From: Bacteroidota bacterium
GTDB taxonomy: Bacteria; Bacteroidota; Bacteroidia; 2-12-FULL-35-15
Reading direction: 5' to 3'
DNA length: 64,000 nucleotides
Assembly (NCBI GenBank): GCA_025963725.1
Contig: JAOQAE010000003.1
Coordinates: 310,001-374,000 of the forward strand
Numbering within the stretch: position 1 is the first letter of the stretch; each line of letters begins with the position of its first letter. The position numbers and the translations under genes are program-made. Shown piece after piece: positions 1 to 64,000 of the stretch. Below the pieces are notes generated by a model. It worked only from the letters and a program-made list of their open reading frames with translations. It did no database searches and had not been told where the DNA came from.

Positions 1-3000
1 GTCGCCCAGCCAGTATTTCTTCGCCTGCGCTTTGTAATAATCAAACGCTTTCTGGTTGCGGCTGTCCACCGGTACATCCTTAAAGTAGCTGCGTGCGTAT
101 AAATACTGGATCTGCAGATAGCCTAAATGATCCTCATCAATGTGCGCCTTGTCGTATTTGAGGATCCATTCGTAATCTTCACGGATCCGCTCATCCAGGT
201 ACACTGCGCCCGACTGCACCATTGCCCATACATCTTTATCTTCGCGGATATTTTTCACGCCCAAATGATCGAGGTGACCCATTCCCGTGATGATGTGCTG
301 TGTAATGTAACGGTCGTCGGGCATTCCCTCAAACCACGGCCATCCGCCGTTGGACACCTGCATCTTCTGTAATTTTTTTAATGCGTGCCCGAGCTCGCTG
401 CTCATCTTATTAAGGTCGAATAACAGGCCCACACGCTTTTTACGCTCGGTCTCATTCTTTGCATCCAGCACCCAAGGTGTTTCTTCCAGCATCAGCGATT
501 TCAGCTCCTGGTTCTTCTCAAGGTTGGAGAGCAGCGCTTTGGAGCCGGGAGTATTTTTCCAGGATTCGAACACCGCTTTTATTTTGGGTGATGAATTTGC
601 AATGTGTGAAGCGATGCTGTTCGCGTAAAAGCGGGAGAAGGTCTGCTCGGCGCATTCATAAGGGTATTCCATGAGGTATGGCAGCGACTGCACAGCATAC
701 CATGCCGGGTTGGAAGTAAACTCCAGCGTGAGCTTATGATTGCGCAGCGTTGTTGAATTGTTGCTTTGCGTGATCAGCTTCTCGAAGAGGTAAGTATGTG
801 TTTCCAGTCCGCGGATCGGCAAGGGCATTGTTTCGGTCACCAGCATTTTGTTGGTCAGCACCGGGATCGCCATTTCTTCACCATCCGTAAAATTGCCGGC
901 TTTCGCAACCACCTTATATGTGATCGCGCCTATGCCTTCCGGGATGCTGATGTTCCAGTTTACCAATGCGCTTTGTCCTTTTTTAGACGTAAAGGATTTA
1001 TTATCCGTTTCAGGCTTTGTAAAGATCTGAACCGGCTGCATCGTGGTTGCATCGTAGAAAAAGATCTGAGCGGTGCCTGCAAGGTCCTTGTCCGAAAGGT
1101 TGGAGATCTTCGCTGAAAATTCCATCTGGTCGTTCTCACGGAAGAAGCGCGGAGGGTTTGGAACCACCATCAGGTCCTTTTGCGTCTGTAGTTCTTTTTC
1201 AATGCTGCCGAAGCGCAAGTCCTTGGTATGCGCGAATCCCATCATCTTCCATTTTGTAAGCGCTTCGGGAATAGTAAACTTGATGATCACTGTTCCATCC
1301 TTGTCGGTTTCCATCTGCGGATAAAAGAATGCTGTTTCCGCAAAGTTGGAGCGAACGGCCAGCTTCGAAAGATCTTCGCCTGATTTCCCGCCGGCCTTTG
1401 ATTGCTGCAGCGCTGTGGTTTCGGCTGCTGCATCAGGCGGAGGAGGAGGCGCATCGGCATCGCCCAGGAACCTTACGTTTGCATTGCCTTTTGCTTTTCC
1501 GTCGCTGTTCTTGTCTTCCTTCTTCGAACTGTCCTTTTCACTTTCCTCATCCGTCACCGAACTGTCCGTTACGACGGCTGCATACGTTGACATGCCTGTT
1601 GCTTCCACGGAATTCCCGCCAAAGATCCTGTCGAACATTTCGCCGCCATGCCTCCAGTAATATCCACCACCAAAGCCGAACCAGTTGAGATAATCGTATT
1701 CACGGCGGGATGCGGAGGGATAAACATTCCATTCGCGCTCATACAGCTGCGCGTTTGCGGCGCCGAATGCCTGGTCGCTTTCCCAGTACATGTTCGAATA
1801 GTAGCTGTTGTAAATATTGAAGTACCAGTAGTTGGGACGGAAGGCATCCAGCGAAGCGTCATAAAGCGTGGCTACCATTTCCGCGGCTACTTTATCGCCT
1901 TTTTTATCTTTGATCTTCACTTTCCATTCTTCCATTTGTCCGGGCTGCAGCTTGTTGCGGAACGTTTCAAACTGCAGGTCCAGCTCCTTGTTCGTATACG
2001 GCACAGTAACCACGCCGCTGTTCACATACGAGCGGTTGTTCTTTACGAATACAAGATGGTATGCAAAATTTCCGCGATGCTTTTCCTCCACCGGAATGCT
2101 GATCACTTTCTGCTCTTTGTTCAGCGTGATGAATTCCTGCTTCACCACTTTCCCCTTATGCTCGATCTCGAACAGCACCTTTACATTTTCTTCCTTTGTC
2201 CCGATCACAAACCTTGCTTTTTCACCGGGCTCCACCGCATCAGGAGTAAGGGAATTAAACCAGCTCACCTGGTTAGAAGGCACCGTCGCTTCGGCATCCG
2301 AATACACGGTAAAGTATTTTATGTCCTTCACATCTTCGCCATACGCATCCCTGCTGTGCGCTTCCATCACATAAACGCCCTGCTTCCATGCAGCAAGGTT
2401 TATAAGCTTAACGGAATCACTGACCTTGCCATTATTCGCGGATGTTGCTGCGCCAAGGCGGTTGCTGAATGTTTTCTCAAACACTTTTTCGCCCCGCTCC
2501 CATTTGTACATGTTGTTCTCATCCTTGTATTCATCATTGGGGAAAGCGGCTTCAAATTCCTGCTTACTGAGGATGTACTTATCAGGCTGCGGCCAGAGCC
2601 TGCTCCTGTATGTTTTTTCCGGCTCCTTTAATTTATAGATCTCTATCTTACCCGAAGCTTCCTGGAACTGTCCGCTCATATTGGTGGTATAAACCGCGAA
2701 GGCATCTTTGTTTTCTTTTTCCAGCATGGCAGGAAGGGCAACATTGAGATTGAGCGCTGTGTAGGCAACGCTGACATAGGCCTGCGAACTGTGGGTTTCG
2801 CCGTTGATGTCGGTAACATCGGCATACACCGTGTATGCATAAGTAGGCTGGTACGATTTCGGAATGCTGAGATCGGGAATTGCTTTGAAGTCGATGAAGA
2901 ATGCACCCGTATCGTTGCTGGTTGTAATGCCGTTTGCAATTTCCATCTGCGCCGACTGCGGATAATATCCTCTCCACCAATACCACCAATACGGGAAAGA

Positions 3001-5283
3001 TGCATTTCGCACCACGCGGTATTTCACCGCTGCGCCATCTATTTTAGCGCCGGAGTACGCCACTGCATTTCCGTTCACCTTGATCATTTCACCGAGGCGA
3101 TAGCTTCCTTCCACCGGCTTAAAGCTCACATCAAATTTGGGCCGCTTGTATTCCTCCACCGAAAAATTAGCGTTGCCGGTTCCGTTGCCGATGGTCATTT
3201 GCCCGTTAAGCACACCATCCGGTGCGGTGAAGGAGCCGCTGAATGTTCCATATTCATTGGTAACGAGCTCAAGCTCACTTACCTTTTGGTAATTCACATC
3301 ATAAAATGTAACCGTTGTATTCGCGTTTGGCTGGATCTCGTTGGTTTCCCCATCGGTGCTGATCATGATGCCTTTAAAATAAACCGTTTGTCCGGGCCGG
3401 TATATTCCGCGATCGAGAAAGAAAAAGGTCTTTGTATATTTTCTGTTCTCTTCTTTATACGTCTTATACTGGTAGATGCCGTTGGCAGTCCGCAGCTCAT
3501 CTTTCATAAACGCAGGCCCCACGTCATACTTATAGCTGAAGTCCACATTGAAGTTCCGGTACTCTTTCGAGGGGGGCACATTAAAATATCCTTTTTCGTC
3601 GGTGATGTATTTTTCCGACTTTACATATTCGTACTTGCGGCTGGTATAATTATACTGCTCGTGGTACAACTGAGCCACCACTCCTTTCAAGGGCTCCCCG
3701 GTGAGGCGGTGCTGCACATAAAAATCGTAGCTGCCATCCTCCATCCGCCTGTTCAGGTAACTGATGTTGGAAACCCAGATGCCGGCATAGGAAATTGCGT
3801 TCTTTTTATAGGAGAACGCAGAATCAGATCCGACAAGCATTACGTAATGCCCGAACTTCATCTCCGGAATTTTGATCTCGGCAGTATGCGTTTGAAGATC
3901 ACCGTCGTCAGGCAATTCAACGGAAAATTCCTTTAAGGGCTTCGCCTTTAAATATTTCTTCATCAGCTCCTCACCATAGTAGCGCTCCACGGAAACATTA
4001 TAGTCGTCGATCTCCATTTCCGCGATCCGCACATACACCTTTTTCAGGTTCTTAAAGGTGAGCAGGGCGCGGCCGGGCTTAAAGGGCAGGTACACCTTTT
4101 CGGTTACAAAGTCGAGGTAATGCTCGGTGATCCTTGCCTGCAGCGCGCGGCAATCTTTAGCGCCATCGCTGTCGGGATACTTTTTAATTGCCGCTTCGCA
4201 AATCTCCAGCGCTTTCTTCTTCATCCATTTATTCTCATCACCCTGCAACGGATTGTATTTATTTCCTTTCTCAAAATAAACCCCGGCGATCCTGCCGCTC
4301 ACTTCGGCGGATGAAGGGCTGGAAGAAAACTGTTTTTCAAGATCCCGGAGTGCGCTTAGATAAAGGCTATCCTTTATTCCGGAAACCGATTTGCTCTGCA
4401 CGAAGTAGAGGCGCTTCAGCTCCACATCGATGAGCGCCTGCGGATCGCGGTCGGAAAGGTGAAAGGCGGTAAGGTCCTGCAGGATCTGCATCGCATAGAA
4501 TTTAAGCGATATCGTATCCTTTGATTCGATCTTCAGCTTTGAAAAATCGCTGCTGTTCCAGAAATAGCTTTCGGAGCTTAGCTCATATTTGTAAGCAGGG
4601 CTGATCAGGTCGGGCTCTTCGCTCATGTAAAAATCAACGGCGCGGTGAGCGAGAAAATCATAAAGCGTGGGACGGAACTTGCGGCTGTAATCAAACTTCA
4701 CCAGCACTTCATCATAGATATTGAGAGGAGTGCGCTTCAGGCTGTCGGCGCTTTGCAGGGAAGCCTGGTAATTTTTAATGGTTTGTGCAACGATCGTTTT
4801 TAAGTCCCATGTGGTAATATCGGAAAGATCGGGATTTTGAATGGTGCTCCTCCGCTGAAATTTCCAGCGGTTCTGCTGGTAATAATGCCAGTAGTTCTCC
4901 GCGATCATCGAATGAAGTACAGGCTTTACGGGAAATGTGGCTGTTTTCGCCTCTTCATTCAGGCGGTCGAGGGCCTTCACCAGCGAATACTCTTCCATGC
5001 GCTGCTCCAGGCTCATGCGGTGAATGATCGCCTTTATGAACTGAGCCGAATTGTTCTCCGCTTTCGCCTTATCATAAATGCCCGTTACCACTTCCAGCGC
5101 TGATTTTGTAAGCCCTTTGCCTGTAAGCGAGTCTACTTTTTTCCATTCCTTTTCATAATTGCTGCCTTTCGGAAAGATCAGGAGCGTTTGCTGGTAATTC
5201 CCTTTGAAGCTGTAAACGCTGAAAGCCCCGGCAATGCTTGCAAGGCCAATGAGTGCAATGAAGAAGATTTTTTTTGAGAACAT
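1..5283 (-). CDS. Alpha-2-macroglobulin family protein (C-terminus beyond window)
   Basis: Bacterial alpha-2-macroglobulins are very large envelope proteins thought to trap foreign proteases. The frame is open from the ATG at 5283 to the window edge (1761 codons), so the C-terminus is missing. Residues 1-25 form a hydrophobic export segment without a lipobox cysteine. A helical N-terminal third is followed by macroglobulin (MG2-type) beta domains, recognisable from a segment containing RPGQTVYFKG. A low-complexity Pro/Ala stretch follows, then the complement-like domain. The thioester region reads PYECAEQ, with CAEQ encoded at 643-654; classical members have CGEQ, but the Cys and Gln needed for a thioester are both present. 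A small hairpin (GATGGT/ACCATC, 5307-5321) lies in the leader. The family is clear; the exact target is unknown. Confidence 0.9.
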   Translation of the reverse strand, partial: MFSKKIFFIALIGLASIAGAFSVYSFKGNYQQTLLIFPKGSNYEKEWKKVDSLTGKGLTKSALEVVTGIYDKAKAENNSAQFIKAIIHRMSLEQRMEEYSLVKALDRLNEEAKTATFPVKPVLHSMIAENYWHYYQQNRWKFQRRSTIQNPDLSDITTWDLKTIVAQTIKNYQASLQSADSLKRTPLNIYDEVLVKFDYSRKFRPTLYDFLAHRAVDFYMSEEPDLISPAYKYELSSESYFWNSSDFSKLKIESKDTISLKFYAMQILQDLTAFHLSDRDPQALIDVELKRLYFVQSKSVSGIKDSLYLSALRDLEKQFSSSPSSAEVSGRIAGVYFEKGNKYNPLQGDENKWMKKKALEICEAAIKKYPDSDGAKDCRALQARITEHYLDFVTEKVYLPFKPGRALLTFKNLKKVYVRIAEMEIDDYNVSVERYYGEELMKKYLKAKPLKEFSVELPDDGDLQTHTAEIKIPEMKFGHYVMLVGSDSAFSYKKNAISYAGIWVSNISYLNRRMEDGSYDFYVQHRLTGEPLKGVVAQLYHEQYNYTSRKYEYVKSEKYITDEKGYFNVPPSKEYRNFNVDFSYKYDVGPAFMKDELRTANGIYQYKTYKEENRKYTKTFFFLDRGIYRPGQTVYFKGIMISTDGETNEIQPNANTTVTFYDVNYQKVSELELVTNEYGTFSGSFTAPDGVLNGQMTIGNGTGNANFSVEEYKRPKFDVSFKPVEGSYRLGEMIKVNGNAVAYSGAKIDGAAVKYRVVRNASFPYWWYWWRGYYPQSAQMEIANGITTSNDTGAFFIDFKAIPDLSIPKSYQPTYAYTVYADVTDINGETHSSQAYVSVAYTALNLNVALPAMLEKENKDAFAVYTTNMSGQFQEASGKIEIYKLKEPEKTYRSRLWPQPDKYILSKQEFEAAFPNDEYKDENNMYKWERGEKVFEKTFSNRLGAATSANNGKVSDSVKLINLAAWKQGVYVMEAHSRDAYGEDVKDIKYFTVYSDAEATVPSNQVSWFNSLTPDAVEPGEKARFVIGTKEENVKVLFEIEHKGKVVKQEFITLNKEQKVISIPVEEKHRGNFAYHLVFVKNNRSYVNSGVVTVPYTNKELDLQFETFRNKLQPGQMEEWKVKIKDKKGDKVAAEMVATLYDASLDAFRPNYWYFNIYNSYYSNMYWESDQAFGAANAQLYEREWNVYPSASRREYDYLNWFGFGGGYYWRHGGEMFDRIFGGNSVEATGMSTYAAVVTDSSVTDEESEKDSSKKEDKNSDGKAKGNANVRFLGDADAPPPPPDAAAETTALQQSKAGGKSGEDLSKLAVRSNFAETAFFYPQMETDKDGTVIIKFTIPEALTKWKMMGFAHTKDLRFGSIEKELQTQKDLMVVPNPPRFFRENDQMEFSAKISNLSDKDLAGTAQIFFYDATTMQPVQIFTKPETDNKSFTSKKGQSALVNWNISIPEGIGAITYKVVAKAGNFTDGEEMAIPVLTNKMLVTETMPLPIRGLETHTYLFEKLITQSNNSTTLRNHKLTLEFTSNPAWYAVQSLPYLMEYPYECAEQTFSRFYANSIASHIANSSPKIKAVFESWKNTPGSKALLSNLEKNQELKSLMLEETPWVLDAKNETERKKRVGLLFDLNKMSSELGHALKKLQKMQVSNGGWPWFEGMPDDRYITQHIITGMGHLDHLGVKNIREDKDVWAMVQSGAVYLDERIREDYEWILKYDKAHIDEDHLGYLQIQYLYARSYFKDVPVDSRNQKAFDYYKAQAKKYWLGD

Positions 5284-5358
5284 AACGTGATGTATTGGAG
5301 TTTTGATGGTTTTACCATCAGATGCAAGATTATTCAGATTCCATAATGCAAAGCGGCT

Positions 5359-6417
5359 TTATACAAAGCGCCGGATATCCACTTCCTTATCGAGGGCATT
5401 GCGGCCTTCCAGGAAGCCGACAAAATGATCGGCGAAATACGGGGCCAGCATAATTCCTTTCGTTCCCATGCCGTTGAAGACGCCGAGTGCCGGATGCTCC
5501 GGGTGCAGGCCAAGCATCGGACGCCTGTCGTTCACAGCAGGCCGCACTCCTGCAAGATGCTCCGTGATCACAAACGGCACCCTGATCACTTTTTCAAGCT
5601 TCTCGGTCAGCTCGGACCTTCCTTCTGCGGTAGCATCATCATTCAGCTTATCCCAGGTATGCGTAGCGCCAACCCGGTATGAATTATTTCCCAGCGGAAG
5701 GATGAACACGCCTTTATTGATCACCTTCTCAAAAGGGATCTCCTGATCATCCTGCAATTGAATGGTGAGGATCTCACCCTTTGTAAGCCGGAATGGCAGC
5801 CAGCCGAAATACGGATTTTCCGCTGCCCGGAAGCCTTCACAAAAAATGATCTTTTTTGCACGGCAGTCTTTATAGCTTACATGATCTTCGGAAATAACGA
5901 GTTGGCCGGTCTCAAATTTTTCCTCCAGCAGGCAACCCGAACTCCTGAAATGATCTGCCGCAGCTTTGAGAAGCACACGCGTATCGATGTTACCGGAATG
6001 GTGGACTTCGGCAGCTCCGAGCGGACTGTTCACCAATCCGGGAAGGAAATGATCATCGATCGTTTTATCGAGGTACCTGCCAACTTCGGCAGCTGTTTTC
6101 TTCATCCAGAATTCCCTTTCCTGCTCTTCGGCAAACAGCTTCACGATCCGCTTTTTAAAATGGAATTTACAGTTCAGCGTCTTCTCAAGCTCCGTATAAA
6201 ACGTATCGAGGAAAGGGATCAGCTCATCGGCCATCCAGCTTTTGGTGAGCCGTTTAAAAACTACGGGGTTGTATAGGCCGGCTGCCACCTTCGAGGCCGA
6301 GGAAAGCCCCGGATCGTCTATTAAGAGCACCTGCCGGCCGGCCTTCATCAGCGTAAATGCGAGCACAGTGCCGGCAATGCCCTGTCCCACTATTATGTAA
6401 TCAACTTCTTTCGTCAT
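5359..6417 (-). CDS. FAD-dependent oxidoreductase (DAO family)
   Basis: This 352-residue flavoprotein resembles the D-amino-acid oxidase/glycine oxidase fold. An N-terminal Rossmann motif GQGIAG binds the FAD dinucleotide, followed by an acidic strand end (LLIDD). Near the C-terminus, the segment AGVRPAVNDRRPMLG is typical of DAO-type enzymes, followed by GVFNGMGTKG at the FAD. No membrane segment is seen, so it is probably cytosolic. The substrate cannot be read from sequence. The ATG at 6417 was chosen over an upstream in-frame TTG at 6429, because a Bacteroidota -7 box (6427-6434) overlaps that TTG. It is divergent from the RimB/RimK module, with a short shared intergenic region. Confidence 0.85.
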   Translation of the reverse strand: MTKEVDYIIVGQGIAGTVLAFTLMKAGRQVLLIDDPGLSSASKVAAGLYNPVVFKRLTKSWMADELIPFLDTFYTELEKTLNCKFHFKKRIVKLFAEEQEREFWMKKTAAEVGRYLDKTIDDHFLPGLVNSPLGAAEVHHSGNIDTRVLLKAAADHFRSSGCLLEEKFETGQLVISEDHVSYKDCRAKKIIFCEGFRAAENPYFGWLPFRLTKGEILTIQLQDDQEIPFEKVINKGVFILPLGNNSYRVGATHTWDKLNDDATAEGRSELTEKLEKVIRVPFVITEHLAGVRPAVNDRRPMLGLHPEHPALGVFNGMGTKGIMLAPYFADHFVGFLEGRNALDKEVDIRRFV

Positions 6418-6426
6418 GCGTTGTTT

Positions 6427-6434
6427 CAAAATTA
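6427..6434 (-). promoter_or_regulatory. Putative -7 box for the FAD oxidoreductase
   Basis: TAATTTTG on the reverse strand matches the Bacteroidota -7 consensus TAnnTTTG and ends 10 bases before the ATG at 6417. The predicted transcript would have only a few leader bases. No convincing -33 element was found. Confidence 0.4.
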
Positions 6435-6488
6435 GTACTAAATCTTTGATTAATAATTTTTATCTTGCCGTAGTATTCGGTAATCTAT

Positions 6489-6932
6489 ATGCAAAAAGAA
6501 AAACAACTGATCGGACGCAGGGAAGTGATCGCATTTCCCGAGCTTGGACTGTTTGAGATCACGGCAAAGGTTGATACGGGCGCATACACCACCGCACTGC
6601 ATTGCCATGATATCTACGAGAAAGACGGAACCCTTCATTTTAAGTTGCTCGATCCGTCCCATCCCGACTATAATGAGCAGGAGCAAACTTTCAGTGAATA
6701 CACCGAGAAGGAGATCAAAAACTCTTTCGGCGAAGTTGAAAAGCGCTACATCATAAAAACCATTATTAAAATTGGCCGAAAACGGATTAAATCAGTAATT
6801 TCGTTGACAGACAGGGGGAATATGCGCTACCCGGTTTTAATAGGCAGGAAATTACTGAAGAACCGTTTTATTGTTGATGTTGCCTTATTGAACCATATCC
6901 CTCCTTCCGGAAGAAAAAAAAATAAATCATAA
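6489..6932 (+). CDS. RimB-like retropepsin-type protease (ATP-dependent zinc protease family)
   Basis: A 147-residue protein of the family labelled 'ATP-dependent zinc protease' and now viewed as a retropepsin-like aspartic protease that accompanies RimK ligases. The catalytic-type motif DTGA is at residues 29-32 (context KVDTGAYTTALH). A basic tail (RKKNKS) ends the protein. Known homologues such as RimB trim the glutamate tails that RimK adds to ribosomal protein S6. Here rimK starts 24 bases downstream on the same strand, so the two are very likely co-transcribed. The expected function is removal or limiting of poly-glutamate tags, inferred from family and context. Confidence 0.85.
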   Translation: MQKEKQLIGRREVIAFPELGLFEITAKVDTGAYTTALHCHDIYEKDGTLHFKLLDPSHPDYNEQEQTFSEYTEKEIKNSFGEVEKRYIIKTIIKIGRKRIKSVISLTDRGNMRYPVLIGRKLLKNRFIVDVALLNHIPPSGRKKNKS

Positions 6933-6956
6933 TCCTTCGAAATACATTTCTCTTTT

Positions 6957-7841
6957 ATGAAAATAGCTATCCTTTCCCGTGGGCCCAGGCTGTACTCCAC
7001 CCGCAGATTAGTAGAGGCCGCCGAGCAGCGCGGACATGAAGTTACAGTGCTTGACCATTTGAAATGCGTCCTCGTGATCGAAAAGGGCAACCCGCACATT
7101 TTTTACGGCGGCAAGGAAGTGGTGGGCATCGACGCGATCATTCCGCGCATCGGAACATCCGTTACATTTTACGGCGCTGCCGTTGTGCGCCAGTTCGAGC
7201 AGATGAAAGTATTCTCCTCGGTTGAATCGCAGGCGCTGGTACGCTCGCGGGATAAGCTGAGAAGCCTGCAGCTCCTTGCGAAGGCAGGGATCGGCATGCC
7301 GAAAACAGCATTCGCCTCGGCGCCAAGGAACATCGACAATGTGCTCGAGCAGGTTGGCGGCGCTCCTGTTGTGATCAAATTACTGGAAGGCACACAGGGC
7401 ATCGGGGTTATCCTCGCGGAAACACATAAATCTGCCAAATCGGTAATTGAATCGTTCCTCGCCTTAAAGGCAAACATCCTTGTGCAGGAATTTATTAAAG
7501 AAGCGGGAGGCGCCGATATCCGCGCCTTCATCGTGGATGGAAAAATTGTTGGCGCCATGAAGCGCCAGGGATTGCCGGGCGAATTCAGGAGCAACCTGCA
7601 CCGCGGCGGAAGCGCCAACGTGATCGAGCTTACAAAGGAAGAGCGTGAAACGGCGATCAAATCGGCAAAGAAATTAGGCCTCGCTATTGCGGGTGTCGAT
7701 ATGCTGCAATCGTCGCGCGGGCCGCTGGTGATGGAAGTGAACTCCTCGCCCGGGCTGGAAGGCATTGAAGGCGCAACAGGCGTTGACATTGCCGGAAAGA
7801 TCATCGAGTACATCGAGCGAAATGAATTTAACCACGCGTAA
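6957..7841 (+). CDS. rimK: RimK-type alpha-L-glutamate ligase (ATP-grasp)
   Basis: The 294-residue protein is the same size as E. coli RimK, which ligates glutamates to the C-terminus of ribosomal protein S6 using ATP. An N-terminal pre-ATP-grasp domain (residues 1-100) precedes the ATP-grasp fold. Visible landmarks are [14 protein letters not shown] (ATP-binding lysine and glycine loop), [17 protein letters not shown], and the metal-binding end [14 protein letters not shown]. It lies between a RimB-like protease and an aspartoacylase-like deacylase, so all three probably control the same amino-acid conjugates. The real acceptor could be S6 or another protein or cofactor; sequence alone does not decide. 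Confidence 0.92.
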
Positions 7842-7857
7842 CAATATCTTTAGTAAT

Positions 7858-7937
7858 GTCATCCCGTGCTCCGACACGGGATCTGTTTAAAAGAACTGCT
7901 AACATTTATGAGATCCCGTGTCGTGGCACGGGATGAC
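7858..7937. repeat. Inverted pair of GAGAT-ATGAC hairpin elements
   Basis: Two copies of the window's GAGAT...ATGAC element face each other: 7858-7884 in reverse and 7910-7937 in forward orientation. Each copy is itself a hairpin (ATCCCGTG with CACGGGAT), and the two copies can also pair with each other. They sit between rimK and the AspA-like gene, so the 3' end of the rimK message or the leader of the next gene would carry strong secondary structure. Confidence 0.85.
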
Positions 7938-7957
7938 GGTTCTAACAAAGCATAAGT

Positions 7958-8920
7958 ATGACCTACTCCAACAGAATCATCCACATCAACGGAATGGACA
8001 TCAAGCCGGGAGCTTCCGCACAGGTAAGCCTCAACTGGTACCAGCTGCCCACAAAAACAATTATCGAGATCCCTGTGTATGTGTTCCGTTCCGAGAACCC
8101 GGGCCCTACATTGCTGATCCTTGCCGGGATGCACGGCGATGAGATCAACGGGATCGAGATCGTAAGAAAGCTGATCAAGCGGGAGGATGTGAAGAAACCG
8201 CTCTGTGGAAGCATCATTGCCATACCTGTGATCAACATCATTTCTTTTTTATCCGGCTCGCGCGACCTGCCGGACGGGCGCGACCTTAACCGCTGCTTTC
8301 CCGGTTCCAAATCGGGATCGCTTGGAAGCAGGATCGCGTATGACCTCATGAACGAGATCATTCCGCAGATCGATTTCGGGATCGATTTTCATACCGGCGG
8401 CGCCAAGATCAGCAACTACCCGCAGCTGCGCTGTGTGTTCAGCAGCAAAATAAATTTAGAGCTCGGGAAGAAATTCTCCCCGCCGCTGATCGTCAATTCC
8501 CCGTTCCGCGACAATACGCTTCGCAAGGAAGCATCCCGGAAAGGCAAGCCTATCCTGGTGTTTGAAGGCGGCGAATCATCGCGCTTCGATTATTTATCCA
8601 TTAATGAAGGTGTGAACGGCTGCCTGCGGCTGATGAAGCATTATAACATGGTGAACCTTGAGCTGCCGAATAATCCTACTGTTCCTTTGAACAAAACATC
8701 CTGGGTACGCGCCAAATCGTCGGGGCTGTTCCATACTTCCATAACCAACGGCGCACATGTGCGCAAAGGGGAAATAATCGGGCTGATCTGCGATCCTTAC
8801 GGCGAATACGAAGAGCGGCTGGTTGCGCCTTTCGACGGCTACATGCTGGGCATCAACAACCAGCCGGTGATCAACCAGGGCGATGCGCTGATGCATATCG
8901 GCACCGAGGAAGGTCAATAG
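7958..8920 (+). CDS. Succinylglutamate desuccinylase/aspartoacylase family zinc hydrolase
   Basis: A 320-residue M14-like zinc enzyme of the AstE/AspA family, which removes an acyl group from an N-acyl amino acid or cleaves amino-acid conjugates. Zinc ligands are recognisable as H59 and E62 in GMHGDEINGIE, and H145 in DFHTGG. The substrate-binding segment DGRDLNRCFPG (residues 107-115) is intact. The C-terminal about 80 residues form a small beta/biotinyl-like domain (VRKGEIIGLI...GDALMHIG), common in this subgroup. It follows rimK after an inverted repeat pair. In other genomes this family co-occurs with RimK and the RimB-like protease, supporting a conjugate-removal role. Its stop overlaps the convergent gene by 7 bases. 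Confidence 0.88.
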   Translation: MTYSNRIIHINGMDIKPGASAQVSLNWYQLPTKTIIEIPVYVFRSENPGPTLLILAGMHGDEINGIEIVRKLIKREDVKKPLCGSIIAIPVINIISFLSGSRDLPDGRDLNRCFPGSKSGSLGSRIAYDLMNEIIPQIDFGIDFHTGGAKISNYPQLRCVFSSKINLELGKKFSPPLIVNSPFRDNTLRKEASRKGKPILVFEGGESSRFDYLSINEGVNGCLRLMKHYNMVNLELPNNPTVPLNKTSWVRAKSSGLFHTSITNGAHVRKGEIIGLICDPYGEYEERLVAPFDGYMLGINNQPVINQGDALMHIGTEEGQ

Positions 8921-9957
8921 TACTGGTACAGGTAGGTGATCTCTTTTGTTTTCTTATTTCTCTTATTGAGCTTCTCTGTTTTCGCGATCAGGCCGCGCTC
9001 ATTGTATTCATTGCGTTCCCGGCCTTTTAATTTACCGCGGATATAGGTGTCCACCGCAACCACACGGCCATTCGCATCAAATCCGTTCTCTATCCTGTAA
9101 TATTCCTTTACACCTTTATAGGAAACAAACTTTAAAAGCTCCGGCTGTCCCGGCTTATAATAATAGGCCCAGAGCAGCTCCCCGTGCTTCCGCTCATCAT
9201 ACGTTTTACGGGCGATGCATTCGTCCTTCTCATTAAAGTATTCCACCAGCTTCCATGAATGCTCCTTTGTGTTATTGAGCGAGATCTTTATTTTATTGCC
9301 AAGGCTGTCTACATCATATTTCACGCAATTGTACACCGAATCCTTTTCCACCTTATGGTCCTGCCCGGCGGGGTTGCAATCAAACACGGTGAAGCGTTTC
9401 GGCTTGCCATTTTTATAATAGGTAATCTTTTTATAGCTGTGATCGGGATAATATTCGGTCACGTTTTTCCTGTATTCCACGAACTTCCCATGCTTTAATT
9501 TTTCAAACAGGAACTCTGTTACATACGTGCTGTCGTACGTGTAGCGCTGCCTGTTGAATATTTTATTTTTCCCGTCGATGCTGTAGCTTTCCCGCAAGGT
9601 TTTGCCGATCCATACAAAAGAGTCGCGCTCGATCAGCTTTCCTCTTTTATAAATGGCGCAGGAAAGCCGCTGATCGGCGGGGCCGTAGCTTGTGCGGATC
9701 TCCGTTTTACCGCCTTTATAACCAATCATTCTTCCGGCGGTATCATACACATAGGTTAGTCCCCGCGGCGAGTAATCCGCATTCAGCACCTGTTTCTGCT
9801 TCAGGTGAGTTGCCTTGTTCTGCTCCTTTTCCTTCACATCGGTATACAAGAGGTAATTGTACCAAAAGCCGGAGCCGTAATAGGGTTCCTGCGCCTGAAC
9901 TGCGGATTTAGCAAACAGGAAAGCAAGCAGCATAAAAAGGGAAGTAGCATTTTTCAT
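8914..9957 (-). CDS. Secreted protein with YD/MORN-like beta repeats, function unknown
   Basis: The ATG at 9957 was chosen because it opens a clear Sec signal peptide (hydrophobic core LFMLLAFLFA, cleavage near VQA-QEP); an upstream in-frame start would bury it. The mature part (about 325 residues) is made of short beta-hairpin units of the type YDTAGRMIGYKGGK, NEKDECIARKTYDE and YNERGLIAKTEKLNKR, resembling YD/RHS or MORN-like toxin-antitoxin repeats. No catalytic motif or T9SS sorting domain was seen. It is lysine- and tyrosine-rich. It is convergent with, and overlaps by 7 bases, the AspA-like gene. A palindrome (10027-10057) separates it from the upstream protease gene. Confidence 0.75.
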   Translation of the reverse strand: MKNATSLFMLLAFLFAKSAVQAQEPYYGSGFWYNYLLYTDVKEKEQNKATHLKQKQVLNADYSPRGLTYVYDTAGRMIGYKGGKTEIRTSYGPADQRLSCAIYKRGKLIERDSFVWIGKTLRESYSIDGKNKIFNRQRYTYDSTYVTEFLFEKLKHGKFVEYRKNVTEYYPDHSYKKITYYKNGKPKRFTVFDCNPAGQDHKVEKDSVYNCVKYDVDSLGNKIKISLNNTKEHSWKLVEYFNEKDECIARKTYDERKHGELLWAYYYKPGQPELLKFVSYKGVKEYYRIENGFDANGRVVAVDTYIRGKLKGRERNEYNERGLIAKTEKLNKRNKKTKEITYLYQYY

Positions 9958-10026
9958 TATACAGTTTTCGGGTATAACGGGAAAGGAATAAAAAGATACA
10001 GCTTTGGTATTTCTGAGCATAAAAAA

Positions 10027-10057
10027 CCCCTGTCAGGGTTTGGAACCCTGACAGGGG
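10027..10057. repeat. 31-bp palindrome, copy 1 (also acts as likely terminator)
   Basis: A perfect 14-bp stem (arm starts CCCCTGTCAGGG) encloses a 3-base loop TGG. An A6 run precedes it on the plus strand, so on the reverse strand the hairpin is followed by a T-run. It therefore fits an intrinsic terminator for the metalloprotease gene that ends at 10075. The same 31-bp unit with a single loop change (TGA) recurs at 28670-28700. Confidence 0.9.
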
Positions 10058-10074
10058 TGAGAAAAAAAAGTATC

Positions 10075-12747
10075 CTACTCCACTTTACTGAACCGCGCGG
10101 TGCTGATCGTCGCACCTGATTCTATGGTAAGAAAGTAAATGCCTTTATCAAGCTCCTTTACCGGGATCATTTCTGAAAAGCTGTTGTTCTGAATCCTCAC
10201 AGTTTTATCAGCTACAACCTGGCCGATCGCATTCCTGATGAGCAACCTGTAATTTCCATTCTGTGCATCCGGGATGCTGATGGTTAGCATATCGCTTGCG
10301 GGATTTGGAAAGATGAGCAGCTGTGATGCATTGGCTCCTTCGGCAATTCCCGCTGCGCAAATGCTCATCGGCAGCACAGTGACTGTTACCGGGGAAGAGC
10401 TTGCGCTGCATCCGTTCGCATCGGTGGCTGTAACCGAGTAGCTGCCGGATGTGGTGATGGTTACATTTTGTAATGTGCTGCCATTGCTCCATGCATACGA
10501 ACTTGCGGCGCTTGAAGAAAGCACAACGGAATCACCGGGACAGAAGGTTGTTGTGTCGCTTGCAGTGATGCTTACATTGAATGGCGCCGGATCGTTTATT
10601 ATCACTGAAGCATTCGCAGTGCAATTATTGGCATCCGTTACAACCACCGAATAAGTGGCTGCAGCAAGCGATGTTGCAACCGGGGTGGCTTGCACAGGTG
10701 CGGTGTTCCATGAATAGGTGTAAGACGATATTGCAGGCAGGTCATAGCTTACAATGATGTTATCCAGCGCTGCCGGCGATTGCGTGCCTGCCGCTGCATT
10801 GTTCCTCCAGTTGAACACGAGGCGTCTTACAGAGCCGGCATTTGCATCCAGTCCCATGATGGAATCCGTTTTAAACGTAGGCTGCAAATAATACGAGCCG
10901 ATCGATGTTGCCGTAAAGGATGGCGCGGTTCCTAACTGGTAAGCTGCCTGCGGGAACTGCGAGGTTGGGATGAGATACACTCTCAGGCGGTCGACACCGC
11001 TGAATCCGCCGCCTTCGCCATTTGCTTTCCAGTCAAATTTTATTTTGATGTTCGTTGCGCCGGGAGGAAAGTAAAAATCCTTGTACACATGCACCGAAGA
11101 GCTTGCATTCACTTGGTAGGCGTTGCTTGCATTATCGTTTGTTACATACAGCGATTTGCTTCCGGTGCTTGCCGTTGCTGTTCCGATCATCCAGTGGTTC
11201 ACTTCCGATCCGTTCACAATGATCCAGTCGGTAGTACCTTCCCAGTCTTCCTTGATCACGAATTCAGAAGCGGAGGAAACCGCCGAAACTGTTGCGGAGC
11301 CGTTGCTGCCACCTGCGCAGGTTGGGCCGGCAGTGCTTGTCGACAATGTCATTAACGAAGTTTGGTTCAACAGGTAATTCATTGATGCATTGCTGCTGTC
11401 GTTCAGGTTATATCCGTCAACTCCGCCATTCGGGTTGCTGGTGTATGCGGCAAAGGTATGCGGCCCCTGTGAGAACAATGTTGCCGGCAGTGTAACGCTT
11501 ACGGAAGAATCCTTCAGCAAAGTGCCTGTCCATACATACGTGGCTGCCGGGTTGCCATCGATCTTATAATTGATCGTTACGGAGCTGAGCGTATTCATTC
11601 CGTAATTATTCAGCTGTACCACCGGGCTGATCGCATTGGGGAATGTACAGTCGGATGTGTAGGTGGTTGTTACCGGGTAAATAATTCTCCTGATCCCTGC
11701 ATCCAGCGGCGATGGCGGAATGCATGCATACGAGTTCAGGTAGTTCTCCGAAGTGAGCGCAACGATCGCTGCCCTTGCCCTGTCCTTTTGCCCCTGCGTA
11801 AAGCGGCAGGTGGTTTCGTTGAAGGTGGCTGTCGGCCCCGCTGCCCATGCATAGCCCATGTAATTATAGCGTGAGTTATCCCAGATGCCGGATGCAGTGC
11901 AGGGATTGCTTGCGCCCCAGTCGTTGGTGCGGTGCGGCGGTGTGTCGCACACAAGGTCGCCGTTGTTTGCGCAGGAAGTATCCACCGGACAGGTAGCTCC
12001 GCCGCCATCGCCCTGGAACGTGTGGTTCAGCAACAGCATGTGGCCTACCTCATGTGCAAGCGTAATGCTGGATTGCGTCATTTGCAGGTAGTGAATGGTT
12101 ACGCCATCGTAAGGGCTTCCTGTTTGCCCGGTTGCCTGCCCGTAAAGGTTAAGCCCGGAGCTCAGGCAGTACTTATACACCACCCAGATGTTCAGGTAAG
12201 AAGAGGTTGGCCATTTGCTCAGGTCCTTGATCGCTGCATAATTGTTAAAGCAGGAGGCCGGGCTGATCCCCGCGATCGCATACATTCCGCTGGAAACATA
12301 ATTGGTAACGCCGGCGCCATTTACGCGGTTGATGCCGGTTGTTGGGTTTCCGTTCGGGTCGCGGACAGCAAGGCAGAAATTGATCTGCATGTCTACGCCA
12401 AAGCCGTTAATACCCTTGTACTTATCATTCATTCCCTGGATGGCCCCGAGGATCTGCGCATCCGAAATGTTGGAGCCTGTGCCTATCGCTTCACCGATGT
12501 GAACAACGTGCACTACCACGGGCACGTCCAATACTCCTGTCGACATGCGGTTGTGCGACCGGTTCCGGATGATCTCCCGGATCTTTGCTTCCGTTGCATC
12601 GGCATTGGCCTGGTATGCCGGGTCGCTGGCGAGGAAATAATTCCGCGCCTGGTCGAAGCCGCATACTTCCTGCGCTTTAAGGCGGAAGGAAAAAACTGCA
12701 AGGATGATCATCGCTGCAATTTTATATCTGGTAAGGATTGTTTTCAT
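10075..12747 (-). CDS. Secreted M43 (pappalysin-type) zinc metalloprotease with T9SS sorting domain
   Basis: This 890-residue secreted protease starts at the ATG at 12747, which opens a signal peptide (residues 1-26, ending KAQ). The peptidase domain spans about 60-330. It holds the zinc motif HEVGHMLLLNH (H232, E233, H236, H242) and a Met-turn in YNYMGYAW. The conserved glycine of HExxHxxGxxH is replaced by leucine. Downstream are a CARDB-like region, a beta-sandwich (about 500-690), and two SprB/Ig-like repeats containing VTDANNCTA and VTATDANGCSA. The last about 80 residues (LLIFPNPASD...GIYFLTIESG...ARFSKVE) are a type A T9SS sorting domain. It should be exported to the surface or medium. 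The substrate is unknown. Confidence 0.9.
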   Translation of the reverse strand: MKTILTRYKIAAMIILAVFSFRLKAQEVCGFDQARNYFLASDPAYQANADATEAKIREIIRNRSHNRMSTGVLDVPVVVHVVHIGEAIGTGSNISDAQILGAIQGMNDKYKGINGFGVDMQINFCLAVRDPNGNPTTGINRVNGAGVTNYVSSGMYAIAGISPASCFNNYAAIKDLSKWPTSSYLNIWVVYKYCLSSGLNLYGQATGQTGSPYDGVTIHYLQMTQSSITLAHEVGHMLLLNHTFQGDGGGATCPVDTSCANNGDLVCDTPPHRTNDWGASNPCTASGIWDNSRYNYMGYAWAAGPTATFNETTCRFTQGQKDRARAAIVALTSENYLNSYACIPPSPLDAGIRRIIYPVTTTYTSDCTFPNAISPVVQLNNYGMNTLSSVTINYKIDGNPAATYVWTGTLLKDSSVSVTLPATLFSQGPHTFAAYTSNPNGGVDGYNLNDSSNASMNYLLNQTSLMTLSTSTAGPTCAGGSNGSATVSAVSSASEFVIKEDWEGTTDWIIVNGSEVNHWMIGTATASTGSKSLYVTNDNASNAYQVNASSSVHVYKDFYFPPGATNIKIKFDWKANGEGGGFSGVDRLRVYLIPTSQFPQAAYQLGTAPSFTATSIGSYYLQPTFKTDSIMGLDANAGSVRRLVFNWRNNAAAGTQSPAALDNIIVSYDLPAISSYTYSWNTAPVQATPVATSLAAATYSVVVTDANNCTANASVIINDPAPFNVSITASDTTTFCPGDSVVLSSSAASSYAWSNGSTLQNVTITTSGSYSVTATDANGCSASSSPVTVTVLPMSICAAGIAEGANASQLLIFPNPASDMLTISIPDAQNGNYRLLIRNAIGQVVADKTVRIQNNSFSEMIPVKELDKGIYFLTIESGATISTARFSKVE

Positions 12748-12892
12748 GTGTTTGTTTTTTGGTTCTGCAGTAAAGAGCACCGGGAGTGGTGTTTTAGTTG
12801 CACGAAAATACAGGCATCACGGGCAAAAGGAAGGGAAATTGTATGAAGTGTAGCGTTTCCTGTATGAACTGCATGGAAAGGCAAAAATAATT

Positions 12893-13642
12893 TTACCCGG
12901 CATTCATCTTTTTAAGGAAATCAGCCTTCATATTCCTCGATAAGGGAATAACGGAGCCGTCGGCCATGGTAATATTGTCTTCCGACTTCAAATGCGCCTT
13001 TACATGTTCGATGTTGATCAGGTGCGATTTATGCACGCGGAGAAAATCGACGCCCGCCAACAGCTCTTCCACATCCTTGATCAGCCTTGTGATGAGCTCC
13101 ATTTTACCATTCGTGAACCATACTTCGGTATAGTTGCCGGATGCCTCACACCTTACGATAGCGGAGGGCTCCACAAAAATGGTTTTATTGTTCCCCACCA
13201 GCAGGGGGATCTTTTTATTCGGAGATGCGGCAGCAACAATGTTCATCATATGCTTCAGCACCGCTGTTTCTGCCTTCGCACTGATCTTTGCCTCTATCTT
13301 ATTGAGCGATGTTTCCAGCTCGTCAATATCAACGGGCTTTAAAAGATAATCCGACACGCCCGCCTTGATCGCGTCGATGCCGTATTCGCGGTGCGCGGTG
13401 GTGACAATGATCTCAAAATTTATATTCGCCACTTTATTCACGAGGTTCAATCCCGGCTCATTCGGCATTTCAATATCGAGGAACACCAGCTGCGGATTGT
13501 GCCTTCCAATCAGCTGCACCGCTTCGTTCACGCTTGCGCCTGTAGCCAGCACCTGCACTTTTTTCGCAAAATGCTTCTCCAGGATAAAGCTCAGGGTTTC
13601 GCGCCCGCTTTTTTCATCATCTACAATAATGGCTGTGATCAT
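12893..13642 (-). CDS. LytTR-family response regulator
   Basis: A 249-residue two-domain regulator. The receiver domain (1-120) has acidic residues D8/D9, phospho-acceptor D56 in FLDIEMP, and the switch lysine in LLKPVD. A linker leads to a LytTR DNA-binding domain (about 145-245), with the typical segments IVRCEASGNYTEVWF and FLRVHKSHLINIEHV. Its start overlaps the stop of the upstream sensor kinase (ATGA at 13639-13642), so the two are translationally coupled and form one two-component system. LytTR regulators commonly control surface or extracellular functions; the targets here are not visible. Confidence 0.93.
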   Translation of the reverse strand: MITAIIVDDEKSGRETLSFILEKHFAKKVQVLATGASVNEAVQLIGRHNPQLVFLDIEMPNEPGLNLVNKVANINFEIIVTTAHREYGIDAIKAGVSDYLLKPVDIDELETSLNKIEAKISAKAETAVLKHMMNIVAAASPNKKIPLLVGNNKTIFVEPSAIVRCEASGNYTEVWFTNGKMELITRLIKDVEELLAGVDFLRVHKSHLINIEHVKAHLKSEDNITMADGSVIPLSRNMKADFLKKMNAG

Positions 13643-15552
13643 GGCTTGTGTTTGGTGTTAAGGATCTTCACTTCTATTCGCGTGCCTGCCGGCATTCCCT
13701 TCTCATCCGCTTCATCAACAATATCAATCTCCACTTTTAATGCATTGGTCTGCTCGAGGAGTTTGATCCGGTCAAAGATATTGGAGATGCCTCTCGATGT
13801 ATGCTTTTTCCGCTGCGCAGCGATCATCCCTGCTTTTTCCCTGCCAATGCCATTGTCGCGGATCATGCAAACTACGAGGGTTCCGGAGCGGATGCTGAAT
13901 GATACATCTAAATGCTTATCCCCTTCCTTCGGCATCAGCCCGTGCCAGATCGCATTTTCAATAAAAGGCTGCAGGATCATCGAAGGTACCATGATCTCAT
14001 CTGCCGGAAGGCCATTGTCTTCCAGCGTGATCTTAAATGAGAAGGAATTGTCGAAGCGCTTTGATTCGATCTCCACATACAGTGAAAGCGTTTCGATCTC
14101 TGTTTTCAAAGGCACCAGCTGTTCGGAAGAGCTGTCGAGCACATTCCTGATCAGCTTCGAGAATTTTGATAAAAAGCGGTAGGCATCCTCCGTGTTGTTG
14201 GAAACGATGCTGTGCTGGATAGAGTTGAGCGCATTGAAAATAAAATGCGGATTCATTTGCGCCTTCAGCGCGGTGAGCTCCGCATGCTGCACCAGCAGCC
14301 GCAGCTCCTGCTCTTTCTTTTGCTTCCGTGTTTTAAAGCGGTAGTATGCCAGGTAAGCGATCAGCAGAAAAACAAAGAAGAGCGCTGCGGAGATGTACAT
14401 GTAAAAATTCCGCTTCTGCTCGTACAAGGCTTTGGCACGCTCCTTTTCATTCTCGATCTGCAGATTAGTTTTTTGTGTTTCAAAATTCTCCCTCAGCTGC
14501 TGCAGGTTGATGTTCTTTTCTTCGTTCAGGTCCCTGTCTTCCCTGTACCATTTTTCAAGATACAGCAAAGCCTGGCCGGGCCTTCCCAGCGCTTTGTAAA
14601 TCTCGTACATGTTGAAATTGAATACCCGCTGATCCTCTGCAATTAAGCCTCCCTGCCCCTGCTTCAGCCTTTCAGCCAGGCTGGAAAAGTAAAGCGCCGA
14701 ATCAAACTTCTTAAGCTCCTTGTAAACCTGCCCGAGGATAATGTAACAGGCAATAATGTTCCCGGAGTCGGCTGTAGCGATGCAGTTGTTCAAGGAAGCA
14801 AGCGCGTATCTTTTGCAATGCAGCGGATCGTCCTTCATTTCATACGCTTTGGTATACAGGTCATTGATCATCCCCGTACTGCCGGGGTTATTTCCCTGAA
14901 CATATTTTTCAGCATCCTTCACCGCATCCAGCATTGAATCTCCATACACCCGCGTGGTGGTATCATCGGAGCCGTAATAGGTAAAATTGGTGCCATACAC
15001 ATAATAGCACCTTACCACGCTGGCCGAATCGTTCATCTCCTTTGCCATTGCAATGGCCTTCTTAATGTAGTTGCCCGCGATCGCGATCTTATTGAGGCGC
15101 TGGTAGTCCATTGCCAGGTAGTAATTCGCGCTTTTCTGCTCGGGGACAAGCTTTGCTTTAAAGGCGGCATAATCCATTTTCAGGAAATAGCTGATGGAAC
15201 GCTGAAACTCCGCGGTATTGAAATAGCCTTTTCCAAGGCCGAAGTAATTCTTGCATTTCACCTTAACGTCCGCAGTATTCTCCAGCAGCTTTTCCGCTTC
15301 CTCAAAATAATGCTTCGCCTTTTCAAACGAGATGCTATCCGTGAAAACGAATCCTTTGATCACAAGCCCGCATGCCTCGCGCTCACTCCCTTTTTCCGCA
15401 TTCGCAAAAACATTCAGCGCTTCCTTAAATGAATGGGTAGTGTACAGGTGATAGGCATTTTCGAAATCCGTTTTGGGAACAGCTTTTTGTGCTGTGGCCG
15501 CTTTCGCGAAAGCCAGCACCGTGAGAACGCTGATGAGCACCTTAAAATTCAT
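13639..15552 (-). CDS. TPR-containing LytS-type sensor histidine kinase
   Basis: A 637-residue membrane sensor. A signal peptide (1-22) directs a TPR-like helical region (about 25-340) to the periplasm. A coiled-coil stretch (345-380) leads to one membrane segment (about 384-404). The cytoplasmic part is a His_kinase (PF06580) domain with the phospho-accepting H436 in MNPHFIFNALNSIQ, an N-box FIENAIWHGL and a G-box DNGIG. It phosphorylates the LytTR regulator encoded immediately downstream with a 4-base overlap. A -7 box at 15584-15591 lies just upstream. The input signal is unknown. Confidence 0.92.
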   Translation of the reverse strand: MNFKVLISVLTVLAFAKAATAQKAVPKTDFENAYHLYTTHSFKEALNVFANAEKGSEREACGLVIKGFVFTDSISFEKAKHYFEEAEKLLENTADVKVKCKNYFGLGKGYFNTAEFQRSISYFLKMDYAAFKAKLVPEQKSANYYLAMDYQRLNKIAIAGNYIKKAIAMAKEMNDSASVVRCYYVYGTNFTYYGSDDTTTRVYGDSMLDAVKDAEKYVQGNNPGSTGMINDLYTKAYEMKDDPLHCKRYALASLNNCIATADSGNIIACYIILGQVYKELKKFDSALYFSSLAERLKQGQGGLIAEDQRVFNFNMYEIYKALGRPGQALLYLEKWYREDRDLNEEKNINLQQLRENFETQKTNLQIENEKERAKALYEQKRNFYMYISAALFFVFLLIAYLAYYRFKTRKQKKEQELRLLVQHAELTALKAQMNPHFIFNALNSIQHSIVSNNTEDAYRFLSKFSKLIRNVLDSSSEQLVPLKTEIETLSLYVEIESKRFDNSFSFKITLEDNGLPADEIMVPSMILQPFIENAIWHGLMPKEGDKHLDVSFSIRSGTLVVCMIRDNGIGREKAGMIAAQRKKHTSRGISNIFDRIKLLEQTNALKVEIDIVDEADEKGMPAGTRIEVKILNTKHKP

Positions 15553-15583
15553 TGCAATCGGAGTGATTTTGCTGCGTGTATTT

Positions 15584-15591
15584 CAAAGGTA
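15584..15591 (-). promoter_or_regulatory. Putative -7 box for the LytS/LytTR operon
   Basis: TACCTTTG (reverse strand) is an exact TAnnTTTG match 31 bases before the kinase ATG, giving a leader of roughly 25 bases. No clear -33 element was recognised. Confidence 0.5.
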
Positions 15592-15620
15592 ATAAAATTT
15601 AAATGGCAGGTTCATTCCAT

Positions 15621-15647
15621 AAAAAAAGGGAGAATATTTTCTCCCTT
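15621..15647 (-). terminator. Intrinsic terminator after kbl
   Basis: A 9-bp stem (AAGGGAGAA with TTCTCCCTT) has a 4-base loop and, on the reverse strand, is followed by a T-run (A-run at 15621-15625 on plus). It lies 5 bases past the kbl stop. Confidence 0.85.
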
Positions 15648-15651
15648 CCTG

Positions 15652-16839
15652 TTACTTCACTACACCGAGCTCTTTCCCTATCTTTTCAAAGGCGGCAAGC
15701 GCTTTATCGAGATGCTCCTTTTCGTGGGCGGCCGAAAGCTGCACCCGGATGCGGGCCTGTCCTTTCGGCACTACCGGGTAAAAGAAGCCCGTCACATAAA
15801 TTCCTTCATCCAGCAATTTCGCGGCAAACTGCTGCGCAAGCTTGGCATCGTATAACATTACCGGGACAATGGCCGAATCGCCGTCCTTAATTTCCAGTCC
15901 GGCTTTTTTAATTCCCTGCTTGAAATAGTTCACGTTCCATTCCAGCTTATCGCGCAGCGTTGTTGCTTCGCTCAGCATATCGAGCACGGCAATGGATGCG
16001 CCTACAATGTGAGGCGCCAGCGAGTTGCTGAATAAATAGGGCCTCGAGCGCTGGCGTAAAATTTCAATGATCTCCTTCTTCGCGGAAGTGAAGCCGCCCA
16101 TTGCGCCGCCAAGGGCTTTTCCCAAAGTGCCGGTAACAATGTCGACGCGGTGCATTACATTTTTTAATTCGATGGTCCCTCTGCCTGTTTTCCCGATGAA
16201 GCCGGAAGCATGGCTCTCATCCACCATTACCATTGCATCGTATTTATCGGCAAGGTCGCAGATCTTATCCAGCGGCGCTACAAATCCATCCATGGAAAAT
16301 ACGCCATCGGTAACGATCAGCCTGAACCGCTGCTTTTGCGCCGCTTTCAGCTGCTCTTCCAAATCCTCCATATTACAGTTCTTGTAGCGGTAACGCTGCG
16401 CCTTGCACAAGCGAACGCCGTCAATAATGGAGGCATGGTTCAGCTCATCGGAGATGATCGCATCCGCTTCGCCGAGCAAGGGCTCGAACACGCCGCCGTT
16501 GGCATCGAAGCAGGCTGCATACAGGATCGTATCTTCCTGCCCTACAAACTTTGAGATCTTTTCTTCCAGCTCCTTGTGAATATCCTGCGTGCCGCAAATG
16601 AAGCGCACGCTGCTCATTCCGTAGCCGTGGCGGTCGAGTGTTTTATGAGCGGCCTCTATCACTTTCGGATGGGACGAAAGCCCGAGGTAATTGTTCGCGC
16701 AAAACACGATCACATCCTTACCGTTCACTTTCACAACCGCTCCCTGCTCCGTGGTAATGATCCGCTCCTTTTTAAACAGGCCCGATTCGTCTATATTCTT
16801 TAATTCTCCTTCGAGATGCGATTTGATTTTTCCGTACAT
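15652..16839 (-). CDS. kbl: Glycine C-acetyltransferase (2-amino-3-ketobutyrate CoA ligase)
   Basis: A PLP enzyme of the alpha-oxoamine synthase family, 395 residues (E. coli Kbl is 398). It cleaves 2-amino-3-oxobutyrate with CoA into glycine and acetyl-CoA, the second step of threonine catabolism. The PLP lysine is K241 in [15 protein letters not shown]207 and H210 of VDESHASG hold the cofactor ring. [11 protein letters not shown] near the N-terminus is diagnostic. No threonine dehydrogenase gene is adjacent. It has its own -7 box (16863-16870) abutting the terminator of the upstream gene, and its own terminator, so it is a single-gene unit. Related KAS-family enzymes (BioF, SPT) are less likely given the length and motif match. 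Confidence 0.93.
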
Positions 16840-16862
16840 GTTTTTAATGCTGTTATTTCATA

Positions 16863-16870
16863 CAAAAGTA
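16863..16870 (-). promoter_or_regulatory. Putative -7 box for kbl
   Basis: TACTTTTG on the reverse strand is an exact TAnnTTTG match 23 bases upstream of the kbl ATG. It directly follows the T-run of the preceding gene's terminator, so terminator and promoter are packed back to back. Confidence 0.5.
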
Positions 16871-16871
16871 C

Positions 16872-16907
16872 AAAAAAAGCCCTTTCGGAGCGTTGACCGA
16901 AAGGGCT
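16872..16907 (-). terminator. Intrinsic terminator after the SRPBCC gene
   Basis: An 11-bp perfect stem (AGCCCTTTCGG / CCGAAAGGGCT) with an 8-base loop is followed on the reverse strand by a run of seven T (16872-16878). It ends the SRPBCC gene transcript before kbl. Confidence 0.9.
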
Positions 16908-16925
16908 AAATCAGGCGGCCGCTCA

Positions 16926-17444
16926 CTATTTTTCGACAATATTTTTCAGGTTCCGCAGTCCGGCATCAAAATCCTTTGCAAGCATGCCCTTCATGAACAT
17001 GGTCATGATGTTCAGCGGCCTTGGCGATTCCCCGCGAAAGCCCCAGCGCACTTGTGTCTGGTTCGCACTTACAGCTTCGGTAACGATATACGCATCGTTA
17101 GTGGTTTTGAATGGCTTTTCGAAGCGCAGCTCAAATTCCATCCGCTCGCCTTCCACGATCTTTTTAATTTCCTGCTCGCCCTTTCCCACATTCTTATTGC
17201 CTTCCCAGGCATTTACAAATCCAACGGTACCGTCCGTTCCACGGAACTCATTTCTTATGGCAGGATCCTTCATGGCCCACACACTCCAGTTGTTCTGATT
17301 CTTAAGAGACCTGACATACGCGAACACTTCGGCCTTCGGTTTATTAATAAGGATCTCTCTTTCGATGCTAAACGTGGTTGGCGCAACAATCGCCAGGATC
17401 ACAATCACTGCTACGATCCCTGCTAAAACATACAATACCATCAT
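16926..17444 (-). CDS. SRPBCC family protein with N-terminal membrane anchor
   Basis: About 172 residues. The double ATG at 17444/17441 was chosen because it opens a hydrophobic segment (VLYVLAGIVAVIVILAIVAP); upstream in-frame codons are basic and unlike the family. Residues 30-172 form a START-like SRPBCC (polyketide cyclase/dehydrase) domain, with typical strands INKPKAEVFAYV, NWSVWAMKDP and TQVRWGFRGE. Such domains bind hydrophobic ligands; the ligand is unknown. It stands as a single-gene unit with a strong terminator and is divergent from purT. Confidence 0.85.
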   Translation of the reverse strand: MMVLYVLAGIVAVIVILAIVAPTTFSIEREILINKPKAEVFAYVRSLKNQNNWSVWAMKDPAIRNEFRGTDGTVGFVNAWEGNKNVGKGEQEIKKIVEGERMEFELRFEKPFKTTNDAYIVTEAVSANQTQVRWGFRGESPRPLNIMTMFMKGMLAKDFDAGLRNLKNIVEK

Positions 17445-17566
17445 TTTAATTTTTTTTAGGTTCAACAATTTATCTGCCTGCAATATTAGATACAATCTGC
17501 GCCAAATCAAAACAGATAAAGCACTTATTATGGCGGCGCCAAACTTTCCGCACTTGTGTTTTTTAT

Positions 17567-17574
17567 TATCTTTG
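17567..17574 (+). promoter_or_regulatory. Putative -7 box for purT
   Basis: TATCTTTG is an exact TAnnTTTG match. A TTT(C) at 17545-17548, about 19 bases upstream, could serve as a weak -33 element. The leader to the purT ATG would be about 22 bases. Confidence 0.5.
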
Positions 17575-17600
17575 AAGCTCATCTACCTTTAGTGAATCGT

Positions 17601-18767
17601 ATGAAAAAAATTATGCTGCTTGGCTCGGGCGAGCTCGGAAAAGAATTTGTGATCGCAGTGAAGCGCCTCGGGCAATACGTGATCGCCGTTGATTCTTACA
17701 ACGATGCGCCTGCACAACAGGTGGCGGATGAGCGCGAAGTGATCAACATGCTGGATGGCGCGGAGCTCGACAGGATTGTAGCAAAGCACCGGCCCGACCT
17801 CATTGTACCGGAGATCGAGGCGATCCGCACCGAGCGTTTTTACGATTACGAAAAGCAGGGCATCCAGGTGGTGCCCAGCGCAAAGGCGGCCAACTTCACG
17901 ATGAACCGCAAGGCCATCCGCGACCTTGCAGCGAAAGAGCTTGGGCTGAAAACTGCGAAGTACGAATATGCCAACAGCTTTGAAGAGCTGAATGCCGCCG
18001 TGAAAAATATCGGCATGCCCTGCGTTGTAAAGCCATTGATGAGCTCTTCCGGCAAAGGACAAAGCGTGATCAAAACGGAAAGCGATATTCAAAAGGCCTG
18101 GGATTATGCACAGGCAGGCAAGCGCGGCGATTACACGGAAGTGATCGCGGAAGCGTTTGTAAAGTTCAATTCGGAAATCACATTGCTTACTGTAACGCAA
18201 AAGAACGGCAACACGCTGTTTTGTCCGCCGATAGGCCACCGCCAGGAGCGCGGCGATTACCAGGAAAGCTGGCAGCCTGCAGAAATAAAGCCGGAGCATT
18301 TGAAAGAAGCGCAGGTAATGGCCGGGAAGGTAACCAAAGCATTGAGCGGCGCCGGCATCTGGGGCGTTGAGTTCTTCCTTGCCGATGACGGCGTTTATTT
18401 TTCAGAGCTCTCGCCACGCCCGCATGATACGGGAATGGTAACGCTGGCAGGCACGCAGAACTTTTCCGAATTTGAATTGCACGCGCGTGCTGTGCTCGGA
18501 TTGCCTATCCCCGAAATTACACTTGAGCGCGTTGGCGCCAGCGCAGTGATCCTTGCACACAAGGAAGGCGCTTCTCCAACGTTCACAGGACTGGAAAAGG
18601 CAATGGACCATGTAAAAAGCGACATCCGCATTTTCGGAAAGCCGGTAACGCGGCCTTACCGGAGAATGGCTGTGGCATTAACATACGACAAGCCCGGAAG
18701 CGATGTGAATGCAGTGACGCAGCGCGCGATTGAAATTGCAGCAATGGTAAATGTGGAATCGAAATAA
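17601..18767 (+). CDS. purT: Formate-dependent phosphoribosylglycinamide formyltransferase
   Basis: An ATP-grasp enzyme of 388 residues (E. coli PurT is 392). It makes formyl-GAR from GAR, formate and ATP in de novo purine synthesis, bypassing folate. N-terminal [11 protein letters not shown] is the Rossmann-like start. [39 protein letters not shown] and [25 protein letters not shown] are ATP-grasp and PurT landmarks. The ATG at 17601 was chosen since upstream in-frame residues are not family-like. The folate-dependent alternative, PurN, is also in this window (61262-61834), so the organism has both routes. A -7 box precedes it. Confidence 0.95.
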
Positions 18768-18801
18768 AAATCCTATCTTTCTATAAAATAAGCACACAGA
18801 T

Positions 18802-20286
18802 ATGCAGCACAACCAACAGACCTTAGCAGAAATCCAGGATTTTAAAGGAAAATATCCGAAGCAGTTGTGGTACCTTTTCTTTTCCGAAATGTGGGAACGC
18901 TTTTCCTTTTACGGGATGCGCGGGATGCTTGTTATTTTCATGGTCGACAAGCTTCAGATGAATAAAACGGATGCGAATCTTCAATACGGGGCAACGCAGG
19001 CATTTGTTTATGCATTTACATTTATCGGCGGACTGTTTGCAGACAAGATCCTTGGCTATCGCAAATCGCTTTTCTGGGGCGGAGTGTTAATGATCGTCGG
19101 AAGCTTTATCCTGTCGCTTAACCCGCAGGAATATTTCTTCCTCGGGATCAGCTTTACGATCATCGGCTCCGGGTTTTTCAAGCCCAATATTTCCACCATG
19201 GTTGGTGCGCTTTACAGGCAGGGCGACAGCAGGACCGATGCAGGATTTTCATTATTCTATGCGGGCATCAACCTCGGTGCGCTGCTGGGAGGCTATGCCT
19301 GTATCGCCATTGCACAAAGCTATTCCTGGAAGCTCGCTTTCGGCCTTGCAGCCATTGTAATGACGATCAGCCTTGTTACCTTTATCTTCACACAACGCTC
19401 CCTTGGCCCTATCGGTTTACCACCGATCCGCTCGGAAGGCAATACCTCAAAGAACTGGTATGAATATGCGGTTTACGGCGGTTCCCTGCTGGTGATCCCG
19501 GTGATCATGACCATGGTATCCAAAACCCAGTATACCGATTGGTTCATGTACATCATCGGGCCCTGCGTACTGATCTATCTCATTTACGAAATGATGAAGT
19601 ATCCGGCAGCAGAACGAAGAAAATTACTGGCAGCCCTGATCTTCATTTTATTCTCGATCCTTTTCTGGGCGTTCTTTGAGCAAAGCGGCGGATCATTAAG
19701 CCTCTTCGCAGCCAATAACCTTCATAACACCGTGCTTGGCGTTCCTTTGAATCCGAACGGGGTGAACAATTCGGCCAACTCTTTATTCGTGATCATTTTT
19801 GCAGCGCTTGTGGGGATGGCCTGGATCTGGATGAACAAAAGAAAGATCGAGCCAAATACCATTGTAAAGTTCGGCCTCGGGTTCCTTTTCCTCGCAGGCG
19901 GCTTCTATGTTTTTTACTGGACCAAGTTTTTTGCCGATGCCAACGGGATGACCTCTCTCGACCTGTTTACCTTCGGATGGCTGGTGATCACATTCGGGGA
20001 ATTATGCCTTTCACCTATCGGAATGTCGGTGATGACCAAGCTTTCACCGCCCAAGCTCCAGGCTATGATGATGGGAATGTGGTTCCTTGCAAGCGCATAC
20101 GGACAATACTTTGCAGGGTTGCTGGGCGCCAACATCGCGGAAGCGTCGAGCAATTCCACCAACCTCGAAAGCCTTAACATTTATGCGGAGGGCTACAAGC
20201 AGCTCGGCATTTATGCGCTCATTGCGGGAGTTGTGATGATCGCCATCTCACCAATCGTTAAAAAACTGATGGGAGAAGTAAAATAA
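18802..20286 (+). CDS. POT/PTR family proton-dependent oligopeptide transporter
   Basis: A 494-residue inner-membrane MFS transporter that imports di- and tripeptides with protons. The N-terminal signature ERFSFYGMRGMLVIFM is the POT E-x-x-E-R-F-x-Y-Y-like motif region. The PTR2 signature is seen in DAGFSLFYAGINLGALLG. About 12-14 membrane segments are visible, and FWAFFEQSGGSLSLFA matches helix 7 of the family. It sits 34 bases after purT, with a near-consensus -7 box (TATCTTTC, 18774-18781) in the gap, so it may have its own promoter. The next gene, mnmH, begins one base after its stop. Confidence 0.93.
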   Translation: MQHNQQTLAEIQDFKGKYPKQLWYLFFSEMWERFSFYGMRGMLVIFMVDKLQMNKTDANLQYGATQAFVYAFTFIGGLFADKILGYRKSLFWGGVLMIVGSFILSLNPQEYFFLGISFTIIGSGFFKPNISTMVGALYRQGDSRTDAGFSLFYAGINLGALLGGYACIAIAQSYSWKLAFGLAAIVMTISLVTFIFTQRSLGPIGLPPIRSEGNTSKNWYEYAVYGGSLLVIPVIMTMVSKTQYTDWFMYIIGPCVLIYLIYEMMKYPAAERRKLLAALIFILFSILFWAFFEQSGGSLSLFAANNLHNTVLGVPLNPNGVNNSANSLFVIIFAALVGMAWIWMNKRKIEPNTIVKFGLGFLFLAGGFYVFYWTKFFADANGMTSLDLFTFGWLVITFGELCLSPIGMSVMTKLSPPKLQAMMMGMWFLASAYGQYFAGLLGANIAEASSNSTNLESLNIYAEGYKQLGIYALIAGVVMIAISPIVKKLMGEVK

Positions 20287-20287
20287 A

Positions 20288-21304
20288 TTGCCTTCGTCCG
20301 TAAACATAAATGAATTTCTAAAATTATCGGAAACACATCCGGTCATCGATGTGCGCACACCCGCCGAATTTGGGCAGGGACACATTCCCGGCGCCATCAA
20401 CATCCCGCTGTTCACGAACGAAGAGCGTAAGATCATAGGCACACTGTACAAGCAGGAAGGCAAGCAGCCTGCGATCCTCAAAGGCCTGGAGCTGGTGGGC
20501 CCCAAGCTGCACCAGTTCATTTCACAGGCGAACAGCATTCCCAATTCGGGGACACTCCTTACACATTGCTGGCGCGGCGGCATGCGCAGCGGCAGCATGG
20601 CATGGCTGTTTGAAACATACGGCTTTAAATGCATCACGCTCAAAGGCGGATATAAGAAATACAGGCATCATGTGCTGGAAAGCTTCCAGGCCCCTGTAAA
20701 TATTGTTGTGCTTGGCGGCAGAACAGGCTCGGGAAAAACATTGATCCTACAGGAGCTTGCCCGCACCGGCGAACAGGTGGTGGACCTTGAAAAGATCGCA
20801 CATCACAAAGGCTCTTCCTTCGGATCATTCGGCGAAGAAAAGCAATTGTCGCAGGAGCATTTTGAGAATGAAGTTTCATTTGCCTTCTCGAAGATCGACA
20901 ACAACAGGATCTGCTGGGTAGAGGATGAAAGCAGGAAGATCGGCATCAACATTTTACCGGATGGGCTCTGGCACCAGATGAGGGCTGCAAAGGTTGCACA
21001 TATCGAGCTCTCGCAGGAAGCACGGCTGGAGCATCTCGTTGCCGACTATGGCAAATTCACTAAGGAAGAGCTGATCACCGCCACGCAGCGCATCGGAAAA
21101 AAATTAGGCGGACAGCATGTAAAACGCGCTGTGGAAGCCATTGAAGAAGGCGACCTGAAAACAGCCTGCGCGATCACATTAGTGTATTACGACAGGTCGT
21201 ACGATTACGGATTAAGCCAGCGCCCGCAGGAAAACATTATACGGTTCCCTTTTGAGAAGCTGGATGTGGGAAGGATCGCAGAGGTAATTTCTATGTCATT
21301 CTGA
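20288..21304 (+). CDS. mnmH: tRNA 2-selenouridine synthase
   Basis: MnmH (SelU/YbbB) replaces sulfur by selenium at the wobble uridine of some tRNAs, via a geranylated intermediate, using selenophosphate. The 338-residue protein has an N-terminal rhodanese domain (DVRTPAEFGQGHIPGAINIP) with catalytic C94 in THCWRGGMRSGS. A P-loop domain carries GGRTGSGKT at 143-151. There is no in-frame ATG near the start; a TTG at 20288, one base after the upstream stop, is the likely initiator. The stop codon (21302-21304) lies inside an interspersed repeat element. selD follows downstream, and together they make a complete selenouridine pathway. No selA/selB is seen here. Confidence 0.92.
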   Translation: MPSSVNINEFLKLSETHPVIDVRTPAEFGQGHIPGAINIPLFTNEERKIIGTLYKQEGKQPAILKGLELVGPKLHQFISQANSIPNSGTLLTHCWRGGMRSGSMAWLFETYGFKCITLKGGYKKYRHHVLESFQAPVNIVVLGGRTGSGKTLILQELARTGEQVVDLEKIAHHKGSSFGSFGEEKQLSQEHFENEVSFAFSKIDNNRICWVEDESRKIGINILPDGLWHQMRAAKVAHIELSQEARLEHLVADYGKFTKEELITATQRIGKKLGGQHVKRAVEAIEEGDLKTACAITLVYYDRSYDYGLSQRPQENIIRFPFEKLDVGRIAEVISMSF

Positions 21305-21416
21305 GCCCTTCCACGATGCTCAGGACAAGCTCCACGTGTGGAACCGAAGAATCTTTTTTATATACAATTGAAATTATGGTTACCGGATGACGATGCTTCG
21401 GTTCCCTCAGCATGAC
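21295..21416. repeat. Inverted pair of GAGAT-ATGAC-type elements between mnmH and selD
   Basis: A reverse-oriented copy (21295-21353, ends GTCATTCTGAG and GAAGAATC) faces a forward copy (21389-21416, GATGCT...AGCATGAC). The first copy overlaps the end of mnmH and provides its stop codon. The second ends 9 bases before the selD start. Confidence 0.75.
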
Positions 21417-21425
21417 AGAAAAAAA

Positions 21426-22463
21426 ATGGAAGATATAAAACTCACTCAATACTCACACGGCGCAGGCTGCGGATGCAAGATAGCGCCGCATGTGCTGGAA
21501 GAAATATTAAAATCGGATTTCGCAGCGCCGCATAACAATAAGCTGATCGTTGGCAACAGCACAAAGGATGATGCTGCTGTGTACGACATCGGCAACGGGC
21601 AGGGACTGATCAGCACCACCGATTTTTTTATGCCCATCGTGGATGATGCCGCCGACTTCGGGAAGATCGCGTCTGCGAATGCCATCAGCGATGTATACGC
21701 CATGGGCGGAAAGCCGTTAATGGCCGTTGCGATCCTCGGCTGGCCTATCAATAAATTATCAACGGAGCTTGCGCGGAAAGTGATCGACGGTGCAAGAAGC
21801 ATCTGCGCGGAAGCAGGCATCCCGCTGGCCGGCGGGCACAGCATCGACAGCCCGGAACCAATTTTCGGGCTTGCCGTAACCGGGATCATTGACCTGAAAA
21901 ATCTAAAGCAGAACGATACTGCAAAAGAAGGCGACCTGCTTTATCTCACCAAGAAGATCGGCGTGGGAATTTTAACAACGGCGGAGAAAAAAGAAAAGCT
22001 CAGGGAAGATCATAAAGGCGTAGCCGCACAGCAAATGATGCTGCTGAACAAGGTCGGAGAAAAGTTCGGAAGCCTGAATTATGTGAATGCAATGACGGAT
22101 GTGACTGGCTTCGGATTATTAGGCCACCTGATCGAAATGGCGGAAGGCGCCGGATTATCTGCCGAGCTGGATTATTCAAAAGTGCCATTGATCTGCGACC
22201 TCAGCTTTTACACTTCGCAGATGTGCGTTCCCGATAACAGCTTCCGCAACTGGAGCGGCTATGATCCGAAAGTGTCGGGAATTACAGGCGATTCGCTGCT
22301 TACCCTCTGCGATCCGCAAACGAACGGCGGACTGCTTGTTACGATCAGCCCCGCTGCGAAAAATGAATTTGAACAATTGCTGGCCGCGGAAGGCTTAGAG
22401 GAATTTGCACAGCCCGTCGGCAGGATGGTGATGAAGGAAGAAAAGGTTGTGAGGATTATTTAG
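21426..22463 (+). CDS. selD: Selenide, water dikinase
   Basis: Makes selenophosphate from selenide and ATP, the selenium donor for MnmH. The ATG at 21426 gives 345 residues, matching the family (E. coli 347). The catalytic motif HGAGCGCK places C15 and K18 where E. coli has C17 and K20; this is the cysteine, not selenocysteine, form. ATP/metal motifs are visible in TTDFFMPIVDDAADFGKIASANAISDVYAMGG-type sequence, in ADFGK and in GGHSIDSPEPIFGLAV. MTDVTGFGLLGH and CDPQTNGGLL are the C-terminal AIRS signature. It follows mnmH after a repeat-filled gap; repeats also fill the gap to the convergent desulfurase. Confidence 0.96.
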   Translation: MEDIKLTQYSHGAGCGCKIAPHVLEEILKSDFAAPHNNKLIVGNSTKDDAAVYDIGNGQGLISTTDFFMPIVDDAADFGKIASANAISDVYAMGGKPLMAVAILGWPINKLSTELARKVIDGARSICAEAGIPLAGGHSIDSPEPIFGLAVTGIIDLKNLKQNDTAKEGDLLYLTKKIGVGILTTAEKKEKLREDHKGVAAQQMMLLNKVGEKFGSLNYVNAMTDVTGFGLLGHLIEMAEGAGLSAELDYSKVPLICDLSFYTSQMCVPDNSFRNWSGYDPKVSGITGDSLLTLCDPQTNGGLLVTISPAAKNEFEQLLAAEGLEEFAQPVGRMVMKEEKVVRII

Positions 22464-22482
22464 GCATGCAGCGTGACGAGGT

Positions 22483-22583
22483 CACTTCGAGTGCGGAACA
22501 AAGTGGAGCGTATCGAGAAGTAGACCATCCCCTCACACGTTCTCGATACACCCTTCCTGAAAAGGAAGGGCACTCGAACTGAC
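22483..22583. repeat. Inverted pair of TTCGAGT...TATCGAGAA repeats
   Basis: A forward copy (22483-22520, TTCGAGTGC...GTATCGAGAA) faces a reverse copy (22540-22583). The latter contains an inner hairpin CCCTTCCT/AGGAAGGG. Related forward copies lie at 52261-52303 and 56583-56626. A reverse-oriented 'gcagaggcgcagagc' type repeat follows at about 22590-22618. Confidence 0.75.
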
Positions 22584-22632
22584 AAGCGCACAAGCTCTGC
22601 GCCTCTGCGAGAAACAAACGGGTAAGATTGTG

Positions 22633-23778
22633 TTATCTCCCCAATTGCTTCACAGCATTCGTCACACTCTCTATCGTTTCAATTATTTCTTCTTCGGTTG
22701 TGTACTTTCCAAGGCTGAAGCGCACCGACGCATACGAATCCTCATCGCTTAAACCCATCGCCTTCAATACATGCGAAGGCTCCGCAACCGCCGATGTGCA
22801 AGCCGATCCCATCGCCACGGCAATGTGCGGAATCTTTCCTATCAGCGATTCCGAACGGATCCCGTGAAAGCAAATGTTGGTGGTTGTATACAGGCGGTGC
22901 CTCGTGCTTCCGTTGATGAACACCTGCGGCAGGTCGCACAGGAACTGCTCGAGGCGCGTTCTTAATTTTGAGATCCTCACGGCATCATCCCACATTTCGG
23001 CTTTCGCGATTTCACAGGCTTTTCCCAAGCCCACAATGCCCGGCACATTCAAAGTTCCCGAGCGGATGCCGCGCTCATGCCCGCCTCCATCCATTTGCGG
23101 GAACAGGCTTACACGCGGGCCTTTCCTTCTTACATACAATGCCCCAACGCCCTTCGGCCCGTAAAACTTATGCGCGCTCAGGCAGAGCAGTCCGATGTGC
23201 TCTTCCTGCACGTCGATGTTCAGCTTGCCTGCGGCCTGTGTTGCATCACAGAAGAAGATGCTTCCGTTGGCATGAGCCAGCTCCGCGATCTTTTTCACAG
23301 GCTGCATTACGCCTGTTTCATTGTTCGCATACATCACGGCAACGAGGATCGTTTCCGGGCGAAGCGCATTCTTTAATTCTTCCAGGTCGATAAGGCCTTC
23401 GCGGTTAACAGGTAAATAAGTGATCTCCGCTCCCTTTTTCTCAAGCGCCGCACAGGTATCCAGCACGGCTTTGTGCTCCGTTCTCACCGTAATGATGTGC
23501 TTTCCTTTTGTCTTGTAATTTTCCCAAACGCCCTTGATCGCGAGGTTGATCGCCTCCGTGGCGCCGGATGTGAACACAATTTCCTGGTCGAGGCAGTTGA
23601 TCAGCTCCGCCACCTGCTTCCGCGCCGTTTTTACGGCATCATCGGCCAGCCAGCCGAATCCGTGCGTGCGGCTTGCCGCATTTCCGAACGTTTCGCTGAA
23701 ATAAGGAAGCATGGCTTCCAGCACCCGTTTGTCGACAGGAGTGGTAGCATTGTAATCGAGATAGATGGGTGTTTTCAC
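22633..23778 (-). CDS. Cysteine desulfurase, IscS/NifS type
   Basis: A class V aminotransferase-fold PLP enzyme of 381 residues that takes sulfur (or selenium) from cysteine (or selenocysteine). Landmarks are YLDYNATTPVD at the N-terminus, PLP lysine K204 in SAHKFYGPKG, and active C327 in GSACTSAVAEPSHVLKAMG. This loop is the IscS/NifS (group I) type, unlike the SufS encoded next door. The start is GTG at 23778, with a -7 box ending only 5 bases upstream (probably leaderless). It is divergent from sufS and convergent with selD. Plausible roles are tRNA thiolation or selenium supply to SelD; the context suggests this but does not prove it. Confidence 0.92.
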   Translation of the reverse strand: MKTPIYLDYNATTPVDKRVLEAMLPYFSETFGNAASRTHGFGWLADDAVKTARKQVAELINCLDQEIVFTSGATEAINLAIKGVWENYKTKGKHIITVRTEHKAVLDTCAALEKKGAEITYLPVNREGLIDLEELKNALRPETILVAVMYANNETGVMQPVKKIAELAHANGSIFFCDATQAAGKLNIDVQEEHIGLLCLSAHKFYGPKGVGALYVRRKGPRVSLFPQMDGGGHERGIRSGTLNVPGIVGLGKACEIAKAEMWDDAVRISKLRTRLEQFLCDLPQVFINGSTRHRLYTTTNICFHGIRSESLIGKIPHIAVAMGSACTSAVAEPSHVLKAMGLSDEDSYASVRFSLGKYTTEEEIIETIESVTNAVKQLGR

Positions 23779-23782
23779 AGGA

Positions 23783-23790
23783 CAAAAATA
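23783..23790 (-). promoter_or_regulatory. Putative -7 box for the IscS-type gene (leaderless)
   Basis: TATTTTTG on the reverse strand matches TAnnTTTG exactly and ends 5 bases before the GTG start, so transcription would begin at or next to the start codon. Confidence 0.5.
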
Positions 23791-23865
23791 GCGAATTGAT
23801 GGCGGATAACAGAGCCCTAAACCACTTTATTTGCGGGGAAAAAGCCCCTTATTTAGATTTATTCT

Positions 23866-23873
23866 TAACTTTG
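23866..23873 (+). promoter_or_regulatory. Putative -7 box for the sufS operon
   Basis: TAACTTTG is an exact TAnnTTTG match 10 bases before the sufS ATG, giving a very short leader. A small hairpin (GGGG/CCCC around AAAAAG, 23834-23849) lies upstream. Confidence 0.5.
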
Positions 23874-23883
23874 TATCCTGATT

Positions 23884-25131
23884 ATGACCGAGGCAAAAAC
23901 CATCGATAAAACAGGCATTGATATTCAAAAGATCCGTGCCGATTTTCCCATTCTTTCCCGCAAGGTGAACGGGAAACCGCTCATTTATTTCGATAATGGC
24001 GCCACTGCCCAGAAGCCGCTTTCGGTGATCAACGCGATCGACCATTATTACAGGGAGCAGAATGCGAATATTCACCGCGGCGTCCATACCATGAGCCAGG
24101 AGATCACGGTTGCCTATGAAAATGCAAGGGCTACCGTTCAGAAACATTTGAATGCAAAGCACGCGGCTGAGATCGTTTTCACTTCCGGCACCACCGAATC
24201 CATCAACCTTGTAGCACATTCCTTCGGGAAAAAATTTGTTTCCGCCGGCGATGAAGTGATCGTAACCGCCATGGAGCACCATTCCAATATTTTACCCTGG
24301 CAGCAGCTCTGCGAAGAAAAGGGCGCGATCCTGAAGGTAGTTCCGATCAACGATGCGGGCGAGCTGATCATGGAGGAATACAAAAAGCTGCTGAATGCAA
24401 AAACAAAGATTGTTGCCGTTACACATATTTCCAACACCCTTGGAACCGTTAATCCTGTGAAGGAGATCATTGCGCTGGCACATGCACAGAACATTCCCGT
24501 GCTCGTGGATGGCGCGCAATCAGTGCCGCACATGGCAGTGGATGTGCAGGAGCTTGACGCCGACTTTTACTGCTTCAGCGGACATAAGCTTTTTGGCCCT
24601 ACCGGCGTGGGAATCCTTTACGGAAAAGAAAAGTGGCTGAATGAGCTGCCGCCATATAAGGTCGGCGGCGGAACGATCAAAACAGTAAGCTTCGAAAAAA
24701 CGGAATATGCGGATGTGCCCCTTCGCTTTGAAGCGGGAACGCCGCACATTGAAGGCGGCATCGGGCTTGCGGCTGCCATCGATTATGTGAATGCGATCGG
24801 GCTGGATCACATTGCCGCTTACGAGCAGGAGCTTTTAACGCATGCAACGGAGCAGCTGCAAAAGATCGCCGGTGTGAAGATCATCGGCACCGCTAAAAAC
24901 AAAGCGAGCGTGATCTCCTTTGTTGTGGAAGGCATTCATGCATTCGACCTCGGCACCATCCTCGACCAGCTTGGAATAGCGGTGAGAACAGGCCATCACT
25001 GCACACAGCCCTTGATGGCGCATTATTGCGTGCAGGGAACAGTGCGCGCCGCATTTGCTTTTTATAATACGAAGGAAGAGATCGATGAATTCATCAAAGG
25101 TTTGGAACGGGCGATCAATATGCTGAAATGA
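23884..25131 (+). CDS. sufS: Cysteine desulfurase SufS
   Basis: A 415-residue group II cysteine desulfurase that supplies sulfur for Fe-S clusters through SufE. It shows YFDNGATAQKP near the N-terminus and PLP lysine K235 in FSGHKLFGPTG. Catalytic C373 lies in RTGHHCTQPLM, the short loop typical of SufS. sufE begins 19 bases after its stop and a DUF59 protein follows, so this is the distal half of a SUF operon. The scaffold genes sufB, sufC and sufD are not in the window. A -7 box just upstream suggests the half-operon is transcribed by itself. Confidence 0.96.
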   Translation: MTEAKTIDKTGIDIQKIRADFPILSRKVNGKPLIYFDNGATAQKPLSVINAIDHYYREQNANIHRGVHTMSQEITVAYENARATVQKHLNAKHAAEIVFTSGTTESINLVAHSFGKKFVSAGDEVIVTAMEHHSNILPWQQLCEEKGAILKVVPINDAGELIMEEYKKLLNAKTKIVAVTHISNTLGTVNPVKEIIALAHAQNIPVLVDGAQSVPHMAVDVQELDADFYCFSGHKLFGPTGVGILYGKEKWLNELPPYKVGGGTIKTVSFEKTEYADVPLRFEAGTPHIEGGIGLAAAIDYVNAIGLDHIAAYEQELLTHATEQLQKIAGVKIIGTAKNKASVISFVVEGIHAFDLGTILDQLGIAVRTGHHCTQPLMAHYCVQGTVRAAFAFYNTKEEIDEFIKGLERAINMLK

Positions 25132-25150
25132 TCTTTAGCACGAAGAAAAA

Positions 25151-25570
25151 ATGACCATAGAGGAAACAGAAAAAGAGATCACGGAAGAGTTTGAGATGTT
25201 CGATGACTGGATGCAGAAATACGAATACCTCATCGACCTTGGAAAATCGCTCCCGGTGATCAGCGAAGAATATAAAACGGATGACAAGATCATCAAAGGC
25301 TGCCAGAGCAGGGTGTGGCTGCACTCTGAACTAAAGGACGGGAAGATTGTTTATACTGCCGACAGCGATGCGATCATCACAAAAGGAATGGTGGCGCTGA
25401 TGGTAAGGGTTTTATCGGGACACACCCCTGACGAGATCATGAATGCGAAGCTGGGATTTGTGGAGAAGATCGGGCTAACGCAGCACCTCTCTCCCACCCG
25501 CAGCAACGGCTTGCTGAGCATGATCAAACAGATGAAGCTGGACGCGCTGGCTTACAAAGCAAGAGGATAA
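25151..25570 (+). CDS. sufE: Sulfur acceptor protein SufE
   Basis: 139 residues, same size as E. coli SufE (138). The sulfur-accepting cysteine is C51 in IIKGCQSRVWL, at exactly the E. coli position. It takes persulfide sulfur from SufS and passes it to the SufBCD scaffold, and stimulates SufS. The conserved C-terminal helix reads LSPTRSNGLLSMIKQMK. It is co-transcribed with sufS. Confidence 0.95.
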   Translation: MTIEETEKEITEEFEMFDDWMQKYEYLIDLGKSLPVISEEYKTDDKIIKGCQSRVWLHSELKDGKIVYTADSDAIITKGMVALMVRVLSGHTPDEIMNAKLGFVEKIGLTQHLSPTRSNGLLSMIKQMKLDALAYKARG

Positions 25571-25617
25571 AGAACAGCCTTTTGAAATTTTTAATTTAAT
25601 TTTTGAATTCGCTATAA

Positions 25618-25947
25618 ATGCCTGCAATTATAAATACACACAATACAGAGATCACACAGCGTGTTATCGACACGATCAAAACCTGCTATGATCCCGAGAT
25701 CCCCGTTGATGTATGGGAGCTTGGGCTCATCTACGAGATCAACCTCGACGAGGAAAATAACCTCATGGTGAAAATGACGCTGACCTCTCCTTCCTGCCCT
25801 GTAGCGGAAACACTGCCCCCAGAGATCGAAGCGAAGCTCCGCGATGTGGAAGGCGTGCGCTCGGCAAAGATCGAGCTTACCTTTGAACCGCCCTGGGAAA
25901 AGGACATGATGAGCGAAGTGGCGCAGCTGGAATTAGGATTTATGTAA
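25618..25947 (+). CDS. SUF-associated DUF59/MIP18 family Fe-S assembly protein
   Basis: A 109-residue protein with the MIP18/DUF59 fold, which acts in maturation of Fe-S proteins. The core reads TCYDPEIPVDVWELGLIYEI, then MTLTSPSCPVAETLPPEIE with the single conserved Cys, and ends LTFEPPWEKDMMSEVAQLELG, all typical of SufT/PaaD-like proteins in SUF operons. It follows sufE by 47 bases on the same strand. A SufT name is possible, but this is the short Bacteroidota form, so no symbol is given. Confidence 0.92.
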   Translation: MPAIINTHNTEITQRVIDTIKTCYDPEIPVDVWELGLIYEINLDEENNLMVKMTLTSPSCPVAETLPPEIEAKLRDVEGVRSAKIELTFEPPWEKDMMSEVAQLELGFM

Positions 25948-25949
25948 AC

Positions 25950-25990
25950 ATTTTTTTCACGCAGAGGCGCAGAGCCCGCTGAGGTATCTA
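25950..25990 (+). repeat. Short interspersed 'cgcagaggcgcagag' repeat
   Basis: The intergenic stretch reads TTTCACGCAGAGGCGCAGAG then CGCTGAGG. It matches a low-complexity family also seen around 22590-22618 (reverse), 55245-55325, 56430-56565 and 58153-58180. Confidence 0.6.
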
Positions 25991-25998
25991 CTTGCAAC

Positions 25999-26523
25999 AT
26001 GAAAGCCAAACACCTGTTATTGCTGACCATCTGCCTGCTGAGTGTTTCCTCATTTTCATACAAGGCGCCAACTTCCCCCACACCCGTTACCGTTTACATC
26101 TTCCTTTCTGAAACCTGCCCTATCTGCCAGAGCTACACGCTTACGCTGAAAACACTTTATACAAAATACAGCTCCCGGTCCGTAAAATTTATTGGCGTGT
26201 TCCCGAATTATTATTCGGATGACAAAAGCCTTGCGGAGTTCAGAAAGAAATACGCGATCCCGTTTGCGCTTGTAACCGATAAGAACGGAACGCTGAGCAA
26301 GCGGCTGAAGGCAGGCATTACTCCTGAGGCATTCGTGGAAGATGATAAAAAGAACATTCTTTACAGCGGCCGGATCGACGATTCATTTTATGCATTAGGA
26401 AAGCGCCGGACCGTCATCACTACCAACGACCTTGATGAAGCCCTTAGCGCGATCACAAACGGGAAAAAAGTAGCCCGGCCCAAAACACAGGCTGTTGGCT
26501 GCATCATCACCACCTCGGAATAA
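25999..26523 (+). CDS. Exported thioredoxin-like redoxin protein
   Basis: 174 residues with an N-terminal signal peptide (about 1-22). The thioredoxin fold starts at VTVYIFLSETCPICQSY; C40 and C43 form the CPIC redox pair, and a TPEAFVEDD segment supplies the cis-proline region. A C-terminal cysteine in AVGCIIT is also seen in redoxins that accompany haem/copper monooxygenase-like proteins. It heads a three-gene set with an unknown exported protein and such a monooxygenase. It may deliver electrons or metal, or keep the partner's cysteines reduced, in the periplasm; this role is inferred from context. Confidence 0.82.
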   Translation: MKAKHLLLLTICLLSVSSFSYKAPTSPTPVTVYIFLSETCPICQSYTLTLKTLYTKYSSRSVKFIGVFPNYYSDDKSLAEFRKKYAIPFALVTDKNGTLSKRLKAGITPEAFVEDDKKNILYSGRIDDSFYALGKRRTVITTNDLDEALSAITNGKKVARPKTQAVGCIITTSE

Positions 26524-26555
26524 TTGCGTATTTTTAATTGAATAAAAAATCAGCC

Positions 26556-27137
26556 ATGAGAATCTTCCGGACCACATCAAGCATCTTCCTGATGATCGCA
26601 TTTTTTGTGATCACGTCCTCCTTCATCAAAAAGGAGGACGATAAAAAGAAAGAAGAGAAAGATCCCGAAGAGCTTTATTCCATGGGCGAGATCAAGGCAT
26701 TCTCTCCCGACAGCATCCCTTACGGCACGTATGTTTCCCTCACGAAGGAAGTGATGAACAAAAAGGAAAACCTCATCACCATGAAATCGATCAGCATCGA
26801 CCAGAAGGGCGAGACAACAGAATACAACTACACCATGAATATCAACGATCCGAAATTTGTGATCAAGGATGCGGATGGAAAATACAGCGGCGTTGGAAAG
26901 CTGCATGGCAAAAAATGGAAATGGACCAGCTGGGACTACAGCATCTACTTTAATGATCCGGCAGGCGGACGCATGGAAGCCTACAATTACTTTTCACTTG
27001 TGGGGCTTGTGGTGAACAAAGCCTTTTACGGGCCCGATGGAAAAATGGTAGTGAAATACAAGGAGCGCCACAAGGCCATCACCAAGGAACAGTTCGAGAT
27101 CCTTTACCTGCAGGTATTAAAATGCTCCGCAAAATGA
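26556..27137 (+). CDS. Exported protein of unknown function in redoxin-monooxygenase set
   Basis: 193 residues. The ATG at 26556 opens a signal peptide (hydrophobic ISSIFLMIAFFVITSS-like stretch). A very acidic/basic linker (KKEDDKKKEEKDPEE) follows, then a beta-rich domain (about 55-190) with motifs GKLHGKKWKWTSWDYSIYF and YNYFSLVGLVVNKAFYG. I do not recognise the family. Its stop overlaps the monooxygenase start (ATGA at 27134-27137), so the two are translationally coupled and probably act together. Confidence 0.75.
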   Translation: MRIFRTTSSIFLMIAFFVITSSFIKKEDDKKKEEKDPEELYSMGEIKAFSPDSIPYGTYVSLTKEVMNKKENLITMKSISIDQKGETTEYNYTMNINDPKFVIKDADGKYSGVGKLHGKKWKWTSWDYSIYFNDPAGGRMEAYNYFSLVGLVVNKAFYGPDGKMVVKYKERHKAITKEQFEILYLQVLKCSAK

Positions 27138-28663
27138 AAAAGGGCTTCGCCATTTTATTACTGATCAGCGTAATTGCTGCAAAGGCGCAAACAACCTTCA
27201 GCGAGCACATTGCACCGATCATTTATAACAAGTGCAGTTCCTGCCATCACGCAGGCGGAATTGCACCGATGGCTTTCGGCAGCTACGCCGAAACAAAAAA
27301 GTATGCAGGCATGATCATGCTTTCCGCGATCGACCCGAAATCGAGGTTCATGCCACCCTGGATGCCGGATGCGACTTACAGCCATTTTGCTGACGAGCGC
27401 CTCCTCACAGAAAACGAAACTGCTCTCCTTAAAAAATGGATCGATGAAGGGATGCCACAGGGAGATGCGGCTGCGGAGCCTGAACTGCCACTGTTCCCCA
27501 AAGGCTCACAATTAGGCAAGCCCGACCTTACGATCTCCATGAAAGAGGCTTACCTGCACAAAGGGAACAACAAGGATGCATACCGGATCTTTGTATTGCC
27601 CACCCATTTAAAAGAGGGACACAATGTTTCAGCCATCGAGATCCAGCCGGGAAACCCGAAGATCGCGCATCACGTTATTCTTGGGCTCGACACGACGCGA
27701 ACAGCCGAACAGCTGGATGCGAAAGATCCGGGATATGGCTACGAGCAATATTCCGGCTTCGGATTTTATCCCACCTATTCCAACTGGAGCGGATGGGTGC
27801 CCGGCAATAAGGCGCGCTTCTTACCCGAGGGCATCAGCAATTACATACTGCCGGACTCAAAGGTGCTGCTGCAGATGCATTACGGCCCAACGCCGGTAGA
27901 TGCAACAGATTCAACCGTCATCAATATTTTCTACAACAAGACACCGGCTACACGCTATATCCGGGGCTGGGTGGTGAGTCCGAACGACATTGTTGACGGC
28001 CCTTTTTACATTCCCGCCAATACCACAAAAACATTCCACGCAAAGTATAAGGTGGTTTCCGATTGCAGCCTCATCAGCGTAACGCCCCATTCCCACTGGC
28101 TGGGGAAAAAATGGGAAGCATTCGCTGTTCACCCGAACGGCGATACAACCAAGCTCATTCGCATCAACGACTGGGATTTTAACTGGCAGAATTTTTTCAG
28201 CTTTCAGAAATTCATTAAACTTGAAAAAGGAACGGTAATGTACGTGAGCGCAACATACGATAACACAGAAAAGAATTACCGCAACCCGAACAGGCCGCTC
28301 AGGAATGTAACGTGGGGAGAAAGCACAAAGGATGAAATGTTCCTGTTCTACTTCGCGTATGTGCCCTACCAAAAGGGAGACGAGGACCTCGAAATTGGCG
28401 GCAACATCAATTCCATGAATGCTGTAAGCGACAATGCCGCTAAAAAATTACGCATCGATTACAACATTAGCGATAACTCGGCTGTTAGTATTAAGCTCTG
28501 TGATGCAAAAGGGAAAGAGGTTTCACATGTTGTGAAAGCATTGGAAACACCGGCAGGAAAGCACCAGGCTGAGATCGATACAAAAGGGGTGAAACCGGGA
28601 ATATACTGGTGCAAGATGAATGCAGCGTACTTCACGGAGAGCCAAAAGATCATTATCGAATAA
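27134..28663 (+). CDS. Haem-containing, Cu ascorbate-dependent monooxygenase-like secreted protein
   Basis: 509 residues from the ATG at 27134 (the upstream in-frame ATG at 27122 would lengthen the signal peptide). After cleavage near KAQ-TTF, a cytochrome-c-like module has C34-x2-C37-H38 and MPPWMPD. The remainder resembles peptidylglycine-type copper monooxygenases: an N-domain with HHVILG and a C-domain with TPHSHWLG (HxH copper site) and YDNTEKNYRNPN. The last about 80 residues (ISIKLCDAKG...GIYWCKMN...QKIIIE type) look like a T9SS sorting-domain relative. It is coupled to the upstream unknown gene. It is likely an extracytoplasmic redox enzyme; the substrate is unknown. Confidence 0.82.
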   Translation: MKKGFAILLLISVIAAKAQTTFSEHIAPIIYNKCSSCHHAGGIAPMAFGSYAETKKYAGMIMLSAIDPKSRFMPPWMPDATYSHFADERLLTENETALLKKWIDEGMPQGDAAAEPELPLFPKGSQLGKPDLTISMKEAYLHKGNNKDAYRIFVLPTHLKEGHNVSAIEIQPGNPKIAHHVILGLDTTRTAEQLDAKDPGYGYEQYSGFGFYPTYSNWSGWVPGNKARFLPEGISNYILPDSKVLLQMHYGPTPVDATDSTVINIFYNKTPATRYIRGWVVSPNDIVDGPFYIPANTTKTFHAKYKVVSDCSLISVTPHSHWLGKKWEAFAVHPNGDTTKLIRINDWDFNWQNFFSFQKFIKLEKGTVMYVSATYDNTEKNYRNPNRPLRNVTWGESTKDEMFLFYFAYVPYQKGDEDLEIGGNINSMNAVSDNAAKKLRIDYNISDNSAVSIKLCDAKGKEVSHVVKALETPAGKHQAEIDTKGVKPGIYWCKMNAAYFTESQKIIIE

Positions 28664-28669
28664 AAAAGA

Positions 28670-28700
28670 CCCCTGTCAGGGTTTGAAACCCTGACAGGGG
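28670..28700. repeat. 31-bp palindrome, copy 2
   Basis: Identical to 10027-10057 except for one loop base (TGA instead of TGG). The T-rich side is on the reverse strand, whereas the preceding gene is on the forward strand, so terminator duty for that gene is not supported. It looks like a dispersed element. Confidence 0.9.
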
Positions 28701-28717
28701 TAAATAAAAATTGAAAC

Positions 28718-29230
28718 ATGGAAAACGGAATTGTAAATAAAGTATCGCAAAGTGGTTTGATCACCATCGACCTGGAGGAATATTATCCGGCCGGACAGCG
28801 TGTGCTGTTTGATATAAAAGAGCATCTTTTCCAGGGATTGATCCTTCGTGAAAAAGATTTCCGGGAGTTCATCAAGAACGAGGACTGGAACAAATACAGG
28901 GATTGCTATGTGGCGCTCACCTGCTCTGCCGATGCGATCGTGCCTACATGGGCATACATGCTGCTGGCAGCACAACTCGAGCCTCTTGCAAAAAAGGTTG
29001 TTTTCGGAAACCTTGAAACGCTGGAAACAATTTTATACAATGAGATCCTTTCAAAAATAAATATCGAAGAATACAAGGATGCACGCATCGTGATCAAAGG
29101 CTGCGGAAACCTGCCTGTTCCGAAAGCGGCATACGTTCAGATCACCAGCCTGCTGCGCCCGGTTGCAAAAAGCATTATGTACGGTGAGCCCTGCTCCACT
29201 GTGCCTTTATACAAGCAGCCGAAGGCTTAA
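28718..29230 (+). CDS. DUF2480 family protein
   Basis: A 170-residue cytosolic protein of the Bacteroidota family DUF2480, with characteristic segments GLITIDLEEYYPAGQRVLFDIKE-type start, YVALTCSADAIVPTWAYMLL and VIKGCGNLPVPKAAYVQIT. In many Bacteroidota it is encoded at the end of the SUF operon next to the DUF59 gene, and a role linked to Fe-S assembly is suspected. Here three exported redox genes and a palindrome separate it from the SUF genes. Cysteines in LTCSAD, IKGCGN and GEPCST are conserved-looking. Confidence 0.85.
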   Translation: MENGIVNKVSQSGLITIDLEEYYPAGQRVLFDIKEHLFQGLILREKDFREFIKNEDWNKYRDCYVALTCSADAIVPTWAYMLLAAQLEPLAKKVVFGNLETLETILYNEILSKINIEEYKDARIVIKGCGNLPVPKAAYVQITSLLRPVAKSIMYGEPCSTVPLYKQPKA

Positions 29231-29231
29231 T

Positions 29232-29708
29232 AATGAGCTCCTCCGGAGCTCACCAGGTGTTTGGTTCTCTCTCTTGCTATTAATAATATACTCCTCCGGA
29301 GTATTGTATTCCTTATTCTATTTGCTTTAACAGGCCGCTCCTCCGGAGCTTGAAAAACATCTGGATCTGCTTGGAGCTATAAACAGGTCGCTCCTACGGA
29401 GCTAAATTGAAACAACCATTGGTAGCTGGGGCGGCCTTTTCAAGTACTCCGGAGGAGTACATTATTAGTAGCAATCTCATATCACCAACAACAGAGCTCC
29501 GGAGGAGCGAATTATTTACACCAAGATAACATCACGTAAGCCCCAGCGGGGCGGCCTGTTTGTAACATCTATCACGACGTCAGGTTCTCAAGCTCCGTAG
29601 GAGCGGCCTGTTTCAGCTGGCACATTAACCCGCCGTACTCCGGAGGAGTACATTATTAGTAGTAATTGAATACCATCTACCACAGAGCTCCGGGAGGAGC
29701 GAATTATT
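29232..29708. repeat. Gene-free cluster of ten GCTCC/TACTCC palindromes
   Basis: This gap between convergent genes holds ten small hairpins: 29236-29250, 29289-29303, 29337-29349, 29390-29402, 29445-29459, 29496-29508, 29540-29552, 29592-29604, 29636-29650 and 29687-29700. Most have arms GCTCC/GGAGC or TACTCC/GGAGTA with a 3-base loop (GGA, TCC, GTA or TAC); the last has 4. The unit at 29540 has GCCCC/GGGGC arms. Flanks repeat too: GGCCTGTTT follows several GCTCC units, and ACATTATTAGTA follows TACTCC units. Five composite units of about 70 bases can be seen: reverse type I, reverse type II, forward I, forward II, forward I. No gene is apparent. Confidence 0.9.
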
Positions 29709-29715
29709 ATTCCAG

Positions 29716-29751
29716 CAAAAAGCCCGCTTCCGGATTCCGGAGCGGGCTTTT
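29716..29751 (-). terminator. Intrinsic terminator after the 2129-residue adhesin gene
   Basis: A long GC stem (AAAGCCCGCT.CCGGA with TCCGGAGCGGGCTTT) is flanked by A- and T-runs, so it can act on the reverse strand just past the stop at 29772 and possibly in both directions. Confidence 0.9.
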
Positions 29752-29771
29752 GAAATATTGATCAGCAGATA

Positions 29772-32700
29772 TTAATTAATGATCAGTTTTTTGATCTTCA
29801 GTTCTTCACCGCTGTTTAATCGGATGTAGTAAATGCCTTTTGCCAATCCTTCAAGGTCAATCTGTTTGTTATAATCTCCTGCGATATTCTTATCGCTGAA
29901 GCTGAACACTTCCTTGCCCTGGATATCGGTGATGCTGATGCTCAGCTCGCTGAAGTTAGCATTCAGCATCGCAATGCTGAACATTCCGCTTGTTGGGTTT
30001 GGATATACGGTTACTCCGCTCAGCCCTTCGATCTCGTCGATGCCTGTACAATCGGCAACATTGATCACCTGGGTCACTGAGTTCGAGCAGGAGTTCGCAT
30101 CGGTATAGGTGTACAATACCGGGTGAGCGCCTACGCCCGATACCATCGGATCGAACATGGATGCAGCGAGGCCTGCACCGCCGCTGAACATTCCGCCTGC
30201 CGGTGTTGCGTTCAGGAAGATCGCTCCGCCCTGTAAGCAGATCGGCGCAATGGCCGGGAAGCCAACCACAGGAAGCGGGTTGATCGTTACCATTACTGTA
30301 TCAGCAGATGTACATCCGGCGTTGGTGACATTCACCACGTACACACCTGATGATGACACGTTGATCGTTTGTGTTGTTGCAGAAGTGCTCCATGCAAATG
30401 TTGAACCGCTGTTTCCGGCATTGAGCGTTACAGAGCCGGCACACTGTGCAGTATCGGAACCGAGGTTCACGATCGGGTACTGGTTGAATGTAACAGTGAT
30501 GGAATCCATCGACATACATCCTGTTGCCGGATTTGTTACCGTCACACTTACTGTGTTTGTTGCATATAGGGTCAGTGTTTGTCCTGTTGAGCTGTCGTAC
30601 CACAAGTGCGTGAATCCCGGGTTACCGGCATCCAGCGTGAGTGATCCGCCGCACTGAATAGTGTCATTGCCAAGGTTAACCACAGGCAACGGGTTGATCG
30701 TTACATTCACCGAATCCATGGAAGTACAACCGTTAACATCTGTCACCGCAACAGAATAGGTTCCTGTTGAAGCCGCGGTAAGCGTTTGAGCCGTAGTAGA
30801 ATTGTTCCACATGAATGAAGATCCCGTATTTGCAGCATCGAGCAGTACGGTTCCTGCACATTGTGTTGTATCGGCACCGAGGTTTACCACCGGCAGCGCG
30901 TTCACCATCACGTTGATGCTGTCTGTTCCCTTACATCCGTTCGCATCGGTTACAAGCACCGAATACGTTCCGGCAGTTGTTACGCCGGTTGTTTGTGTTG
31001 TTGAAGCATTGCTCCATGCATAGCTTGAGCCAGGGTGGCCGGCATCCAGCATCAGCGTATTGCCGTTACAGATCGCAGTGTCTGCACCTATCGTTACAAC
31101 AGGCAATGTATTTTGTGTGATCGTGATCGTATCCGAGCTGTAGCAGGATGTTACAGGATCGCTTACAAAAACGAAATACGTTGCAGCGCTGTTCACCGTA
31201 AGCGTTTGATTGGTGGATGCATCACTCCAGGAATAGGTAGCTCCCGGGTTGCCTGCATCCAGCACAAGCGAATCGCCCATACAGATCGCGGAATCAATTC
31301 CGAGGTTGATCACCGGCAATGGATTCACAGTCACTAAAATGCTGTCCGAAGCGAAGCAAGTGGTCATCGGGTTGGTTACCGTTACAAAATAGTTCCCGCC
31401 TGTGCTTGTGGTGATGGTCTGGTTGGTAGTGGAATCGCTCCACATGAACATAAAGCCTGTATTTGCAGCATCCAGCAGGATCGAATCGCCTGTACAGAAA
31501 GCTACGTCAGCTCCAAGGTTCACGATCGGAGGTGCGTTGATCACGAGGCTCATGCTGTCTCTTGCCGAGCATCCTGCAGCTGTTGTGATGTCGACATAAT
31601 ATAATCCTGCGGTTGTTGTGCTAACCGTTTGAGTAGTTGCAGCCGTGTTCCATACATAAGTAGAACCTGCATTCTGCGCATCAAGCGTATATGCTGTTCC
31701 CGAGCAGACTGCCGTATCGTTCAGCACCATTGCCGGCAGCGCATTCACTACTACGTTCACCGGAACGCGTGTGCTTGCGCAGCTTCCTGCATTGGATGCC
31801 GCGAAGAACGTGTAAGTTCCCGGCGTGTTTGAATCTGGCAATAAGAGTGTCCCGATCGTTTCGAGCGGGCTTCCTGTTCCCTGCATCACACCGGCAGAAG
31901 AAGCATCCCACCAGTTGATCGTGGAGGCAGGCAATGTATAATTGATCACGATGCGGATAGAATCGAAGCTTGCATCTGTTCCGCCATCATCAAATGTTTC
32001 GGTGAGTGATAATGTAACCGCTCCGCCCGCAGGAGGAAGCGCAGGAATTGTAATTACAGGATCGGGTGTGATCAGTCCTGCAGAGGTAAGCGTGGAGATC
32101 TGCGTAGGCGCAAGCGTTGTAGCACCTGAAAGGGCAACACGGATCTCGCTCCTGTAGGAGCCGCCCAATGCCCTTGCGCCGAAGATCTGCAGCTGTGTGC
32201 TGGTGATGGTTGCTCCTGCAGGAATTGAGCCCACAGTTGTATTATAGGTTGAAGCGCCTGTACCTGTTGAGATAAGCGAGCTTCCGAAGCTTGCCATGAT
32301 CGATCCCGATGCAGCCGATGCTGTTGCATTAAGCTGCGCGGTAGTCGCGCCTTCGCAAATTGCAAGGCTGGCTGGGCTCACAACAGGCGATGCAGGAACG
32401 TACGTATCGATCATTACTGCAATGCTGCTGGTGTTCGACCAGCATCCGGTTGTTGAATCGAATGCAGCCACATAATAGGTTCCGCTTGCATTCACAGCAT
32501 AAGGTGCCGATGCGTTTTGCGCATTGCTTGCTCCCGTGCTGTTCGTGCCCTGCCAGAAATATGCTGTTCCCGTTGCGGGCGCAGCCATGGAAATGTTTGT
32601 GCTGATACATGCAGGATTTGCTGCTGCTGCCGGTGCCGGAGGTGTTGCTGCCAGCGGCATGTTGCTTACAACAACAGAATCAGATCCGGCTGACCAGATG

Positions 32701-35700
32701 TTGTTTGCAGCATTGTATGTTCTTACATAATAAGTACCGTTCAGGAATACGGTGTATGGCCCTGAAACTGGCGTTGCAGTGCTGGTGCCTGTTGCGGCGG
32801 TCTGCCAGTACCATGCATCCCCTGCTGCAGGCGCTCCCGGAACAGTTAAGTTTGTTCCCGCGGTGCAGGTTGGAGGTGTTGGATCCTGTACAGGAGTTGG
32901 AGGGTTCGGCGGAAGCGCTACAATGTTCACAAGGTAATCTTCCGTTTCACCGTAACCATACGTTAAGCATGGCGTAAGGGCTGCGCCTGAATATCCTTCT
33001 GCATTGATAACACGCATTCTTGTATTGCCGCTCACAGCGCCGGCAGGAACAATGAAGCTTCCTGTCACAAAGTGAGGCCCGGTAGTAGTTGCCGGTGTAA
33101 CATACACCTGCTCACCTGCATCCGTAAATAATCCGTTCTGGTTGTAATCGATATAGATCGCGGTTCCGCTTCCGAAGTTTCCTCCGCAGGTACCAACCTG
33201 GATGGAGAAAGTATAGGAAGCGCTGATCGCCAAGTTAGGCGCAGGAACAACCGCGGTGTAGTTTGAATACAGTCCGGCAGAAGATCCCGGTCCGCCCGTG
33301 GTTCCGCAGGTAGACGAGTTGCTCAGTGGCCCAACGGTCACATTGAGGATCTCTTCATCCGCATTCACCGTTGCAGCGCTTGTGCAATAACAGCTGCTGA
33401 ACGGATTCATCAGCACCTGCACAGGCGTTGACGTTGCGCTCATACCCGAAAGCGTGCAGGTTACAATCACCTGGTAGTATGTGGAGGCGCTTTGTGTTGT
33501 TGTATAGGTAAGGCTGGTTGCACCTGCAATGTTGGTGTAGGTTACATTGTCCGGCGACGACTGCCACTGGTAAGTGATGCCAGATAAGCCTGTAGGCGGA
33601 GTGGACATGCTCAGTGTGAAGCTTGCGCCGCTGCATACAGAGGCCGGCGACGATTGCGTTACTCCCGGCGTTGGTGTTCCGGCGCAGGCAGTAGACATGG
33701 CAATGTTCACCAGGTAATCTTCGGTTTCACCCCATCCGTAAGTTCCGCATGGAGTAATAGAAGTTGGTGTTCCGGTTTCTACGGTAACCACCCTCATTCC
33801 TGTAGTGCCCACTAAAGCCCCGATAGGAATTGTGATGTTACCGGATTCAGTATGCGCACCGGCTGTTCCCGCTGCAGAAGTATAAACAATTTCACCCGCA
33901 TCGGTAAATAATCCGTTCTGGTTAAAGTCGATGAAGATCCTTGTGGAATTTGTAAATGTTCCTCCGCATGTTCCTACCTGCACGGAGAACGGATAAACCG
34001 ATCCCTGCGTTAACACAGGAGCAGCAACTGCCCTGTAATTGGAGTACATGTTCAGGACAGAGCCCGCACCGCCTGTTGTTGCGCAGGTGGAAGTGTTGTT
34101 AAGGGTTGCAAGCGTTACGTTAAGGATATCTTCGTCTGCCGTAGATGTGGCAGTGCTGGTGCAATAGCAGCTGCTGAACGGGTTCATGGCCACCTGCAAC
34201 GGAGTGCTGGTTGCGCTTAAGCTCGAAGCGGTACATGTTACAACAACCTGGTAATAAGTGGCGGTTGACTGTGACGTTGTATAGGTGCTGCTTGTAGCGC
34301 CGGCGATATTTGTATACGTGATATTGTCAGGAGACGATTGCCACTGGAAAGTAATTCCGGAGGTGCCTGTAGGAGGCGTAGACATGCTCAGTGTAAAGCT
34401 CACGCCGTTACATACCGAAGAAGGTGTGGACTGCGTTGCACCCGGAGCCGGAGTACCCGAGCATGAAGGAGCCGCCGTGATGTTCACCGTATAATCTTCC
34501 GTTTCACCCCAGCCATAAGTTCCGCAAGGAGTAATGGATGTAGGCGTACCTGTTTCCATATTGACCACCCTCATGCGGGTAGTTCCCGGCGTTGCGCCGA
34601 TCGGAACGGTAATATTACCTGATTCGGTATGTGCTCCGATGGTTCCGGCTGCAGAAGTGTAAACCGTTTCACCCGGATCGGTGAACAAGCCATTCTGGTT
34701 AAAGTCGATAAAGATCCTTACTGAATTTGTGAAGTTACCGCCGCAGGTTCCCACCTGAACGGAGAATGGAGAAACGGTTCCCTGCATAATGGAAGGTGCG
34801 GCCACCGCTGTAAAATCGGAATACATATTGAGCGTTGAGCCCGGGCCGCCTGTGGTGGCGCAGGTAGATGTATTGTTAAGCGTGCCGAGTGTTACGTTAA
34901 GGATATCCTCATCCGCAGTGGATGTGGCGTTGCTCGCGCAATAGCAGCTTGTAGGAGAGTTCATGGTCACATTCACCGGGGTGGATGTTGCCGTCATTCC
35001 CGAAGCGGTGCAGGTTACGATCGCCTGGTAAAAGGATGCAACCGATTGATTGGTGCTGTAAGTGGCAGTTGTAGCGCCTGTGATATTGGAGTAGGTAACG
35101 CCATCTGTTGATGATTGCCATTGGTAAGTAAGTCCGGAAGCTACAGTTGCGCCGCTCAGGCTCAGTGTAAAGTTAACTCCTACGCAAACCGGGTTTGCAG
35201 ATGAGCTGCTTGCGCCGGCTACAGGTGTGCCTGTACATCCCGAAGGAGGCGTCCAGGTATAGGTTTGTCCTGATGCAGGAAAAACGGTGGTTGTTAACGT
35301 ATTGGATGCTGTGTTTGTAGCTCCTGCTGTTGTTGCCGACCAGTCGGTAGTTGTGGTGCGGTTATTAAAATCGGCAGTGCTGGCTCCGCGAAGGCCGATC
35401 TCGTATGTGCTGGAAGTTGGGTTGGTTACTACCGGCCCGTAGATCACATCCACTACATTGCTTGTTTCATACAGGCGGATCTGGAAGTTATAAAAGCAAT
35501 TGCGGCCGGTTGTGGCAGTAGCACCAAACCTTCTTGCCCTTGTCCACTGAACTACACAAACCCTGTTCGGAGCTGTGCCGAGCACTTCATAACGCATCTC
35601 TCCTCCTACCGTGAGCGTGCCTGCAGTTCCCGTGGTGGTCGCATTGCTGGAAACGGTGATGGTTGTTGCCGTTACTGCCGTGATGGTTGTTCCGGCCGGA

Positions 35701-36161
35701 AAGCCTGTAACTGTAAGAAGCACATCTCCCGGGAAGAAACCGGCTGTGCTTGTAACATTCGTGATAACGTTGCTTCCGGTAACCCTGTCGCCAACCGAGG
35801 TAAAGCCCAGCTGAAGATCGCGGCCCATCCCGGAGATAATGTTATTGGTTGCTCCCGTGCTGATAGGATTGTAGCTGCTTGTCGGAGCAGCCGGCCCCAT
35901 GCTGATCCAGCCGTTCACGTTTGCACCGAACTGCGTATAGCTTACACCATTGTAGGTAAACGGAAAGCCGATGTTCATTGCACCGAATGTATTATCATCG
36001 GAGGTCCCGGAGGTGATCACCGTTCCCCCGGTGATAGGCGTATACGTTCCTGCGCTTGAGCTGAACGTGTATGTGCTGACCTGCGCAAAGCTTGCAGCAC
36101 CCAGTAAAAAACACATTAACAGCAATGCCGTACGTGTTTTAAAGTTGTAGAAATGCATCAT
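29772..36161 (-). CDS. Giant secreted GEVED/Ig-like repeat protein with T9SS sorting domain
   Basis: 2129 residues, starting with a signal peptide (1-26, ending FAQ). Residues 27-300 form a beta-sandwich domain (YTFSSSAGTYTPITGG, ANVNGWISMG). Then come three units of about 259 residues, each an Ig-like domain ending in a CYC motif plus a GEVED domain (FIDFNQNGLFTD...GETEDYTVNI). Further Ig-like modules and a lectin-like beta domain follow (about 1110-1500). Seven tandem modules of 75-80 residues carry VNLGADT.C and LDA.N.GS signatures. The last 80 residues (VTVYPNPTSG...GIYYIRLNSGE...KKLIIN) are a type A sorting domain. Lysine is nearly absent outside that domain. Probably a surface adhesin or stalk; ligand unknown. 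Confidence 0.9.
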   Translation of the reverse strand: MMHFYNFKTRTALLLMCFLLGAASFAQVSTYTFSSSAGTYTPITGGTVITSGTSDDNTFGAMNIGFPFTYNGVSYTQFGANVNGWISMGPAAPTSSYNPISTGATNNIISGMGRDLQLGFTSVGDRVTGSNVITNVTSTAGFFPGDVLLTVTGFPAGTTITAVTATTITVSSNATTTGTAGTLTVGGEMRYEVLGTAPNRVCVVQWTRARRFGATATTGRNCFYNFQIRLYETSNVVDVIYGPVVTNPTSSTYEIGLRGASTADFNNRTTTTDWSATTAGATNTASNTLTTTVFPASGQTYTWTPPSGCTGTPVAGASSSSANPVCVGVNFTLSLSGATVASGLTYQWQSSTDGVTYSNITGATTATYSTNQSVASFYQAIVTCTASGMTATSTPVNVTMNSPTSCYCASNATSTADEDILNVTLGTLNNTSTCATTGGPGSTLNMYSDFTAVAAPSIMQGTVSPFSVQVGTCGGNFTNSVRIFIDFNQNGLFTDPGETVYTSAAGTIGAHTESGNITVPIGATPGTTRMRVVNMETGTPTSITPCGTYGWGETEDYTVNITAAPSCSGTPAPGATQSTPSSVCNGVSFTLSMSTPPTGTSGITFQWQSSPDNITYTNIAGATSSTYTTSQSTATYYQVVVTCTASSLSATSTPLQVAMNPFSSCYCTSTATSTADEDILNVTLATLNNTSTCATTGGAGSVLNMYSNYRAVAAPVLTQGSVYPFSVQVGTCGGTFTNSTRIFIDFNQNGLFTDAGEIVYTSAAGTAGAHTESGNITIPIGALVGTTGMRVVTVETGTPTSITPCGTYGWGETEDYLVNIAMSTACAGTPTPGVTQSSPASVCSGASFTLSMSTPPTGLSGITYQWQSSPDNVTYTNIAGATSLTYTTTQSASTYYQVIVTCTLSGMSATSTPVQVLMNPFSSCYCTSAATVNADEEILNVTVGPLSNSSTCGTTGGPGSSAGLYSNYTAVVPAPNLAISASYTFSIQVGTCGGNFGSGTAIYIDYNQNGLFTDAGEQVYVTPATTTGPHFVTGSFIVPAGAVSGNTRMRVINAEGYSGAALTPCLTYGYGETEDYLVNIVALPPNPPTPVQDPTPPTCTAGTNLTVPGAPAAGDAWYWQTAATGTSTATPVSGPYTVFLNGTYYVRTYNAANNIWSAGSDSVVVSNMPLAATPPAPAAAANPACISTNISMAAPATGTAYFWQGTNSTGASNAQNASAPYAVNASGTYYVAAFDSTTGCWSNTSSIAVMIDTYVPASPVVSPASLAICEGATTAQLNATASAASGSIMASFGSSLISTGTGASTYNTTVGSIPAGATITSTQLQIFGARALGGSYRSEIRVALSGATTLAPTQISTLTSAGLITPDPVITIPALPPAGGAVTLSLTETFDDGGTDASFDSIRIVINYTLPASTINWWDASSAGVMQGTGSPLETIGTLLLPDSNTPGTYTFFAASNAGSCASTRVPVNVVVNALPAMVLNDTAVCSGTAYTLDAQNAGSTYVWNTAATTQTVSTTTAGLYYVDITTAAGCSARDSMSLVINAPPIVNLGADVAFCTGDSILLDAANTGFMFMWSDSTTNQTITTSTGGNYFVTVTNPMTTCFASDSILVTVNPLPVINLGIDSAICMGDSLVLDAGNPGATYSWSDASTNQTLTVNSAATYFVFVSDPVTSCYSSDTITITQNTLPVVTIGADTAICNGNTLMLDAGHPGSSYAWSNASTTQTTGVTTAGTYSVLVTDANGCKGTDSINVMVNALPVVNLGADTTQCAGTVLLDAANTGSSFMWNNSTTAQTLTAASTGTYSVAVTDVNGCTSMDSVNVTINPLPVVNLGNDTIQCGGSLTLDAGNPGFTHLWYDSSTGQTLTLYATNTVSVTVTNPATGCMSMDSITVTFNQYPIVNLGSDTAQCAGSVTLNAGNSGSTFAWSTSATTQTINVSSSGVYVVNVTNAGCTSADTVMVTINPLPVVGFPAIAPICLQGGAIFLNATPAGGMFSGGAGLAASMFDPMVSGVGAHPVLYTYTDANSCSNSVTQVINVADCTGIDEIEGLSGVTVYPNPTSGMFSIAMLNANFSELSISITDIQGKEVFSFSDKNIAGDYNKQIDLEGLAKGIYYIRLNSGEELKIKKLIIN
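32915..35235 (-). repeat. Three tandem Ig-GEVED coding units of about 777 bp
   Basis: The segment encoding the GEVED end recurs with a period near 777-780 bases (landmarks near 32935, 33712 and 34488 on plus). The three units are diverged at DNA level but similar in protein, so the duplication is older than the 213-bp array in the neighbouring gene. Confidence 0.75.
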
Positions 36162-36227
36162 GAGGTATTTTTTTAATTAATGATTACTATGGGTAATTTT
36201 TTACTCAGTTCTCCTGATTTTAAAACC

Positions 36228-36263
36228 TGAAAGCCTCGCGAACATTAAGTTGCGAGGCTTTCA
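36228..36263 (-). terminator. Intrinsic terminator after the 2232-residue adhesin gene
   Basis: A perfect 12-bp stem (TGAAAGCCTCGC / GCGAGGCTTTCA) with a 12-base loop, followed on the reverse strand by GGTTTTAAAA. It lies just past the stop at 36279. Confidence 0.85.
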
Positions 36264-36278
36264 GATTTACTGTTCCGA

Positions 36279-39200
36279 TTAGTGAACAATCAGTTTCTGA
36301 ACTTTGGAATCGCTGCCGGTGTTCATCTTGATATAATAAACGCCTTTAGCTAAATTCTCAATATTGATCTGCTTGTTGTATTCAGCAGAAACGTTTTTGT
36401 CGGTTTCGTTGTACACTTCTTTGCCCTGGATGTCTACAATGCTGATGGTTAATGCGCTGAAGTTTGCATTTCCAACAGAGATGTTGATCACATTGCTTGC
36501 AGGGTTAGGGTATACAATGATCTCTGAAGAACCGTTGTTTGAAGCAATTCCGCTGCAAAGATCAACTGTGATCGTTGCTGTATCGGAAGCCGTGCATGTG
36601 TTTGTATCTGATACCGTGTAAGTGATGACGAACATACCTGCACCGGATACTGCCGGGTCAAACATTCCGCCGCTCACGCCGGTTCCTGAATACACACCGC
36701 CTGCTGGTGATCCGCCTGTTAACATAAAGGCTACATCGTTATCGCAGATAGAGGTTCCGAAAGCGCTCATTGCAACTGAAGGCGCTGCATTTACGGTTAC
36801 GGTTGTGGTTGCTGTGTTCATACAGCCGTTTCCATCTGTTCCTGTTACTGTGTAAGTATCAGTTGCCGCAGGAGTAAATGCTACCCCGTCAGTTACAGAG
36901 CCTGTCCATGTGTAAGAGCTTGCGCCGCTTCCGGTTAAGGTCACTGAGCTGCCTTCACATACTGTAGAAGCAGTTGAGCTTGCCATAACTGTTGGTAAAG
37001 GATTTACCGTTACAGTGGTGGTTGCTGTGTTCATACAACCGTTTCCGTCTGTTCCTGTTACTGTGTAAGTATCTGTTGTTACCGGAGTGAATGCTACCCC
37101 GTCGGCTACAGAGCCTGACCATGTGTACGATGCAGCGCCGCCGCCGGTTAAGGTAACCATGCCGCCATCACACACAGCTGCTGCTGTTGAGTTTGCCACA
37201 ACTGCTGGTAAAGCATTTACCGTTACTGTGGTGGTTGCTGTGTTCATACAGCCGTTTCCGTCTGTTCCTGTTACTGTGTAAGTATCCGTTGCTGAAGGAG
37301 TAAATGCTACACCATCGGCTACAGAACCTGACCATGTATAAGAGCTTGCACCGCTTCCGGTTAAGGTCACCATGCCGCCATCACACACAGCTGCTGCTGT
37401 TGAGTTCGCCACAACTGCTGGTAAAGGATTTACCGTTACAGTAGTAGTTGCCGTGTTCATACAGCCGTTTCCGTCTGTTCCTGTTACTGTGTAGGTAGCT
37501 GTTGCTGAAGGAGTGAATGCCACCCCGTCGGTTACAGAACCTGTCCATGTATAAGATGATGCGCCGCTTCCGGTTAAGGTCACTGAGCTGCCATCACATA
37601 CTACGGATGATGTTGAGTTTGCCATAACTGTTGGTAAAGGATTTACCGTTACAGTGGTGGTTGCTGTGTTCATACAGCCGTTTCCGTCTGTTCCTGTTAC
37701 TGTGTAAGTATCAGTTGCTGAAGGAGTAAACGCTACCCCGTCAGTTACAGAACCTGTCCATGTATAAGACGATGCGCCGCTTCCTGTTAAGGTTATCGAG
37801 CTGCCATCACATACTACGGATGCTGTTGAGTTTGCCACAACTGTTGGTAAAGGGTTTACCGTTACAGTGGTGGTTGCTGTGTTCATACATCCGTTTCCGT
37901 CTGTTCCTGTTACTGTGTACGTTGCTGTTGCTGAAGGAGTGAATGCTACCCCATCAGTTACAGAACCTGACCATGTGTAAGATGTTGCGCCGCTTCCTGT
38001 TAAGGTCACTGAGCTGCCATCACATACTGCTGCTGCAGTTGAGTTTGCTGCTACTGTTGGTAAAGGGTTAACAGTCACCGTTACAGCTGTTCTGTTGCTT
38101 ACGCAACCCGCAGCGCTGCTGTCCTGTACATAGTACGTTGCAGTGCCTGTAAGCGCAGGTGTGGTGAATGATGTACCGCTTCCGATATGAGTTCCGCCGG
38201 TTGAAGCATTGTACCAGCCGATGGTTCCTGTTCCGGTAGCGTTCAGCGTTGCTGTAGCCCCTGAACAGATCGCTGTTCCGGGAGCAACCGGTGCTGAAGG
38301 CACTGGGTTCACGTTAATTGTTACAGTGCTTGTTGCAGGGCATCCGCCGTTGCTTGCAGTAACTGTATAAGTAGTTGTTGCAGTGATCGCATTTGCCATC
38401 GGGTTCGCGATGCTTGGGTCGCTTAAGAAAGTAGCCGGCGACCATGCGTAGGTAATAGTACCTCCGCCCGGTGTGAATACCCTTGAGCTGTTGGTTGCAG
38501 ACCATGCAGTGTTATTGCGGCCGGCAACGGCAATACTTGCTGCCGATCCTGTTGCATCCTCGATACCCTGAGTTGCGGTATTTGCAGCCTGAACACCTTT
38601 CTTAATGATATTCAGGTAAATTTTATTCGTCATTTCTTCAAGAACAATCTGTCCGTTCAGCGTATCTGCTGATCCGGCACCGCGGCCTGTAGTATTAAAG
38701 CAAACAACAAGCTTGCGGTTTGGGGCAGTTCCTGTAGTTCCCCAGGTAATTTCGCCGGATGAAGTCAACCAGTCGTCCCATGCAAGTGCAATAAGATTGT
38801 TCGGTGTTGAAGTATTTGGAATTGCAGCATCGGTCCATGCATTGCTGTATGCCGGATTTCCTACGCTTCCGCTGCCATCGCCCAACTGGATGTTTCCATT
38901 TGTAGAGATCGCAAACTGGGTGTATGTTCTTCCGAAATAATTAAAGCCGAAGCCGATCGCGTTTCCACCCTGTACATTGTCATCGCCGGTAGGGCCCGGA
39001 TTTGCAAGGCAAGACTGTGCCGCGAAGGCCGGGCTGCTTACTGTATAAGAAGAAGTAGCTCCTGCCGCAGCATCCAGCTGGCTGTTTCCTCCTGCACAAA
39101 GTGTTGCAGGCGTTGCAGTAGCGGAAGTGATAGATGGAGTTTCAACAGTGGTGATGGCTGCTGTTGCAGTTGCCGCACAGCCGTTGCCATCTGTTCCGGT

Positions 39201-42200
39201 AACGGTGTAAGTTGTAGTTCCCGCAGGGCTTGCATTTACCGATGTTCCGGTTGTTGCGGATAATCCTGCCGAAGGCGACCATGCATAGGTTGTTGCACCG
39301 CCTGCCGTTAAAGCAATTGGAGATGCACCGCTGCAGAATGTAGAAGTTGCAGGGGAAGCGGTAACTACCGGCAATGCGTTCACGGTAACGTTAACCGTTG
39401 TGGTTGACGAAGTGCCGCAGTTGTCGGTAACTGTAATAGTGTATGTTCCTGTTGCTGCTACGGTAGCTCCTGTGATCACAGGATTCTGTGTAGTAGCAGT
39501 ATAGCTGTTAGGGCCGCTCCATGCATACGTATAAGGAGCTCCTCCGCCGGCAGGAGTTGAGTTCAGTGTAATGTTGCTGCCTGCGCAAATAACGCCGGAT
39601 GCCGGTGTAGTTGAGCTGGTGCTTGTTAAAGGAGAGCCTGCGGTAAGCGCAACAGAAGATGTTGCCGAGCAGGTTCCGTTAGAAACGGTAACTGTATAAG
39701 TAGTGGAAGCGGTTACTGCATTCGCCATCGGGTTTGCAGTATTTGTGTTGCTCAGGAATGTTGCCGGAGTCCACGCGTAGGTTAATGTTCCGCCGCTCGG
39801 GAGGAATGCCCATGCTTCAGGCACTGTGATGTTTGTGGTGAACGGGTTGCGGCCTGCCGGAGCAGAACCTACAGTACCTGTTGCATTTTCGATCCCGATG
39901 TAGTGATTGCTTGGACTTGGATCCACAGCATTTGTTACATGGACCTCCACAACGTTTGTTCCTTCATATAATTTGATCTGGAAGGAAACATTTCCGTTGT
40001 TGGAAGCACCGTTATAGAATTTCACAGCTGAATATTCAACAATGAACCTGCGGTTAGGTGCAGTTCCGTTTGTGAAATAACGAACAGTTGGTGTTCCTGC
40101 GCCGGTCACGTTCAAATCGTCCCATACACCTGCGATCACCGCATTTGGTGTAGCAGCCGCCGGAATAGTTGCGCCGTAAGAGCTTGTTGATGTGGAGTAC
40201 GTTCCTAATTCGAGAAAACCATTTGTGTAAGCGAACAGGTTATTGTAGGTCTGTCCGAAGAAGTTGAATGCGAATGGCAATGCGATAGAAGCCGAGCCAA
40301 CGTCGTCACCTGTTGTAAAGATATTGGTAGCAGTACCTGAAGGAGTTTCCGCATTGTGCGCAACCGACTGAACGGTATAGCTTGCAGTAGTTCCTGCATT
40401 TACCTGCAGCTGGGAGTTACCTCCTGAGCAAACACTGGAAGGTGTTGCTGTAACAGAAGAAATACTTGGCGTTTCACTTACAGTGATGGCGCTTGTTGCA
40501 GTTGCGGTACAGCCGTTAACGTCTGTTCCGGTAACTGTGTAGGTAGTTGATGCTCCCGGAAGCGCGTTTACACTCGTACCTGTTGTTGCAGAAAGTCCGG
40601 TTGCAGGCCCCCATGCATAAGTGGAAGCGCCGCCTGCAGCTAGTGCAACTGCTGTTGCGCCTGGCTGGCAGATACTTGCTGTTGAAGGGCTAACCGTTAC
40701 TGTAGGGTTAGCATTTACTGTTACGGTTACTTCATTTGACAATCCGGTTGCAGGGCCTGTAGAGCAGGTTGCCTGTAATACATAATAATATACTCCCGGG
40801 GTAAGTGCAGCAGTAGTGTATGAAGTTGTTGTTGCTCCTGTTCCACCTGTTACGTTCACATAACCGGAACCGGAAGTGGCGGATACCATCCACTGGTAGG
40901 AAATACCTGCTCCGAAAGAAGCACCTGTGGAAGTGAGGGTAGCTGTTTGTCCGTTACATTTGGAAACGGTTGCCGGTGTGATTGTTCCGCCGTTTGCAGA
41001 AACGCAACCCGGAGCAACAACTTCATCAGCTCCAATATCAGGATTGGTGGTTGATGCGTTCGGACGAACATTTCCGTCAATATCGGTAGTAAGTGCTACC
41101 GATGGATCTCCTTTTTGCTCCACATTCGGAAGCTGACTGTTGGTTACATCGAGGTGAAGATTGGTATTGGAGATGAATGGAGCAGGGCTTGTAGATGCGA
41201 AAGAAGCATTATCATTTGTTCCTGCCGCCGACAATGTGCTTGTGTATGACCTCAGGTTGGTTGCAGGTGCTGTTGAGCCTGCTGAAAAGTTGGAAACAAG
41301 GTATTGTCCGCTTCCGAAAGTTGTACCTACCTGGGCAAGCAGGCTGTTTGGATCTGTTCCGCCATAGTATGCGTTATTATTTAAGATCAGATTCATGGAT
41401 GAAGTTCCGCCTGAAGGAAACATAATGCAGGCAAAGCGCGTTCCTGAAGGATTTCCACCGGTGATCACGTTTGAAAGAATATTGTTCCTGATATCCATTC
41501 CCGTTGAAACGGTTGTTACAATTGTGAGGCAGGAAATAATGTTGGTGCTTACCGAGCCGAAGTTAGCTCCGTAAAGATGTACGGAGTTATTGTAGATCTT
41601 ATGTCCGGTTGAACTAACAATACGGATAGCATGAGCGCCGAAAGTTGTGCTGAAAGCTCCGGTACCTGCTGTCTGGTCATTCATAACATCAGAAATGAAG
41701 TTATTCTGAACAAGATGATTGGCTCCGCCATTCAGGTTGATCGCATACGCGCCGTAAGTTCCTGTATTTCTCTGGTGGATCTTGGTAAGGGTGTTCTTTT
41801 CGATAATAGAACCAGCAACTGTTACTTCAATTCCAGCAACTGCTGCCGATCCCGAGCTCTGGATATTTGTAAGTGTATTGCCGCCGATAGTATATGCTCC
41901 GCCGGCGCTTGCCACAAAAATTCCTCTCGCTACGTTCCCGGATACATTCTGCGCAAGGCCAGTGATAGCATTGTTATTGATCACAACCGAACCTGCACCG
42001 ATATTGGCAAGAAGCTCAATTCCGCTCATTGTGGTACCCACATAGCTCAGCATGTTCTTAATAGTGTTGCCGGAAATGTTCAGCGCCGTTGTTCCTGAAA
42101 CAATAATACCTTTAACATAAACTGTTGTGGCAGGGCTCGCGAAAGGAGCACCGCCGGTAAGCGTTGCCACCTGATCACCGATCATGTTGCCTGTAATGGT

Positions 42201-42977
42201 TACTAAATTACTTGATGTTGTGCCTGAACCGTTGAATGAAACAGCTCTTGCACAAGCGTTTATCATGTTGTTATTTACTACGAAGCCATTTACGGTTGTG
42301 CCAACCGGGAGGGTGTTTGTAGTAACCGAGGAGATAGCTGTTGGAGCATCGGTGGCAGATGTTCCGCCGTTACCGCCAACATAAATACCAAAAGTTGTGT
42401 TCTCAGAACCTGTGGTTGAAATGCTTCCGGAATTGTTCCTGCCGGTTGCGCTGCCCATCAGGATACAATTCTGGATGAGAACGTTATCCGAGTTCACCGC
42501 GAATGTTGCCGCATTTGCAATTCTCACACATGATGTATATGTAACGGTATTTGCGGCTGTGTTAACGATCGACAGGTTTTTGTTGATCCCTGCAGTGTTC
42601 GGGTTATCACCATCAATGGTGATATTATCCACTCCTTTTAATTCAATAAGCCCTCTTCCTGTTGCAGTCGGGCCAGAAATTGAAACGCCGTCGGCAGTAG
42701 GAGATAATAAGATCGAAGTATAATTTGCTGCGCCCGCACCTGAGCCAAGCAACACGCAGGGACCTGTTTCGGTGGTATTGGCAGAAATGCCGATCCCGAT
42801 CGCGCCCTGGTGAGTTCCGGCGTTAATAGCCTGGAAAGCTGCATCCAACGTTGTGTATGATGCTACGGGCAAGCCCACTGTTGCGACTACATCCACCTGT
42901 GCAGATGCCGCAAAGCCCATCATTAAACACGCAGCTGCTGTTGCAAGGCGTGCCCTTAAACTGTAATTTTTCATCAT
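36279..42977 (-). CDS. Giant secreted beta-helix/Ig-like repeat adhesin with T9SS sorting domain
   Basis: 2232 residues. A signal peptide (1-27, ending ASA-Q) leads into a right-handed parallel beta-helix (about 30-640) rich in NN and SGNTI-type turns. Ig-like modules with TYTVTGTD.NGC signatures follow. Two beta-sandwich domains (FAFNFFGQTYNNLFAYTNGF and IGFGFNYFGRTYTQFAIST) are interleaved. Six near-identical 71-residue Ig-like repeats (encoded 36796-38077) come next. The C-terminal 80 residues (IIVYPNPASN...GVYYIKMNTGS...QKLIVH) are a type A sorting domain closely related to that of the neighbouring giant. The long, threonine-rich, almost lysine-free array suggests a stiff surface stalk; the ligand is unknown. 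Confidence 0.9.
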   Translation of the reverse strand: MMKNYSLRARLATAAACLMMGFAASAQVDVVATVGLPVASYTTLDAAFQAINAGTHQGAIGIGISANTTETGPCVLLGSGAGAANYTSILLSPTADGVSISGPTATGRGLIELKGVDNITIDGDNPNTAGINKNLSIVNTAANTVTYTSCVRIANAATFAVNSDNVLIQNCILMGSATGRNNSGSISTTGSENTTFGIYVGGNGGTSATDAPTAISSVTTNTLPVGTTVNGFVVNNNMINACARAVSFNGSGTTSSNLVTITGNMIGDQVATLTGGAPFASPATTVYVKGIIVSGTTALNISGNTIKNMLSYVGTTMSGIELLANIGAGSVVINNNAITGLAQNVSGNVARGIFVASAGGAYTIGGNTLTNIQSSGSAAVAGIEVTVAGSIIEKNTLTKIHQRNTGTYGAYAINLNGGANHLVQNNFISDVMNDQTAGTGAFSTTFGAHAIRIVSSTGHKIYNNSVHLYGANFGSVSTNIISCLTIVTTVSTGMDIRNNILSNVITGGNPSGTRFACIMFPSGGTSSMNLILNNNAYYGGTDPNSLLAQVGTTFGSGQYLVSNFSAGSTAPATNLRSYTSTLSAAGTNDNASFASTSPAPFISNTNLHLDVTNSQLPNVEQKGDPSVALTTDIDGNVRPNASTTNPDIGADEVVAPGCVSANGGTITPATVSKCNGQTATLTSTGASFGAGISYQWMVSATSGSGYVNVTGGTGATTTSYTTAALTPGVYYYVLQATCSTGPATGLSNEVTVTVNANPTVTVSPSTASICQPGATAVALAAGGASTYAWGPATGLSATTGTSVNALPGASTTYTVTGTDVNGCTATATSAITVSETPSISSVTATPSSVCSGGNSQLQVNAGTTASYTVQSVAHNAETPSGTATNIFTTGDDVGSASIALPFAFNFFGQTYNNLFAYTNGFLELGTYSTSTSSYGATIPAAATPNAVIAGVWDDLNVTGAGTPTVRYFTNGTAPNRRFIVEYSAVKFYNGASNNGNVSFQIKLYEGTNVVEVHVTNAVDPSPSNHYIGIENATGTVGSAPAGRNPFTTNITVPEAWAFLPSGGTLTYAWTPATFLSNTNTANPMANAVTASTTYTVTVSNGTCSATSSVALTAGSPLTSTSSTTPASGVICAGSNITLNSTPAGGGAPYTYAWSGPNSYTATTQNPVITGATVAATGTYTITVTDNCGTSSTTTVNVTVNALPVVTASPATSTFCSGASPIALTAGGATTYAWSPSAGLSATTGTSVNASPAGTTTYTVTGTDGNGCAATATAAITTVETPSITSATATPATLCAGGNSQLDAAAGATSSYTVSSPAFAAQSCLANPGPTGDDNVQGGNAIGFGFNYFGRTYTQFAISTNGNIQLGDGSGSVGNPAYSNAWTDAAIPNTSTPNNLIALAWDDWLTSSGEITWGTTGTAPNRKLVVCFNTTGRGAGSADTLNGQIVLEEMTNKIYLNIIKKGVQAANTATQGIEDATGSAASIAVAGRNNTAWSATNSSRVFTPGGGTITYAWSPATFLSDPSIANPMANAITATTTYTVTASNGGCPATSTVTINVNPVPSAPVAPGTAICSGATATLNATGTGTIGWYNASTGGTHIGSGTSFTTPALTGTATYYVQDSSAAGCVSNRTAVTVTVNPLPTVAANSTAAAVCDGSSVTLTGSGATSYTWSGSVTDGVAFTPSATATYTVTGTDGNGCMNTATTTVTVNPLPTVVANSTASVVCDGSSITLTGSGASSYTWTGSVTDGVAFTPSATDTYTVTGTDGNGCMNTATTTVTVNPLPTVMANSTSSVVCDGSSVTLTGSGASSYTWTGSVTDGVAFTPSATATYTVTGTDGNGCMNTATTTVTVNPLPAVVANSTAAAVCDGGMVTLTGSGASSYTWSGSVADGVAFTPSATDTYTVTGTDGNGCMNTATTTVTVNALPAVVANSTAAAVCDGGMVTLTGGGAASYTWSGSVADGVAFTPVTTDTYTVTGTDGNGCMNTATTTVTVNPLPTVMASSTASTVCEGSSVTLTGSGASSYTWTGSVTDGVAFTPAATDTYTVTGTDGNGCMNTATTTVTVNAAPSVAMSAFGTSICDNDVAFMLTGGSPAGGVYSGTGVSGGMFDPAVSGAGMFVITYTVSDTNTCTASDTATITVDLCSGIASNNGSSEIIVYPNPASNVINISVGNANFSALTISIVDIQGKEVYNETDKNVSAEYNKQINIENLAKGVYYIKMNTGSDSKVQKLIVH
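36796..38077 (-). repeat. Six tandem 213-bp coding repeats
   Basis: The landmark GCTGTGTTCA (one copy GCCGTGTTCA) recurs at 36811, 37024, 37237, 37450, 37663 and 37876: exactly 213 bases apart each time, i.e. 71 codons. The units are highly similar at DNA level, which indicates recent duplication or ongoing gene conversion. Copy number could change by recombination without breaking the frame. Confidence 0.95.
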
Positions 42978-43146
42978 TTATTTTTGATTTTAATTTTAGT
43001 TCCTGCTTTTCTCTAAAAATCAGACGGTAAAAATACGGCTTTATAAATTAGAAAGTCAATAGATTGATAAATAATTCGATAAATAGTTGAAAACCCGCGA
43101 TCAGGGAAGGTTTTCCTGCCTGAAAAGCGCCTATTTACAGGCAAAG

Positions 43147-43171
43147 AAAATCCCCGGCTGATGACCGGGGA
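43147..43171 (-). terminator. Intrinsic terminator after the lysyl-oxidase-like gene
   Basis: A 7-bp GC-rich stem (TCCCCGG / CCGGGGA) with a 7-base loop is followed by TTTTC on the reverse strand. It lies downstream of the stop at 43213. The remaining bases up to the next gene's start at 42977 are A/T-rich, with nothing else recognised. Confidence 0.8.
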
Positions 43172-43212
43172 CTTAAAATTGGGTGAAAACACCCATTTAA
43201 ATACGGTGATAA

Positions 43213-45036
43213 TTACTTTTCAAGCTGGGCGATCCGGATCCCGGCAGTTTTTGCATCGGTCTTTAGCTGAAGGATATAGACCCCATTTTCAAGGTTAAGC
43301 GCTTTCATGTTGAAATTGAATTCGTAATGCCCGTTCTCCTGGATCCCTTTCGGGAGGGAATACACCTTTTGCCCTATTGTATTGTATAATTCAAAGGCCA
43401 CATTGGTTCTTTCCGGTATATAATAGCTGATGGTGGTGTTCTCGGTGACAGGGTTCGGATACACCGAATAGCCGAGTGAAGCGGCAACAGACGATTCGAT
43501 GCCTACCGCCGTGATGTTCAGGATCTGCGTGGTGGTATCGCTGCCGCAGGGGCTGCTCACAATTAAGGTTACATTGTAAACGCCGTTAGCGGTGTATACA
43601 TGCGAAGGGTTCTGGTTGGTGGAAGATCCGCCATCGCCAAAATACCACTGGAAGGTATAAGTAGTGCTTGCTGTATTGTAAAACTGGACATTGGGCGCTC
43701 CGGTATGTGTAAAGGAAGCAACCGGGGCCGGGGTTTGCTGTGTAAGCGTGATCGGTGCCGCCGCCCAGTTGTTGGTTTCATCGGCCTCGAGGAAATTGTT
43801 ATCGGGGTCGGTGATGGAAACAATGTAGTAATCACCATTGCAAACGCCTGTGAGGTCGATCGACATGCCGGATAAGCCCTCGCTGTAAATATCGAGGTTC
43901 CCTACATATATTCCCTGGTCGGTACCGCAGCCGCTCACCATTCCGAAAGGAGCATTCGGCACATCCGCCATTGTCATCACCGGGCCGTAGTTGCCATCCC
44001 TGCAATAGCCGTAATCGCTGGTGCAGTCGCCAAGGTTGATGAGGCAGAAAGACACTTTGGAGCCTGTAGCTACGATCGGCCATGTGGTTGCATCGGGATT
44101 GGAAGTGGCGCGGCGCAGGGTGAATTCAGCCCAGTTATCCACATGCACGTGCCCGTGCGAAGGGTGGTAGCTCATTACCCCGTTTGTTAAGGTGTCGTGG
44201 GAAGTGATCACAGATCCGCTCTTGTGATAAATGGTCTGCTTTAATTTTTGCTTCGGGTAACTTCCATCCGGACAAATAGGTGTTGAGCAGGCTACGGTAA
44301 CGGTATCGCACCAGCAGGAGCTGGAACCGTGGATCTCCATCGGGCCCCAGCCGATATTCGGTGTTGCATTGCTTAAGGTGATCAGTCCCGGTGATTCTGT
44401 GTGCTGGTTCTGGATGATAAGCGCGGAGGCTGTCATGTCGGGCAGCAGGTCGCAGTTGCTTGTTCCATCCGGACAAAGACAACCAAGCCCGTTGGAGGAG
44501 CTGCATGGGCCGCTGCTGGATCCGCCGCCGGTCCCATGCGGAGGATTCGGCCCGAAGGTAACAGAGAATGATAATAAGCTTCCGGCATCGGCAGGCACCT
44601 CATCGGTGATGCAGATGCTCCAGGTGCCGTTCGGGTTCTGATTATTGTTTACGCCATTAATATCGCCATTCGGAACATACGTCCCGGGAAACGGTGCTGC
44701 TCCTGCGCCAATCAGTCCGCTTGCGCCGTTCATTGCAAAGCAGGTGTTGGTGTAGTTATCGCCGCTGCCGCCGTTGTTGCTGGAAAGAAGGATGTACGTG
44801 CCATCGGGCGCCCTGAGCCTGATCTTAAGATCACCATCCCAGGTGTGGGTGAGGTTCACACAAACCTGTGCAACACCGAATGCGGTATCGATCTGCGCGA
44901 GCAAACCGCTGACCGAAAGCGGGAAGCAAACTTCCGTATTGTTATCGGGGATAGGGCCGCCAAGGGTAGTGGTGAATGTCTGCGCGCTCAGCAAAAAGGG
45001 AGTGCAGAGCAAAATAGAGAGTAAGAAGTTTTTCAT
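43213..45036 (-). CDS. Secreted lysyl-oxidase-like protein with P-domain, PKD and T9SS sorting domain
   Basis: 607 residues with signal peptide 1-18. Residues 20-165 form a proprotein-convertase P-domain (LTHTWDGDLKIRL, GTWSICITDE). Residues 195-430 resemble lysyl oxidase: the copper motif HPSHGHVHVDNWAEF (H291, H294, H296, H298), then CLINLGDC and IDLTGVCNGDYYIVS...EADETNNW, as in the animal enzyme family. A PKD domain (about 440-515, YFGDGGSSTNQNPSHVY) and a type A sorting domain (YSVYPNPVTE...GVYILQLKTD) complete it. Lysyl oxidases oxidise lysine side chains to aldehydes and can cross-link proteins. Whether this one is active (quinone cofactor residues) cannot be judged. It is downstream of purF on the same strand. 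Confidence 0.87.
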   Translation of the reverse strand: MKNFLLSILLCTPFLLSAQTFTTTLGGPIPDNNTEVCFPLSVSGLLAQIDTAFGVAQVCVNLTHTWDGDLKIRLRAPDGTYILLSSNNGGSGDNYTNTCFAMNGASGLIGAGAAPFPGTYVPNGDINGVNNNQNPNGTWSICITDEVPADAGSLLSFSVTFGPNPPHGTGGGSSSGPCSSSNGLGCLCPDGTSNCDLLPDMTASALIIQNQHTESPGLITLSNATPNIGWGPMEIHGSSSCWCDTVTVACSTPICPDGSYPKQKLKQTIYHKSGSVITSHDTLTNGVMSYHPSHGHVHVDNWAEFTLRRATSNPDATTWPIVATGSKVSFCLINLGDCTSDYGYCRDGNYGPVMTMADVPNAPFGMVSGCGTDQGIYVGNLDIYSEGLSGMSIDLTGVCNGDYYIVSITDPDNNFLEADETNNWAAAPITLTQQTPAPVASFTHTGAPNVQFYNTASTTYTFQWYFGDGGSSTNQNPSHVYTANGVYNVTLIVSSPCGSDTTTQILNITAVGIESSVAASLGYSVYPNPVTENTTISYYIPERTNVAFELYNTIGQKVYSLPKGIQENGHYEFNFNMKALNLENGVYILQLKTDAKTAGIRIAQLEK

Positions 45037-45089
45037 GCGTTCTGTGTTTCGTCTGACGAATGTAAAACGAATTTAACAGAAAGTCAAGC

Positions 45090-46991
45090 TTAATACGCCC
45101 TTACGTTCTTTCCTTCCATATAGTTGATGAACGATTTGTTCACCACCTTATTTCCGCCGGGAGTCGGGTAATTCCCTGTAAAGTACCAGTCGCCGCTATG
45201 GTTCGGGATGGCGTTATGCAGGCCTTCGATGGACTGGTAAATGATCTCCACCTCTGCATTGATGCTTTCGGGGCGAAGCAGCTCCGCGATCTTTTTCGAG
45301 ATCTGCTCTGCCGTGAAGAGGTCGTATATTTCTTTCACCACATTGGTGATCTGTTCTTTCGGTAATTCTTCCTGGGCCTTTGCTTTTTCATACAATTCAT
45401 CGAGCAGGTTCTCTTTGAAATTATCTTTCAGCAAATGGATGGCTGCCTGGAAAGCAATGAAATCGCCCAGCTTGGCCATGTCGATCCCGTAACAATCGGG
45501 ATAACGGATCTGCGGTGCAGAGGAAACGATGACAATTTTTTTAGGCCCGAGGCGATCGAGGATCCTTAAAATACTTTGCTTTAATGTTGTTCCGCGAACG
45601 ATGGAATCATCGAGCACCACGAGGTTATCGGTTCCTTCCCTCACGCATCCGTAGGTGGTATCGTATACGTGCGCCACCATATCATCGCGCTTGGAATCGT
45701 TGGTAATAAAGGTTCTCAGCTTCGCATCCTTGATCGCGATCTTTTCGATGCGCGGATGTACGGAGAGGATGTTGCTCAGCTCAGGCTCGCTTACTTTGCT
45801 TCCCATTTGCAGGATCTTATGACGCTTCACGGTATTGTTGTAATGGTGAAGGCCTTCAATGAAGCCGCCGAAGGCAACCTCTGCGGTATTTGGAATATAG
45901 GAGAATACTGTGTTTTCAAGGTCGTAATCAACCGATTTTAAAACGGCCGGACAAAGCTGGCTTCCCAGCTTCTGGCGCTCACGGTAAATATCGGCATCGC
46001 TTCCGCGTGAAAAGTAAATGCGCTCGAAGGAGCATGCCGTTTTTTCCAGCGGCTTGTTGATCTCGAATTCGCCGAAGCTGCCGTTCTTTTTAATGATCAG
46101 CGCATGGCCGGGTGTAAGCTCTTTTACCTCTTCGATGGGAACGTTGAATGCCGTTTGAATGACCGGGCGCTCGGATGTTACTACCACCACCTCATCATCG
46201 CTGTAATAGAATACCGGGCGGATCCCGTTCGGGTCGCGCAATACAAAGGCATCACCATGTCCGAACAAGCCGGCCATAGCATATCCTCCATCCCACTTCT
46301 TGCTTGCATCTTTTAAAATGCGCTGCACATCCAGCTGCTCTGCAATAAGGGAAGATATCTCGAAATTATCGTGTCCTTCTTTTTTGAAATGACGGAACAG
46401 TCGCTCATTTTCCTCATCGAGGAAATGCCCGATCTTTTCCATCACAGTTACCGTATCTGCTTTTTCTTTGGGATGCTGACCGAGGTCGACCAGCTGCTGA
46501 AACAGCTCATCCACATTGGTAAGGTTGAAATTACCGGCAACAACGAGGTTGCGGGTCATCCAGTTGTTCTGGCGAAGGAAAGGGTGGCAGTTCTCCACTG
46601 AGTTGCCGCCGTATGTGGCATAGCGCAAATGCCCGAGAAATAATTCACCGGTATAGGCCATGTTCTTTTTCAGCCATGCAGCATCCTGCAGTCGGTCGGG
46701 ATTTTTCTTGTAAAGGTCTTCGAACTTTCCGTTGATCTTCGCAAAGATCTCCTTGATAGCTCCGCTGCCCAGCGCCCTGTTGCGGCTGATGTACCTGGTG
46801 CCTGCCGCTACATCGAACTTGATGTTGGCAATTCCGGCGCCGTCCTGTCCGCGGTTGTGCTGCTTCTCCATGAGCAGGTACATCTTGTTGACCCCGTAAA
46901 GGGCTGTACCATATTTTTTGATGTAATAATCCAATGGTTTTAGTAAGCGTACTACCGCTATTCCGCACTCATGTTTTATTGCATCGCTCAT
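45090..46991 (-). CDS. purF: Amidophosphoribosyltransferase (long Bacteroidota form)
   Basis: Catalyses the first committed step of purine synthesis: PRPP plus glutamine gives phosphoribosylamine. The ATG at 46991 gives 633 residues, longer than E. coli PurF (505). The nucleophile is C9 in HECGIAVVRL, exposed after removal of a short propeptide. Class II glutaminase motifs include QHNRGQDGAG and GHLRYATYGG. The PRPP loop is LDDSIVRGTTLKQS in the C-terminal transferase domain. Insertions in the glutaminase half (HFLDEENERLFRHFKKEG) account for extra length, as in other Bacteroidota. A -7 box (47030-47037) lies upstream. It could be the second, divergent PurF-like paralogue that many of these genomes carry. 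Confidence 0.87.
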   Translation of the reverse strand: MSDAIKHECGIAVVRLLKPLDYYIKKYGTALYGVNKMYLLMEKQHNRGQDGAGIANIKFDVAAGTRYISRNRALGSGAIKEIFAKINGKFEDLYKKNPDRLQDAAWLKKNMAYTGELFLGHLRYATYGGNSVENCHPFLRQNNWMTRNLVVAGNFNLTNVDELFQQLVDLGQHPKEKADTVTVMEKIGHFLDEENERLFRHFKKEGHDNFEISSLIAEQLDVQRILKDASKKWDGGYAMAGLFGHGDAFVLRDPNGIRPVFYYSDDEVVVVTSERPVIQTAFNVPIEEVKELTPGHALIIKKNGSFGEFEINKPLEKTACSFERIYFSRGSDADIYRERQKLGSQLCPAVLKSVDYDLENTVFSYIPNTAEVAFGGFIEGLHHYNNTVKRHKILQMGSKVSEPELSNILSVHPRIEKIAIKDAKLRTFITNDSKRDDMVAHVYDTTYGCVREGTDNLVVLDDSIVRGTTLKQSILRILDRLGPKKIVIVSSAPQIRYPDCYGIDMAKLGDFIAFQAAIHLLKDNFKENLLDELYEKAKAQEELPKEQITNVVKEIYDLFTAEQISKKIAELLRPESINAEVEIIYQSIEGLHNAIPNHSGDWYFTGNYPTPGGNKVVNKSFINYMEGKNVRAY

Positions 46992-47029
46992 GTTTTTCTG
47001 GATTTTCCGGGGGTGAATACTTATTAACA

Positions 47030-47037
47030 CAAATTTA
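47030..47037 (-). promoter_or_regulatory. Putative -7 box for purF
   Basis: TAAATTTG on the reverse strand is an exact TAnnTTTG match 38 bases before the ATG, giving a leader near 33 bases. It lies downstream of the candidate RNA's terminator, so purF and that RNA are separate transcripts. No purine riboswitch-like fold was seen in the short leader. Confidence 0.5.
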
Positions 47038-47093
47038 CATAATTTATTTCGAAATGCCCTGTAAATTAGACCGACTGGGGATTTTTAAAGACC

Positions 47094-47281
47094 AAAAAAA
47101 CAAATCCCGAAGAGCTTGTCACAACTTCGGGATTTTGGATAAAACTAAACATGAAACACTGTTGTGCTACTCCTTCACAACAACAAGCTTTTAAGCATAA
47201 AGGATGGTTTATAGACAAACCAATAAGAGCATTATGCTGAGACAAAGAACATAACTCTCTGCGCATTATGCAAACACAAAT
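47094..47281 (-). ncRNA. Candidate structured small RNA (about 190 nt) upstream of purF
   Basis: In a 600-base divergent gap, the reverse strand shows an exact -7 box (47287-47294) followed by four hairpins. Hairpin 1 (47229-47271) pairs GCATAATGC with a second GCATAATGC, with one A-A mismatch, plus an inner GAGA/TCTC. Hairpin 2 (47205-47222) is TGGTTT/AAACCA. Hairpin 3 (47160-47182) is TGTTGTG/CACAACA with loop AAGGAGTAG. Hairpin 4 (47102-47135) has an 11-bp stem followed by GTTTTTTT, a strong intrinsic terminator. AGCTTGT (47185-47191) can also pair with the hairpin 4 loop (ACAAGCT). No gene lies on this strand upstream, so the terminator needs another explanation. I do not recognise a known RNA family; length is 6S-like but the fold is not clearly so. 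Confidence 0.5.
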
Positions 47282-47286
47282 TAGGT

Positions 47287-47294
47287 CAAAAATA
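47287..47294 (-). promoter_or_regulatory. Putative -7 box for the candidate small RNA
   Basis: TATTTTTG on the reverse strand matches TAnnTTTG exactly and would start a transcript near 47281. No -33 element was recognised. Confidence 0.4.
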
Positions 47295-47572
47295 AGATTT
47301 CGGAGGGCGATATTGACCGTTTGCCACGCGGAGGGACAGAATCCATAAAAACCTTTGATGATAACGCCTTCAGGAGAAACTTATGCATGAATAAGAACCC
47401 GGAATACACCGGAAAAAGTAAGTTTTCGGACGAAGAACCGGGACGAAAAAAAAGTGATTTTTTTTCCGTGCCGCTCCGTTTATTTCTAAAAAGCGCCCAC
47501 TTATTCCTCAAGAGCCTTTTTCGACTATTTCTCAATAGAAGCTTGAAAATTAGGTTTTTAAATACTGAATTC
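47295..47572. other. Gene-free divergent spacer, nothing recognised
   Basis: The rest of the gap between purF and the helical-repeat gene is A-rich on the plus strand near 47440-47470. It contains only short open frames without recognisable protein features. No repeat family of this window occurs in it. Confidence 0.5.
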
Positions 47573-47580
47573 TATATTTG
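47573..47580 (+). promoter_or_regulatory. Putative -7 box for the helical-repeat gene
   Basis: TATATTTG is an exact TAnnTTTG match 31 bases before the ATG at 47611. The upstream region is T-rich but no clear -33 TTG at proper spacing was found. Confidence 0.5.
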
Positions 47581-47610
47581 TGGGCTCAAAATCTGCACGA
47601 AGGACACGCC

Positions 47611-49170
47611 ATGACAAAAGACCTGCATACACTGATCAAATCGCTTACGTCGAGCGAAAAGGGCTATGTGAAAAAGCATTCTATCGTGCATGTGATCGGC
47701 GACCAGAACAAATACATCAAGCTTTTTGATGCCATTGACAAGCAAAAGGAGTATGATGAAAAAGAGATCATCCAGAAATTCGCGGATGATCCCATCCTGA
47801 ATAATTTTTCCGTAGCCAAAAAGTATTTGTTCCGCTTTATTTTAAAATGCCTGGAATCATACAATACCAATGCGAAGACGGAGCTGCGGAGCATCCTGAA
47901 CCATATCGAGATCCTCCACAATAAGAACCTGCCCGGCGTAGCGAAGAAAATGCTTACAAAAGCAAAAGCCACCGCACAGCAGTATGAGCTGTATGAGTTC
48001 ATGGAGGAGATCATTGACTGGGAAATTGTTTTTATAGTGGAGGAAGCGAACTCTCAAAATTACCTGGAGCTGGTGAATAAATATTTCGGGGAGCTGTACG
48101 ATTCGATCGAAAAGAAAAAAACCATTATTGGCTACAAGCACCTGTACCAGAAGCTTCGCGCAAAGGCTTTGTACATGGGCCTTCCGAGGAATGATGAGGA
48201 TGTGCTTGAATTTCAGAAAATAGCAGACCAGGTGAGCAAGAATGACACAAACCTGCTCTCCACCTTTAATGCGCAATTTTACCGCAACCTGATGCAGGCG
48301 AATTTCCTTTTCATAAGCAACGAGCATAAGCAGGCGAATGAGCTGATGGAAAAGAATGTGAAGCTGATGGAAGAGTTCCCGCACATGATCGAGCTGCGGC
48401 CGGCGATCTACCTTGGAATGCTGCGCAACAAAGCGGTGAACGAGCTTTCGCTGATGCGCTATAAGCCGCTGTTCGACACTATCCGAAAGATGGATGCCTT
48501 TGTGGAGAAGTACGGGCAGATGAACCGCTATTTTGAAGTGATGGCTGAAAACCTGAAGCTGTTCGTGTACATTCCAACAGGGCAGTTTACCGAAGCGCTG
48601 AAGATCGCCGAAAAGCTGGATGTGCTTTACAAGCAGCTGCCCCCTACAAAAACGCTGACCAAGGAAAGGCAGCTGCAGCATTATGCATTTGCATATATCT
48701 ACATTGCGCTGGAAGATTACAAGCTGGCCAACCAGCACATCAATTCGTTGCTGAACAACCATGAATTCGACATCCGCAGCGACCTGTTCTGCTTCGGGCA
48801 GATCCTGAGCCTCATCATTCATTTTGAGCTGGGGAACGTGGAGCTGCTCGATTACCGCGCGCGCTCCACCTACAACCTTTTGCTCAAGCGTAATCACTTA
48901 TACGAGTTCGAAAAACAGATCATCGTGTTCCTGAAGAACACAAAGAGCATGACACGCAAATCGCCTGAAATAAGGCAGGCATTCATTGAGCTGAAGGAAA
49001 GCATTGAACGCATCACGGAAAACAACAAGCTGGAAAAAAATGCGCTGAGCCTGTTCGACCTGATCTCCTGGCTGGAAAGCAAGATCGAAGGGAAGAGCTT
49101 TATCGAGATCAAGCAGGAAAAGTTCAATCAGCTGCTTTCCTCCGAAGGCGCGAATGCGCACATGCATTAA
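47611..49170 (+). CDS. Large alpha-helical (TPR-like) cytosolic protein of unknown function
   Basis: 519 residues from the ATG at 47611; no signal peptide or membrane segment. The N-terminal about 90 residues (LIKSLTSSEKGYVKKHS, KKYLFRFILKCLESYN) look like a compact helical domain found in a Bacteroidota-specific family. The remainder is a solenoid of paired helices resembling degenerate TPRs (AFAYIYIALEDYKLANQHINSLLNN). It is highly charged, with many Lys and Glu. Probably a scaffold or protein-interaction factor; I cannot name a partner. It has its own -7 box and is convergent with the AraC gene, ending one base from it. Confidence 0.8.
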   Translation: MTKDLHTLIKSLTSSEKGYVKKHSIVHVIGDQNKYIKLFDAIDKQKEYDEKEIIQKFADDPILNNFSVAKKYLFRFILKCLESYNTNAKTELRSILNHIEILHNKNLPGVAKKMLTKAKATAQQYELYEFMEEIIDWEIVFIVEEANSQNYLELVNKYFGELYDSIEKKKTIIGYKHLYQKLRAKALYMGLPRNDEDVLEFQKIADQVSKNDTNLLSTFNAQFYRNLMQANFLFISNEHKQANELMEKNVKLMEEFPHMIELRPAIYLGMLRNKAVNELSLMRYKPLFDTIRKMDAFVEKYGQMNRYFEVMAENLKLFVYIPTGQFTEALKIAEKLDVLYKQLPPTKTLTKERQLQHYAFAYIYIALEDYKLANQHINSLLNNHEFDIRSDLFCFGQILSLIIHFELGNVELLDYRARSTYNLLLKRNHLYEFEKQIIVFLKNTKSMTRKSPEIRQAFIELKESIERITENNKLEKNALSLFDLISWLESKIEGKSFIEIKQEKFNQLLSSEGANAHMH

Positions 49171-49171
49171 C

Positions 49172-50128
49172 CTATTTAAAAGCCGTTGGCGGCAGCCCGT
49201 ATTTTTTTCTGAATGCCTTGCTGAAATGCTGGATGGAGGAATATCCCAATTCAAATGCAATTTCACCCACCGTTTTATTTCTTTGATCCAGCGCGCCCTT
49301 TGCAAGCTCCAGCTTTGCATCGGAGAGATATCCGTAAATGGTGTGATCAAAGATCTCCTTAAACCCGCGCTTGAGCTTAAACTCGTTGATCCCTGAAATA
49401 ATAGCCAGCTGGGGAAGCGAAGGCGGATGCTCCATGTGCTGAAGAAGATAATCGCGTGCGAAGAGGATCCGCTCCCGGTCGTACTCATTTTTAATTACGC
49501 TTTGCTGCGGAAGGCTTTTTTCAGCTGAAGCCGCGAGCAAGGCCATCAACTCCGTTGCCTTTGCTTTCAAGTACATCTCTTTTAAGCTGCCTGTGTAGCT
49601 GCAGCCAGCCATATCGTTCAGTGCGTTGTGCATGGACAGGCTAATAAATTGCGGCGCCGCAGAAAAGCTGCCGGCCTTTTTCCGCTTCACAAGCTTACGG
49701 AACATGGTGAGGCTTTCGCTTGCGTCTTCGCTCAGCTTCAGAAATGCCTCAGGGCTGAACCGGATGATGCAGATGCTTTGCCGGAGCCCTTTGGCCGTAA
49801 GCGCAAGCGCTTCCGCTCCCCTGCTCATCAGCAGGCATTGCTGCGGGATCATTTCCTCTTTCCATTTGCGGGGCTTTTCAGCAAGCAATGCTTTGCCTTC
49901 CAGGTTCAGGCAGAGATAAACCCCGGGAGCGGCATGCACTTGCAGGCTTAGTTCCCCGGAAGTGTTCCAGCGGACATACAACAATTCTGCTCCCGCAAAT
50001 TGGAGGGCGGTGCATGTAAGCCCCGCCATTCCCTGATCCCGCAAGGGCTTCGCGGCAGCGCCCGGCGAAGGAAGCGTTGCCTCGTACAGCACTTTTTTAT
50101 TTCCAACATGCGTGACCCGTATATTCAT
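49172..50128 (-). CDS. AraC family transcriptional regulator
   Basis: 318 residues. The N-terminal half is an unassigned ligand or sensor region. The C-terminal about 100 residues form the double helix-turn-helix of AraC/XylS proteins: PSLPQLAIISGINEFKLKRGFKEIF for the first, and TVGEIAFELGYSSIQHFSKAFRKKYG for the second with its signature. It is divergent from the small HMA-like gene and the GIN-domain gene, which it may regulate, and convergent with the helical-repeat gene. The effector is unknown. Confidence 0.92.
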   Translation of the reverse strand: MNIRVTHVGNKKVLYEATLPSPGAAAKPLRDQGMAGLTCTALQFAGAELLYVRWNTSGELSLQVHAAPGVYLCLNLEGKALLAEKPRKWKEEMIPQQCLLMSRGAEALALTAKGLRQSICIIRFSPEAFLKLSEDASESLTMFRKLVKRKKAGSFSAAPQFISLSMHNALNDMAGCSYTGSLKEMYLKAKATELMALLAASAEKSLPQQSVIKNEYDRERILFARDYLLQHMEHPPSLPQLAIISGINEFKLKRGFKEIFDHTIYGYLSDAKLELAKGALDQRNKTVGEIAFELGYSSIQHFSKAFRKKYGLPPTAFK

Positions 50129-50215
50129 TATTCCCGATTATATAAATTTTTATCCTTTACATACAAATATGCAGAAAATTTTGTTTTCACCTTTGCCTCA
50201 CAAAAATTATAAAAC

Positions 50216-50434
50216 ATGGTTGAAGTGTTTAAAACAAATGTGAGCTCGAAGCGCGAGGCACATATCATTTCGGAGGACCTTGCCGCCTTCTTTCCCGGCT
50301 GGAAAATAAAATTCGACCTGGAGGATTGTGATAACATCCTGCGGATCGATTCGGGCGGCGAGCCTGTGATCGCGGAGCATGTAAAAAATATAGTAACCCG
50401 GTTCGGCTACACTGCCGAGCCATTAAACGATTAA
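50216..50434 (+). CDS. Small HMA-like ferredoxin-fold protein
   Basis: 72 residues. The pattern MVEVFKTNVSSKREAHIISEDL...FDLEDCDNILRIDS...IAEHVKNIVTRFGY matches a beta-alpha-beta-beta-alpha-beta fold like heavy-metal-associated domains, but the CxxC metal motif is missing; only the cysteine in EDCDN is present. It is therefore probably not a metal chaperone. It begins 87 bases from the divergent AraC gene and is followed after 3 bases by the GIN-domain gene, so the two are one operon. Confidence 0.75.
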   Translation: MVEVFKTNVSSKREAHIISEDLAAFFPGWKIKFDLEDCDNILRIDSGGEPVIAEHVKNIVTRFGYTAEPLND

Positions 50435-50437
50435 GAT

Positions 50438-51124
50438 ATGGTAAGCTTTAAACGGTTAAGACAAATGATCGAAGTACCGGGAAACGGGAACATTGTTACA
50501 AAAGAAATAAGCATCAGCTCCTTCATCCGCCTGCATGTAAGCGGATACGGGGGGGCGGAGATCATCCAGTCGGACGAGGAGAAAGTAACAATTGAAACGG
50601 ATGAGAACCTACATGATTTTTTTGAGGTGGTGAACTCGGGGCGCACGCTGTATGTGACCTCCGAGGCCAAGCTGCGCATCCCGGTATTCACAAAGCTGAA
50701 GGTGAAGATCTATTGCAGGCAGGTGTTTGTGATCAATAATTCCTGCCAGGGCGACCTCACTTCGGGAAACATGCTGCTATCAACAGAACCGCTGGAGCTC
50801 AAGATCAATTCGCATGGAAATACGGACCTGCAGCTGGGAGCGCCGCTGATAAAGGTATCGGCAGCCTGCCACGGGAACATTAAGCTCCGGGGCGAATGCC
50901 ATGAGCTGAACATTAAAAACGCTTCGCATGGCGACCTGGATTGCAGGGAGATGCTGGCAGACAAAACAACGATCACGAATGCTGCGCATGGCAATGTGCT
51001 GCTTTACTCAAAAGAAGAGATCAGGATCAGGAACGCAGGACAAGGCTACATTCATTATTACGGCGATGGCAAGCTGAAGAACATTGTGCATCATGGCAAT
51101 GGCGAAGTTGCTCATAAGAAGTAG
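50438..51124 (+). CDS. GIN-domain (DUF2807) beta-helix protein without signal peptide
   Basis: 228 residues. From residue 20 onward the sequence has the repeating beta-strand turns of the putative autotransporter adhesin head GIN domain (DUF2807): FIRLHVSGYGGAEIIQ, LELKINSHGNTDLQL, VSAACHGNIKLRGE and IKNASHGDLDC. Most family members are exported or lipoproteins, but no signal peptide is visible here; the protein starts MVSFKRLRQMIEVPG. It is co-transcribed with the HMA-like gene. Its end overlaps the convergent amidohydrolase by 13 bases. Function unknown. Confidence 0.82.
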   Translation: MVSFKRLRQMIEVPGNGNIVTKEISISSFIRLHVSGYGGAEIIQSDEEKVTIETDENLHDFFEVVNSGRTLYVTSEAKLRIPVFTKLKVKIYCRQVFVINNSCQGDLTSGNMLLSTEPLELKINSHGNTDLQLGAPLIKVSAACHGNIKLRGECHELNIKNASHGDLDCREMLADKTTITNAAHGNVLLYSKEEIRIRNAGQGYIHYYGDGKLKNIVHHGNGEVAHKK

Positions 51125-52131
51125 TCCTTTTGCATTCCAAGCCATTCCAGCGCAGAGCCATGCAGAAGCAATTCCTGCACATCCTGCTCGTACGGCATTT
51201 CCTTAATGAGCTTACCGGGCTGTAATTCACCTAAGGGGAAAGGATAATCGGTTCCGAGGGCGATGCGGTTGGCGCCGAACATGCCCACCACGAAATCGAG
51301 CATTACGGGATCATGCACGAGGCTGTCGATCCAGAATTTTCCTAAATACTCACGCGGGTTGATCCTGTTATCGATCGCGACAAGATCGGGACGGCAATTG
51401 AAGCCATGCTCTATGCGGCCTATCGTTGCCGGGAAGGAGCCGCCTCCGTGTGCAAACGCGACACGAAGATCCGGAAGCTTTTCGAACACGCCGCCGAAGA
51501 TCATCGAACAGATGGCGCGGGTTGTTTCCGCAGGCATACCTACCAGCCATGGAAGCCAGTAGCGCTGCATCTCCTTCTCACCCATCATTTCCCAGGGATG
51601 GATGAAAACGGCCATGCCCATTTCTTCACATGCTTTGAAGATCTCAAAATATTTTTCCTCGTTCAGGTTTTCCTGGTTGATGTTTGTGCCGATCTGGATG
51701 CCTTTCAAGCCGATCTTTTTACAGCGCTCCAGCTCTTTGATCGCCAGCTGCGGCGCCTGCATCGGGATAGTCCCCAAACCTACAAACCGTTTCGGGTAAC
51801 GCTGAACGATCTCCGCAATGTGATCGTTGAGAAACATGGAAAGGTTGAGGCAGTCATCCGGCTTTGCCCAGTAGCTGAACATTACCGGCACGGTTGATAA
51901 CACCTGCACATCCACCTGGTGATGGTCGCATTCGTGGATCCGCTTTTCGGCGCTCCAGCAATTGTCCTCTATTTCACGGAAGAATTTGCCATCGTCGCGC
52001 ATCATTTTAGCACAGCAAGGCTTGTGATGATCGAGGTGAATGAAGCCGCCATAGCCGAACTTTTCCTTCCAGTTGGGAATGTTTTCCGGGAGGATGTGCG
52101 TGTGAATGTCGATGGTTAAGTATTTTGCCAT
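51112..52131 (-). CDS. ACMSD-like amidohydrolase family decarboxylase
   Basis: 339 residues of the amidohydrolase_2 family. H10 and H12 (DIHTHILP) start the metal site; FIHPWEMMG, FAHGGGSFPATIGR and LGTDYPFPLGE supply further ligands. The overall match is to aminocarboxymuconate-semialdehyde decarboxylase (ACMSD), which removes CO2 from a tryptophan- or 2-nitrobenzoate-derived intermediate with zinc. No other kynurenine-pathway gene is nearby, so the substrate should be treated as provisional. It overlaps the convergent GIN-domain gene; upstream lies a repeat-rich gap. Confidence 0.87.
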   Translation of the reverse strand: MAKYLTIDIHTHILPENIPNWKEKFGYGGFIHLDHHKPCCAKMMRDDGKFFREIEDNCWSAEKRIHECDHHQVDVQVLSTVPVMFSYWAKPDDCLNLSMFLNDHIAEIVQRYPKRFVGLGTIPMQAPQLAIKELERCKKIGLKGIQIGTNINQENLNEEKYFEIFKACEEMGMAVFIHPWEMMGEKEMQRYWLPWLVGMPAETTRAICSMIFGGVFEKLPDLRVAFAHGGGSFPATIGRIEHGFNCRPDLVAIDNRINPREYLGKFWIDSLVHDPVMLDFVVGMFGANRIALGTDYPFPLGELQPGKLIKEMPYEQDVQELLLHGSALEWLGMQKDYFL

Positions 52132-52173
52132 AATGAATGGTTATTTAGAATGATTGAAGCTTAGGTCACGCAC

Positions 52174-52303
52174 AGATCCTGATCCGCCCAGGCGGACAGG
52201 ATGACCCCGCCGCACACTTCCCAATACTCGATAGCTACCGGGACGGAGTGACTTTGCCGTCAGTTCGAGTATCCTTCCTTTTTCAGGAAGGATGTATCGA
52301 GAA
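52174..52303 (+). repeat. Two adjacent interspersed repeat elements
   Basis: 52174-52205 is an AGAT...ATGAC element with an inner TCCGCC/GGCGGA hairpin. 52261-52303 is a TTCGAGT...GTATCGAG element with inner hairpin ATCCTTCCT/AGGAAGGAT. Between them, CGATAGCTACCGGGA is a decayed relative of the palindrome at 61894-61911. Together they fill the gap between gmk and the amidohydrolase gene. Confidence 0.75.
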
Positions 52304-52317
52304 CAAGGCAACGAAGC

Positions 52318-52884
52318 TTACAGCTTCAGAAATTCTCCCACAATATTCTCCGCTTCTTCCAGCGCTTTTTCGAGATTATCGTTGTGAATGATGCAGTCGA
52401 ACTGGTCCGCGGTTTTTATCTCCTGCTCCGCCTTTCCCATTCTGCGTGCAATGCTCTCGGGTGTTTCGGTTTCCCTCATTTTCAGGCGGCTTTCGAGGTG
52501 TGCAATGCTTGGAGGCATTACAAAGATCGCGAGCGCCTTATCACCGAACTGTTTTTTCAGGTTCAGTCCGCCAAGCACATCCATATCGAAAATGATATGC
52601 TTTTCATTCCGCCAGATGCGTTCGATCTCCGATTTCAGGGTACCGTAAAAATTATCCTTGTACACTTCCTCCCACTCCACAAACTCATTGTTCGCGATCT
52701 TCTCCCTGAACTCTTCCACGGTTAAGAAATAATAATCCACCCCATAAGTTTCCCCGCGGCGGATATCCCTGCTGCAGGCGGAAATGGAGAATTCAAGATC
52801 GGGAAATACCCGCAGCAAATGTTGAACGATGGTAGTTTTACCTGCGCCTGAGGGGGCTGAAAATATAACTAATTTGCCTTGCAT
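52318..52884 (-). CDS. gmk: Guanylate kinase
   Basis: Phosphorylates GMP to GDP with ATP. The ATG at 52884 gives 188 residues; upstream in-frame codons lie in a repeat and are not family-like. The P-loop SAPSGAGKTT is at residues 9-18. GMP-binding motifs include SACSRDIRRGETYGVDYYF and FVEWEEVYKDNFYGT, followed by DMDVLGGLNLKKQF and RLKMRETETPESIARRM. It follows yicC on the same strand, the usual pairing. Confidence 0.95.
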   Translation of the reverse strand: MQGKLVIFSAPSGAGKTTIVQHLLRVFPDLEFSISACSRDIRRGETYGVDYYFLTVEEFREKIANNEFVEWEEVYKDNFYGTLKSEIERIWRNEKHIIFDMDVLGGLNLKKQFGDKALAIFVMPPSIAHLESRLKMRETETPESIARRMGKAEQEIKTADQFDCIIHNDNLEKALEEAENIVGEFLKL

Positions 52885-52885
52885 A

Positions 52886-52925
52886 ATGTTCGTGTCACCA
52901 CAGATCGCACAGATTAGCACAGATC
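52886..52925 (+). repeat. Short interspersed 'cacagatcgcacagattagcacagat' repeat
   Basis: The gap between gmk and yicC contains a degenerate repeat of CACAGAT units (52892-52924). Its wording resembles a low-complexity intergenic repeat widespread in bacteria. No regulatory role is visible. Confidence 0.5.
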
Positions 52926-52980
52926 ATTTGGGGTGATGTATTCAGATTAGTAGATTAGTAAAAAATTAGTATTTAGCGGA

Positions 52981-53859
52981 CTACAGCACATTCAGCATCT
53001 GCTCCTTCACCTTCTCGAGCTCATCCTTCATCTGCACCACGAGCTTCTGGATCCCGGCATCATTGGCCTTGGAGCCGATCGTATTGATCTCCCGGCCGAT
53101 CTCCTGGGAGATGAATCCTAGCTTCCTTCCGGCAGCAGGCTCTTTCATGGTGGCCACGAAATAATCGAGGTGCGTTTTCAGCCTTAGCTTTTCTTCCGTT
53201 ATATCCAGCTTTTCGATGTAATAGATCAGCTCCTGCTCAAAGCGGTTCTGGTCCATCTTGTTCACATCGATCACCTCTTCAATGTTATTCCTGATCCTGT
53301 TCTTAATGTTTGTTACGCGTGCCGCATCCAGCTCAAGCACCTCATCGAGCAGCCTGCCGATGATGCCGATGCGCGTGCTGAATTCCTTCAGCAGCGTATT
53401 TCCTTCATCATCGCGGAACTTCTGGAATGCCTCTACGGCCTTGTCGACCACCGAGCGCACCAGCTTCCATTCCTCTTCGTCCAGCTCGGCCACTTCCCGC
53501 TCGGCTTTCATTACGTCGGGCATCTTCATAACAAGGCCCAGCAGGTCGTTATTGTTTTCATTCAGCTCTTCCGAAAGGGATTTAAGCTCTTTGTAGTATG
53601 TTTTTGCAAGCGCCCTGTTGAGTGCCACCGGCAATGTTTCCTGTGTTGATTCGGCATAAATACTGAGGTCCACTTTTCCGCGCTCCAGCTGCTTGGCAAT
53701 ATCAGCGCGCAATTCCAGCTCCTTCTCCTTGTAAAAATAAGGCATGCGCAGGTTGAGGTCCAGCTGCTTGCTGTTCAGCGAACGGATCTCCACCGTAACT
53801 TTTTTGCCGGGAATTTCATTAACGGCCTTCCCGAAACCGGTCATTGATTTAAGTGTCAT
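52981..53859 (-). CDS. yicC: YicC family endoribonuclease-like protein
   Basis: 292 residues from the ATG at 53859 (E. coli YicC is 287). The N-terminus KSMTGFGKA and the segment VEIRSLNSKQLDLNLRMP are diagnostic, as is the C-terminal QEIGREINTIGSKANDAGIQKLVVQMKDELEKVKEQMLNVL end (residues about 250-292). E. coli YicC is an RNase involved in sRNA turnover. A -7 box (53880-53887) lies just upstream, and gmk follows, so yicC-gmk is a likely operon. Confidence 0.94.
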   Translation of the reverse strand: MTLKSMTGFGKAVNEIPGKKVTVEIRSLNSKQLDLNLRMPYFYKEKELELRADIAKQLERGKVDLSIYAESTQETLPVALNRALAKTYYKELKSLSEELNENNNDLLGLVMKMPDVMKAEREVAELDEEEWKLVRSVVDKAVEAFQKFRDDEGNTLLKEFSTRIGIIGRLLDEVLELDAARVTNIKNRIRNNIEEVIDVNKMDQNRFEQELIYYIEKLDITEEKLRLKTHLDYFVATMKEPAAGRKLGFISQEIGREINTIGSKANDAGIQKLVVQMKDELEKVKEQMLNVL

Positions 53860-53879
53860 GAGCTGATTAAAATGTAAAA

Positions 53880-53887
53880 CAAATGTA
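53880..53887 (-). promoter_or_regulatory. Putative -7 box for yicC-gmk
   Basis: TACATTTG on the reverse strand is an exact TAnnTTTG match 20 bases before the yicC ATG. Confidence 0.5.
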
Positions 53888-53963
53888 CGTTTTTTCATCC
53901 TGCAATAAGCAGAAAAGCTACCGGTCCGCAGATTAATTTATTGTAAAAAAAAGGCGCTGAATG

Positions 53964-54872
53964 TTAATTCCCGGGTTCTTTCTTTGGCTTTGCAAAAGGA
54001 TTGCTGACGAGAAAAACGCCGATGATGATGAGCAGGGCGGCGAGCACCTTGCGTGCATCCAGCGTATCGTTGTGGTAGTAATAGATCGCGAAAAGCGTTG
54101 CCAGGAAGGGCTGCAGGTAAATGTAGATGCTCACCACGGAAGGACTAAGCGCACGCAGCGCGTAGGTGTTGAGCACATAGGCCAGGAAAGTGGTGCCTAC
54201 CACCACGAAGATCACATCGTACCAGATGCCCGCGGGCATGTTTGTCCAGTCGACCTCCCTAAACTGCGAAAAGCCGAAAGGCAGCACGAGAATAAAGCCG
54301 AACAGGAACACCCATTTCACAATCGTGAAGGTATTATATTTGCTCATCAGCGGCTTCACCAGCACCACATAGCAGGCCCAGGAAATGGCATTGATGAGGA
54401 TCATGATATCGCCGGCAATGGTGTCGGAGCCGAAGGAGAAATTTTTATTGAACGTGAGCATCAGCAACGCGCCGGCAATTCCAAATATGATCCCTGCTAT
54501 CTTGTTGAGAGAGATCCGCTCCTTCAGCACCACCGAAGCGATGATCAGCACCACGATTGGATTGGAGATCATGATGATGGAGGCGTTAATAGGCGTGGTG
54601 ATGCTTAAGCCTTTCAGGAACAGCAGCTGGTTGCAGGCCACGCCAAATACGGCAAGCAGCGCCAGCCGGGGGAAATCTTTCCTGTCAACCTTTTCCCTGA
54701 CGAACAGGACGCTCACGATCCAGAACAGCACCAGCGCTCCTCCCACACGCATCAGCACAAATGCAAAAGGCTGCACAAATACCGGCATTACCTGCTTGGC
54801 AATGGAATAGTTTGCACCATAGATAAGGTTGACAAGCAGGAGCGCGAGATGCGCCTGGAGGGTTTTGCTCAT
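53964..54872 (-). CDS. EamA/DMT superfamily transporter
   Basis: 302 residues with ten predicted membrane segments arranged as two EamA repeats (about 5-140 and 150-290). Landmarks are LIYGANYSIAKQVM in helix 1, SIIMISNPIVVLIIASVVLKERI at the end of repeat one, and VSIYIYLQPFLATLFAIYYY in repeat two. DMT transporters of this type export metabolites or amino acids; the substrate is unknown. Its ATG overlaps the stop of the upstream ArsC/Spx-like gene, so both are coupled. Confidence 0.9.
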   Translation of the reverse strand: MSKTLQAHLALLLVNLIYGANYSIAKQVMPVFVQPFAFVLMRVGGALVLFWIVSVLFVREKVDRKDFPRLALLAVFGVACNQLLFLKGLSITTPINASIIMISNPIVVLIIASVVLKERISLNKIAGIIFGIAGALLMLTFNKNFSFGSDTIAGDIMILINAISWACYVVLVKPLMSKYNTFTIVKWVFLFGFILVLPFGFSQFREVDWTNMPAGIWYDVIFVVVGTTFLAYVLNTYALRALSPSVVSIYIYLQPFLATLFAIYYYHNDTLDARKVLAALLIIIGVFLVSNPFAKPKKEPGN

Positions 54873-55222
54873 TACAGTTCTGCCTTTGCGGCGGCAATGT
54901 TGCTTTTGGAATTTCCTACAAAAATTTTATCGCTGATAATGATCACCGGGCGCTTGAGGAAGGTGTATTCTTCAAGGATATACTTTTTGTAATCATCTTC
55001 CTTCAATGTCATTTTATCAAGTCCGAGCGCGCGGTATTTTAATGCAACGCGACTGAACAGCGCTTCATAGCTGCCAGCCAGCTTTTTCATTTCAGCCAGC
55101 TGTGCGGCTGTGATCTTTTCTGTTTTGATGTCCTGGAATTCGAATTTTTTGCTTTTCAGCCCGAGCTCTTCGATGATGCGTGCGCAGGTGGAGCAGGAAG
55201 AAAGGTAGTAGATCTTTTTCAT
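54872..55222 (-). CDS. ArsC/Spx family thioredoxin-fold protein
   Basis: 116 residues with an ArsC-like fold. The N-terminal redox motif is C10-S-T-C13 in YLSSCSTCARIIEELG, as in Spx and related proteins. The segment FLKRPVIIISDKIFVGNS near the C-terminus is the family's cis-proline region (usually RP). Arsenate reductase activity is possible but not indicated, since there is no ars context. Its stop overlaps the start of the transporter gene, indicating one transcript. Confidence 0.85.
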   Translation of the reverse strand: MKKIYYLSSCSTCARIIEELGLKSKKFEFQDIKTEKITAAQLAEMKKLAGSYEALFSRVALKYRALGLDKMTLKEDDYKKYILEEYTFLKRPVIIISDKIFVGNSKSNIAAAKAEL

Positions 55223-55241
55223 TTGTTAGCTGCTGTTGTTG

Positions 55242-55372
55242 TTTAACCGCAAAGGGCGCTATGGTTTTCGCAAAGGACGCTAAGCTGTGTTTTATTTCCC
55301 GCAAAGATGTAAAGGCGCAAAGCGGTGTGTTTAAGGCAGAGATTGCTTCGGTCATACTTCCCTCGCAATGAC
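55242..55372 (+). repeat. Repeat patch: 'accgcaaagggcgc' units followed by a GAGAT-ATGAC element
   Basis: 55242-55325 holds three imperfect units of the CGCAAAG(G)ACGCTAAG / AAAGGCGCAAAG type. 55339-55372 is a GAGATTGC...GCAATGAC element. It lies between the M42 peptidase and ArsC-like genes. Confidence 0.7.
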
Positions 55373-55374
55373 TG

Positions 55375-56421
55375 CTATTTGAAGCTCCAGTCGTATTTAT
55401 CCAGGTCCTGGATGCAATGCTTCAGCAGGTCGATGCTGGCGCGGATATCATCCTTGTCTGCCATTTCGATCACCTGGTGGATGTGGCGCGTTGGAATTGA
55501 AACGGCGCCTGAAATGGAGCCTCCGGGCGTCATTCGCTGGATGCCAGCCGTATCGGTGCCGCCTGCCGGCAGAATCTCTGTCTGGTATTTGATCTTGTGC
55601 TTCTCGGCTGTTTGCTTCATGTATTTCACCATGCGGTAATCGCAAATGGTGGATGAGTCCATGATCTTGATCGCAGCGCCATCGCCCAGCTTTGTGATCA
55701 TCTCATGCTTTGCAGCGCCGGGAACATCAAAGGCAATGGTGGTATCGAGGCCGAAGCCGAAATCCGGCCGGATCTGCATGGCCGAAGCGCTTGCACCGCG
55801 GATGCCCACTTCCTCCTGCACGGTGAATACGGCATATACATCGTATGGACATGCTTTCAGCTCACGCAATGTTTCAATGAGAATGAACACCGAAACGCGG
55901 TTATCGATGGATTTGCAGTTCACGCAATTTCCCATTTCGATGAGCTCACGCTCACGGGTAACGGGATCGCCAACGCTGACGATCTTCTCCACATCCTTTT
56001 TGTTCATCCCGAGATCGATGAAATAATCGCTGATCGGAACTACCTTATCACGCTCGGCGGGGCTCATCATGTGGATCGGCTTTGAGCCCATCACACCGAT
56101 CACATCTTTTTTCCCGTGAATGATCACGCGCTGCGCAGTGAGTGTTTTGGGGTCGAAGCCGCCTAAGGGAATGAAGCGCAGAAAGCCGTTATCATCGATG
56201 TGCGTGACAATGAAACCGATCTCATCCATGTGAGCGGCGATCATTACTTTTTTATCCTTCCTGCCTTTTCTGAAAGCGGTTACGCTTCCCATGTTGTCGA
56301 TGGAGACCTTGTCGGCAAGCTTTTTAATTTCGCGCAGAACGATCTCGCGCACACGCTGCTCATGGCCGGGTGCGCCTGCTGTTTCGCAGATCTCTTTTAA
56401 TAATTTTACGTTTATTGACAT
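55375..56421 (-). CDS. M42 family metallopeptidase (glutamyl-aminopeptidase/endoglucanase-like)
   Basis: 348 residues. Cytosolic dinuclear-metal aminopeptidase of family M42, which forms large tetrahedral complexes in known cases. Metal and catalytic motifs are visible in order: IAAHMDEIGFIV, the bridging SIDNRVSVF (Asp), VQEEVGIRGA (catalytic Glu pair), AFDVPG-type strand and, near the end, SIPTRHIHQVIE with a histidine ligand. The conserved IPLGGFDPKTL segment is present. It trims amino acids from peptides. It stands between two repeat-rich gaps. Confidence 0.92.
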   Translation of the reverse strand: MSINVKLLKEICETAGAPGHEQRVREIVLREIKKLADKVSIDNMGSVTAFRKGRKDKKVMIAAHMDEIGFIVTHIDDNGFLRFIPLGGFDPKTLTAQRVIIHGKKDVIGVMGSKPIHMMSPAERDKVVPISDYFIDLGMNKKDVEKIVSVGDPVTRERELIEMGNCVNCKSIDNRVSVFILIETLRELKACPYDVYAVFTVQEEVGIRGASASAMQIRPDFGFGLDTTIAFDVPGAAKHEMITKLGDGAAIKIMDSSTICDYRMVKYMKQTAEKHKIKYQTEILPAGGTDTAGIQRMTPGGSISGAVSIPTRHIHQVIEMADKDDIRASIDLLKHCIQDLDKYDWSFK

Positions 56422-56429
56422 TGTATTGT

Positions 56430-56685
56430 TTTAACCGCAAAGAGCGCAGAGAGGGCGCAAAGTTCGCGGAGTTTGGTTCTGTGTTTATTTCTCGCAGAGG
56501 CGCTGAGACCGCTGAGGCTGTGTGTTTTTATTTCTCGCAAAGACGCTAAGGCGCAAAGCTGAGGGTTTCCTGTGTGCGCAGTCATTTCGAGTATCCTTCC
56601 CTTTTCGGGAAGGATGTATCGAGAAAGTGCGAAGGCTTCACATAATACGAGATTCTTCGCTCCATTTCATTTCGCTCAGAATGAC
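56430..56685 (+). repeat. Dense repeat patch between pyk and the M42 peptidase gene
   Basis: Three families are stacked: 56430-56565 contains units of the CGCAAAGA-CGCTAAGGCGCAAAG kind; 56583-56626 is a TTCGAGT...GTATCGAGAA element (inner ATCCTTCCC/GGGAAGGAT); 56649-56685 is a GAGATTCT...AGAATGAC element. No gene is apparent. Confidence 0.8.
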
Positions 56686-56705
56686 AAAATCATTGCATTA
56701 CGTAT

Positions 56706-58139
56706 TTACTCTACTGCGCTCAACTTGATCATATTTGTTTTTCCTTTTTCACTCAGCGGGATGCTTGCTATGTTGATCACAAGGTCATTTATTTTTACCA
56801 TCCCGCTTACCTTCAGGATCTGCTTGATATCGGCAATGGTATTGTCGGTGCTGATGTCGCTGTCGTAATAAAAGCCCTGCACGCCCCAAACGAGGTTAAG
56901 CGTGGTAAGGATAAAGTGGTTGTCGGTAAACACATAGATCTTCGCTTTTGGCCTGTGGCTCGCGAGCTTGAAGGCTGTGTAGCCCGAATGCGTCATGGTT
57001 GCGATAGCGGCTGCGTTGGTACGCTGCGCCATTTTTGCCGCGGTGTAGCAAATGGAATCGGATAAGAAGCGTGGATTGCGCAGGTCCACTTCCGGGGCTG
57101 CATTTTCCCTGTTGTATACATCGCTTTCCTGCTCCACATGCTCGATGATCTTTGTCATGGCGCTTACCACCCTTGCCGGGTGATTTCCCACTGAGGTCTC
57201 GCCGCTCAGCATTACGGCATCGGCGCCGTCCATCACGCTGTTGGCAACGTCGTTCACTTCGGCGCGGGTCGGACTGATATTCGAGATCATGCTTTCCATC
57301 ATTTGTGTGGCGATGATCACGGGCTTTGACCGCTCCAGGCATTTGCGCACAAGCATTTTCTGGATCACGGGAACTTCCTGCATCGGCACCTCAACGCCAA
57401 GATCGCCGCGGGCCACCATTAAAGCGTCGGTTTCAGTGATGATGTTATCAATGTCTTTTATGGCTTCCGGCTTCTCGATCTTCGCCACCACGCGTGTAGG
57501 CACCTGCTGCCCGAAATTGCGGATCAGCATTTTTAATTCGCGGATGTCTTCGGCATTGCGGACAAAGGAAAGTCCGATCCAGTCGACTTTTTGGGTCAGC
57601 GCGAAATCAAGGTCACGCAGATCTTTTTCGGTTAAGCAGGGAAGCGAGATCTTTGTATTCGGAAGGTTCACCCCTTTTTTAGAGGAGAGCATCCCGCCAT
57701 GGCTTACGATCGCCTTCACCTCATCGGTGCCGTTGGTATCCACCACGGTAAGCAGTAATTTTCCATCATCGATGAGGATGTTCTCACCTACGTTCACATC
57801 CTTCGGGAACTGCGGATAGGTAATGTACAGGCGCTCTGCTGTGCCCATGCATTCCTTTGTTGAAATGGTGATCTCCCTGCCGGCCACCAGCTCAACGCTG
57901 TTATTCTCCATTACGCCGATGCGGAGCTTGGGGCCCTGAAGATCGGCAAGGATCGCAATGTGTGTCCCTAATTTTTTGTTCAATGCCCTGATGTTCCTGA
58001 TCTGGCTTTCCACATCCTCGTAGGAGCCGTGTGAAAAATTAATACGGAAAACATCTGCTCCCGCCCTGATCATATCTTCCAGCACTTCTGCGGAAGAAGA
58101 GGCAGGGCCGAGTGTTGCTACTATTTTTGTCCTTTTCAT
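56706..58139 (-). CDS. pyk: Pyruvate kinase
   Basis: Catalyses the last step of glycolysis, phosphoenolpyruvate plus ADP to pyruvate plus ATP. 477 residues. N-terminal RTKIVATLGPASS, then FRINFSHGSYED, and the metal-binding VAKIEKPEAIKDID and VARGDLGVEVPMQEVP blocks with the catalytic lysine are all intact. PTRAEVNDVANSVMDGADAVMLSGET follows as in all pyruvate kinases. The C-terminal domain is somewhat short, as in other Bacteroidota. It ends the acpP-fabF-rnc-IPExxxVDY-pyk run. Confidence 0.97.
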   Translation of the reverse strand: MKRTKIVATLGPASSSAEVLEDMIRAGADVFRINFSHGSYEDVESQIRNIRALNKKLGTHIAILADLQGPKLRIGVMENNSVELVAGREITISTKECMGTAERLYITYPQFPKDVNVGENILIDDGKLLLTVVDTNGTDEVKAIVSHGGMLSSKKGVNLPNTKISLPCLTEKDLRDLDFALTQKVDWIGLSFVRNAEDIRELKMLIRNFGQQVPTRVVAKIEKPEAIKDIDNIITETDALMVARGDLGVEVPMQEVPVIQKMLVRKCLERSKPVIIATQMMESMISNISPTRAEVNDVANSVMDGADAVMLSGETSVGNHPARVVSAMTKIIEHVEQESDVYNRENAAPEVDLRNPRFLSDSICYTAAKMAQRTNAAAIATMTHSGYTAFKLASHRPKAKIYVFTDNHFILTTLNLVWGVQGFYYDSDISTDNTIADIKQILKVSGMVKINDLVINIASIPLSEKGKTNMIKLSAVE

Positions 58140-58152
58140 AATCTGCTTATTT

Positions 58153-58180
58153 TACCGCAAGACGTTAAGGCACAGAGAAA
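58153..58180 (+). repeat. Short 'accgcaagacgttaaggcacagag' repeat
   Basis: A single decayed unit of the CGCAAAG-CGCTAAGGCGCAAAG family sits between pyk and the IPExxxVDY gene, inside the operon. Confidence 0.5.
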
Positions 58181-58211
58181 ATACTTTGCTCCTGTTCTTA
58201 CCGGCAACTAT

Positions 58212-58709
58212 TTAAAATATTAAATTCTGTTTCGACTTTAAGCTTTTCGGGTCGATGCGGATCGCAGTGAGCACGATATCGATCTCCCGGATCTGCTGGA
58301 TCATCTCTTCCACTTCATCATCATCCATCTCTCCTCTCACAACAAAAAAATAATTCATTTGTTTGTGCTCCGGAATCAGGAATTCATTCTCGCTCTGGTC
58401 GTCCTGCCGCGATTTTCCCGCCGGGCCAAACAGCGTGTTCTCCGTGGATGCCGCCAGCGATTTGCTTTCGCTGAAATTGGCCAGCACTGAATATTCGGTG
58501 TACTGGTCCTGGTCATCAAACGTAAAAAAAGAGAAGTAGGAAGGAGTAGCCTGTTTCCTGCCCTTGATCTCCAGCGAGTCCTTTTTACTCAGCTCCAGCT
58601 TCAGCTTGTTGTTCAGCGCCCAGCAAAAACGATAATCTTTTTCGTGTGAGGAGATGCCTATCAGCACGAAATCGTAATCGTATTCTATTTCAAGCGTATG
58701 TTTTCCCAA
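58212..58709 (-). CDS. IPExxxVDY family protein
   Basis: 165 residues of a Bacteroidota-specific family of unknown function, named for a motif that here reads IPEHKQMNYF (the usual VDY has become MNY). The start HTLEIEYDYDFVLIGISSH is typical. No ATG exists in frame; a TTG at 58709 is the likely initiator. It lies between rnc and pyk, its standard position, and probably belongs to the same transcript. A 72-base gap containing a short repeat separates it from pyk. Confidence 0.82.
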   Translation of the reverse strand: MGKHTLEIEYDYDFVLIGISSHEKDYRFCWALNNKLKLELSKKDSLEIKGRKQATPSYFSFFTFDDQDQYTEYSVLANFSESKSLAASTENTLFGPAGKSRQDDQSENEFLIPEHKQMNYFFVVRGEMDDDEVEEMIQQIREIDIVLTAIRIDPKSLKSKQNLIF

Positions 58710-58781
58710 GAGGAGTAAAAATGAATTGTAAATTTAGAAATCTAAACGGAAGAATGAGTGTAAAACCGTATTAATTTTACA

Positions 58782-59504
58782 TTAGATCTCCAGCTTGGAG
58801 CAGGCTTGTTCGGAAACCATTTGCTCGGCGCGCTTTTTAGAAATGTGCTGTGCATGGCCTACCACTTCGCCATCCACCACGAGGTTGAGCACGAATTGCT
58901 TATCGGGGGAGTGTGTGCCATCCACCACGGTTTCATAATCGTAGTCCTTTTTTTCCTTCTGCGCCCACTCAATGAACTTGCTTTTGAAATCGGTTTCCAC
59001 GAACTCAATTTCTTCCATATCGATGTGCACGTTGATGATGCGGTTGAGGATGAATTTCTGCGCGAACTTGTAACCCTTGTCGAGATAAATGGCGCCAATG
59101 AGCGCCTCGTATGCATCGCCGTTAATGGAGCTTGGCTTGCTGCCGAAGCGGTCGTTGTTGGCCTGGATCATGGTGTTCAGCCCAAGCTTTACAGCGATCT
59201 GGTTGTGCTTGGCGCGGCTCACCATTTTTGAGCGCATTTTGGTAAGGAAGCCTTCGTCCTTGTACGGGAATTTTTTAAAGAGGTAATCTGCCACTACGGT
59301 ACCGATCACCGAATCGCCTAAAAATTCGAGGCGCTCGTTGCTGTCCTTCACGCCTTTTTTGATCTGCTTGGCGGCGGAGCTGTGACGCAGGGCCAGCTTG
59401 TACAAGCCGATATTGGTCGGATAAAATCCAAGGATGTTCCGTAGTGAAGCGAGTAATTTTTTTTCGGGTGAGAAGTACGCCCTTATTTTTTTATGGATCG
59501 GCAA
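58782..59504 (-). CDS. rnc: Ribonuclease III
   Basis: Double-strand-specific RNase that matures rRNA and some mRNAs. 240 residues. The nuclease signature NERLEFLGDSVIG (residues 56-68) and the second acidic site in GDAYEALIGAIYLDKG are intact. The C-terminal double-stranded RNA binding domain (about 165-240) contains FKSKFIEWAQKEK and KRAEQMVSEQACSKLE. No in-frame ATG precedes the domain; a TTG at 59504, ten bases after the fabF stop, is the likely start. Confidence 0.95.
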   Translation of the reverse strand: MPIHKKIRAYFSPEKKLLASLRNILGFYPTNIGLYKLALRHSSAAKQIKKGVKDSNERLEFLGDSVIGTVVADYLFKKFPYKDEGFLTKMRSKMVSRAKHNQIAVKLGLNTMIQANNDRFGSKPSSINGDAYEALIGAIYLDKGYKFAQKFILNRIINVHIDMEEIEFVETDFKSKFIEWAQKEKKDYDYETVVDGTHSPDKQFVLNLVVDGEVVGHAQHISKKRAEQMVSEQACSKLEI

Positions 59505-59513
59505 TAGCGTAGA

Positions 59514-60770
59514 TTAAGCGTTGTATTTTTTCACGATCACGGAAGCATTGTGACCGCCAAAACCGAATGTATTGCTGAGCGCAGCGCGGACAATACGTTT
59601 TTCAGCCTTGTTAAAGGTGAAATTGAGCTTGTTATCCAGGGCAGGATCGTCAGTAAAATGGTTAATGGTAGGAGGAATAATATCGTTCTTCACCGCCAGC
59701 ACGCAGGCAATGGCTTCAATGGCACCGGCAGCGCCCAGGAGGTGGCCGGTCATCGATTTGGTGGAGCTGATGTTCAGCTTGTAAGCATGCTCGCCGAAAA
59801 CGCCTTTGATGGCTTTTGATTCCGCCACATCGCCAAGCGGCGTGGAAGTTCCGTGAACATTAACATAATCAACTTCGTCTGCAGTCATTTCCGCATCAAG
59901 CAGTGCGTTGCGCATTACATTCAATGCGCCGAGCCCTTCGGGGTGCGGTGCCGTAATGTGATTTGCATCTGCCGTCATTCCGCCTCCTACAACTTCCGCA
60001 TAGATCTTTGCGCCGCGCTTTAAAGCATGGTTGAGCTCTTCGAGGATGAGGCATCCGCCGCCTTCGCCGAGCACAAAACCATCGCGGTCAAGATCGAAAG
60101 GACGTGAAGCAGTTTGCGGGGAATCGTTGCGTGTAGAGAGTGCATGCATGGCATTGAATCCGCCGATACCGGCTTCATTTACTGCCGCTTCGGAACCGCC
60201 GGTGACAATAATATCGGCTTTGCCTAATTTGATATAGGTGGCAGCATCGATCATTGCATTGGTGGAGGAAGCACATGCGGAAACGGTTGTGAAATTCGGC
60301 CCGCGCATTCCAAACATAATGGAGATGTGCCCGGAACAAATATCCGCGATCATTTTAGGAATAAAGAAAGGATTGAAGCGGGGTGTTCCATCGCTTTTGG
60401 CAAAAGCAAAGCATTCATCCTGGAATGTTTGCAGTCCGCCGATCCCGGAACCCCAGATCACGCCTGCACGGTCGGGATCGAAGGCGTTTACGCCATCCAA
60501 ACCGGCATCTTTCACCGCCTGGATGGCAGAGCAAAGTCCGTACTGGGAGAAGAGGTCGATCTTCCGGGCTTCCTTGCGTTCAAGATAGTCTTCGGCGTTA
60601 AAGCCTTTGACCTCGCAGGCAAAGCGGGTTTTGAACTTTGAAGCATCAAAACGAGTAATAGGTGCAGCACCGCTGACCCCGTTAAGGAGGTTATTCCAAT
60701 AATCAGTAATGTTATTACCCAAAGGGGTAATCGCACCCAGTCCTGTAACTACTACTCGTCTTAACTCCAT
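59514..60770 (-). CDS. fabF: 3-oxoacyl-ACP synthase II
   Basis: Elongating condensing enzyme of fatty acid synthesis; condenses malonyl-ACP with acyl-ACP. 418 residues. The catalytic triad is C166 (TVSACASST), H306 (NVHGTSTPLGD) and H343 (STKSMTGHLLGAAG), with K338. N-terminal VVVTGLGAITPLGN is typical of KAS II. It starts 21 bases after acpP on the same strand, the universal arrangement. Confidence 0.97.
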   Translation of the reverse strand: MELRRVVVTGLGAITPLGNNITDYWNNLLNGVSGAAPITRFDASKFKTRFACEVKGFNAEDYLERKEARKIDLFSQYGLCSAIQAVKDAGLDGVNAFDPDRAGVIWGSGIGGLQTFQDECFAFAKSDGTPRFNPFFIPKMIADICSGHISIMFGMRGPNFTTVSACASSTNAMIDAATYIKLGKADIIVTGGSEAAVNEAGIGGFNAMHALSTRNDSPQTASRPFDLDRDGFVLGEGGGCLILEELNHALKRGAKIYAEVVGGGMTADANHITAPHPEGLGALNVMRNALLDAEMTADEVDYVNVHGTSTPLGDVAESKAIKGVFGEHAYKLNISSTKSMTGHLLGAAGAIEAIACVLAVKNDIIPPTINHFTDDPALDNKLNFTFNKAEKRIVRAALSNTFGFGGHNASVIVKKYNA

Positions 60771-60791
60771 TCAAATAAATCTTTAGGGGAA

Positions 60792-61028
60792 TTATTTTGC
60801 GTTTGCTTCAATGTAAGAGATCGCTTCTCCAACTGTACCAATCTTTTCAGCCTGGTCATCAGGAATAGCAATGTTGAATTCCTTTTCAAATTCCATGATC
60901 AGCTCAACAGTATCCAATGAGTCTGCTCCTAAATCATTTGTAAAGCTGGCAGCTGGTGTTACTTCTTTTTCGTCAACACCTAATTTATCAACGATGATAG
61001 CTTTTACTTTTGTTGCAATGTCTGACAT
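60792..61028 (-). CDS. acpP: Acyl carrier protein
   Basis: 78 residues. The phosphopantetheine attachment site is S37 in [16 protein letters not shown]. It is acidic and helical, as expected, and carries growing acyl chains for FabF. It leads the transcription unit fabF-rnc-IPExxxVDY-pyk and has the clearest promoter in the window (61060-61089). Confidence 0.98.
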
Positions 61029-61059
61029 TTTTTAAATGTTTTTTGGGTTAATTTGGGTG

Positions 61060-61089
61060 CAAAGATAGAGTTATATGCATAATTACAAA
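61060..61089 (-). promoter_or_regulatory. Promoter of acpP-fabF operon (-33 and -7)
   Basis: On the reverse strand a TTTG (61086-61089) is followed after 18 bases by TATCTTTG (61060-61067), an exact TAnnTTTG match with near-ideal Bacteroidota spacing. The leader to the acpP ATG would be about 27 bases. Confidence 0.7.
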
Positions 61090-61245
61090 AAAATATCCCA
61101 ACTATTCCTTGGGAATTACCATTTTTATGCCTGTTAGCGCTTGATATACAATAAAATACATGCCATCCGGAGGGGCCTTTAAATGGGCGATCCGGCAGGA
61201 AAAATTATTATTCCCGATTAAGGCCGGAATTCATACTATTAACCC

Positions 61246-61253
61246 TAATTTTG
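61246..61253 (+). promoter_or_regulatory. Putative -7 box for purN (short leader)
   Basis: TAATTTTG is an exact TAnnTTTG match only 8 bases before the purN ATG, so the mRNA would be leaderless or nearly so. No -33 match was seen. Confidence 0.45.
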
Positions 61254-61261
61254 CGGCCATA

Positions 61262-61834
61262 ATGAAAAAAAACATTGCCATTTTTGCCTCGGGGGAAGGT
61301 ACAAATGCCCAGCGGATCATGGATCACTTCAAAAATTCGGATGTGGCAAGGGTTGCGCTGGTGGTTTCCAACAAAGCGGATGCAAATGTGCTGAACCGTG
61401 CTGCAAAAGCAGGCATCCCGGCTTATGTAACCGGCAGGAACAGCTTTTATGAAGGTACGGAAACCGTGGAAAGGCTCAGGGCCGCTAACATCGACCTTAT
61501 TGTGCTTGCCGGCTTCCTGTGGATGATCCCCGACAGCCTTATTAAAGCATACCCCGGGAGGATCGTGAACATCCATCCTGCACTGCTTCCTAAATTCGGC
61601 GGCAAAGGCATGTACGGCATGAATGTGCACCGCGCGGTAATTGAAGCGAAGGAAAAGGAAAGCGGGATCTCTATACATTATGTGAATGAACAGTACGATG
61701 AAGGGGAAATTATCGCACAGCATACCTGCGGGATCTCTGAAAATGATTCCCCTGAGCAGCTGGCACAAAAAATTCGGGAGCTGGAGCATGAATTTTTCCC
61801 GGTTACAATTGAGAGGATCTTACGGAGCTTATAG
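61262..61834 (+). CDS. purN: Phosphoribosylglycinamide formyltransferase (folate-dependent)
   Basis: Transfers a formyl group from 10-formyl-tetrahydrofolate to GAR in purine synthesis. The ATG at 61262 gives 190 residues (E. coli PurN is 212). Catalytic residues are N103 and H105 (IVNIHPALLPKFGG) and D146 (YDEGEII). The N-terminal IAIFASGEGTNAQ binds the phosphoribosyl group. An upstream in-frame ATG at 61160 would add residues unlike the family. It is divergent from acpP, the usual Bacteroidota position. The formate-dependent alternative purT also occurs here. Confidence 0.95.
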   Translation: MKKNIAIFASGEGTNAQRIMDHFKNSDVARVALVVSNKADANVLNRAAKAGIPAYVTGRNSFYEGTETVERLRAANIDLIVLAGFLWMIPDSLIKAYPGRIVNIHPALLPKFGGKGMYGMNVHRAVIEAKEKESGISIHYVNEQYDEGEIIAQHTCGISENDSPEQLAQKIRELEHEFFPVTIERILRSL

Positions 61835-61847
61835 AGTGCGAATCGTA

Positions 61848-61911
61848 GAGATTGCTTCGTCGTACCTCCTCGCAATGACACCACGATTCGTAATCCCGAT
61901 AGCTATCGGGA
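61848..61911 (+). repeat. GAGAT-ATGAC element plus an 18-bp perfect palindrome
   Basis: 61848-61879 is GAGATTGC...GCAATGAC. 61894-61911 is a perfect palindrome built on CCCGATAGCTATCGGG. They fill the purN-marC gap and could act as a structured 3' end for purN. Confidence 0.8.
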
Positions 61912-61950
61912 CGTCCAAATCCGCGATCCGTACTAAAAAATTTATAACCT

Positions 61951-62523
61951 ATGATATTCGACTTCAGGCAAATCGTTACCATTACCATGATCCTTTTTGC
62001 GGTGATCGACGTGATCGGCTCGCTGCCGGTGCTGCTCGACCTGCAAAGCAAGCTGGGCAAGATCCAGTCGGAAAAGGCAACGCTCGTTTCGGGCGCGATC
62101 ATGATCGTATTCCTGTTCATCGGTGAAAAGATCCTGGGGCTGATCGGCATCGATGTAAGCTCCTTCGCCATCGCCGGCTCCTTCATCATTTTTTTCCTCG
62201 CCCTGGAAATGATCCTCGGGATCAAATTCTATAAGGAGGAATCGGCGGCAACCGCATCGGTGGTGCCTATCGCATTCCCGATCATCGCCGGCACCGGAAC
62301 GCTCACCACGCTGCTTTCCATCCGCGCTGAATACGAGGTGAAGAACATCATCGTAGCCATTCTCATCAACCTCATCTTTGTATACATTGTTTTACGGAAC
62401 ACCTACCGGCTGGAACACATCCTTGGCCCTGGCGGGATCAATATTTTAAGAAAGGTATTCGGGGTGATCCTGCTGGCGATCGCAGTGAAGCTGTTCCGCA
62501 CACACCTGGGAACGATCGTGTAA
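61951..62523 (+). CDS. MarC family integral membrane protein
   Basis: 190 residues with six predicted membrane segments. The family pattern is seen in FAVIDVIGSLPVLLDL near the N-terminus, IAGSFIIFFLALEMILGI in the middle and VPIAFPIIAGTGTLTTL in the second half. MarC proteins were once linked to multiple antibiotic resistance, but that role has been withdrawn and their transport substrate is unknown. It is preceded by a palindrome-rich gap and followed by rnhA on the same strand. Confidence 0.92.
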   Translation: MIFDFRQIVTITMILFAVIDVIGSLPVLLDLQSKLGKIQSEKATLVSGAIMIVFLFIGEKILGLIGIDVSSFAIAGSFIIFFLALEMILGIKFYKEESAATASVVPIAFPIIAGTGTLTTLLSIRAEYEVKNIIVAILINLIFVYIVLRNTYRLEHILGPGGINILRKVFGVILLAIAVKLFRTHLGTIV

Positions 62524-62571
62524 ATCATAAGATCCGGTAATTTTTTAATTTCTCATTCTTCAATTTTTCAA

Positions 62572-63048
62572 ATGGTAACAGTTTTCACAGATGGCGCTTC
62601 ACGCGGGAATCCCGGCCCGGGCGGATATGGCGTAGTGATGCTGGCCGGAACATTGCGGAAGGAGATCTCGGAAGGGTTTCGCCTCACCACCAATAACCGC
62701 ATGGAGCTTATGAGCGTGATCGTGGCGCTGGAAGCATTAAAAAAGGAAGGAACGCCCGTAACGATATATTCCGATTCGAAATACGTGGTGGATTCCGTTG
62801 AAAAAAAATGGGTGCTCGGCTGGGAGAAAAAATATTTCAGCGGCAAAAAAAACGCGGATCTCTGGATCCGCTTTCTTCGCGCTTACCGCAAGCACAAGGT
62901 AAAATTCGTTTGGGTAAAGGGACATGCCTCCAACAAGGAGAACAACCGCTGTGATGAGCTGGCTGTTGCCGCGGCATTAGGCGGTGGACTAAAGATCGAC
63001 CATGGGTACGAGGAAGAAAAGAAGAAGGAAGAGAATAGGCTGATTTGA
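62572..63048 (+). CDS. rnhA: Ribonuclease HI
   Basis: Degrades RNA in RNA-DNA hybrids. 158 residues. Metal-binding residues are D7 (VFTDGASRGNPGPGG), E45 (TTNNRMELMSVI), D68 (IYSDSKYVVDS) and D128 (NNRCDELA), with H118 in VKGHAS. A lysine-rich C-terminal tail (EEEKKKEE) follows the fold. It ends 8 bases before a GAGAT-ATGAC element. Confidence 0.95.
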   Translation: MVTVFTDGASRGNPGPGGYGVVMLAGTLRKEISEGFRLTTNNRMELMSVIVALEALKKEGTPVTIYSDSKYVVDSVEKKWVLGWEKKYFSGKKNADLWIRFLRAYRKHKVKFVWVKGHASNKENNRCDELAVAAALGGGLKIDHGYEEEKKKEENRLI

Positions 63049-63056
63049 CCTCACAC

Positions 63057-63083
63057 GAGATCCTGAAACAAGTTCAGGATGAC
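63057..63083 (+). repeat. GAGAT-ATGAC element after rnhA
   Basis: A forward copy with inner arms CCTGAA/TTCAGG and a 5-base loop, directly after the rnhA stop and before the convergent SDR gene. Confidence 0.8.
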
Positions 63084-63106
63084 TCCGCGCTTATAAGCCG
63101 TATAAA

Positions 63107-63895
63107 TTACAAACAACCTGTCCTGCCGCCATCCACTGGCACATTGATGCCCGTAATGTAGGATGCCGCAGGCGATGCTAAAAATGCAACCACATTCCCG
63201 ATCTCCGAAGGCTCTGCAAAACGCCCCAACGGGATCTCGCTTTCCATTTCATTCTTGATCTCGTTCAGCGATTCGCCGGTATTGTTCGATTTGGTTTCGA
63301 TGATGCTTTGCAGCCGGCCTGTGAGCGTAGCCCCCGGAAGCACATTGTTCACGGTGATGCCATAAGATGCCACCTCGTTCGCCAGCGTTTTGCTCCAGTT
63401 GGCAACCGCTGCACGGATGGTGTTGGAAACGCCTAAATTTTTCAGCGGGATCTTCACGGAAGTGCTGATGATATTGATCACGCGGCCGTACTGGGATTTC
63501 TTCATGCCTTCCATCAGCGACTGCACAAGAATATGGTTACACACGAGGTGATTGCTGAAGGCCTGGATAAAATCCTCCACTTTCGCGTTCTGGATGAGTC
63601 CGCTCGGAGGCCCGCCGGTATTATTCACAAGGATCTGCACTGGCCCATTGCTGGCGATGTAATTATCCACCTTTTCCTTTAACTTATTCGGGGTTTGAAA
63701 ATCAACCGCGAGGAAATCGTGCTGCTGCCCTTTGGATGCATCCAGCTCGGTGATCGCAGCTTTGAGCGACTCCTCATTTCTTGCCACAAGCACAATATTC
63801 GCACCCAGCAATGCCAGCTCGATGGCTGCCGCTTTCCCGATTCCCTGCGTGCTTCCGCACACCATTGCTGTTTTTCCTGATAGGTCTAAATTCAT
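63107..63895 (-). CDS. SDR family protein with substituted catalytic Tyr-Lys
   Basis: 262 residues with the short-chain dehydrogenase fold. The NAD(P)-binding motif GSTQGIGKAAA is at residues 14-24, NNTGG at 91-95, and the C-terminus PAASYITGINVPVDGGRT is typical. However, where family members carry YxxxK, this one has S157-NTI-R161 (in GVSNTIRAAV). Such a subgroup is known among bacterial SDRs, and its chemistry is uncertain. The serine region (ISTSVKIP) is kept. A -7 box (63900-63907) is 4 bases upstream of the ATG, so the mRNA is probably leaderless. Confidence 0.9.
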   Translation of the reverse strand: MNLDLSGKTAMVCGSTQGIGKAAAIELALLGANIVLVARNEESLKAAITELDASKGQQHDFLAVDFQTPNKLKEKVDNYIASNGPVQILVNNTGGPPSGLIQNAKVEDFIQAFSNHLVCNHILVQSLMEGMKKSQYGRVINIISTSVKIPLKNLGVSNTIRAAVANWSKTLANEVASYGITVNNVLPGATLTGRLQSIIETKSNNTGESLNEIKNEMESEIPLGRFAEPSEIGNVVAFLASPAASYITGINVPVDGGRTGCL

Positions 63896-63899
63896 GGTT

Positions 63900-63907
63900 C
63901 AAAGATA
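63900..63907 (-). promoter_or_regulatory. Putative -7 box for the SDR gene (leaderless)
   Basis: TATCTTTG on the reverse strand is an exact TAnnTTTG match ending 4 bases before the ATG. A TTTT at 63927-63930, 19 bases upstream, may be a weak -33 element. Confidence 0.5.
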
Positions 63908-63923
63908 TTAATATTTAACGATA

Positions 63924-64000
63924 CTAAAACGGCTTGCCATGTGTCGATTTCACGATCCTGTTCTTTAAAAAAGGCAGCTTTTTCAATGCCAAGATCGTAA
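63924..64000 (-). CDS. C-terminal end of a further gene (cut by window edge)
   Basis: A frame open from the window edge ends with TAG at 63924-63926, giving about 25 residues (...LALKKLPFLKNRIVKSTHGKPF). The basic, helical tail looks like a genuine protein end and lies just upstream of the SDR gene on the same strand. The family cannot be named from so little sequence. Confidence 0.45.
   Translation of the reverse strand, partial: TILALKKLPFLKNRIVKSTHGKPF

Follow-up and report, generated by a model that had tools for sequence, protein, structure and literature searches.

The window, as we call the whole 64,000-nt stretch of DNA analyzed here, comes from a 4.79-Mb genome; its order is represented by 36 searchable genomes, all belonging to one genus. 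A purF-like gene on the minus strand and a divergent gene on the plus strand flank an intergenic gap at 46992-47610, which carries a predicted small RNA (sRNA) gene on the minus strand. The features of the locus are as follows.

45090-46991, minus strand: purF-like amidophosphoribosyltransferase gene (ATG at 46991); context, outside the RNA
47030-47037, minus strand: -7 box TAAATTTG that belongs to the purF-like gene itself and lies past the RNA terminator
47094-47238, minus strand: predicted sRNA transcript of about 145 nt, which starts with the 5' hairpin, 5 nt past the -7 box, and ends at the terminator
47094-47101, minus strand: terminator tail GTTTTTTT, read in the sequence
47102-47135, minus strand: intrinsic terminator stem-loop AAATCCCGAAG/CTTCGGGATTT, read in the sequence, with an A-U to G-C double change in relative L017
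47113-47119, minus strand: ACAAGCU in the terminator loop, the predicted 3' strand of a pseudoknot and pairing partner of AGCUUGU
47134-47160, minus strand: near-invariant linker AGUGUUUCAUGUUUAGUUUUAUCC..., a candidate antisense seed by its conservation and its complementarity to Bacteroidota start regions
47161-47181, minus strand: loop hairpin GUUGUG-AAGGAGUAG-CACAAC, stem invariant in 17 of 17 genomes
47183-47189, minus strand: AGCUUGU, the predicted 5' strand of the pseudoknot, paired in 17 of 17 genomes; in relatives L016 and L017 both partners of two pairs have changed
47194-47238, minus strand: 5' hairpin of variable sequence, foldable in 17 of 17 genomes (z -2.4 to -6.7 per sequence)
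47243-47250, minus strand: -7 box, which reads nAYATTTG in 14 relatives (CAYATTTG in most of them) and is degenerate in the window (GTTCTTTG)
47271-47274, minus strand: -33 box TTTG; the window copy has a 20-nt spacing and the weaker -7 box
47289-47304, minus strand: conserved upstream element TCCGAAATCTTATTTT from the 17-genome alignment, approximately TTCGAARTCTTATTTT in the relatives
47611-49170, plus strand: divergent neighbour encoding a distant BT2802-family protein; context

The purF-like protein has 633 aa and scores 134 bits against TIGR01134. Because this is far under the purF equivalog cut-off of 350, the protein may be a PurF paralogue instead of PurF itself. The divergent neighbour scores 155 bits against NF058569, the BT2802 ribose-utilisation family (cut-off 550). 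It adjoins purF in RNA-bearing genomes only; in RNA-less genomes that have purF it is absent from that position, and six of the 19 RNA-less genomes hold homologues of it at just ~26-32% identity. An exact -7 box, TATATTTG, lies ahead of this gene at 47573-47580 on the plus strand, and the nearby stretch 47550-47579 has a 30-nt match of 93% identity in L018, a genome from a different family. Beyond the purF-like gene, 43213-45036 on the minus strand encodes a 607-aa protein that combines a P-domain, a lysyl oxidase-like stretch, PKD domains and a type IX secretion tail.

A search of the gap against 59 genomes detected a segment spanning roughly 47096-47192 in 16 relatives, all of the same genus; those with named records are metagenome-assembled Bacteroidota. 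Across the resulting 17 genomes, identity to the window is 87-98% over a 92-nt core, whereas it is only 28-50% at the fourfold-degenerate sites of the purF-like gene, with most values near 0.30-0.35. Given this difference, the core is under strong selection. The core does not look coding: the linker and the terminator loop contain 1-nt insertions and deletions, and the spacer lengths also vary. Small open frames do cross the region, but such indels, together with near-identity at all core positions, make a short peptide gene or a functionless chance terminator the least credible of the explanations considered here.

The alignment upstream of the core revealed a conserved promoter, GTTTG-N20-CAYATTTG, and a scan placed TTG or TTTG 19-20 nt (19 once) from a -7-like box in 15 of the 17 genomes. 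As the Flavobacterium promoter consensus TAnnTTTG is placed at -12 to -5 (PMC9723704), we set the sRNA start 5 nt past the -7 box. In 16 genomes the first base predicted in this way opens the stem of the 5' hairpin; in the remaining one it precedes the first paired base by one position. Given that the -7 box of the window is degenerate and that relative L003 has no clear promoter, the start in these two genomes rests on the alignment. The first-pass annotation had expected a transcript of about 190 nt, which comparison with the 16 relatives shortens to about 145 nt, from approximately 47238 to 47094. It had also relied on an ‘exact -7 box’, TATTTTTG (47287-47294); this string lies upstream of the transcript, matches TAnnTTTG in one of the 17 genomes, and is, in the window genome alone, the end of the longer conserved upstream element. 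In most relatives the element keeps a conserved TCTTATTTT at a near-fixed spacing of 23-24 nt from the -33 box, and the 16-nt element is possibly an activator or UP site. A weaker copy with three mismatches, which is at chance level, occurs at 47415-47430.

The nested fold predicted for the 145-nt RNA consists of the 5' hairpin, the hairpin with the AAGGAG loop and the terminator. Compared with dinucleotide shuffles, the folding of the originally proposed 191-nt stretch gave a z of -3.44, and that of the corrected 145-nt transcript is less striking, at -2.08. Several of the earlier structural readings agree with the comparison. The AAGGAG-loop hairpin can be read directly at 47161-47181, as can the 11-bp terminator stem (47102-47112 with 47125-47135, followed by the tail GTTTTTTT), and both are kept in the 16 relatives, as a check of hairpin conservation had called for. 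The loop hairpin, stem included, is invariant apart from one loop base. Instead of the four hairpins plus terminator first described, we find three hairpins, counting the terminator, and a pseudoknot. The proposed first hairpin, with two direct copies of GCATAATGC as its arms, falls outside the RNA because its first copy lies in the promoter spacer and is missing from the relatives; the second copy instead pairs with TTATGC on its own 3' side. The 5' hairpin extends up to the AAAA ahead of the core, and its covariation within the main group was not above that of shuffles.

The complementarity noted at first between AGCTTGT and the terminator loop (ACAAGCT) is supported by the comparison: it is kept in all 17 genomes and covaries in one clade. 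In the 17-sequence alignment, 99.5% of the cells in the stated helices are paired. Three pairs, two in the pseudoknot and one in the terminator, show double changes, as against a mean of 0.6 in shuffles and 0-1 in slid controls. The two pseudoknot changes, G-C to A-U and U-A to G-U, both occur in L016 and L017; because these two are sisters in the purF tree, we count them as one event.

The model R1 scored 101-121 bits in 17 of the 36 genomes of the genus, with no second strong match in any of them, which indicates a single copy; the other 19 genomes gave no strong match. Five weak matches of 27-37 bits (L053, L055-L058) look like ordinary terminators and were rejected. Outside the genus, R1 found no match in an even class sample (395 genomes) or a phylum sample (395 genomes), where few candidates were scored per genome and weak matches can be lost. 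The loop hairpin was also unmatched in viral contigs. The genomes that carry the RNA fall into two clades of the purF tree, which requires two changes; therefore, one gain and one loss explain the pattern as well as two gains.

A search of the whole window against Rfam returned nothing at the gathering score, and at E<=10 there were chance-level matches alone. Among these, MicC reached 18 bits (gathering score 90), and the NsiR4 match, which lies outside the RNA, had an E of 0.83. A literature search for the core strings also gave no match. The description of this element as an undescribed structured small RNA thus holds up well: it is a minus-strand gene without an Rfam family above the gathering score in the covariance-model check, and its hairpins are conserved with compensatory changes. 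We consider it very probable that the sRNA gene is real. Comparison of the genomes supports a conserved RNA gene that has its own promoter and terminator, is independent of purF and holds a pseudoknot pairing.

What this RNA does is a matter of interpretation, and we regard as most likely a new family of independent, terminator-ended sRNAs that would base-pair with mRNAs near start codons. As a stand-alone regulatory RNA gene, it would be transcribed from a housekeeping-type Bacteroidota promoter, with the start near 47238 and the end near 47094, where the intrinsic terminator lies. The variable-sequence 5' hairpin probably protects the RNA end, the near-invariant hairpin would expose AAGGAGUAG while the near-invariant linker stays unpaired, and the terminator loop would pair back to AGCUUGU to give a compact 3' domain. 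Acting in trans, the linker (UUUCAUGUUUAGUUUUAU) would block initiation by base-pairing to mRNAs at A-rich translation-start regions, as GibS and FopS do. We infer that the RNA is expressed, and that it acts in trans through this seed to repress its targets.

The linker is complementary to AUAAAACUAAACAUGAAA, a sequence similar to the start regions of Bacteroidota genes. When 40 near-matches were sampled from the RNA-bearing genomes, most proved to begin real-looking open frames for MK... proteins. Such near-matches are not commoner than those of a reversed control pattern, nor commoner than in RNA-less genomes. No 22-mer target with up to three mismatches was found except the gene itself, and beyond one pair no target gene recurred among the sampled near-matches. 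The linker duplex energy to the 39 start regions of the window beats most shuffled linkers marginally (20 of 300 were as good), and its mean is the same for start regions as for coding sequence. Because these enrichment tests are negative or marginal, the proposed action at start regions is drawn from the precedent of GibS and FopS (PMC11697453). The RNA probably regulates other messages, and that it does so by pairing near their start codons is a tentative proposal, to which we give slightly less than an even chance.

The strongest competitor is that the RNA binds or sequesters a protein, not mRNA, with the invariant loop AAGGAGUAG as the binding site. The whole hairpin is invariant save one loop base, which exceeds what a simple antisense seed needs. 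Complements of the loop (GTGCTACTCCTTCAC, one mismatch allowed) gave a few scattered matches besides the gene itself. CsrA sites follow the pattern A-N-G-G-A, and the loop fits this pattern. However, a CsrA gene was found in none of the 36 genomes of the genus, although the positive control worked, and each RNA carries a single such loop. A CsrA sponge of the CsrB/RsmZ type, which would offer several GGA loops instead of one, is thus unlikely in the absence of CsrA from these genomes, and no other candidate protein is known. Overall, we consider protein binding unlikely.

A variant of the sRNA reading was also considered. RNAalifold, which draws no pseudoknots, favours a different pairing among the invariant letters, AAAGCU:AGUUUU and UGUGAA:UUUCAU, and a switch is therefore possible. 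In such a new family, a terminator loop held by the pseudoknot would compete with the alternative fold, so that the RNA would change between a closed form and one that exposes the linker matching start codons or the GGAG loop. We judge this elaboration to be somewhat less probable than protein binding.

The position of the RNA might instead suggest a purF leader, namely an attenuator or riboswitch whose terminator would govern read-through into purF, with purines or PRPP as the signal. The gap was at first described as having no reverse-strand gene. This is correct upstream of the terminator, where there is no minus-strand gene that could own it, but the next gene downstream, the purF-like one, is on the minus strand as well, and the RNA therefore precedes a codirectional gene. 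All but one of the 17 RNA-bearing genomes have the RNA between the same two genes, oriented as purF, and the terminator with the possible alternative fold would suit such a leader. Nevertheless, a promoter of the TAAATTTG type stands shortly before the purF ATG in RNA-bearing and RNA-less genomes alike, the distance from terminator to ATG ranges over 100-302 nt, and 19 genomes of the genus have no strong RNA match. In addition, a gene for a secreted protein, not purF, follows the RNA in one genome (G007; locus L015, G007:C89), the sole such case. On the strength of purF's own promoter and this exception, we rejected the leader, which we regard as very improbable; comparison indicates an RNA independent of purF, whose own promoter and terminator appear to serve no protein gene.

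Still less probable is a very divergent 6S RNA regulating RNA polymerase. The RNA is stand-alone, structured and near a purine gene, and the 6S-Flavo model had no match elsewhere in the genus, but its control was silent everywhere too, which makes that search uninformative. The predicted fold has three separate hairpins and no long rod with a central bubble, and, unlike a housekeeping RNA, the present RNA was not found in half of the genus.

A single-copy RNA whose loop and linker are near-invariant while silent sites approach saturation looks like an important regulator, and its promoter, ends, structure and pattern of presence and absence give precise testable predictions; the alignment could also seed a new Rfam family. 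To our knowledge, few Bacteroidota sRNAs have been characterised beyond Bacteroides and Flavobacterium.

Among the known systems, 6S-Flavo RNA (RF01685) is likewise a structured non-coding RNA of Bacteroidota, but the present RNA has no Rfam match and a different architecture. Rfp18 of Flavobacterium, which is needed for protease expression, resembles it as an independent, structured and clade-conserved sRNA (PMC9723704). By description the two differ in that R1 matches are confined to the genus of the window across the class and phylum samples, and in that the present RNA has no known protease link. GibS and FopS of Bacteroides thetaiotaomicron, also Bacteroidota sRNAs, carry seeds that pair with translation-start regions, and FopS has a canonical promoter, a seed in its 5' part, a length of 65-70 nt and multiple copies (PMC11697453). 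Membership of the GibS/FopS family would call for that family's R1 seed in the 5' part; the 5' end of the present RNA is a hairpin of variable sequence, and by description it is set apart from FopS by an internal candidate seed, a length of about 145 nt, a single copy and a predicted pseudoknot to the terminator loop.
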